A stretch of DNA of 25,000 bases from a virus: positions 1-25,000 of the IMG/VR virus record IMGVR_UViG_3300046511_000166; one strand, given 5' to 3'. A program made the translations under genes and the position numbers. Below are positions 1-25,000 of this stretch, piece after piece. Within the stretch, counting starts at the first letter, position 1; each line of letters begins with the position of its first letter. The notes under the pieces were generated by a model. It did no database searches and had not been told where the DNA came from. It saw only the letters and a program-made list of their open reading frames with translations.

Positions 1-807
1 GAACACCGAATTGCCCGCGAACGATGTCAGTCCAACGCCCGTTGGATTGAGGATGCCGACGCCACCGGAACGATCGTTGACGATCGTGTTGCCGGTCATC
101 GACACGTTGTTGGACGGGTAGGCCAGACCCTCCTCGCCGTAAGCGATGATGTTTTGATTAGGTGAATTGGGACCTTGCTCTATCGCATTACCAGCCAGAG
201 TAAGATTGCCACCATTAGGAATATCAACAGTATAACTCGCGTCAGAATTGCCATCAAAAATTCGATTATTCGTGATCGTATTGTTGGCCGCACGGGACTT
301 TACCTCGTGACCCTGATTGGCATCATGGATGTAGCTGTTCGTGAGCGTGAAACTGGCGACCATGCCGATGTAGATGTCATGGGTGCCACCCGAACCGCCG
401 ACGCCATTGAACGCGAACTCGGAACGATCGATCGTGATCGAGCCGTTCGGATCGGGCGCGCCGAGGATGCCGTCCTGATTGCCGTGAAAATACACGTCGT
501 TCAGGGTCAGGTTGCCAGACTCGTAGCGCACGGCTGCGCCGTTGGCGTCGGGCACCGTTACGCCAGAGATATCGAACCCCGAGATCGTTACGTTGCCGCC
601 CTCATCGATCATCGCCTTGCCGTTCGGCGGCTGGATCGTTTCGGTCATCACGGCGAACCCGCCGACCGCCATGAGCGTGATGTCCTTGAACACCGACAGG
701 AACTGGTTGACGTAAGATCCCGCCGCGACCTGGACGGTATCGCCTGGCTGCGCGCGGTCGATCGCCGCCTGGATGTCGCCACCCGCCTGCACCGTCAGTA
801 TCGCCAT
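1..807 (-). CDS. Right-handed parallel beta-helix protein, C-terminus beyond the left edge
   Basis: Open for 269 codons from an ATG at 807 to the window edge, so the end is missing. The N-terminus (MAILTVQAGGDIQAAIDRA, followed by PGDTVQVAAGSY) is the typical first coil of a pectate-lyase-like beta-helix. Asn/Gly-rich rungs follow, such as GNVTISGFDISGV, GNLTLNDVYFHGN, SFTLTNSYIHDAN and NNTITNNRIFDGNSD. No signal peptide is visible, which fits unconventional secretion (RTX or autotransporter type) or a phage tailspike. No catalytic residues can be assigned. It lies upstream of, and on the same strand as, nothing recognisably related; the nearest genes are secreted PEP-CTERM proteins. The fold call is good, the function unknown. 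Confidence 0.8.
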   Translation of the reverse strand, partial: MAILTVQAGGDIQAAIDRAQPGDTVQVAAGSYVNQFLSVFKDITLMAVGGFAVMTETIQPPNGKAMIDEGGNVTISGFDISGVTVPDANGAAVRYESGNLTLNDVYFHGNQDGILGAPDPNGSITIDRSEFAFNGVGGSGGTHDIYIGMVASFTLTNSYIHDANQGHEVKSRAANNTITNNRIFDGNSDASYTVDIPNGGNLTLAGNAIEQGPNSPNQNIIAYGEEGLAYPSNNVSMTGNTIVNDRSGGVGILNPTGVGLTSFAGNSVF

Positions 808-871
808 GGTCCGATTCCCCGTGGTTGCCCGCGGAGTCTAGCGCATTTCCGGGCGCGTCATGCCCGTGTCA

Positions 872-906
872 TTGGACATTCATGCTGCGGCGCAACATAA
901 TGCGCC
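872..906 (+). promoter_or_regulatory. Candidate promoter with inverted repeat across the -10
   Basis: TTGGAC (872-877), an 18-nt spacer and CATAAT (896-901) resemble a sigma-70 promoter. A perfect dyad GGCGCA-N6-TGCGCC (889-906) overlaps the -10 and would suit a repressor. The start point would fall almost on the ATG at 907, implying a leaderless or very short leader. Sequence match only. Confidence 0.3.
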
Positions 907-1068
907 ATGAGACACATTATTGCAGCCGCGATATTGGCAGGAATCCTCACGAATTGCGCCCCCCCCGCACCGAGCCAGGGCTGGGGGGGCGCCTTCCCGG
1001 GTAACCCGATCGCCGTCTCGGTCTGGTCCCCGGCGGTTGAGTCAGCGGGCGACGGTCAGGGACCGTAA
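907..1068 (+). CDS. Small secreted or lipoprotein-like peptide with homopolymer tracts
   Basis: A 53-residue ORF starting MRHIIAAAILAGILTNCAPP: a short positive N-region, a hydrophobic core and a Cys at residue 17. The four residues before and at the Cys, LTNC, are a poor lipobox because Asn sits at -1, so lipidation is uncertain. An 8-C run (959-966) lies right after the Cys codon and a 7-G run (983-989) follows, so replication slippage would shift the frame just past the signal-like segment. It converges with, and overlaps by 13 bp, the end of the PEP-CTERM gene. There is no clear Shine-Dalgarno; the only support for expression is the promoter-like sequence just upstream. Confidence 0.35.
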   Translation: MRHIIAAAILAGILTNCAPPAPSQGWGGAFPGNPIAVSVWSPAVESAGDGQGP

Positions 1069-1754
1069 CGCCGCCGACGACGGACGACGGCGAGACCGGC
1101 CAGGCCCGTTCCCAAAACAGCCAAGGTCATGGGTTCCGGCGTGTCCACGATGACCGGATTGATCACGCAGTCCGGACAGGTCGTGTTCACCGGGATTTCC
1201 TCGGAGACCAGCGAGTAGTTGTTCTGGCTCCCGACCCAGTCGATCTTCAGCGCGGTGGTGTAGTTCGCCCATGATCCCGACGTGAGCGTGGCTTCAAAAC
1301 CGATGACGATCGGACCTGACAACAACCCGACCGGCGTCGGCGGGATCAGCGTGTTGTCGAAGCAGTAGAACCCACCCGATCCGTCGCAGCCGCTCGACGC
1401 CAGCCCGCCGGGGACGAAGTTGAACCCGTTGGCGCCCAGGGTCGTCACGCCGTTAACGCGAACACCGACGACCTGACCGCTGGAGGGGTTGTTTTTGGAC
1501 ACCGTGTTAAACGCGATGGCGTTGATCCCGGTGCGCCCGCCGCGCGTGTCGGCGATCGAGTTCTCGCCCGCGATGACCAGCGCGAACTGTTCGGTGAGCG
1601 GATCGGCGGTGGCCTGGGCTTCCAGCGTGTAGACCAGGCCCTCGGTGGCGGCGTCAGGCCCCAGCGTGATCAGCGCGGCATGGGCCGGGGCCGAACACAG
1701 CGCGCCCGCGACGACGCCGATCGCCGCCGCGGTCGCGAGGAGGTAAGCCCTCAC
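1056..1754 (-). CDS. PEP-CTERM sorting-domain secreted protein
   Basis: 232 residues. Signal peptide at residues 1-26 (MRAYLLATAAAIGVVAGAL, ending APAHA). A low-charge, Gly/Asn/Thr-rich extracellular body holds four Cys, including a CPDC motif near 192-196. The C-terminus is a classic exosortase target: TPEPMTLAVLGTGLAGLAVV then an Arg run. Such proteins are exported, cleaved at PEP by exosortase and linked to exopolysaccharide or biofilm; no exosortase is present here. The start is GTG at 1754, overlapping the upstream gene's TGA (GTGA), so translation is probably coupled. The body domain is not recognised. Confidence 0.85.
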   Translation of the reverse strand: MRAYLLATAAAIGVVAGALCSAPAHAALITLGPDAATEGLVYTLEAQATADPLTEQFALVIAGENSIADTRGGRTGINAIAFNTVSKNNPSSGQVVGVRVNGVTTLGANGFNFVPGGLASSGCDGSGGFYCFDNTLIPPTPVGLLSGPIVIGFEATLTSGSWANYTTALKIDWVGSQNNYSLVSEEIPVNTTCPDCVINPVIVDTPEPMTLAVLGTGLAGLAVVRRRRRYGP

Positions 1755-2422
1755 GCCGGGAGACCCGCATGCGTATCTTTACGTACCCGACGCCGGGCGA
1801 CAGCGCCCAGGCCGATGAGGCCCACGCCCAGTAGCGCCAGCGAGGCCGGTTCCGGGGCGGCGGTGGTGGACGACGCCACGCCGCTGTAGGACGCCGAGAA
1901 ACTCGCCAAGGTCGCGTTGTCCAGGGCGAGCGCGGGCGCCAGGTTGGACAATGACAACGTGAAGGTGTTCGGCGCGGCGAGATCCGCCGCCGCGATCACG
2001 CTGGACGTGAGCGAGAGGGTATCAGGCGGGTTGGCGACGTTGATGGACAATTGTTCGCCGGTCGCCAAACCAAACGCCGCGTCGGAAAACGTTCCGGAAA
2101 GGAAATTAGTTCCGGCGCCGCCTGCCAACGACGTGATGGCGAACGTCCCGCTGTAGTGCTGCAACAGCGCGGGACCGATGCCTTGCGCGGCGTCGATCGA
2201 TGTCGCGTTGAGGTCGAGGAAGCCGGTGGTCGGCGCGTTGCCGAACAGTTGCGTGATCGAAATGGCGGAGTCGGTGGAGAGCGTGGTGGCCGTGCCCGCG
2301 CCGTTCGCGACCGCCGTCAGCGTGTTGGTGTCGGAAACCTGGCCGAACGCGATTATTTGTGTCGCATTCGCACTGACAGACAGGCCCAGGACGGCGACCG
2401 TGGCGAGGAGGAGGTTTCGCAT
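1751..2422 (-). CDS. PEP-CTERM sorting-domain secreted protein
   Basis: 223 residues. The ATG at 2422 is chosen over an upstream in-frame ATG because it has an AGGGG ribosome site 6-8 nt upstream and immediately gives a signal peptide (MRNLLLATVAVLGLSVSANA). The body is Ser/Thr/Ala-rich and poor in charge, with alternating hydrophobic residues suggesting a beta-sandwich. The C-terminal signal is APEPASLALLGVGLIGLGAV followed by ARRRVRK. It is the first gene of a two-gene operon with the PEP-CTERM gene downstream (4-bp overlap). The upstream region contains an 18-bp palindrome at 2541-2558. The genes look bacterial rather than viral, so the junction to the phage block probably lies just upstream. 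Confidence 0.85.
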   Translation of the reverse strand: MRNLLLATVAVLGLSVSANATQIIAFGQVSDTNTLTAVANGAGTATTLSTDSAISITQLFGNAPTTGFLDLNATSIDAAQGIGPALLQHYSGTFAITSLAGGAGTNFLSGTFSDAAFGLATGEQLSINVANPPDTLSLTSSVIAAADLAAPNTFTLSLSNLAPALALDNATLASFSASYSGVASSTTAAPEPASLALLGVGLIGLGAVARRRVRKDTHAGLPA

Positions 2423-2540
2423 GATGGTTCCCCTTGTATGTTTGGGGGAGTTTAATGCGCTGGCGGTGATCCGTCTCGCGAAAACGTCACGTTGCAAAAA
2501 CAGTGGGTTATGCCGCGAAACACCGAAACGACCGACATAG

Positions 2541-2558
2541 TGTAAAGCGCGCTTTACA
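2541..2558. promoter_or_regulatory. Perfect 18-bp palindrome, candidate operator
   Basis: TGTAAAGCGCGCTTTACA is a perfect dyad with AT-rich ends and a GC core, the form of a dimeric repressor site. It is 119 bp upstream of the PEP-CTERM operon start and 5 bp from the left arm of the first pentamer cassette. Which of the two it serves is unknown. No U-tract follows on either strand, so it is not a typical terminator. Confidence 0.45.
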
Positions 2559-2563
2559 TCGAT

Positions 2564-2887
2564 TTTCGCTGGAACGGCGGGCAGGAGCGGGCTAGGCTAG
2601 CCATTCACGGCGCGGCGCGGTGTGGCTTGGCGTGGCATGGCATGGCTTGGCGTGGCTGGGCGTGGCTTGGTTGGCCCGGGTCAGGCTTGGCGTGATTGGG
2701 CTTGCCGGGGCGTGGTGGGGCGAGGCCCGGCGTGGCAGGGCTTGCCATGGCCAGGCTGGGCAGGGCGGGCCGGGGCGGGGCGTGGCCGGGTTCGGCGAGG
2801 CATGGCAGGGCGGGGCCTGGTCAGGCTTGGTATGGTATGGGAGGCGTTTACGCCTCGGTCCCGTCCGGCTTCCCGCCGGGCGGGGCC
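2564..2887 (+). repeat. Pentamer-array cassette, copy 1 (47 units)
   Basis: Three parts in order. The left arm (2564-2604) matches copy 2 at 36 of 41 positions and contains GGCTAGCC. The core (2606-2840) is exactly 47 consecutive pentamers of the form YNNGG: position 1 is a pyrimidine in all 47 and positions 4-5 are GG in 42. The right arm begins inside the array (2834-2866) and matches copy 2 at 32 of 33 positions; it contains a hairpin (2841-2856) and abuts a second, longer hairpin (2857-2887). All three plus-strand frames stay largely open only because the repeat rarely makes stops; the 5-bp period argues against coding. The stem contains G-U pairs only if the plus strand is transcribed. 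Function unknown. Confidence 0.85.
2841..2887 (+). ncRNA. Paired hairpins at the end of cassette 1, candidate structured RNA
   Basis: Hairpin A is GAGGCG-TTTA-CGCCTC (2841-2856). Hairpin B directly abuts it: the 13-nt arm 2857-2869 pairs with 2875-2887 around a 5-nt loop, with two U-G pairs and no mismatch on the plus strand. Compared with cassette 2, two pairs change from G-C to A-U on both sides, and two others change compatibly. There is no U-tract, so it is not a standard intrinsic terminator. The minus-strand gene at 2848-3024 has its stop codon inside hairpin A, so it shares this DNA. Expression is inferred, not shown. Confidence 0.5.
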
Positions 2888-3024
2888 ATAAGCGCGGCTA
2901 TCGCCATCCTCAACTCTTGGTTATGTCGTTTGAGGTCCGCGGCCACGCGTTCCAGGTCCGCGATCCTCGCCCGCAGCGACTCGATGGAGTCCTCCGATGA
3001 TGCCTGATCAAACACCGCAACCAT
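2848..3024 (-). CDS. Small coiled-coil protein
   Basis: 58 residues from ATG 3024 (MVAVFDQASSEDSIESLRAR), with a weak GGGGCG site upstream. Residues 12-43 form a clear heptad pattern (SIESLRARIADLERVAADLK, then RHNQELRMAIAAL), predicting a short parallel coiled coil. The tail MAPPGGKPDGTEA and the stop codon are encoded inside the hairpins of cassette 1, so the repeat supplies the end of the gene. The start overlaps a divergent small ORF by 25 bp. Too short for the usual gene finders, but amino-acid composition and heptads favour a real gene. Function unknown; small oligomerising phage accessory proteins look like this. Confidence 0.55.
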   Translation of the reverse strand: MVAVFDQASSEDSIESLRARIADLERVAADLKRHNQELRMAIAALMAPPGGKPDGTEA

Positions 3025-3155
3025 CCGCCCCTATAGTCACGGGCGAAGAGATAGCGAAATTCCTGGAGATTTACCGCATCCTCGCGCGGCCTGACGGGCC
3101 TGCGGAGCCGGTGGGCAAGGTCGAGACGTGGCTTGAGGCGTTGTCGCGCAGATGA
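3000..3155 (+). CDS. Small hypothetical protein
   Basis: 51 residues, MPDQTPQPSAPIVTGEEIAK, then FLEIYRILARPDGPAEPVGK and VETWLEALSRR. A GGAG lies 7 nt before the ATG. The second half looks like two short amphipathic helices. It is the only plus-strand gene candidate between the two pentamer cassettes and lies tail-to-tail with the minus gene at 3159-3332 (3-bp gap), with its 5' end overlapping the minus gene at 2848-3024. No family recognised. Confidence 0.45.
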   Translation: MPDQTPQPSAPIVTGEEIAKFLEIYRILARPDGPAEPVGKVETWLEALSRR

Positions 3156-3158
3156 ACC

Positions 3159-3332
3159 TCATCGTCTCGCTTCTGCTTCGCTGACTAGCCTGGCGAGCGT
3201 TTCCTCGAGCGCGTCGAGTTCGTCGCTGGCGGCGCGGAGGTCGTCCAGCCGCAACAACAGCGTAACGTAATTGCTGTTCGGGACGGAGGTGACGCGGGCG
3301 TCGAAGAGGCGGCGCAGGGCGACGGTTTTCAT
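3159..3332 (-). CDS. Small helical protein beside cassette 2
   Basis: 57 residues, MKTVALRRLFDARVTSVPNS, then NYVTLLLRLDDLRAASDELD and ALEETLARLVSEAEARR. Residues 28-55 make a strongly amphipathic, heptad-like helix. The ATG at 3332 lies only 11 bp from the left arm of cassette 2, so minus-strand transcription through the cassette, or from its arm, would lead straight into it. No good ribosome site is visible. Function unknown. Confidence 0.5.
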   Translation of the reverse strand: MKTVALRRLFDARVTSVPNSNYVTLLLRLDDLRAASDELDALEETLARLVSEAEARR

Positions 3333-3343
3333 TGGCGTTCAAC

Positions 3344-3546
3344 TTTCGCTGGAACGGTGGTCAGGAACCGGATAGGCTAGCCATCCCGGCGCGGCCAGGC
3401 GGGGCATGGCGCGGCTTGGCGTGGCGCGGCAAGGCGGGGTCTGCCGGGGTTAGGTCCGGTCTGGCCGGGTCGGGCGGGCCATGGCGCGGTTCGGTATGGG
3501 AGGCGTTTACGCCTCGGCCCCGTCCAACTTCCCCTTGGACGGGGCC
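3344..3546 (+). repeat. Pentamer-array cassette, copy 2 (about 23 units)
   Basis: Same architecture as copy 1 in the same orientation: left arm 3344-3384, array 3386-3500 in the same YNNGG register, right arm 3493-3525, hairpin A 3500-3515 and hairpin B 3516-3546. The array is about half the length of copy 1 (23 against 47 units), while the arms are nearly identical. The array length therefore evolves faster than its ends, as expected of slippage or unequal exchange. The unit pattern is retained although the individual units differ. It sits between two minus-strand small genes (3554-3646 and 3159-3332). Confidence 0.85.
3500..3546 (+). ncRNA. Paired hairpins at the end of cassette 2, candidate structured RNA
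   Basis: Hairpin A (3500-3515) is identical to that of cassette 1. Hairpin B has a perfect 12-bp stem: GGCCCCGTCCAA (3516-3527) pairs with TTGGACGGGGCC (3535-3546) around a 7-nt loop. Two of its A-U pairs replace G-C pairs of copy 1 on both strands of the stem, which is the signature of selection on RNA pairing. As DNA it could equally be a cruciform bound by a protein, but the wobble pairs in copy 1 favour RNA from the plus strand. Confidence 0.5.
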
Positions 3547-3553
3547 ATCCGCG

Positions 3554-3646
3554 TCAAAACGCGGCATCCAGCCATAGCCTGGCAATCACCGCGCCCGCGC
3601 CCCACACCACGATGCACAGGATCAGCATGGCGAGGGCGGTCTTCAT
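3554..3646 (-). CDS. Single-pass membrane micropeptide
   Basis: 30 residues (MKTALAMLILCIVVWGAGAV then IARLWLDAAF): a short positive N-terminus and a hydrophobic helix from residue 4 to about 24. Its ATG overlaps the stop of the gene before it (ATGA), making it the sixth and last member of the minus-strand operon. Its stop lies 8 bp from the hairpin end of cassette 2. Membrane micropeptides of this size occur in phages as holin-like, superinfection or inhibitor proteins, but nothing here decides between these. Confidence 0.55.
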   Translation of the reverse strand: MKTALAMLILCIVVWGAGAVIARLWLDAAF

Positions 3647-3906
3647 AGCCGGGTCAGCCCCTCGCGGGCCACGGCCTCGGCGGTCAGGCGGGCGTCCTCG
3701 ACCAGGCCATCGAGGCACTCGGTCATGCGTTTGAGGTCGTCAGCGCGCCACGACAGCACCTCCCGGATCGCCTCGAAATCGCTCCGGACGAGCGCGACCA
3801 GGTCGGCGGCGTCGGGGTGGCAGGCCTCGATCAGCCGCAGCGTGCCGAGGCCGGCGGCGAGCCTGCCCTCGATCAGGCGGGCCTCGTAGTCCTGGGCGGT
3901 TTTCAT
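3643..3906 (-). CDS. Hypothetical helical protein
   Basis: 87 residues, starting MKTAQDYEARLIEGRLAAGL. Almost entirely predicted helix with alternating charges (for example AIREVLSWRADDLKRMTECL near 46-65). No membrane segment or metal site. It overlaps by 4 bp the gene upstream (ATGA) and the micropeptide gene downstream, so it is inside a translationally coupled operon. No family recognised. Confidence 0.6.
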   Translation of the reverse strand: MKTAQDYEARLIEGRLAAGLGTLRLIEACHPDAADLVALVRSDFEAIREVLSWRADDLKRMTECLDGLVEDARLTAEAVAREGLTRL

Positions 3907-4193
3907 ACGCCGAATCCTCGCCTGGTCAGGTCATCTTCGTCCAGCGCCATGTCGGCGCGGACCTGGGCGGCGCAGGCGGCGCAATAGTGTTCCGTCTCGC
4001 CGGTCGGAAAGGTCACCGCCTCGGTGGCCGGGTCGTCGCAGCCGATCCAGTCGCAGTAAATCCGCCGCTCGCCGACGCCGCCGCACGTCTCGCAGGCGAT
4101 GTACCAGGTGTCGGGGTCGTTGCCGCCGTGGCGGCTCGTCAGCACGGTGCCCTCGCCGTCGCACTCCGGGCATGTCAGGTCGAGCGCCATCAC
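3903..4193 (-). CDS. Zinc-ribbon protein with DnaJ-like CxxCxGxG motifs
   Basis: 96 residues. CPECDGEG (residues 8-15) and CETCGGVGERRIYC (residues 34-47) are the CxxCxGxG pair of a DnaJ-type zinc ribbon. A second Cys cluster follows (CDWIGCDDPA, then HYCAACAAQ), so two zinc sites are likely. The acidic tail ends LDEDDLTRRGFGV. The start at 4193 (ATG ATG) overlaps the upstream stop by 4 bp. A J-domain is absent, so this is not a co-chaperone. It probably binds protein or nucleic acid; the specific job is unknown. Confidence 0.65.
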   Translation of the reverse strand: MMALDLTCPECDGEGTVLTSRHGGNDPDTWYIACETCGGVGERRIYCDWIGCDDPATEAVTFPTGETEHYCAACAAQVRADMALDEDDLTRRGFGV

Positions 4194-4543
4194 GCGTCCT
4201 CCTCATCAGGGTCCAGGGGTTTGTCGTCCACGAGGCCGCGGATCAGCGCGATCACGTTTTCCAGTTGCTCGACCTTCGCCCGCAACGCTTCGATCTCAGA
4301 GCCGTGTCGGCGCTCGTAGTCGGCGTCGATGACGCGGTAGGAGATCGTGAGGTAATGCTCGCGGCCACGGTCGAGGTAGGCCGGGTCGATCAGCGTGAAG
4401 CGGATGCCTTCGTCGCGAATGTCGGGACCCAGGACCCGGTCCAGGCCGTTGAAATAGTCCTGCGAGCGCGCCCCGGAGCGGGACGCGAAGCCTTGTTGAT
4501 GAAAGGTGATTTTGTAGCCTTCGTCGCTGTAATGGCTGGACAT
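4190..4543 (-). CDS. Hypothetical protein with C-terminal coiled coil
   Basis: 117 residues from ATG 4543 (MSSHYSDEGYKITFHQQGFA), chosen because it forms a TGATG overlap with the upstream stop; the longer in-frame extension is Arg-rich and lacks a ribosome site. Residues 10-70 look like a beta-rich domain (IRFTLIDPAYLDRGREHYLT). Residues 78-104 form a coiled coil (SEIEALRAKVEQLENVIALI), and the end is acidic (DPDEEDA). Member of the minus-strand small-gene operon. No family recognised. Confidence 0.6.
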   Translation of the reverse strand: MSSHYSDEGYKITFHQQGFASRSGARSQDYFNGLDRVLGPDIRDEGIRFTLIDPAYLDRGREHYLTISYRVIDADYERRHGSEIEALRAKVEQLENVIALIRGLVDDKPLDPDEEDA

Positions 4544-4824
4544 CAGGCGTCCGCCTCGATCGTGACGGTGCGCCTCAGCACCGCGCCATGCGCCAGCAGA
4601 TCCTCGACGGACCTCGGCAGGGCGTAGACCTCCGCGTCGGTCATCTCCGGCCACTCCGGCATCTGGTAGAGCGCGAGCGTGCCGGAGCCAAAGCCGCGCA
4701 ACTCGTGGCGTAACTCAGCGTCGTCGTAAGTCAGGCACGCGCCGAAATCGGAGCCGCGCACCGTGCCGGTCTCGTCAACGACGGCGACACGAGTCAATTC
4801 GGTGATCGTGAGAATGTTGGTCAT
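4543..4824 (-). CDS. Hypothetical acidic protein
   Basis: 93 residues, starting MTNILTITELTRVAVVDETG. The ATG at 4824 has a GGAGA ribosome site 6 nt upstream, itself preceded by an 8-C run (8 G on the plus strand around 4836-4843). The N-terminal half is beta-rich and the C-terminal half helical. No membrane segment or metal-binding cluster. It is coupled to the next gene by a TGATG junction. No family recognised. Confidence 0.6.
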   Translation of the reverse strand: MTNILTITELTRVAVVDETGTVRGSDFGACLTYDDAELRHELRGFGSGTLALYQMPEWPEMTDAEVYALPRSVEDLLAHGAVLRRTVTIEADA

Positions 4825-4850
4825 GGCGTGTCTCCGGGGGGGGTGGTGGG

Positions 4851-5144
4851 TCAGTCCATCGCGTGCGCGGCGTTGCTGCCCATCGGGGCGAGGAAGGCGA
4901 ACGCTACGCGCGCGGCCAGCACCGCCTCTTTGTCGCCAGACGCGTAGGCCGCGGAAACCCGGTCGGCGGCGACCGCCGCTTCCAGGACGGGCAGGACGAC
5001 GTGGTCCATGCGGCCCGGCGCGCGGGCTTCCTGGCGCGCGGCCCACGCCCGCATATTGCTGGCGAAGTGAGCGAAATTGGCGGCGCGTGCGACATTACGC
5101 TGCGCGGGTGTCATGTCTGAGGAGATCGGCTGGAAAGTGGTCAT
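4851..5144 (-). CDS. Hypothetical helical protein, first gene of the minus-strand operon
   Basis: 97 residues from ATG 5144 (MTTFQPISSDMTPAQRNVAR), Ala-rich and helical throughout (VLPVLEAAVAADRVSAAYAS). The start is fixed by AAGGA in a conserved 16-nt leader shared with the genes at 11949 and 12191; the longer upstream reading frame runs into the control region and is not used here. It opens the leftward operon of six genes and faces the RHH gene at 5312 across a shared regulatory region. Function unknown. Confidence 0.65.
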   Translation of the reverse strand: MTTFQPISSDMTPAQRNVARAANFAHFASNMRAWAARQEARAPGRMDHVVLPVLEAAVAADRVSAAYASGDKEAVLAARVAFAFLAPMGSNAAHAMD

Positions 5145-5147
5145 ATC

Positions 5148-5183
5148 TCGCGTCCTTCGCGGTTTTCGCGGGGTTTTTCCCGC
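5148..5183 (-). promoter_or_regulatory. Hairpin plus conserved 16-nt leader, copy a
   Basis: Read on the minus strand, a hairpin GCGGG-N6-CCCGC (5168-5183) is followed by ACCGCGAAGGACGCGA (5163-5148) and, 3 nt later, the ATG at 5144. The 16-mer contains the AAGGA ribosome site and is identical in two other leaders on the opposite strand (11931-11946 and 12173-12188). Confidence 0.55.
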
Positions 5184-5191
5184 CCCAAGGG

Positions 5192-5292
5192 TGTGCCACG
5201 CCGGAACACGCTTTGCCAGCATTTTTTCGATTAATCGTGCCACGCTTTTCGCATGCCTGGGTCGCGTCTGGGATGGGGCTTTTCGTGACACG
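5192..5292. promoter_or_regulatory. Divergent control region with CGTGNCACG operator-like palindromes
   Basis: Two perfect nine-base palindromes CGTGNCACG occur at 5236-5244 and 5284-5292, and an imperfect one at 5192-5200. TCGTGCCACGCT and TCGTGACACGCT share 11 of 12 bases. The middle site is fused to another palindrome, CGATTAATCG (5228-5237). The region separates the leftward operon from the rightward RHH gene. Ribbon-helix-helix proteins typically bind short repeated palindromes in their own promoters, so the product of 5312-5524 is the obvious candidate ligand (inference). Confidence 0.5.
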
Positions 5293-5311
5293 CTCATGCT
5301 ATGGTCGGACC

Positions 5312-5524
5312 ATGAGCAACAAGGACACGACGCGCTTCGCCAAGCGCATATCGGTTCGTATACCTCTGGACCTTCTGGAGGAGATCGAACGCATCCAGGC
5401 GCGCCATAACCTCGACCTGACGCGGGTCATAGTGTCGATGCTGCGTCACGGCCTCGACGTGTACAATCGGGAAGTCGCGGATCGCGCGGTTGGCCCCCGC
5501 CGCCGCGTGAGGGCGTGGGGGTGA
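5312..5524 (+). CDS. Ribbon-helix-helix (Arc/CopG-type) DNA-binding protein
   Basis: 70 residues, starting MSNKDTTRFAKRISVRIPLD. KRISVRIPLDLLEEIERIQA is the beta-strand and first helix of an RHH fold, and LDLTRVIVSMLRHGLDVY is helix 2 with the usual turn before it. The C-terminus is basic (GPRRRVRAWG). RHH proteins dimerise and use the antiparallel strand to read the major groove, usually as autorepressors. It is the first gene of the rightward block, facing the leftward operon across palindromic repeats, so a switch role is plausible. It overlaps the next ORF by GTGA. Confidence 0.75.
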   Translation: MSNKDTTRFAKRISVRIPLDLLEEIERIQARHNLDLTRVIVSMLRHGLDVYNREVADRAVGPRRRVRAWG

Positions 5525-5607
5525 GCAAGCACCGCCCGCGTCGGCCCGCGCGCTGGCAGGCGACGGCACCGCGAGGCTGGTCGCCGGGCGCGCGGGCCAA
5601 CCGATGA
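5521..5607 (+). CDS. Very basic micropeptide
   Basis: 28 residues (MSKHRPRRPARWQATAPRGW then SPGARANR), with GTG at 5521 overlapping the previous stop and its own stop overlapping the next ATG (ATGA). Seven Arg and one Lys in 28 residues would favour nucleic-acid binding. The double overlap is the main evidence that the gap between two genes is translated. High GC makes chance ORFs of this size common. Confidence 0.4.
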   Translation: MSKHRPRRPARWQATAPRGWSPGARANR

Positions 5608-5852
5608 AGCGGGACCACGAGGCGGCGCTGATCGCCGAGATGGCGCGCCAGTTGATCGCCGGGACGACCGAGGACGAGGTGACGGACGTGACCAAAAGCC
5701 TCGTGGATACGGTCTTCGCGGCCAAGAATGACGTGGCGTTGATCGCGCTGGCGATGGCGGTTTCGCTGTTCGCCAAGCACACCGCGAGTAAGCGTATGAC
5801 GCCGGAGCGGATCGTGGCTCTCGTGATGGACCTGGTGAGGCGGCTGGCCTGA
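5604..5852 (+). CDS. Hypothetical helical protein
   Basis: 82 residues, starting MKRDHEAALIAEMARQLIAG. All-helical; residues 43-62 (NDVALIALAMAVSLFAKHTA) form a moderately hydrophobic helix that could pack in a bundle or touch the membrane. It abuts the next gene directly (TGA immediately followed by ATG). No family recognised. Confidence 0.6.
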   Translation: MKRDHEAALIAEMARQLIAGTTEDEVTDVTKSLVDTVFAAKNDVALIALAMAVSLFAKHTASKRMTPERIVALVMDLVRRLA

Positions 5853-6146
5853 ATGCCCGCCGGGCTGCACGCCGACACGCTCCGCATGCCTTGCGCGCAC
5901 TGCGGCGCCGGGTTCAGGTCCACCGTGATCGACAGCCGCGTCTGGCACGGGATGGTGCGGCGGCGGCGCCTGTGCAACGCGTGCAAATACCGGTGGTACA
6001 CGATCGAAGTGCCGGCGGAATTGATCGAGGACTTCCCCGCGATCGTCGGCAGCCTGCGGGTCATGCGGCGCGACCTCGACAAGGTCGTGTCAACACTGGA
6101 ACAGACCGCCGCCTGGGCCGAGTTGGGGGATGACGATGCCGCGTGA
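5853..6146 (+). CDS. NrdR-like zinc-ribbon protein without ATP-cone
   Basis: 97 residues. Residues 12-52 resemble the N-terminal zinc ribbon of NrdR, the repressor of ribonucleotide reductase genes: CAHCGAGF, then VIDSRV, VRRRRLCNACKYRWYT and IEVP. The four ligands are C14, C17, C41 and C44. The ATP-cone that senses dATP/ATP in NrdR is missing; instead a helical tail (GSLRVMRRDLDKVVSTLEQT) follows. It may bind DNA through the ribbon and oligomerise through the tail. The gene overlaps the GcrA-like gene by 17 bp. The similarity is by motif only; other phage zinc ribbons share it. Confidence 0.65.
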   Translation: MPAGLHADTLRMPCAHCGAGFRSTVIDSRVWHGMVRRRRLCNACKYRWYTIEVPAELIEDFPAIVGSLRVMRRDLDKVVSTLEQTAAWAELGDDDAA

Positions 6147-6900
6147 TGTGGTAAACTTCCAGTCCCTTACAAGAAACATCTGGGACTGGGTCAGTATGCA
6201 ATCAACGTGGGTCAATGAGACCGTGGACAGGCGCATAAAACAACTCCGCGAGGCGCTGGTGTCTTACGGCAAAATCGCCCAAATACTTCGCGACGAGCGC
6301 GGGATCGAGGTCACCAAAAATCAGGTCATCCGGCGCGGGCGGACGCTCCAGGTCGCCACTGTCGGCAGTCCGCTCTACGGCCAGCCGGAGGTCGTTCCCC
6401 TTACCCCGTGTGAGGTGATTCCAGCGTGGCTCAGTCCCGAGGCCGACGCGCTGTTCGTCATCGATTGGGAGCGCGGCTGCCGGGTCATGGACCTGTGTCG
6501 CCGATTCCAAACAAGCGATGACTCGATCACCCGGCGGCGCGCAAAACTCGACCTTCTGCCGCGCTCCGGTGGGCCGATCCGGCCCATTGAGCCGGTGGCC
6601 ACGCTGCCGCCGCTACCGTCGACACAAGAAGAGGAGGAACCAGTGACCGCCCTGCCCATCGCCCTTGGGAGTTTCGCGCCGTTCAGTGTTCCGCAGCGCG
6701 GCGATCCGCCGCCCAGGCCCACCGTGCCGCCGATCAGGCCAGCCTATGTCCCGGCCAGCCGGCGGTGCCAGTATCCTCTCTGGGGGCACCACGAGGCTCC
6801 CACGCAGCGGTTCTGCGACGCTCCGGTGATCGTGCGGTCCTATTGTCTGAGCCACGCGCAGCAATGCTACATCCGCGTGCCGAGGTATGACACGGCATGA
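6130..6900 (+). CDS. GcrA-family-like transcription regulator
   Basis: 256 residues. GcrA proteins are alphaproteobacterial cell-cycle regulators that recruit sigma-70 at promoters carrying CcrM-methylated GANTC sites. Residues 27-72 form a homeodomain-like helix-turn-helix (WVNETVDRRIKQLREALVSY, then KIAQIL and NQVIRRGRTL). A second HTH-like segment lies at 110-142, and a Pro-rich linker at 150-208. The C-terminal Cys/His module (CQYPLWGHHEAPTQRFCDAP, then YCLSHA) matches the GcrA tail, with C213, C229, C239 and H242. At 256 residues it is longer than host GcrA (about 170), owing to the second HTH and the linker. The 5' part is lower in GC than its neighbours. Start: ATG 6130; ATG 6136 is also possible. 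Confidence 0.7.
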   Translation: MTMPRDVVNFQSLTRNIWDWVSMQSTWVNETVDRRIKQLREALVSYGKIAQILRDERGIEVTKNQVIRRGRTLQVATVGSPLYGQPEVVPLTPCEVIPAWLSPEADALFVIDWERGCRVMDLCRRFQTSDDSITRRRAKLDLLPRSGGPIRPIEPVATLPPLPSTQEEEEPVTALPIALGSFAPFSVPQRGDPPPRPTVPPIRPAYVPASRRCQYPLWGHHEAPTQRFCDAPVIVRSYCLSHAQQCYIRVPRYDTA

Positions 6901-7076
6901 CCGGCCAACAGTGGACCGCCGAAGCACTCCAGCTACTCGACGTGCTGACGGAAATGGGCGAGCGGCTCGACGTGATTCAGTATCGGCTCTACCGCCGCCT
7001 CGGCTGGCGCCCGACCGCGGCCCAGATCCGCGAGGCGTTGCAGCGGGTGAGGGCTGGCGCGACAATCAGCGGATAG
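6897..7076 (+). CDS. Small hypothetical protein following the GcrA-like gene
   Basis: 59 residues (MTGQQWTAEALQLLDVLTEM, then GERLDVIQYRLYRRLGWRPT, AAQIREALQRVR), starting on an ATGA overlap with the GcrA-like gene. The N-terminal WTAE followed by helices echoes the first helix of GcrA-type homeodomain folds, and WRPTAAQIREAL could be part of a helix-turn-helix. This is too little to assign a family. Co-translation with the GcrA-like gene suggests linked action. Confidence 0.55.
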   Translation: MTGQQWTAEALQLLDVLTEMGERLDVIQYRLYRRLGWRPTAAQIREALQRVRAGATISG

Positions 7077-7114
7077 TGGTTGACAGCCGTCCGACGATCC
7101 GCTAACCGGCGCAT

Positions 7115-7330
7115 ATGATGAATGACACCGAATTGCTGCTTCTGATGCAGAAGCGCGTCGACCAGGCAGGCTCGATCGCGGCCTGGGCGGCGGCTCACGG
7201 CCTCTCTTCGTCCTATGCTCACGACGTGCTGCGGAACCGCGCGCTGCCCGGCAAGCGGATTCTCGATGCACTGGGGGTGAGGCGGATCGTCAAATACGAA
7301 TCCATCCTTGGGGAGCGCACCGATGCCTGA
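7115..7330 (+). CDS. Helix-turn-helix (XRE/Cro-like) protein
   Basis: 71 residues. GSIAAWAAAHGLSSSYAHDV (residues 19-38) gives helix 2-turn-recognition helix, and LPGKRILDALGVRRIVKYE is the usual last helix and strand of small phage Cro-like proteins that have lost their C-terminal domain. The start is ATG 7115 or the adjacent ATG 7118; no strong ribosome site is visible. An early phage regulator is likely; its operator is not identified. It overlaps the next gene by 8 bp. Confidence 0.65.
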   Translation: MMNDTELLLLMQKRVDQAGSIAAWAAAHGLSSSYAHDVLRNRALPGKRILDALGVRRIVKYESILGERTDA

Positions 7331-7517
7331 CCAGTCGTGGTTTCGCGACATTACCGGGTTGCCCTACGAGGTCGTGGAGCAATGCCCGCATCACGTCATG
7401 GAGCATTCGGATCATTACCGGGACGACGGAAGCTGCCGGTGCGACGATCCGACAGATATCGCCATGGCCATTATCGGTTTTCGTTGGGACGCGCTTCAGC
7501 GGCGTTGGACCGACTGA
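7323..7517 (+). CDS. Small hypothetical protein, Cys/His-containing
   Basis: 64 residues, MPDQSWFRDITGLPYEVVEQ then CPHHVMEHSDHYRDDGSCRC. The ATG at 7323 has GGGAG 8 nt upstream and is preferred to an in-frame TTG 15 bp earlier. C21, H23/H24 and C38/C40 could bind a metal, but the spacing matches no family known to me. A GC-rich hairpin follows the gene. Confidence 0.55.
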   Translation: MPDQSWFRDITGLPYEVVEQCPHHVMEHSDHYRDDGSCRCDDPTDIAMAIIGFRWDALQRRWTD

Positions 7518-7524
7518 CCGGGAC

Positions 7525-7549
7525 GGCCCGGCTTCGTGAGGGCCGGGCC
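7525..7549 (+). terminator. GC-rich hairpin, weak terminator or leader structure
   Basis: GGCCCGGC (7525-7532) pairs with GCCGGGCC (7542-7549) around a 9-nt loop. No U-tract follows, so termination would need a factor. It lies between the stop at 7517 and the recombination genes starting at 7582, and could equally protect the 5' end of their message. Confidence 0.35.
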
Positions 7550-7581
7550 ACCTCGAAACTCACACAAGGGAAACCTACTCA

Positions 7582-8124
7582 ATGAGTGACATACCACCCA
7601 AGGCACCGACTGGCTACCAGATCGAGAAAGTGATGTCCGCCTGGGAACAGGCGCGCGACCGGCTTTTGCTCGCCGACCCCTCCCTGGCCGACGATGAAGT
7701 CGCCCTCTACGAAGCCCTCGGCCCGGTCGAGGCCGACCGGCAGGCGTTGCTCGCGCGGCTGCTGCGGAGCGCCATACACGCCCGCGACATGGCCGAGCAG
7801 GCCACCAAACGACTGGAGGACCTCAAAGCACGTCAGGCCCGCTACATACGCCGAGCCGCCAGCGTCAGCGCCTCGGCGCTGGCGATGATGCAGGAGACCG
7901 GCGAGCGCCGCTTCGAATTGCCGGATCTCAGCGCCTCGATCAGGCGCAATCCCGAGAGCGTGAAACCGACCGACGAGGACCTGATCCCACCCGGCTACTG
8001 GGTGATCACGACCACACGCGCGATCGACAAGAACGGCATCCGGCGCGCCATCAAGGCGGGCGAGGCCGTGCCGGGCGCCGAACTGGTCGAGGGCGCCGAA
8101 TCCCTCCAGATAAGGACTGTGTGA
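7582..8124 (+). CDS. Siphovirus Gp157-family protein
   Basis: 180 residues. The pattern fits the Gp157 family found beside ERF or RecT genes: a long helical N-terminal half with a coiled coil (LLRSAIHARDMAEQATKRLE near 62-81), then RRFELPDLSASIRRNPESVK, the short beta segment that often carries an ISLRxxP-type motif, and a C-terminal region (GIRRAIKAGEAVPGAELVEG). Gp157 of Streptococcus phage Sfi was linked to phage resistance when expressed in the host; its role in replication or recombination is not settled. It overlaps the ERF gene by one base (TGATG). Confidence 0.75.
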   Translation: MSDIPPKAPTGYQIEKVMSAWEQARDRLLLADPSLADDEVALYEALGPVEADRQALLARLLRSAIHARDMAEQATKRLEDLKARQARYIRRAASVSASALAMMQETGERRFELPDLSASIRRNPESVKPTDEDLIPPGYWVITTTRAIDKNGIRRAIKAGEAVPGAELVEGAESLQIRTV

Positions 8125-9017
8125 TGAGCGATATCATCCCCGCCGCCAATGGCGGCGATCCGGACCCCGTGACCGCCCTGCTGATGCGCGCGGCCACCGA
8201 CCCGGGGTTCGACAGCGCCAAATTCGAAACCGCGGTGTCGTTCCTCCGAGAGCGTGAGGCGACCGCCGCCCGGCGCGTGTTCAATCAGGCTGTTTCCGCC
8301 GCGCAGTCGCGCATGGACGCGGCGTTCAAGGACGGGAAAAACAGCCACCTGAACAACAAATACGCCACGCTCGATGCCTTGCTGAAGGTCATCCTGCCAG
8401 CGGTCACCGCCGAGGGGTTGAGCCTGCGGTTTGGCTCTCAGACCGCTTCGCAGCCCGGCTGGCAGTGCGTGACGTGCATTCTGAGCAAGGGGGACCACGA
8501 GGACGTGACCTCCCTGGAGGGGCCTGTCGGCGGGCAGGGAAGCGGCGGGCCGCGCGTGCAGATGACGCCGATTCAAATCACCGGCTCAACCACGACCTAC
8601 CTAAAACGTTACCTTTTAGGAATGGTTTTCCCAATGATCCTCTCGGATGAACATGACGACGACGGCGAGGCCAGCCGGCGTGGGCCACGCGGCCCGATGC
8701 CAGCTTCTCGCCCCCCCGCGGTGGAGCGCGGTGGACCGCCGCAGCGTGAGACCGCGGCGCAGTGGCTCGACCGCACGGCGCTCGAATTCGCGGCGGCTGA
8801 TACCTCGGCCCTGCCCGCGATGTTGGCGGCGCCGCGCATCGCCCAGATGCAGGGCTGGCTGACAAACGGCGCGCTCGACCGGCTGAATTACATTCTGGAC
8901 CAGGCGCACCAGCGCATCGCGAAACAGGACGACGCGGACGAAGCGGAGGTGCCGCCGGAGGAGGGGGACCCGTTGTTCGCGCCCGGCGCGGACCCGTTCG
9001 TGGAGCGGGCGCCATGA
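8124..9017 (+). CDS. erf: ERF-family single-strand annealing recombinase
   Basis: 297 residues. The ERF core spans roughly 38-180: the helix FNQAVSAAQSRMDAAFKDGK, then NNKYATLDALLKVILPAVTA and EGLSLRFGS, which is the family's N..YA.L......P......GL pattern. A beta-rich part and the signature QITGSTTTYLKRYLLGMVFP (near 154-173) follow. ERF proteins anneal complementary single strands and recircularise or recombine phage genomes. The C-terminal third is an acidic, Pro-rich linker with a helix. ATG 8124 is preferred because of the TGATG overlap; a GTG lies one codon upstream. Its neighbours Gp157, SF2 helicase and VRR-NUC form a coherent recombination block. Confidence 0.85.
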   Translation: MSDIIPAANGGDPDPVTALLMRAATDPGFDSAKFETAVSFLREREATAARRVFNQAVSAAQSRMDAAFKDGKNSHLNNKYATLDALLKVILPAVTAEGLSLRFGSQTASQPGWQCVTCILSKGDHEDVTSLEGPVGGQGSGGPRVQMTPIQITGSTTTYLKRYLLGMVFPMILSDEHDDDGEASRRGPRGPMPASRPPAVERGGPPQRETAAQWLDRTALEFAAADTSALPAMLAAPRIAQMQGWLTNGALDRLNYILDQAHQRIAKQDDADEAEVPPEEGDPLFAPGADPFVERAP

Positions 9018-9079
9018 CCGACATCCGCGCCTGGGCGCTCGCCCAGCAAGCCGCCGCGCTGGCGGTTGAGATGCCATGA
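9014..9079 (+). CDS. 21-residue coupled micropeptide
   Basis: MTDIRAWALAQQAAALAVEM ends in P. Its ATG overlaps the ERF stop and its stop overlaps the next ATG (ATGA at both ends), so ribosomes finishing ERF could translate it and pass on. It would form one amphipathic helix. It may be only a coupling device; evidence is positional. Confidence 0.35.
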   Translation: MTDIRAWALAQQAAALAVEMP

Positions 9080-9294
9080 CGACCGAAAACTACCGCACTG
9101 AACGAGGCTCGCGCGTCGAGATCAGCGGCGAACATCGCGGTATTTCAGTGATCAATTGGGACTGGTTCGAAGAAGGCGCATGTATCGAGGCGCGGCCCGT
9201 CGCCGAGGTAAATTCGCGCGACGACCCACACCTCTTCTGGTCGTGCGATTGTTGCGGCGCCGGGCAGGCGCCGCTGATCCGGTGCGACCCATGA
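9076..9294 (+). CDS. Hypothetical protein with Cys cluster
   Basis: 72 residues, starting MTTENYRTERGSRVEISGEH, with a beta-rich body (GISVINWDWFEEGACIEARP) and a C-terminal CDCCGAGQAPLIRC cluster (residues 56-69) able to bind zinc. Its start and stop both overlap neighbouring ATGs. No family recognised. Confidence 0.55.
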   Translation: MTTENYRTERGSRVEISGEHRGISVINWDWFEEGACIEARPVAEVNSRDDPHLFWSCDCCGAGQAPLIRCDP

Positions 9295-9356
9295 TCCCGA
9301 TCGGCGAACTGGGCGCCATGACGGACACCCCTCGGGGCGGTGAGGCTGGTGTTTGA
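9291..9356 (+). CDS. 21-residue micropeptide overlapping the helicase start
   Basis: MIPIGELGAMTDTPRGGEAG ends in V. The ATG overlaps the preceding stop (ATGA) and the ORF ends 17 bp inside the helicase gene. It probably serves to deliver ribosomes to the GTG start at 9340 rather than to make a functional peptide. Evidence is positional only. Confidence 0.3.
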   Translation: MIPIGELGAMTDTPRGGEAGV

Positions 9357-10782
9357 TCTCCGGCCCTACCAGGAGATCCTCGTAGGGCATACCCGCGAGG
9401 CTTTCCGCGCCAACCGCCGCGTGCTGATCGTGGCGCCCACCGGGTCGGGCAAGGCCGTCATCCTGGCCTATGTCGCCTATCACGCGGCGGCGCGCGGCAA
9501 TCGTATCATCCTCGTCGTTCACCGGGACGAGTTGCTGACCCAGCTATCCGGGTCGCTCTCCGAGATGAGCGTGCCGCACGGGCGGATTCAACCCGGCTGG
9601 CCGCGCACCGAGGAGCCGGTGCAAATAGCGATGGTGCAGACGCTCACGCGGCGGTTGCACCGCATAATAAATCCGCCGGATCTGTTGTTTTTCGATGAGG
9701 CTCATCACGTCGTTTCGACATCATACAAACGTATCGCGGACTACTGGCCGAACGCGCGCGTGCTGGGCGCGACGGCGACTCCGCTGCGGCTCGACGGCAG
9801 GGGCCTCGGCGAGGTGTTCGACACGATGATCGTCGGGCCGGGCACCCGCGCGCTGATCGACGCCGGGTGGCTGGCCGACTTCGACTATAGAGCGCCGCCG
9901 GTCGATATCGACATGAGCGGCGTCAGCACCGTGCTGGGCGACTACAATGTCGAGCAACTGGCCGCGGCGACGGACAAGCCGCGCATAACCGGCGACGTGA
10001 TCGAGCATTACAAATCCTATCTGGGTGGGCGACCGGCGATCGCATTTTGCGTCCGTGTCAGCCACGCCGAGAACGTCGCGGCGGCGGCGGCGGCAGCCGG
10101 CATCAAGGCGGTCTCGGTCGACGGCGACACGCCGCCAGCTGAACGCGCGGCGCGCATCGCCGGTCTCGCCAACGGCAACACCGAATTGCTGACAAGCTGC
10201 ATGATCGTCGGCGAGGGGCTGGACATCCCAGCCGTCTCGGGCGCGATCCTGCTGCGAAAGACCAAGAGCCTCGCGATGTACTTGCAGTGGATCGGGCGCA
10301 CGTTGCGGCTGAAACGCGACAACAGCCGCGCGCTGATCCTCGATCACGTGAACTGCGTCGACGCGCATGGCATGCCCGACGCCGACCGGGCGTGGACACT
10401 CAGCGGCAAACCTCCGGGCGTGGCGCCGACCGCGACGTGCTTCCGGTGCTACCGCGTGTTCCGGATCGGCGCGGGCTGGAAAATCGGCCAGGAGTGCGAC
10501 GACGCGGGCGAAGAGGGCTGCCTGCTGAACGCCGAGAACGGCGAGGAGCCATCGGTCGTGACGCCGCCCCCGGTCGTGCCGGGCACCCTGGAGGTGTTCA
10601 CCCGCACCCCCGCGTGGGCGGGGGGGATCGACATCGTGCTGGCGCGTGGGGCCGAGTACAAGGACCTGATGGACAAGGCGAACACCCACGAGCGAGTGGA
10701 CATGATCCGCAAAGCCCGGGGGTATCACCCGGGCTGGACGCGGCATGTGATGCTCGCCCGGCAGGCGAAGCGGCCCGCGTGA
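9340..10782 (+). CDS. SF2 DEAD/DEAH helicase
   Basis: 480 residues from GTG 9340. Q-motif-like LRPYQ (7-11); Walker A APTGSGK at 32-38, where Ala39 replaces the usual Thr; motif Ia VVHRDELLTQ (59-68); DEAH (119-122); motif III GATATP (143-148); second RecA domain with ITGDVIEHYKSY, AIAFCVRVSHAENVA and EGLDIPAV (292-299); motif VI QWIGRTLRL (316-324). The C-terminal part has a likely zinc site (C367, C370, C386, C394) and a helical tail. It resembles the phage RecG/restriction-III-like helicases found with ERF and VRR-NUC genes, acting on recombination or replication forks. Overlaps the next gene by GTGA. Confidence 0.85.
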   Translation: MRLVFDLRPYQEILVGHTREAFRANRRVLIVAPTGSGKAVILAYVAYHAAARGNRIILVVHRDELLTQLSGSLSEMSVPHGRIQPGWPRTEEPVQIAMVQTLTRRLHRIINPPDLLFFDEAHHVVSTSYKRIADYWPNARVLGATATPLRLDGRGLGEVFDTMIVGPGTRALIDAGWLADFDYRAPPVDIDMSGVSTVLGDYNVEQLAAATDKPRITGDVIEHYKSYLGGRPAIAFCVRVSHAENVAAAAAAAGIKAVSVDGDTPPAERAARIAGLANGNTELLTSCMIVGEGLDIPAVSGAILLRKTKSLAMYLQWIGRTLRLKRDNSRALILDHVNCVDAHGMPDADRAWTLSGKPPGVAPTATCFRCYRVFRIGAGWKIGQECDDAGEEGCLLNAENGEEPSVVTPPPVVPGTLEVFTRTPAWAGGIDIVLARGAEYKDLMDKANTHERVDMIRKARGYHPGWTRHVMLARQAKRPA

Positions 10783-11084
10783 CCGCCGACGCGCGCCGCC
10801 AGGCGTTACAGGACGCGCTGGACGCGGTGATCAGGGCGCACGGCCCGATCGGTGACGAGACGTACTGCGCCAAAGCCCTCCGCGAGATGATCGCGGGATG
10901 CGCCACGCCGCACTACTGCTGCGGGTTCTGCGGCGCGCACAGCGCGAGCCGACGCGTGCCGCTCACCGCGCCCGACCGCGCGACCGAGGTCTACGGCTGG
11001 TTCTGCGGCCATGTGTGCGAAGCGAACTGGGGGACCAACCAGCCGCGCCCGGCGTCCAGGAAGCAGGCGGATCTGTTCGGGTGA
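10779..11084 (+). CDS. Hypothetical Cys-rich protein
   Basis: 101 residues from GTG 10779, placed by the GTGA overlap with the helicase. An N-terminal helix (TADARRQALQDALDAVIRAH) is followed by a zinc-binding region: CATPHYCCGFCGAHSASRR (residues 41-59) and WFCGHVCEANW (residues 75-85). It is flanked by helicase and nuclease genes with GTGA overlaps at both ends, so it probably serves the same pathway. No family recognised. Confidence 0.6.
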   Translation: MTADARRQALQDALDAVIRAHGPIGDETYCAKALREMIAGCATPHYCCGFCGAHSASRRVPLTAPDRATEVYGWFCGHVCEANWGTNQPRPASRKQADLFG

Positions 11085-11443
11085 CTGAGACCGAGATCAT
11101 GCGCGCCACGCTCGTCGCGGTCTCCGCGCTGCCCGGCTCGCTGTTCTACCGCAACAACACCGGGGTCACGCAGATGCGATCCGGCGACTGGATCAGATAT
11201 GGCCTCGTGGGGTCTGGCGACATCATGGGCTGCCTGCGGGGCCGCGCCGTGGCCATCGAGGTCAAGACGCTGACCGGTCGCGCCAGCGTGGCGCAACGCC
11301 GCTTTGCGGCGGCGTGGGAGCGGGCCGGGGGCGTCTACATCATCGCCCGCTCGCCGGAACAGGCGCTCTCGCCCTGGCCGAAATATGAACGTCAAGGGGC
11401 CGGGCGGGATTTTCCTGTGTTACGAGCCCGACGAAGTTGTTGA
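11081..11443 (+). CDS. VRR-NUC domain endonuclease
   Basis: 120 residues from GTG 11081. The PD-(D/E)xK nuclease core reads FYRNNTGVTQ (22-31), GLVGSGDIMGCLRGRAVAIE (41-60) and EVKTLTGRASVAQRRF (60-75), with catalytic residues D47, E60, K62 and Q72 in family order. These compact VRR-NUC proteins of phages cut structured DNA such as Holliday junctions or replication forks. The last 24 residues after SPEQAL are basic and outside the family core, and a second ORF begins inside them. Partner genes: SF2 helicase and ERF. Confidence 0.85.
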   Translation: MTETEIMRATLVAVSALPGSLFYRNNTGVTQMRSGDWIRYGLVGSGDIMGCLRGRAVAIEVKTLTGRASVAQRRFAAAWERAGGVYIIARSPEQALSPWPKYERQGAGRDFPVLRARRSC

Positions 11444-11450
11444 GAAGTAA
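11385..11450 (+). CDS. 21-residue ORF overlapping the VRR-NUC tail
   Basis: MNVKGPGGIFLCYEPDEVVE ends in K. It begins inside the VRR-NUC gene in another frame and extends 7 bp past it. Composition is protein-like, but no ribosome site is convincing and length alone proves nothing. Confidence 0.2.
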   Translation: MNVKGPGGIFLCYEPDEVVEK

Positions 11451-11534
11451 GCCGGGATGGCGCAATAGGGCCGGCTGGCCGGTGCAGCTAACACCGACGC
11501 GGCCCTGACCACCAATCGAGAGGAACGCTCGACC

Positions 11535-11726
11535 ATGGCTACCCCGCACATAATCGCGCACGTCACCTGGACGCAGTATCGCCCGCTGCCGCGCGCCCTG
11601 CCGCCTGGCTCACCGGGCACGACGATTCCCGACCCCACGCCGATCATCCCCTCGCCGCCGGCGCCGGCTGGAGGCGGTGAGATGAGCGAGGATCTCGGCG
11701 GCGACATCGAGCGGATCAAGGTCTGA
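11535..11726 (+). CDS. Small Pro-rich hypothetical protein
   Basis: 63 residues, starting MATPHIIAHVTWTQYRPLPR, with a Pro/Gly-rich middle (PGSPGTTIPDPTPIIPSPPA) and an acidic helical end (EDLGGDIERIKV). GAGAGGAA lies about 11 nt before the ATG. The 84-bp gap upstream of it shows nothing else recognisable. Function unknown. Confidence 0.5.
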   Translation: MATPHIIAHVTWTQYRPLPRALPPGSPGTTIPDPTPIIPSPPAPAGGGEMSEDLGGDIERIKV

Positions 11727-11746
11727 CTGGAACTGGTGGACACGCC

Positions 11747-11887
11747 ATGACCAGGACGACACTGAAAATGGCTTACTCCTACCTTCAGACTTGCCGCTTT
11801 TGCCGCGACCAGGACAGCGCCGGCACCGACAGCAACACACCTTCGCCGAAAATAATCCGTAAAAAGTCGTTGACGCTCATCCGCTGA
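11747..11887 (+). CDS. Small basic CxxC protein
   Basis: 46 residues (MTRTTLKMAYSYLQTCRFCR, then DQDSAGTDSNTPSPKIIRKK, SLTLIR). A single CRFC pair and a basic tail could make half a zinc site. Lower GC than its neighbours in the second half. The end of the gene overlaps the promoter for 11949. Function unknown and reality uncertain. Confidence 0.4.
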   Translation: MTRTTLKMAYSYLQTCRFCRDQDSAGTDSNTPSPKIIRKKSLTLIR

Positions 11888-11898
11888 TCGTTCATAAC
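11870..11898 (+). promoter_or_regulatory. Sigma-70-like promoter for the 11949 gene
   Basis: TTGACG (11870-11875), 17-nt spacer, CATAAC (11893-11898). The -35 matches 5 of 6 and the -10 matches 4 of 6 consensus bases at the ideal spacing. Transcription would begin near 11905, placing the hairpin at 11906-11925 at the very 5' end of the message. Confidence 0.6.
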
Positions 11899-11905
11899 GC
11901 CTGGG

Positions 11906-11946
11906 CCGGGCACACGGGGTGCCGGGAAACACCGCGAAGGACGCGA
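11906..11946 (+). promoter_or_regulatory. Hairpin plus conserved 16-nt leader, copy b
   Basis: A hairpin with one bulged G (CCGGGCAC at 11906-11913 with GTGCCGG at 11919-11925) is followed by the conserved ACCGCGAAGGACGCGA (11931-11946), 2 nt from the ATG at 11949. Same order as in the leaders of 5144 (minus) and 12191. Confidence 0.5.
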
Positions 11947-11948
11947 TA

Positions 11949-12137
11949 ATGACCAACACACTGCAAATCATCGAACACATCCTGACGGACGGCAGCAAGA
12001 CGTTCGACGGCGAAATGGCCCTCGGGGTGTGCTTCGTCACCGAAAAGGACATGCGGGCGTTCGTCGCCGGCCTGACCCGGCTGATCGATCAGCATACCAA
12101 CGACATGCTCGTCGTGGATGACGAGGTTCTCGGCTGA
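11949..12137 (+). CDS. Small acidic hypothetical protein
   Basis: 62 residues (MTNTLQIIEHILTDGSKTFD, then GEMALGVCFVTEKDMRAFVA, GLTRLIDQHTNDMLVVDDEV). Mixed alpha/beta, net acidic. The ATG at 11949 is fixed by the AAGGA in the conserved leader; it has its own promoter at 11870. Function unknown. Confidence 0.6.
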   Translation: MTNTLQIIEHILTDGSKTFDGEMALGVCFVTEKDMRAFVAGLTRLIDQHTNDMLVVDDEVLG

Positions 12138-12148
12138 CCACCAACCGG

Positions 12149-12188
12149 CCCGCCCCTCGGGGGCGGGTCCCCACCGCGAAGGACGCGA
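12149..12188 (+). promoter_or_regulatory. Hairpin plus conserved 16-nt leader, copy c
   Basis: CCCGCCCC (12149-12156) pairs perfectly with GGGGCGGG (12160-12167) over a 3-nt loop. The conserved ACCGCGAAGGACGCGA follows at 12173-12188, 2 nt before the ATG at 12191. The hairpin may also attenuate read-through from the upstream gene. Confidence 0.55.
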
Positions 12189-12190
12189 AC

Positions 12191-12460
12191 ATGAACACCA
12201 CCACCCACCGCTTCGTCGTCATGACATCTTCCGCCCAGTCAAAGGGCAAATGGACGCACGTCCGCCGCAACGTCGCGGTGGTCGAGACCGATGGTCTCGG
12301 CATGCCGAAGATGATCAGCGACCGCGCCAAACACCTCGTCCGGATCGTGTCCTACTCCGGCGGGCTGAACGTCGGCAGCACCGACCGCTGCGCCTACCAG
12401 GTCGCGCTCCGCGAGGCCGAGGCGCTGGCCGCGCTGCTGAACGGAGAGGCCCAGTGCTGA
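12191..12460 (+). CDS. Hypothetical protein
   Basis: 89 residues, starting MNTTTHRFVVMTSSAQSKGK. An N-terminal beta-rich half (THVRRNVAVVETDGLGMPKM) is followed by a C-terminal helix (YQVALREAEALAALLNGEAQ). The start is fixed by AAGGA of the conserved leader. It overlaps the following GTG start by 7 bp. No family recognised. Confidence 0.6.
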   Translation: MNTTTHRFVVMTSSAQSKGKWTHVRRNVAVVETDGLGMPKMISDRAKHLVRIVSYSGGLNVGSTDRCAYQVALREAEALAALLNGEAQC

Positions 12461-12591
12461 CCATCGCGGGCGGCATCCTGTTGGCGGAAGCCATCACCGG
12501 GGCCATCGGCGTGATCGTGGCCACGGTGATGTGGCTCATCATGATGCGACCATCCCCCAAACCGCGCCCGCCCAGGAGTCTGGGCCACTGA
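12454..12591 (+). CDS. Small membrane protein
   Basis: 45 residues from GTG 12454, with GGAGAGG 5-9 nt upstream. Residues 2-31 are hydrophobic (LTIAGGILLAEAITGAIGVI, VATVMWLIMM), long enough for one membrane helix, followed by a Pro/Arg/Lys cytoplasmic tail (RPSPKPRPPRSLGH). Orientation by the positive-inside rule: C-terminus in. Function unknown; holin-like or accessory membrane peptide are possibilities. Confidence 0.55.
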   Translation: MLTIAGGILLAEAITGAIGVIVATVMWLIMMRPSPKPRPPRSLGH

Positions 12592-12600
12592 GGAGACCCC

Positions 12601-12951
12601 ATGAGTGAATGCACGTTCTGCGGCTCACGCCGCGGCGAGGACTGTGGTGAGATGCCGGGCGCCCCATACCACGGGGGCCTGTGCCCCCGGGACGGGCGCG
12701 TGGTCGCGTCCGGTCCACCGGTCCCCCTCGACCACCACACCAGGCTCATCGTGGCCATGAACGACCTCCGCTGGACGACGCAGGCGCTGGCAGACGTGTC
12801 CGAAAATTCATCCTCCACCGTCCGCCGCTGGCGATCGGGCCGGTTCCCCGTTCCGCCCGAGATCCTGGCGTGGATCGAGCGGCTCGCGGAACTCGCGCGC
12901 GACTGCCCGCCGCCGCCGCGACCGGCGTGGCCACCGGTCGACCAGGATTGA
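12601..12951 (+). CDS. Zinc-knuckle plus helix-turn-helix protein
   Basis: 116 residues; a strong AGGAGA site precedes the ATG. The N-terminus CTFCGSRRGEDCGEMPGAPY with HGGLC (residues 4-28) has the CxxC...C...H...C spacing of the small zinc motif found on phage and actinobacterial DNA-modifying or binding proteins. Residues 44-95 form a Cro-like HTH (LIVAMNDLRWTTQALADVSE, then STVRRWRSGRFPVPPEILAW). The HTH half resembles the protein at 17206-17439 (shared W..G...PP.I.AW.ERL pattern). Likely a DNA-binding regulator. Confidence 0.65.
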   Translation: MSECTFCGSRRGEDCGEMPGAPYHGGLCPRDGRVVASGPPVPLDHHTRLIVAMNDLRWTTQALADVSENSSSTVRRWRSGRFPVPPEILAWIERLAELARDCPPPPRPAWPPVDQD

Positions 12952-12976
12952 CTCATTTTGGACTGGATGATATCGT
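12948..12976 (+). promoter_or_regulatory. Sigma-70-like promoter containing a GANTC site
   Basis: TTGACT (12948-12953), 17-nt spacer, TATCGT (12971-12976). The -35 continues to GACTC (12950-12954), a CcrM methylation site, which matters because the phage carries a GcrA-like protein. The start point would be near 12983, giving a leader of only about 8 nt before ATG 12991. Confidence 0.5.
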
Positions 12977-12990
12977 GATTGCTTCCCGTT

Positions 12991-13173
12991 ATGGATAAGA
13001 AGATGTCCGCGACAGCCGAGGTCAGAAGCGTTTTCGCGCGGTTACAGCCAGACCTGTATTTCCGCATCAAGGTCGACGCCATGCGCCGACGCATCAGCAT
13101 GGGGGACTGGCTCGCCAACGCGGCGCGCCTCTACCTCGCCACCGCGGAGGAACTATCACCGGACGGGGAGTAG
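12991..13173 (+). CDS. Ribbon-helix-helix-like small DNA-binding protein
   Basis: 60 residues (MDKKMSATAEVRSVFARLQP, then DLYFRIKVDAMRRRISMGDW, LANAARLYL). The pattern strand (VRSVFARLQPDLYFRIKVDA) - helix - turn - helix (ISMGDWLANAARLYL) fits the RHH fold of CopG/ParG type. The start is taken at ATG 12991; a TTG at 12979 would lie before the predicted transcription start. Second of three RHH-like proteins in the window. Confidence 0.55.
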   Translation: MDKKMSATAEVRSVFARLQPDLYFRIKVDAMRRRISMGDWLANAARLYLATAEELSPDGE

Positions 13174-13177
13174 GCCC

Positions 13178-13507
13178 ATGGCCCAGGTCCCCATGAGTTT
13201 CGCCGCCACCTTCCGCCGCCTGGTCGCTCCAAAACTTCAGGCCGAGTCCTATCGGCTGGCGACGGAACTGGTCGCTGATCGCCTGACGTTTCCCGAAGCA
13301 ATGGCCGAACTGCTGGCCTACGCCCATCGCCGGGGGGCTGGCTACCTTCCCGAAGCCATTTACGATGACCTCCGCGACTGGCTGTCGAGAATCCTCCTCG
13401 ATGACACGGAACTCGCGGAGGAGGCGACCGCGCTAGTCCAGCGCCTCCTCCGCGAGCCTTCGCGCGAGGCAATGCGAAAAGCGGTTAGGGAGTTCCTTGA
13501 TGAGTGA
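13178..13507 (+). CDS. Hypothetical helical protein upstream of the primase
   Basis: 109 residues, starting MAQVPMSFAATFRRLVAPKL. All-helical and acidic, with Leu-rich amphipathic helices (ALVQRLLREPSREAMRKAVR). GGGGAG precedes the ATG by 8 nt. It overlaps the primase-helicase gene by 8 bp, so a replication-accessory role (loader or initiator partner) is possible, but no family is recognised. Confidence 0.6.
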   Translation: MAQVPMSFAATFRRLVAPKLQAESYRLATELVADRLTFPEAMAELLAYAHRRGAGYLPEAIYDDLRDWLSRILLDDTELAEEATALVQRLLREPSREAMRKAVREFLDE

Positions 13508-14978
13508 CGAAAGGCCGGGATATTTCAACCGGCCAAAGCGTCCGAAAAAGCGTGACCCCAGCCCACCGCCCGAACCGGTCAGCTACATCAACGGCGAAGC
13601 GGAGCCGATCACCGTCACGCCGCCGGAATTCAGCGAGGATTCCCTCGGCCTGCGCTTCTCGGCGATCTACGGCCCGGCGCTGAAATACGTGGACGAATGG
13701 AAACGCTGGATGTCCTGGGACGGCTGCGTGTGGCGCCGTGACAGGATACTCAGTGTCTACGACCTCGTCCGCCGGATGGTCCGAGCGGAGAGCGCGGGCG
13801 CCGACGATCCGCAGACCCGGGCGCGTCTCGCCGCCGCGTCGACCGTCGCCGCGATCGAGAAGCTGGTTCGCTCCGACCGTCAGCACGCGCGTGAGGCCGA
13901 TGCCTGGGACCCGAACCCATGGCTGTTGAACACGCCGAGCGGGATCGTCAACCTGGAGACCGGCGAAATCGGCCCGCACGATCCAGCCTGCCTGATGACC
14001 AAATGCACGGGCGTGGCGCCAGCCTGGGTGGGCGAGCGGCCAGATCCGCTGGCGGACTATTGCCCGAAATGGACCGAGTTCCTGGCCCGCGTGACCGGTG
14101 GCGATCCTGAACTCCAGGCTTACCTGAAACGCGTGGCGGGATACTGGCTGACCGGCCTGACCCGAGAGCATGCCATGTGGTTTTTCTACGGCACAGGTCG
14201 CAACGGCAAAGGCGTGTTCCTGAACACGCTGACACGCATCATGGGCGACTACGCGATGGTCGCTTCGCCCGACACGTTCACCGCCGATGGTCATAACAAG
14301 CACCTGACGGTCCTGGCCCGCCTGCAAGGCGCCCGGCTGGTCGTGTCGCAGGAGACCGAGGAGGGCGTGCCGTGGGCCGAGGCACGCATCAAAGCAGTGA
14401 CCGGGGGCGATCCGATCACCGCCAACTTCATGCACCGCGACTCGTTCACGTTCATGCCGCAGTTCAAGTTGGGCATCAGCGGCAATCACAAGCCGGGGCT
14501 GAAATCGGTCGATCAGGCGATCCGCGCCCGGTTCAACCTGGTGCCGTTCACCGTGACGATCCCGCCCACCGAGCGCGATCCGGGGTTGTCGGAAAAGCTA
14601 TGGGCCGAGGCGCCTGGCATCCTCGCCTGGGCCATGGAGGGATGTTGGGACTGGCGGCACACGCGGCTGGCGCCGCCGCCCAAGGTGACTGAGGCGACCG
14701 AGGAGTATTTCGACCAGGAGGACGCCACCAGCCTGTGGATCAAGGATTGCTGCGAGACAGACAGGTCCTACGAGTGTCTCAGCGGCGCGCTGTTCAAATC
14801 ATGGACCGCCTGGGCGATCAAGGCCGGCGAGAAAACCGGGTCGCATAAAGCGTTTAGCCGAACCCTGGAGCGGAATGGGTTCAACGGCGGCAGGCACTCC
14901 GAATCCGGCAGAATGGTCGACGGCATCCGGCTCGTGGTCGATCCGTCCTGGCACGAACCACCCGGCGACAGAGAGTAG
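13500..14978 (+). CDS. D5/P4-type primase-helicase (SF3 ATPase)
   Basis: 492 residues from ATG 13500 (an in-frame TTG lies one codon earlier). The D5_N-like region spans roughly 80-215 (WLLNTPSGIVNLETGEIGPH; EFLARVTGGDPELQAYLKRV). SF3 helicase: Walker A GTGRNGKG at 231-238, Walker B region LVVSQETEEG at 280-289, motif C KLGISGN ending at N329, arginine finger region AIRARFNLVPF. A C-terminal winged-helix-like domain (SGALFKSWTAWAIKAGEKTG) is typical of the family. SF3 proteins form hexamers that melt and unwind replication origins. There is no TOPRIM/AEP primase motif at the N-terminus, so it is probably helicase only. Iteron-like repeats lie directly downstream. Confidence 0.88.
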   Translation: MSDERPGYFNRPKRPKKRDPSPPPEPVSYINGEAEPITVTPPEFSEDSLGLRFSAIYGPALKYVDEWKRWMSWDGCVWRRDRILSVYDLVRRMVRAESAGADDPQTRARLAAASTVAAIEKLVRSDRQHAREADAWDPNPWLLNTPSGIVNLETGEIGPHDPACLMTKCTGVAPAWVGERPDPLADYCPKWTEFLARVTGGDPELQAYLKRVAGYWLTGLTREHAMWFFYGTGRNGKGVFLNTLTRIMGDYAMVASPDTFTADGHNKHLTVLARLQGARLVVSQETEEGVPWAEARIKAVTGGDPITANFMHRDSFTFMPQFKLGISGNHKPGLKSVDQAIRARFNLVPFTVTIPPTERDPGLSEKLWAEAPGILAWAMEGCWDWRHTRLAPPPKVTEATEEYFDQEDATSLWIKDCCETDRSYECLSGALFKSWTAWAIKAGEKTGSHKAFSRTLERNGFNGGRHSESGRMVDGIRLVVDPSWHEPPGDRE

Positions 14979-15002
14979 CATAAAACTATCAAATGGCAAT
15001 TA

Positions 15003-15215
15003 CTGACGCACCTGACGGGTTGTGCATTTAATGCGTGTGCCCACACAGGCGCGTAAGGGATATGCGTCAGATGCGTCAGATGCGTCAGAACCCGCCCTAC
15101 GTATGCCTTTCCCTGGACGCATTAACCAAACAATCCGTCAGATGCGTCAGAAATGCCGAAAACCGGCTAAATCCGGCCATTTTTAGCTTAGTGTTTGCGT
15201 CAGCCGATGCGTCAG
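15003..15215 (+). repeat. Iteron-like GCGTCAG repeats, candidate replication origin
   Basis: GCGTCAG occurs six times on the plus strand (15064, 15073, 15082, 15144, 15197, 15209) and once inverted (15003-15009). CCGTCAG variants occur in both orientations near 15012-15018 and 15135-15141. Three copies form an exact 9-bp tandem, ATGCGTCAG (15062-15088). The surroundings (15121-15250) are clearly AT-richer than the genes, with GCTAAA-N10-TTTAGC at about 15167-15188. Immediately downstream of the SF3 helicase this is the classic layout of an initiator-binding origin. It also fills the 315-bp gap between genes; no gene is supported there. Confidence 0.6.
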
Positions 15216-15293
15216 GATCATCAGGAATAATTGATAAAGGATAATACCACTTCCTCGCTTGCCGGGGCGACCCGTAACGTCCTACGGTGGCCC

Positions 15294-15515
15294 ATGCCCC
15301 AGACACGCCCGGCGCCACCGGACACGACCGACATCGACCGGCGCAACGTCGACACGATCGCCGACCACACCGCCACCATGGACAACAAAGCGGCCTTCGC
15401 GCTGATCACCCAGACCCTGACGGACGCGGGCTACCGGGGTGTCCACCTGAAGGAAATGCGCGACCGCGTGTGGCTTGAGCGCAAGCGGCTGATCCGCATC
15501 GCCAGGCGGGCCTGA
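15294..15515 (+). CDS. Hypothetical helical protein
   Basis: 73 residues from ATG 15294 (MPQTRPAPPDTTDIDRRNVD), preferred to an upstream TTG because GGTGG lies 5 nt before it. The C-terminal half (NKAAFALITQTLTDAGYRGV, HLKEMRDRVWLERKRLIRIA) is a basic helical domain that could bind nucleic acid. First gene after the candidate origin. No family recognised. Confidence 0.55.
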   Translation: MPQTRPAPPDTTDIDRRNVDTIADHTATMDNKAAFALITQTLTDAGYRGVHLKEMRDRVWLERKRLIRIARRA

Positions 15516-15518
15516 CCC

Positions 15519-15719
15519 ATGGCCACACGCCTACGCGATCTCCACGTCTGGCTGGAACCAGCCGCGTTCGCGCGCCTCGTCGCCGCCGCCGAGGTCGACC
15601 ACCGCTCGCCGGCCAACCTCGCTCGCGCGCTGATCCTGCGCGGCCTCGGCGAGCCGCCGATCATCGTCCACGCCAAACCGCCGAAACCGCGTCCGATCGC
15701 CCGTGGAGGGGCCAGATGA
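15519..15719 (+). CDS. Ribbon-helix-helix-like small protein
   Basis: 66 residues (MATRLRDLHVWLEPAAFARL, VAAAEVDHRSPANLARALIL). LRDLHVWLEP gives a strand, followed by a helix, turn (HRSPAN) and second helix (LARALILRGLG), the CopG order. The basic Pro-rich tail (KPPKPRPIARGGAR) is outside the fold. Third RHH-like protein in the window. It ends with an ATGA overlap to the next gene. Confidence 0.5.
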   Translation: MATRLRDLHVWLEPAAFARLVAAAEVDHRSPANLARALILRGLGEPPIIVHAKPPKPRPIARGGAR

Positions 15720-15964
15720 TCAAAGACGACCGGGTGAGACTCACCCTCGCAGCCGCCGAGAGGTTTCCCGACCTGGGCACGCGGCTGGGCACCGTGGCTT
15801 ACGTCGCGAACAGCTGGGCCGGCGTTGACTGGGACGGCAAGCCGGAGCGGACGCTGCTGCCAATCCGGTCCCTGGAGGCGCTGGGGACGGTCTGGACCGG
15901 TCAAGGCATGAGAGAGCCGCCCGAGCCGTCGCCGTCTGTAGCCCCCGTCCAGGCCCCGCCATGA
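15716..15964 (+). CDS. Hypothetical SH3-like beta protein
   Basis: 82 residues, starting MIKDDRVRLTLAAAERFPDL. The run DRVRLTLAA, GTRLGTVAYVANSWAGVDWD and GKPERTLLPIRSLEAL reads as a small beta-barrel of the KOW/SH3 type that occurs in many phage accessory proteins. The C-terminus is Pro-rich. ATGA overlaps at both ends. Fold is an inference from pattern only. Confidence 0.55.
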   Translation: MIKDDRVRLTLAAAERFPDLGTRLGTVAYVANSWAGVDWDGKPERTLLPIRSLEALGTVWTGQGMREPPEPSPSVAPVQAPP

Positions 15965-16251
15965 CCACGCTCAACGTCATGCTCTGGCTGGCGGTCGTGG
16001 CCAACCTCGTCTGCATGGCCTGGAACATCAGCCGCGCGCGGGCCTACTACCGCGCGGTGGAGGCGACCGCGAAAGAGCGCGCTGAATTGCTGGTCAAGGT
16101 CAACGCCGCGCTGGCGATGCCGCGCCCACGGATGCCGACGCTTCAGGCGACCTCGCCGGTCGCCGGAATGCCGGGCTGGACCCTCCAGCCACCGGACGGC
16201 CAGGCGACGATGAGCGGCACGACGATCCGCGCCCGCGGATCGCCCGGGTGA
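15961..16251 (+). CDS. Membrane-anchored protein with Pro-rich tail
   Basis: 96 residues. An N-terminal hydrophobic helix (residues 3-22, TLNVMLWLAVVANLVCMAWN) is followed by basic residues and a charged helix (YRAVEATAKERAELLVKVNA), then a Pro/Gly/Thr-rich tail. This topology (anchor, coiled segment, disordered tail) resembles Rz-type spanins, but the lysis neighbours needed to support that are absent here. Function unknown. Confidence 0.55.
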   Translation: MTTLNVMLWLAVVANLVCMAWNISRARAYYRAVEATAKERAELLVKVNAALAMPRPRMPTLQATSPVAGMPGWTLQPPDGQATMSGTTIRARGSPG

Positions 16252-16439
16252 CGCGGCCCGCCTCGTCAGGCTTCCGGGTGCTGCCAGGGACCGGCGAATC
16301 CTGGTGGGTATGGCGGGCCGGGCGGGTCGTCTGTGGGCCGTTCACGGCTCATGAGAGCGCGCTGGCGACGGCGTGGCATCTGGACGATGGGGCGGCGGAA
16401 ATGCCCGATGCGCGGCCGGAAGGGGGCGACCGAGAATAA
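16248..16439 (+). CDS. Small hypothetical protein
   Basis: 63 residues from GTG 16248 on a GTGA overlap. FRVLPGTGESWWVWRAGRVV CGPF is interrupted here only for length; it forms two beta-hairpins, followed by a helix (HESALATAWHLDDGAAEM). Last gene before the strong promoter at 16463. No family recognised. Confidence 0.5.
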   Translation: MTRPASSGFRVLPGTGESWWVWRAGRVVCGPFTAHESALATAWHLDDGAAEMPDARPEGGDRE

Positions 16440-16462
16440 TGGTTGATGTCGTCGTTTTGTCG

Positions 16463-16491
16463 TTGACAGGATCGATTGTGGTCGTCATTAT
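16463..16491 (+). promoter_or_regulatory. Strong sigma-70-like promoter
   Basis: TTGACA (16463-16468, perfect), 17-nt spacer, CATTAT (16486-16491, 4 of 6). The start point would be near 16498, 19 nt before the ATG at 16517. It probably drives the four-gene operon 16517-17439. Confidence 0.65.
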
Positions 16492-16516
16492 GCCGACATC
16501 GAGACAGGAGATGGAC

Positions 16517-16732
16517 ATGACGAAGACCTACCCCGCGATCCTCAACGGCCAGCGGACGACAGCGAAGAAAGTGCTGGGCCAGTGGCTGGTGGGCGGTGAC
16601 TACACCCAGGCCGGCGACGTTGTTTCGATCGCCTGCAAGGTGTGGCGCTCCGACCGGATCGGCTGGCACACGCTGAAGGGCTGCCGCCTGGTGTTCTCGG
16701 ACTTCGCGTCCGCCGACGAACTGGAGGGCTGA
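16517..16732 (+). CDS. Small hypothetical protein, first gene of an operon
   Basis: 71 residues from ATG 16517 (MTKTYPAILNGQRTTAKKVL). AGGAG 6 nt upstream favours this over the in-frame ATG at 16511. Beta-rich (DVVSIACKVWRSDRIGWHTL) with a short helical end. Directly behind the perfect -35 promoter, so it is likely well expressed. No family recognised. Confidence 0.6.
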   Translation: MTKTYPAILNGQRTTAKKVLGQWLVGGDYTQAGDVVSIACKVWRSDRIGWHTLKGCRLVFSDFASADELEG

Positions 16733-16735
16733 GAG

Positions 16736-17008
16736 ATGCGATTCACTTACGTCCGCCACAATCCCCGCCTGGTCGAGGTCCGCGCCGATGGCTGTCACGC
16801 GGGCTGGCTCGAACAGAAGACCCGCAAGCCCGCCGGGCTCCTCGGCGCGAAGCGTTACGGCTACTGGACCGGCATCGTGGCCGGGCTCGACGTGAGCGTG
16901 ATCGGCTCGCTGACCAGGGCCATGGACACGCTCGACCGCGCCGCCTGGAACGCCGTCACGGTGTGCGAGAGCCACTACGGCGCCGACGACAACCGGCTGG
17001 AGGGCTGA
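16736..17008 (+). CDS. Hypothetical protein
   Basis: 90 residues, starting MRFTYVRHNPRLVEVRADGC. Mixed alpha/beta; LTRAMDTLDRAAWNAVTVCE near 59-78 is the longest helix. It ends with the same LEG-stop context as the gene before it (NRLEG here, DELEG there), and both are followed by TGAGA and an ATG, hinting at a local duplication of gene ends. No family recognised. Confidence 0.6.
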   Translation: MRFTYVRHNPRLVEVRADGCHAGWLEQKTRKPAGLLGAKRYGYWTGIVAGLDVSVIGSLTRAMDTLDRAAWNAVTVCESHYGADDNRLEG

Positions 17009-17011
17009 GAC

Positions 17012-17209
17012 ATGGCGCTTCACCGCCGCTCATGGACGACCAAACCCGACAAGGCTCTGGTCTGCGAAACACTGGAGCAGGCCGATCTGCTGGCCCGCGC
17101 GATGCTTCCCCTGGACCAATACAGGCACATGCACCTGACCTACGCGCACAGCCAGGGCGGCTTCGTGATCTTCAACGAAGCGGGCACCAAGATGGTGGCC
17201 GACCGATGA
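17012..17209 (+). CDS. Small hypothetical protein
   Basis: 65 residues (MALHRRSWTTKPDKALVCET, LEQADLLARAMLPLDQYRHM, HLTYAHSQGGFVIFNEAG). Helix followed by beta-strands, resembling small DUF proteins of phage early regions. ATGA overlap with the HTH gene that follows. Function unknown. Confidence 0.6.
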   Translation: MALHRRSWTTKPDKALVCETLEQADLLARAMLPLDQYRHMHLTYAHSQGGFVIFNEAGTKMVADR

Positions 17210-17439
17210 CGCCCGACCGGTTCGCCGCCGCCCTCGACCAGCTTGGCTGGACGCAGAGGCACCTGGCGCGGCTGCTGCGGTGCGACACGAATATGCCGGG
17301 ACGATGGGCGAAGGGGGCCACGATCCCGCCCACCATCGCGGCGTGGCTGGAGCGGCTGGTGGGAGCGCACCATGGCAACCCGGCGCCGGAGGACTGGCGG
17401 GCACGCGCGCAACCGACAACGCCAACCCGCCACCGTTAG
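17206..17439 (+). CDS. Helix-turn-helix (XRE-like) regulator
   Basis: 77 residues from ATG 17206. FAAALDQLGWTQRHLARLLR and CDTNMPGRWAKGATIPPTIA (residues 5-45) form a Cro-type HTH: helix 2 WTQRHLARLL, turn CDTN, recognition helix MPGRWAKG. The tail is basic. It shares the GW(T)..LA......RW..G..(I)PP.I.AWLERL pattern with the C-terminal half of the protein at 12601. As the last gene before a dyad-rich control region (17448-17702), it is the natural candidate to bind there (inference). Confidence 0.65.
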   Translation: MTPDRFAAALDQLGWTQRHLARLLRCDTNMPGRWAKGATIPPTIAAWLERLVGAHHGNPAPEDWRARAQPTTPTRHR

Positions 17440-17447
17440 AGAAAACC

Positions 17448-17473
17448 CCACGAAACTCGACCACGAAACTCGA
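17448..17473 (+). repeat. 13-bp tandem duplication
   Basis: CCACGAAACTCGA occurs twice in exact tandem (17448-17460, 17461-17473), just after the HTH gene. Could be part of a binding-site array or a simple slippage product. Confidence 0.6.
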
Positions 17474-17497
17474 CCTGGTATAGGGGATTAACCGGTT

Positions 17498-17527
17498 TGA
17501 CAAAAAAGATGTGACATTTTTTGTCAC
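17498..17527. promoter_or_regulatory. Nested dyads, candidate repressor operator
   Basis: TGACAAAAAA (17498-17507) and TTTTTTGTCA (17517-17526) are perfect inverted arms 9 nt apart. Nested inside and offset is GTGACA-N5-TGTCAC (17511-17527). TGACA half-sites thus recur on alternating strands, with TTGACA (17497-17502) readable as a -35. A terminator is less likely because the stem is AT-rich. Confidence 0.5.
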
Positions 17528-17591
17528 CCCAGACAAATCTACCACACCCCTCCGCGGATAAAACACCCCACATTATCAACGCACTACGCGT

Positions 17592-17702
17592 GTTAGTCTG
17601 CCTCACGTGGTTTGCGTGGTTTACTCAGTCGTGACCGCTGAATTATCGGCCTTTTTCTCCCCCTTTTATTCCCGCTCTAACAGTTAGAATTATCCCTAAC
17701 AG
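17592..17702. promoter_or_regulatory. CTAAC/GTTAG repeat cluster in an AT-rich control region
   Basis: GTTAG occurs at 17592-17596, the palindrome CTAAC-A-GTTAG at 17677-17687, and CTAACAG again at 17696-17702. The gene-free stretch 17440-17781 is distinctly AT-richer than the surroundings (T-rich 17650-17670) and precedes the late-control genes. No confident -35/-10 pair was found for the gene at 17782; no gene is supported in the stretch. Confidence 0.4.
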
Positions 17703-17781
17703 GGTCGTACGCGCCCGCGCAGGCGGATGACGCCCGCGCCTGATGTGTTAATCTGGCCACGCACACAGGAGGACCCCCATC

Positions 17782-18123
17782 ATGCCGTTCGACGGATTCC
17801 CCCCCGGGCTACTCTCGGATCTCGCCGCCCTGAAGGTCGCCCTGGCCGGCGTCAGGACCGGCTGGCGGACTGGCGCCCTCGGCATCGAGGGCAAACACTG
17901 CGCGCTGGGCTGGCTGCTGCACGCCGCCGATGGCAACGCGAAGATCGCCACCCGCCTCGCCGTCGACTACGTCTGGCCCGCGCTGCCCGAGAGCGCTCGC
18001 AAGGGCAAGGACACCCGGATCGAGGCGATCTACCGCTACAACGACCACTGGGGCCACGCGAACACGATCAAGGTGTTCGACCGCGCCGTCGAACTGGCCG
18101 AGGCGAAGGCTGGCGGTGTCTGA
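17782..18123 (+). CDS. DUF6197-like protein
   Basis: 113 residues with a strong AGGAGG site 10 nt upstream. Matches to the DUF6197 pattern are GIEGKHCALGWLLHAADG (residues 34-51, the CA.G motif) and the terminal YRYNDHWGHANTIKVFDRAV (residues 84-103, the ND...H....V..F..A motif). These proteins are frequent in alphaproteobacterial phages and have no known function. It overlaps the sigma-like gene by 8 bp, so the two are co-translated. Confidence 0.65.
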   Translation: MPFDGFPPGLLSDLAALKVALAGVRTGWRTGALGIEGKHCALGWLLHAADGNAKIATRLAVDYVWPALPESARKGKDTRIEAIYRYNDHWGHANTIKVFDRAVELAEAKAGGV

Positions 18124-18886
18124 CATCGAGGACGCGCTGATCTGGCGCCTCGATGTGCGCCAGGCCGCGCGTCAGCTCAAACCGCGCGAGCGGGGCATGC
18201 TCACCCGCTTCGTCCGGGGGGACACCGCCACTGACATCGCCCGCGCTGACGGCCTGAGCCGGGAGAGGGTCGGCCAGATCCTCGCCACCGCCGGCCACCG
18301 CCTGCGCCACGCCCTGCGCTCGCCGCCGGGCTTCGACCGCCCGGCCTTCCTGGATCACATGGCCCGCCTGCTCGAGGCCCGACGCATCCAGCGCGAGCAA
18401 GAGGCGCAATGGGAAGCCGCCCGCGAGGCGCGCGAACGCGAAGCCGAACGCTACTCCGAGGAACGCCGGTTCCAGCGCGACCTCGACGCGATGCGCGCCC
18501 TGATCGAGCGCGAGGGGCCAGCGAAATGGATCGTGCCCGCGGAGGCGGAAATCGAGGTCGACGCCATGCTGGCCTTCGCCTCGGCCCTGGCGTCGAAACC
18601 GCCCCCCCCCAAGCCCAAGCCGCCCGAGTGGCTGCGCCTGCTCTACATCCCCGAATCGGATCGCGCCGACCAACAGAAGCGCAGTCTCGCGCTTCTTCTT
18701 GAGCAGGAATTCATCCGCCGCGGCGCCGGCCCGCTCATCCCCACCAATCCCGACGCCGCCGAGCAACTCGCCAGTCTCAGTCCCGAAGATCGCGCGATGG
18801 CGAAATACAACTGGTACGCGGTCAACCTCGACGCCATGTTCAGTAAGTTCCCCCCCTACCCGGGCAAGGTCTACTTCGATCCTTGA
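18116..18886 (+). CDS. Sigma-70 region-4-like HTH protein
   Basis: 256 residues from GTG 18116. Residues 20-67 read as sigma region 4: LKPRERGMLTRFVRGDTATD, IARADGLSRERVGQILATAG, HRLRHAL, with the GLSRERVGQI recognition helix typical of -35 binding. No region 2 is present, so it cannot be a complete sigma factor. Residues 80-130 are a long charged helix (ARRIQREQEAQWEAAREARE), followed by a Pro-rich hinge encoded by a 9-C run (18602-18610), then a C-terminal helical domain. It could be an anti-sigma or appropriation factor or an HTH activator for late genes. It sits just upstream of a NusG-like gene. Confidence 0.6.
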   Translation: MSDIEDALIWRLDVRQAARQLKPRERGMLTRFVRGDTATDIARADGLSRERVGQILATAGHRLRHALRSPPGFDRPAFLDHMARLLEARRIQREQEAQWEAAREAREREAERYSEERRFQRDLDAMRALIEREGPAKWIVPAEAEIEVDAMLAFASALASKPPPPKPKPPEWLRLLYIPESDRADQQKRSLALLLEQEFIRRGAGPLIPTNPDAAEQLASLSPEDRAMAKYNWYAVNLDAMFSKFPPYPGKVYFDP

Positions 18887-18901
18887 CATCCCGTTGATGT
18901 C
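18883..18901. promoter_or_regulatory. Inverted repeat before the NusG-like gene
   Basis: GACATC-N5-GATGTC (18885-18901) overlaps TTGACA (18883-18888). At 17-18 nt further on the -10 would be GAAATC/AAATCC, which is poor. The dyad begins on the stop codon of the sigma-like gene and may be an operator or an activator-dependent promoter. Confidence 0.35.
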
Positions 18902-18918
18902 GCGCGAAATCCCAAGCC

Positions 18919-19461
18919 GTGGGACTACCAAAACCACAGGGATCGGTTCCCAATCGGGACACCGGGGCCTGCGGTAGCCATTCAAAATCCATACAATGGC
19001 TCTGCATATGGACCCGACCAAATCAAGAGCAAATCGCTCGCGAACAACTGGAAAACCAAGGTTTTCCGGTGTTCCTGCCCATGCTTGAGCGCCGCCTGCC
19101 AAAGAACCAGGCTCGTATCGAGCCATTGTTCGCGCGTTATTGTTTCAGCCGCCCCGTCGAGGGACGATGGGCGCCGATGCGTTCCACCCGCGGCGTGGCC
19201 GATGTCCTGCGCGATCCCGCCGGTCAGCCCTACTGGCTTTCCCAAAACACCATTGACGACCTCATGGCACGCCTCGCCGTCGAGCCTGTCCGTCTCCCGT
19301 CCTACGCCCCCGGCACCCGCCTCCGCGTCCTGGATGGCCCGCTGGCCACCTTCACGGGCACCGTGGTAGCTGACGCCGGAGAACGCGTCCGCCTCCTCCA
19401 CAGCCTGTTCGGACGCGCCACCGAGAAGTGGTACCAGCCAGAAGACGTGGAAGCAGCGTGA
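18919..19461 (+). CDS. NusG/RfaH-like transcription elongation factor
   Basis: 180 residues. NGN domain at 27-120: QWLCIWTRPNQEQIAREQLE (26-45), NQGFPVFLPMLERRL (46-60), then PLFARYCFSRP (69-79), the hallmark alternating strands and helices of NusG N-terminal domains. KOW domain at 129-177: PGTRLRVLDGPLATFTGTVV and a short beta-barrel. Specialised NusG paralogues such as RfaH or LoaP ride on RNA polymerase to suppress termination across one long operon. The only in-frame start before the domain is GTG 18919, which adds a 26-residue extension and has no good ribosome site. Placed directly before the packaging genes it probably aids late transcription. Confidence 0.8.
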   Translation: MGLPKPQGSVPNRDTGACGSHSKSIQWLCIWTRPNQEQIAREQLENQGFPVFLPMLERRLPKNQARIEPLFARYCFSRPVEGRWAPMRSTRGVADVLRDPAGQPYWLSQNTIDDLMARLAVEPVRLPSYAPGTRLRVLDGPLATFTGTVVADAGERVRLLHSLFGRATEKWYQPEDVEAA

Positions 19462-19462
19462 A

Positions 19463-19648
19463 ATGATCGGACGCTGCCAATACTGCGAATACTTCATGGA
19501 CAGAGACCCCGACCCCTGTGAATGCCACCGCCATCCGCCGGTCATTCTGCCCGGCCCGGTCTCCGCGTGGCCCAACTGCGAGCCAGACGACTTCTGCGGC
19601 GAATACGCCCAGACCGCCAATATGACTGAACGCATCAGAGGAGCCTGA
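19463..19648 (+). CDS. Small Cys-rich protein of the C..C...C...PP...WP...DWCGE type
   Basis: 61 residues. CQYCEYF (5-11), CECHRHPP (18-25), AWPNCEPDDFCGEY (35-48). This order (CxxC, Cys before PP, then WP and a DDFCGE ending) recurs in small phage and bacterial hypothetical proteins that probably bind zinc or an iron-sulfur cluster; no role is established. ATG 19463 follows the NusG-like stop by one base. Confidence 0.6.
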   Translation: MIGRCQYCEYFMDRDPDPCECHRHPPVILPGPVSAWPNCEPDDFCGEYAQTANMTERIRGA

Positions 19649-19651
19649 CAC

Positions 19652-20098
19652 ATGGCCCTACCCCCGGCACCACCCGGCGGACCCCCAGGCGGCGGCATGC
19701 CACCGGGCATGGGAGCAACCGACCCAAGCGCGGGCGGCGCCCCACCACCCGATGATGACGCCGGGAGCCCGGAGGACAACGTCATCCTGACCATCGCCCG
19801 CGACCCCGAGGGCGGTGGATACCTCGTCTACTCCGGCGACGAACCCGAGGACGGCGGCGAGGACATGTCCGCCGATGACGCCGATGCCATGGGACCAGCG
19901 GGCGGCGCGCCATCCAACCAACCCCAGACCGCGGGCAGCGTCGGCGAGGCCCTCAAGATCGCCATGAACATTCTCCAGCAAGACGAACAATCCGGCGGCG
20001 GCGGCGCCGAGGCAGCCTTCGCATCCGGGTTTGGTGGCCCTCAAGGAGCCACGCCAGCGGGCAACGGCGGCAGCCCGGCGGCACAGAAGTTCGCCTGA
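19652..20098 (+). CDS. Pro/Gly-rich, acidic low-complexity protein
   Basis: 148 residues with AGAGGAG 9 nt before the ATG. The N-terminal third is Pro/Gly-rich (ALPPAPPGGPPGGGMPPGMG); a folded-looking segment follows (DNVILTIARDPEGGGYLVYS, 42-61), then acidic stretches, a helix (SVGEALKIAMNILQQDEQSG) and a Gly/Ala-rich tail. Position at the head of the packaging genes and similar Pro/Ala-rich composition to the portal insertion suggest a structural or scaffold-associated role, but this is inference. Confidence 0.55.
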   Translation: MALPPAPPGGPPGGGMPPGMGATDPSAGGAPPPDDDAGSPEDNVILTIARDPEGGGYLVYSGDEPEDGGEDMSADDADAMGPAGGAPSNQPQTAGSVGEALKIAMNILQQDEQSGGGGAEAAFASGFGGPQGATPAGNGGSPAAQKFA

Positions 20099-20247
20099 TG
20101 ATGGGCGGCTCGCCACCACCCAGGATCGGGAAAACCACGGGGAAGCCCATGCCGAAGGCCGATAAGCCCGGCAAGCTGCCAGCACGTAAGAAACCCAAAG
20201 CGAAACCACGCGTTGCACCCGGACTGATCAACTCAACGGAGTACTGA
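20098..20247 (+). CDS. Small Lys/Pro-rich basic protein
   Basis: 49 residues (MMGGSPPPRIGKTTGKPMPK, ADKPGKLPARKKPKAKPRVA, PGLINSTEY), starting on an overlap with the previous stop (TGATG). Strongly basic and disordered; such peptides may bind DNA in the head. The reading frame is supported by tight spacing on both sides (1 bp to the next ATG). Confidence 0.5.
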   Translation: MMGGSPPPRIGKTTGKPMPKADKPGKLPARKKPKAKPRVAPGLINSTEY

Positions 20248-20248
20248 C

Positions 20249-20416
20249 ATGTCTAAGGTCGAACAAATCGCCACCATCCTCGGCAACGCGAGATCAGCCG
20301 GCGGCATGACAGACGAACAAATCGCCGCCAATATCGTCGCCGAACTGAAACTCGTGGACGACGCACCCAAACACGCCGAACCCGCGCACAACACCAAGGC
20401 GGATAATAAAAAGTGA
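20249..20416 (+). CDS. Small helical protein, related to the next gene
   Basis: 55 residues (MSKVEQIATILGNARSAGGM, TDEQIAANIVAELKLVDDAP) with ACGGAG 7 nt before the ATG. The core GG-(M/W)-x-DE-xx-AA-x-I recurs in the next gene, suggesting an old tandem duplication. It is coupled to that gene by a GTGA overlap. Function unknown. Confidence 0.55.
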   Translation: MSKVEQIATILGNARSAGGMTDEQIAANIVAELKLVDDAPKHAEPAHNTKADNKK

Positions 20417-20589
20417 GCCAAACCCTACTCCAACGCATTACCCACCTGATCGAGCAACAGCGCATCCAGGGCGGCTGGGACGATGAACTCGTCGCCGCCA
20501 AGATCCTCGACCTCGTCAGGCGCGACGAACAAGCCGACAAGGTCACCCTGATCGAGGGCGACCCTCCCGAAACCGTGCAGGCGGTGTGA
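20413..20589 (+). CDS. Small helical protein, related to the previous gene
   Basis: 58 residues from GTG 20413 (MSQTLLQRITHLIEQQRIQG, GWDDELVAAKILDLVRRDEQ). It shares an I-x(n)-GGWDDELVAAKILDL-like core with the preceding protein's GGMTDEQIAANIVAEL. The two may form a heterodimer or be redundant copies. It ends 3 bp before the terminase small-subunit start. Confidence 0.55.
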   Translation: MSQTLLQRITHLIEQQRIQGGWDDELVAAKILDLVRRDEQADKVTLIEGDPPETVQAV

Positions 20590-20592
20590 AAC

Positions 20593-20985
20593 TTGGGGCG
20601 ACCATCAAAATTCACCGAGGAACTGGCGAATGAGATTTGCCGCTTGCTGATCGAGGGCAAAAGCCTGCGCGATATCTGCTCCGACAAGGCGTTTCCCGAT
20701 CGCCTAACGGTTATACGATGGAAGAACGAAAACGAATCGTTTCGTAGCCAGTATGTGCGCGCGAGAGACGATCAAGGCGACACTTATGCTGATTTAAGCT
20801 TGCACTCCGCGACGACGATTGAAGACGCCGCGAAGGCTCGTCTCGCTTATGACGCTTACAGATGGTACGCGGGTAAACTTAAGCCCGGCACCTACGGCGA
20901 CAAGGTTCAACACGCCAACGCGGCGGGTGATGGAGACGTGACGATACAGGTCGTGAAGTTTAGTTCCAAGAGCAAAACGGAGTGA
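20593..20985 (+). CDS. terS: Terminase small subunit
   Basis: 130 residues from TTG 20593, the only start that retains MGRPSKFTEELANEICRLLI. Residues 1-60 form the DNA-binding HTH (GKSLRDICSDKAFPDRLTVI, RWKNENESFRSQYVRARDDQ), and residues 80-105 the signature ARLAYDAYRWYAGKLKPGTY followed by GDKV. TerS binds pac/cos and stimulates the large subunit. The coding sequence is visibly lower in GC than its neighbours, a possible sign of separate origin. The next gene begins 2 bp after its stop. Confidence 0.85.
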   Translation: MGRPSKFTEELANEICRLLIEGKSLRDICSDKAFPDRLTVIRWKNENESFRSQYVRARDDQGDTYADLSLHSATTIEDAAKARLAYDAYRWYAGKLKPGTYGDKVQHANAAGDGDVTIQVVKFSSKSKTE

Positions 20986-20987
20986 CC

Positions 20988-21206
20988 ATGCTGCACGCTT
21001 CGACGTTCGAATACCTGAAGCCGACAGACGACCAAATGGACCACATGGCCTATGTGCGGGCGGCTTTTGCTGAGTTCACGTCGCATATCGGCGTCCATAT
21101 CCCAGAGGGTCCAGACAAGACCTACCTGATGCGACAGCTACGCGACTGCGCGATGTGGGCCAACATCGCGATCACGCGCAATCCGGACGGGTCACCACGA
21201 ACGTAA
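20988..21206 (+). CDS. Acb2/Tad1-like small helical protein (candidate anti-immunity sponge)
   Basis: 72 residues, starting MLHASTFEYLKPTDDQMDHM. FEYLKPTDDQ, a long helix (AYVRAAFAEFTSHIGVHIPE), then GPDKTYLMRQLRDCAMWANI and AITRN match what I recall of the small phage family named for the Acb2/Tad1 hairpin (N-terminal F.Y..P, final L..A.MWAN.AI.R motif). Acb2 and Tad1 bind and sequester the cyclic nucleotide messengers of CBASS and Thoeris immunity. Members of the wider hairpin family are mostly untested. It lies between terS and terL and overlaps terL by 52 bp. The family call is from motif memory; the activity is inference. Confidence 0.6.
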   Translation: MLHASTFEYLKPTDDQMDHMAYVRAAFAEFTSHIGVHIPEGPDKTYLMRQLRDCAMWANIAITRNPDGSPRT

Positions 21207-22498
21207 CGATCCCTAACGGTTGGGTACCCAACGACTATCAAATGCCGCTCTGGGACCACCTGGAGGGCGGCGGCAAACGCGCCGTCGCCGTGTGGCACCG
21301 ACGCGCGGGCAAGGACTCCGTCGCTCTCAACTGGACCGCCGCCGCCGCGCACCAGCGCAAGGGCACCTATTGGCACATGCTGCCAACCCAGGCGCAGGCG
21401 CGCAAAACGGTGTGGGACGGCATCGATCGCGCGGGCCGCAGGATGATCGACCAGGCGTTCCCGCCCTCGATCCGGATCAATCATCGCAAAGACGAAATGA
21501 AGATCGAACTGAAGTGCGGTTCGGTCTGGCAGCTCGTGGGCAGTGACAACTACAACGCGCTGATCGGCGCCAACCCGGTCGGCGTGGTGTTCAGCGAATA
21601 CTCGGTCGCCGACCCCGCCGCCTGGGACTACATCCGACCGATCCTCGCCGAAAACGGCGGGTGGGCGGTGTTCATCTACACCGCGCGCGGTCGCAACCAT
21701 GGCGCGCTGCTTTACGAAATGGCGAAGGGCAACCCCTCGTGGTTCGCCCAGCTACTGACGGTCGATGACACCCGGGTGATCGGCCCCGATGTCATCGATG
21801 AGGAGCGCGCCGCCGGCATGTCGGAGGACATGATCCAGCAAGAGTTTTATTGCAGCTTCAGCGCCGCCCTGGTGGGCGCCTACTACGGTCGACAGATGTC
21901 CGACGCCGAGAAGGAAGGCCGCATTGGCAACGTCCCTTACGAGCCGAACCTTCGCGTCGAGACATGGTGGGATCTGGGTGTCGGCGACAGCACGGCCATT
22001 TGGTTCGTGCAACGATATCAGCGCGAGATCCGCGTGATCGACTATTACGAGATGAGCGGCGAGGGACTGTCGCATTACGCCAAGGTTCTGCAAGCGAAAC
22101 CATACGTTTACAGCCGTCACATCGCGCCGCACGACATCGAGGTGCGCGAATTCGGCACCGGCAAGACGCGCCGCGAGACCGCCGCGGGTCTCGGCATCCG
22201 GTTCATCCTGGCGCCCAACATCGGCATCGAGGACGGCATCGACGCGGTGCGCGCCATGCTGCCTCGATGCATGTTCGACATAAAGAAATGCGAACGCCTG
22301 ATTGAGGCTTTACGGCAATACCGCAAGGCGTGGGACGACAAGAACAGGCGCTTTCAGGACCACCCGCACCATGACTGGGCCTCACACGCCGCCGACGCGG
22401 GTCGTTACGGCGCCGTGACGCGCGACCCGGCCACCGAGACGCGACCGCGCGTGCCGGTGTTCGAAACGCATGACGCGGGCATGGGGATGCTGGGATGA
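21155..22498 (+). CDS. terL: Terminase large subunit
   Basis: 447 residues from GTG 21155, the last start before the conserved IPNGWVPNDYQMPLWDHLEG (19-38). ATPase: adapted Walker A HRRAGKDS (48-55, K53) and Walker B VVFSEYS with catalytic E148. RNase H-like nuclease: WWDLGVGDST (D273), APHD (D327) and HPHHDWASHAADAGRY (D407). Together they make the usual three-acid metal site. It packages DNA into the prohead using ATP and cuts the concatemer. GTG is inside the preceding gene, so synthesis of the two is linked. Downstream overlaps the membrane-protein gene by 4 bp. Confidence 0.92.
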   Translation: MGQHRDHAQSGRVTTNVTIPNGWVPNDYQMPLWDHLEGGGKRAVAVWHRRAGKDSVALNWTAAAAHQRKGTYWHMLPTQAQARKTVWDGIDRAGRRMIDQAFPPSIRINHRKDEMKIELKCGSVWQLVGSDNYNALIGANPVGVVFSEYSVADPAAWDYIRPILAENGGWAVFIYTARGRNHGALLYEMAKGNPSWFAQLLTVDDTRVIGPDVIDEERAAGMSEDMIQQEFYCSFSAALVGAYYGRQMSDAEKEGRIGNVPYEPNLRVETWWDLGVGDSTAIWFVQRYQREIRVIDYYEMSGEGLSHYAKVLQAKPYVYSRHIAPHDIEVREFGTGKTRRETAAGLGIRFILAPNIGIEDGIDAVRAMLPRCMFDIKKCERLIEALRQYRKAWDDKNRRFQDHPHHDWASHAADAGRYGAVTRDPATETRPRVPVFETHDAGMGMLG

Positions 22499-22686
22499 TC
22501 TCATTGCTGGTCTGGCTGCTGGTCCTGTGCCTGATCCTGGGCCTGATTATCTGGGTCATTCAGATGATTCCGTTACCGCAACCGTTCGGCACTATCGCCA
22601 TCGCGATCGTCGCGGTGATCTTCATTCTGATCCTGGTGTCCTTCCTTCTCGGTGAAGTACCGTTGCCGCGAGGGGGCCTGCGCTGA
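22495..22686 (+). CDS. Two-helix membrane protein (Thivi_2564-like or holin-like)
   Basis: 63 residues: helix 1 at 2-23 (ISLLVWLLVLCLILGLIIWV), a short loop with PLPQPFG, helix 2 at 32-53 (TIAIAIVAVIFILILVSFLL), and a short basic end (PRGGLR). Pattern and length resemble the small Thivi_2564-type membrane proteins common in phages and proteobacteria; a class II holin is the functional alternative. There is no endolysin beside it to support the latter. ATGA overlap with terL; TGATG to the next gene. Confidence 0.6.
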   Translation: MISLLVWLLVLCLILGLIIWVIQMIPLPQPFGTIAIAIVAVIFILILVSFLLGEVPLPRGGLR

Positions 22687-23468
22687 TGTCAGGTCCGGTC
22701 TACGCCTATCACACCACGCCAATCGATGTGACGGCGGAACGGATCGCCGCGCCCACGCCGGGCATGCTGGCGGATGTCAACGCCGTCTACCGGCTTGAGG
22801 TCGCCCCGTTCACGCGCTACCACAGCGACGGCGCCGCGCTTGTGATGATGAGCGATAGCGGGGGCGCCGCGCCCCCCGGCGAAGCCGCGCTGCCGCTGTC
22901 CGGTGGCGCGATGACCGGGCCGCTCTATCTCAATGCCGATCCCGTGGACGCGCCGGATGATTCATCCGACCTGTTGGCCACGACCCGGCATTATGTCGAT
23001 GCCGGCAATAACCTGAAGCAAAACACCTGGGGTGTCTCGGACGGTTCCGACGCGGCGGTGGGCGATGTGGGCGAGTACCTCGTGTCCGCCAACGCCGAGG
23101 GGGTCACGTTGCCTAACAACACCCCGGCCGCGGTTTGCTCGCTCGATCTTACCCCGGGTGACTGGGAGATCTGGGGGACGGTGGATTTCCGTCCCGCCGC
23201 GGGCGTCAGCCCGAACGCCATCGCCGCCGCGATCAGTACCCGCCCTGATGCGTTGCCCTCGGATGAAGACCTGATGACCGGTGTCGGCGTGCTGAACATG
23301 TTCGCCACGCCATCTCTCACCTCTGGCCAGCGTCAGGTGCTGATGACCGGGACGTGCCGGTCTAACTCCGCTGCCGCGCTGACCCTGTATCTGGTCGGCC
23401 AGACGACGCTGGGCGGCACCGGCACGCTCATCGGCAAGGGTTATCTCTGCGCGAGGCGCGTGCGCTAA
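22686..23468 (+). CDS. Tail-fibre-like structural protein
   Basis: 260 residues. Residues 68-107 contain the classic tail-fibre motif ALPLSGGAMTGPLYLNADPV followed by ATTRHYVDAGN (the LPLSGG.MTGPL...D......AT..YVD pattern). The C-terminal domain (113-260) is Gly/Ala/Thr-rich beta structure (LDLTPGDWEIWGTVDFRPAA) typical of trimeric fibre or head-decoration ends. The N-terminal 60 residues may be the virion attachment part. Its place between terL and portal is unusual for a fibre. Confidence 0.75.
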   Translation: MSGPVYAYHTTPIDVTAERIAAPTPGMLADVNAVYRLEVAPFTRYHSDGAALVMMSDSGGAAPPGEAALPLSGGAMTGPLYLNADPVDAPDDSSDLLATTRHYVDAGNNLKQNTWGVSDGSDAAVGDVGEYLVSANAEGVTLPNNTPAAVCSLDLTPGDWEIWGTVDFRPAAGVSPNAIAAAISTRPDALPSDEDLMTGVGVLNMFATPSLTSGQRQVLMTGTCRSNSAAALTLYLVGQTTLGGTGTLIGKGYLCARRVR

Positions 23469-25000
23469 GTGAGCGACGTTCTCGACGCTCTCCCGCGCGC
23501 CGTCGCGGATCTGATCGCGCCGCACCTCGGCGGCGAGGAGGACAGCCCGACGCTGGCCGCGATCGGCGTGGAGATCGGCGCCAAGCGCGACGAAGCCAAA
23601 ATGGCGCGCAAGATGTCGGGCATCGAGGACGCGTGGCGCGCCGCTGACGAAGCCTACGAGGGCATAGACGACGCGAACCGTGGCGAGGTGGGCGACGGTG
23701 GACGCTGGGCCAAGCCGATGAGCGTGGATGGCCCGCTGATGACGGAGCGCAGGAACAGGAACCCAGACCACCGATCGACCGCGTTCCTGCGGCTCACCTC
23801 GCGCTATGTGGACGCGGGCGCGGCGAAGCTGGGCGAGATCCTGCTGCCCGCCGACGACAAGGCGTTCTCGTTCCGGGCGATGCCGGTGCCGCGCCTGATC
23901 AAGGCCAAGGAGGACACCAGCCAGGTCGTCCACGGCGACATGGGCGTGCCGCTGACGCGCCCGGCGCAGCCCGGCGAGACCGGCGCGCCCGCTGCCCCAC
24001 CCGGCGCACCACCAGCCGGTGGCGACCCCATGGCGGCAGCCGCCGCGGCGTTGCAGGCTGGCGGGCAACCCGCCCCAGGCGCCACGCCAGGCGCACCGCC
24101 ACCGCCAGCGGGCCAACCCGGGCAGGCGCTGACACCGCCGGGCACGCCGCTCGCCCCGGCCTCGCCCACGCCGCCAGGGCACGTCCCGCTGACGGTCAAG
24201 GACCTCGCCGTCGAAAACATTCAGATGGCGGACGAGAAGGCCAAAGCGGCTGAGACAAGGATCTATAACTGGCTGCTGTCGTGTCAGTATCGCGGCGAGA
24301 TCCGCAAGGTGATTTTCGACGCCGCGCGCATTGGCGTGGGCGTCCTGAAGGGTCCGACGCCGCGCACCAAACGCGTGATGGCGTTGACGAAGCAACGCCA
24401 CGGCGAGGACCTTAAGGTCATCATCAAGGACACCATCCAGCCGGCGGCGGTGTGGGTGGACCCGTGGAACATTTTCCCCGACCCCGCGTGCGGTGAGAAC
24501 ATCCACGACGGCAGCTACATCTTTGAGCGCGACCACATGTCGGCGCGGCAAATCCGCAAGCTTAAGAGCCTGCCCGGTTATATCGGGGACGCGATCGATC
24601 AGGTGCTGGATGAGGGACCGAACAAGGCCTACCGGTCGGAGACCGATCGCGGTCCCGGGTCGAAGCGCGACAAGGATCGTTTCGAAATCTGGTATTTCCA
24701 GGGCACGCTGACCAAGGAGGAGATGCGCGCGATCGACATGGCCTCGGGCCGCGATCCTTACACCGACGAAGATGCCGAGAACGACAAGCGCGACGAGGTG
24801 TTCGTGATCGTGACGTTGATCAACGACACGGTCATCCGCGCCACGATCAATCCGCTCGACAGCGGCTCGTTCCCGTATAACTCCATGCCGTGGCAGCGGC
24901 GCGCCGAAAGCTGGGCCGGCGTCGGCGTGGCGGAACAGATGCGGACGCCGCAACGCATGGTCAACGCCGCCGTTCGGGCGTTGCTCAACAACGCGGGCAA
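23469..25000 (+). CDS. Portal (head-tail connector) protein, 3' end beyond the window
   Basis: 510 complete codons from GTG 23469, still open at the edge. Recognisable portal segments are IEDAWRAADEAYEGIDDANR (52-71), a clamp-region stretch WVDPWNIFPDPACGENIHDG (329-348), YIFERDHMSARQIRKLKSLP (350-369), and FPYNSMPWQRRAESWAGVGV with AEQMRTPQRMVNAAVRALLN (469-507). These resemble the P22-like portal family. Residues 164-238 are a Pro/Ala/Gly-rich low-complexity insertion between two conserved parts, not usual in the family. The portal forms the dodecameric ring through which TerL pumps DNA. Confidence 0.85.
   Translation, partial: MSDVLDALPRAVADLIAPHLGGEEDSPTLAAIGVEIGAKRDEAKMARKMSGIEDAWRAADEAYEGIDDANRGEVGDGGRWAKPMSVDGPLMTERRNRNPDHRSTAFLRLTSRYVDAGAAKLGEILLPADDKAFSFRAMPVPRLIKAKEDTSQVVHGDMGVPLTRPAQPGETGAPAAPPGAPPAGGDPMAAAAAALQAGGQPAPGATPGAPPPPAGQPGQALTPPGTPLAPASPTPPGHVPLTVKDLAVENIQMADEKAKAAETRIYNWLLSCQYRGEIRKVIFDAARIGVGVLKGPTPRTKRVMALTKQRHGEDLKVIIKDTIQPAAVWVDPWNIFPDPACGENIHDGSYIFERDHMSARQIRKLKSLPGYIGDAIDQVLDEGPNKAYRSETDRGPGSKRDKDRFEIWYFQGTLTKEEMRAIDMASGRDPYTDEDAENDKRDEVFVIVTLINDTVIRATINPLDSGSFPYNSMPWQRRAESWAGVGVAEQMRTPQRMVNAAVRALLNNAG

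Follow-up and report, generated by a model that had tools for sequence, protein, structure and literature searches.

Acb2 is a homo-hexamer with dinucleotide and trinucleotide pockets that binds cyclic nucleotides and defends phages against CBASS; T4 Acb2 also activates Panoptes. Each Acb2 protomer combines a short helix with two long antiparallel ones (PMC10419184). T4 Acb2 no longer binds cyclic dinucleotides once Y8 is mutated to Ala (Y8A), and its F82 is stacked against the ligand (PMC12657218); the change T68M makes the ligand affinity lower (PMC12657230). Tad1 (Thoeris anti-defence 1) is laid out with an N-terminal antiparallel β-sheet domain (PMC12043709).

Here we describe a small gene of this hairpin family in a soil phage. 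The window is the whole stretch of DNA that was analysed, 25,000 nucleotides of the record IMGVR_UViG_3300046511_000166 (positions 1 to 25,000). With moderate confidence, we read the gene as short stand-alone Acb2/Tad1 hairpin cargo, whose product would sequester a nucleotide immune signal and block CBASS, Thoeris or related signalling.

The gene between terS and terL

The hairpin gene is real. A first, sequence-only reading of this DNA had called a 72-residue product, and its open reading frame is confirmed on the plus strand (Table 1), with GTG 20982 as an alternative start. The F.Y..P and MWAN.AI.R motifs of that reading are present and conserved in 65 distinct relatives, found on viral contigs and in a single Rhizobiales genome, which keep the same residues. 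An alignment of 30 relatives has 19 invariant columns. Outside the central segment, the alleles at the packaging locus differ by dN of 0–0.02 versus dS of 0.14–0.56, so the frame is not a chance one.

The placement between the terminase genes was also read correctly. The gene order is terS, hairpin gene and terL, with an Sf6-type terS (PF20901) upstream, and a terL of phrog_2 downstream; the hairpin-gene ATG follows the terS stop after a gap of 2 bp.

Table 1. Coordinates of the hairpin gene, its central segment and the surrounding genes in the window
Feature	Position	Strand	Details
Sigma-70 region-4-like gene	18116–18886	+	Upstream in the same operon; PF04545 3.6e-5, slightly below the cut-off
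NusG-like gene, possible antiterminator	18919–19461	+	Upstream in the same operon; PF02357 6.3e-12
terS, small terminase subunit	20593–20985	+	TTG start; PF20901 Sf6_terminase 6.1e-30; phrog_1482 7.9e-34
Acb2/Tad1 hairpin-family gene	20988–21206	+	72-codon ORF, ATG start, TAA stop; helices 4–10, 14–35 and 42–63; key residues Y9, R24, R49 and T63
Central allelic segment of the hairpin gene	21039–21107	+	Codons 18–40, covering most of the first long helix; exchanged among phages
terL, large terminase subunit	21206–22498	+	phrog_2 1.8e-23; probable non-AUG (ACG) start at 21206
Portal protein	23469–25000	+	Runs off the window; PF23899 2.3e-7; phrog_1216 5.2e-10

Late expression, to which the gene had been tied, holds as far as position goes. 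The gene lies in a dense same-strand operon behind the sigma-70 region-4-like and NusG-like genes, and no promoter-like site was found within the operon. These two genes stand in this order right before the late operon (18116–19461) and are a possible phage late switch and antiterminator.

Just before terS (20249–20589) lie two small ORFs, 55 and 58 aa long, which give no confident family match and are kept in the related loci L066 and L073. Far upstream, on the minus strand, the window encodes a 223-aa protein with a signal-like N-terminus (1754–2422; cluster 24), which has no PHROG match. Its relatives adjoin the hairpin gene in other phages (L071, L069 and L062).

The 3′ end of the gene had been placed inside terL, and this is mostly a start-codon artefact. 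The overlap rested on GTG 21155 as the terL start, which is ruled out by an in-frame stop directly after it in five relatives with 99% identical TerL (L014, L015 and L022–L024). The first ATG of the frame, at 21242, would drop the conserved P..W..R.YQ start of TerL. Because the GTG is excluded and this ATG would truncate the protein, a non-AUG start is the likely one. It would be ACG 21206, whose first base is also the last of the hairpin-gene TAA stop; the window has the string TAACG here, as has each of the 11 near-identical loci. The overlap is then probably of one base.

In six other TerL relatives (L153, L156, L158, L162, L168 and L173), ATAG stands where the upstream start is expected, and an ATG is either absent before the conserved segment or found only at its first residue. 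Non-AUG coupled starts may recur in the TerL family.

Family, predicted fold and pocket residues

The protein is a member of the Acb2/Tad1 hairpin family, as the sequence-only reading had it. Its match to the Pfam profile PF24729 (Acb2_Tad1_hairpin) scores 28.6 bits, with the curated gathering cut-off at 27, and each of the 30 aligned relatives matches the profile too, at best with E 6.9e-13. The phrog_1454 profile is matched near full length (E 2.9e-11). A search of NCBIfam gave no match.

The AlphaFold2 monomer is all helical with a mean pLDDT of 93.3. Helices 14–35 and 42–63 form an antiparallel two-helix hairpin modelled at a pLDDT of about 97, and the short helix 4–10 ahead of it is an Acb2 feature. 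The model is without the N-terminal antiparallel β-sheet domain of the Tad1 type, so the 72-aa protein is predicted to be Acb2-like in build. Foldseek against BFVD returns top matches named Acb2/Tad1 hairpin at a probability of 1.0, although the best E is a modest 0.009.

Comparisons with solved proteins are less telling. Foldseek against the PDB found nothing significant, with CbTad1 chains in the noise only (E 3.7–8.4); this search is uninformative because a small hairpin has little fold signal. When solved structures were searched by sequence, neither the protein nor the 30-row profile found an Acb2 or Tad1 chain, and the sole match was a designed helical bundle. Direct profile comparison is weak, with probabilities of 19% against T4 Acb2 and 1% against PaP2 Acb2.

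Short and weak profile alignments match Y9 to the Tyr and R24 to the Lys of PaP2 Acb2; in T4 Acb2, the counterpart of R49 is T68 and that of T63 is F82. Y9, aligned also with Y8 of T4 Acb2, is conserved in 61 of the 65 relatives. R24 is invariant (65/65) and takes the basic position 15 residues after the Tyr, which is Lys in both solved Acb2 proteins. K26 of the Pseudomonas phage Acb2, the Lys at this position, contacts the ligand too. The Tyr is followed 15 positions later by a basic residue in T4 and PaP2 Acb2, in 61 of the 65 proteins here and in 11 of the 12 diverse family members taken from genomes of Rhizobiales, a fixed spacing with which the weak pocket alignments agree.

The two T4 positions of ligand affinity, T68 and F82, are not kept, and their replacements R49 and T63 are found in 63 and 61 of the 65 subfamily members, respectively. 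By the alignment, PaP2 Acb2 does not keep F82 either, so these positions do not strictly define Acb2. The putative pocket thus has one key residue kept, one conservatively changed and two differing yet nearly fixed in the subfamily. With both T68 and F82 replaced, the signal specificity may differ. The natural reading of these residues is a putative sponge with a different preferred signal.

The same pocket might instead be kept for another purpose, a housekeeping signal (c-di-GMP or ppGpp-like) or a host regulator, which would make the protein a host-takeover factor and not a defence antagonist. The distinct R49 and T63, the Arg invariant where the solved proteins have Lys, and a C-terminal DGSPR tail that is nearly invariant in the subfamily and not seen in T4 Acb2 all suit such a role, and few PF24729 members are characterised. 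We regard it as unlikely. To our knowledge, every characterised member of the family is an immune-signal sponge; moreover, the swapping of helix-segment alleles and the roaming among phages, described below, resemble anti-defence cargo.

Distribution of relatives and swapping of alleles

The position of the gene exactly between terS and terL, together with the probable translational coupling to terL through the one-base overlap, could suggest an accessory packaging protein, for example a coupler of TerS and TerL or a modulator of the terminase, with the hairpin as an oligomeric scaffold. Its relatives make this very improbable. Genes were called around the 65 loci, and their neighbours were clustered and annotated. 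In 23 loci, a placement recurring across five TerL groups, terL is no more than 2.5 kb away. Another 16 have genes of replication or recombination nearby (exonuclease, Sak4, DNA polymerase and primase), and 26 lie elsewhere, including beside a major head protein gene (L063) and a tail-fibre gene (L078), so that 42 of the 65 stand against a packaging role.

Of 25 long-contig lineages, which were collapsed by hand, 7 have terL near versus an expected 3.4 (p about 0.04); this enrichment is weak, and part of it stems from a bias in the recognition of viral contigs. The maximum-likelihood tree has few columns and leaves many forks unresolved. It requires 14 changes to account for the packaging-linked members, and their forming a single clade is rejected (p-AU 1e-53).

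TerL relatives at ≤73% identity have no hairpin-gene homologue in the stretches examined. In two distant ones with the same TerS type, terS directly overlaps or abuts terL without the hairpin gene, which also speaks against a packaging role. The phage lineage of the window has gained the gene between its terS and terL.

The alleles at the same locus share 47–63% DNA identity in the central segment, whereas the flanks are mostly 93–100% identical. In the window, L066 and L073, all at the packaging locus, the terL starts are 97–99% identical and the hairpin-gene ends nearly so, while codons 18–40 diverge. The hairpin gene of the window shares 90–97% identity with L058 in the central segment, and L066 shares 87–97% with L063. 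Both L058 and L063 belong to other phages, in which the gene lies in the head region amid unrelated flanks. Between alleles, the synonymous divergence of the segment is near or at saturation. The central segments are old alleles that recombination has exchanged.

The hairpin allele also changes while the terminase stays. L127 (= L072) and L129 (= L073) have different hairpin alleles with 99–100% identical TerS and 99% identical TerL, which argues against co-evolution with the terminase. A terminase accessory would be linked to terS and terL and co-evolve with them; here the single clade is rejected and the alleles vary independently. Allele swapping is as expected for an arms-race gene.

As a separate observation, L128, whose terS ends at 3280, has a TerS only 68% identical to that of the window with a 99% identical TerL; terS has been exchanged in the lineage too.

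Having close relatives at many sites in other phages, the gene probably travels as anti-defence cargo rather than belonging to the packaging machinery. That it is a chance or degraded functionless ORF, as its shortness and an ORF finder that permits overlap with the long terL frame might allow, is refuted by the conservation across 65 distinct relatives, the 19 invariant columns in 30 rows and the near-zero dN outside the central segment.

Proposed function and comparison with known systems

The sponge function of the hairpin protein is likely, if putative. Like Acb2, the 72-aa protein would assemble into a hexamer, and this putative hexamer would sequester a nucleotide immune signal, block CBASS, Thoeris or related signalling and protect the phage. 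As cargo inserted between terS and terL, the gene would be expressed with the late operon; the central helix segment that it exchanges with other phages perhaps sets the signal specificity. No CD-NTase of the SMODS family, the CBASS cyclase, was found in the one bacterial genome with a close relative, a result that carries little information.

The sequence-only reading had considered the packaging placement odd for an anti-immunity protein and suggestive of another function. The latter is unsupported, as the subfamily adjoins terminase, replication or recombination, head and tail-fibre genes, its packaging members are not one clade, and its alleles vary independently of TerS and TerL. Nor need the placement be odd. 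In staphylococcal phages, the RNA that activates the CBASS cyclase is transcribed from terS–terL, including their boundary (PMC10686824), and staphylococcal Thoeris senses the major head (capsid) protein (PMC11312562). With such triggers, a late or structural placement is compatible with anti-immunity.

By analogy, we hypothesize that phages with a sponge gene next to their terminase or head genes would produce the sponge together with the triggers. At the terS–terL boundary here, no unusual RNA structure was found as a signature of trigger RNA (z −0.95). A further-reaching proposal is that this is a sponge subfamily with its own pocket chemistry (R24 and R49), carried preferentially beside trigger genes (the terS–terL boundary and the major head protein gene), where antagonist and trigger would be co-made and the central helix cassette exchanged to track signals. 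We hold it as rather doubtful.

Acb2/Tad1 sponges have so far been tested from few phages. A compact and widely transferred soil-phage subfamily with swapped helix alleles offers natural variants for mapping the signal specificity. Its recurrent terminase proximity raises the question of whether a sponge is co-expressed with the RNA region that triggers CBASS in staphylococcal phages.

Among the known systems, Acb2 (anti-CBASS 2; T4 Vs.4 and PaP2 p26) shares with the hairpin protein the PF24729 family, the short N-terminal helix before two long antiparallel ones, the ligand-site Tyr with a basic residue 15 later, and carriage by tailed phages; T4 Acb2 shares also the C-terminal MWA-type helix. 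The hairpin protein differs from Acb2 in its size (72 versus 88–94 aa), a much shorter linker between the long helices, the changes of Lys to Arg (R24) and of T68 and F82 of T4 to R49 and T63, and a TRNPDGSPR C-terminal tail, and its pairwise similarity to the solved chains is undetectable. Tad1, such as CbTad1, has a two-helix hairpin and by name belongs to the same Pfam hairpin family, but has the β-sheet domain and about 120 residues.

The protein also resembles PHROG 1454, an unannotated cluster, over nearly its full length. Proteins named 'Acb2/Tad1 hairpin domain-containing' in actinophages and lactococcal phages (for example, of Lactococcus CHPC971 and Mycobacterium Pharaoh) are 33–35% identical over 60 residues, and the Lactococcus member has the same Y-x14-R spacing. 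Unlike the gene in the window, those of the actinophages and lactococcal phages adjoin early or unannotated genes, that of Pharaoh being next to thymidylate synthase. What is new here is a hairpin-family member with a distinctive pocket and an instructive mobility pattern.
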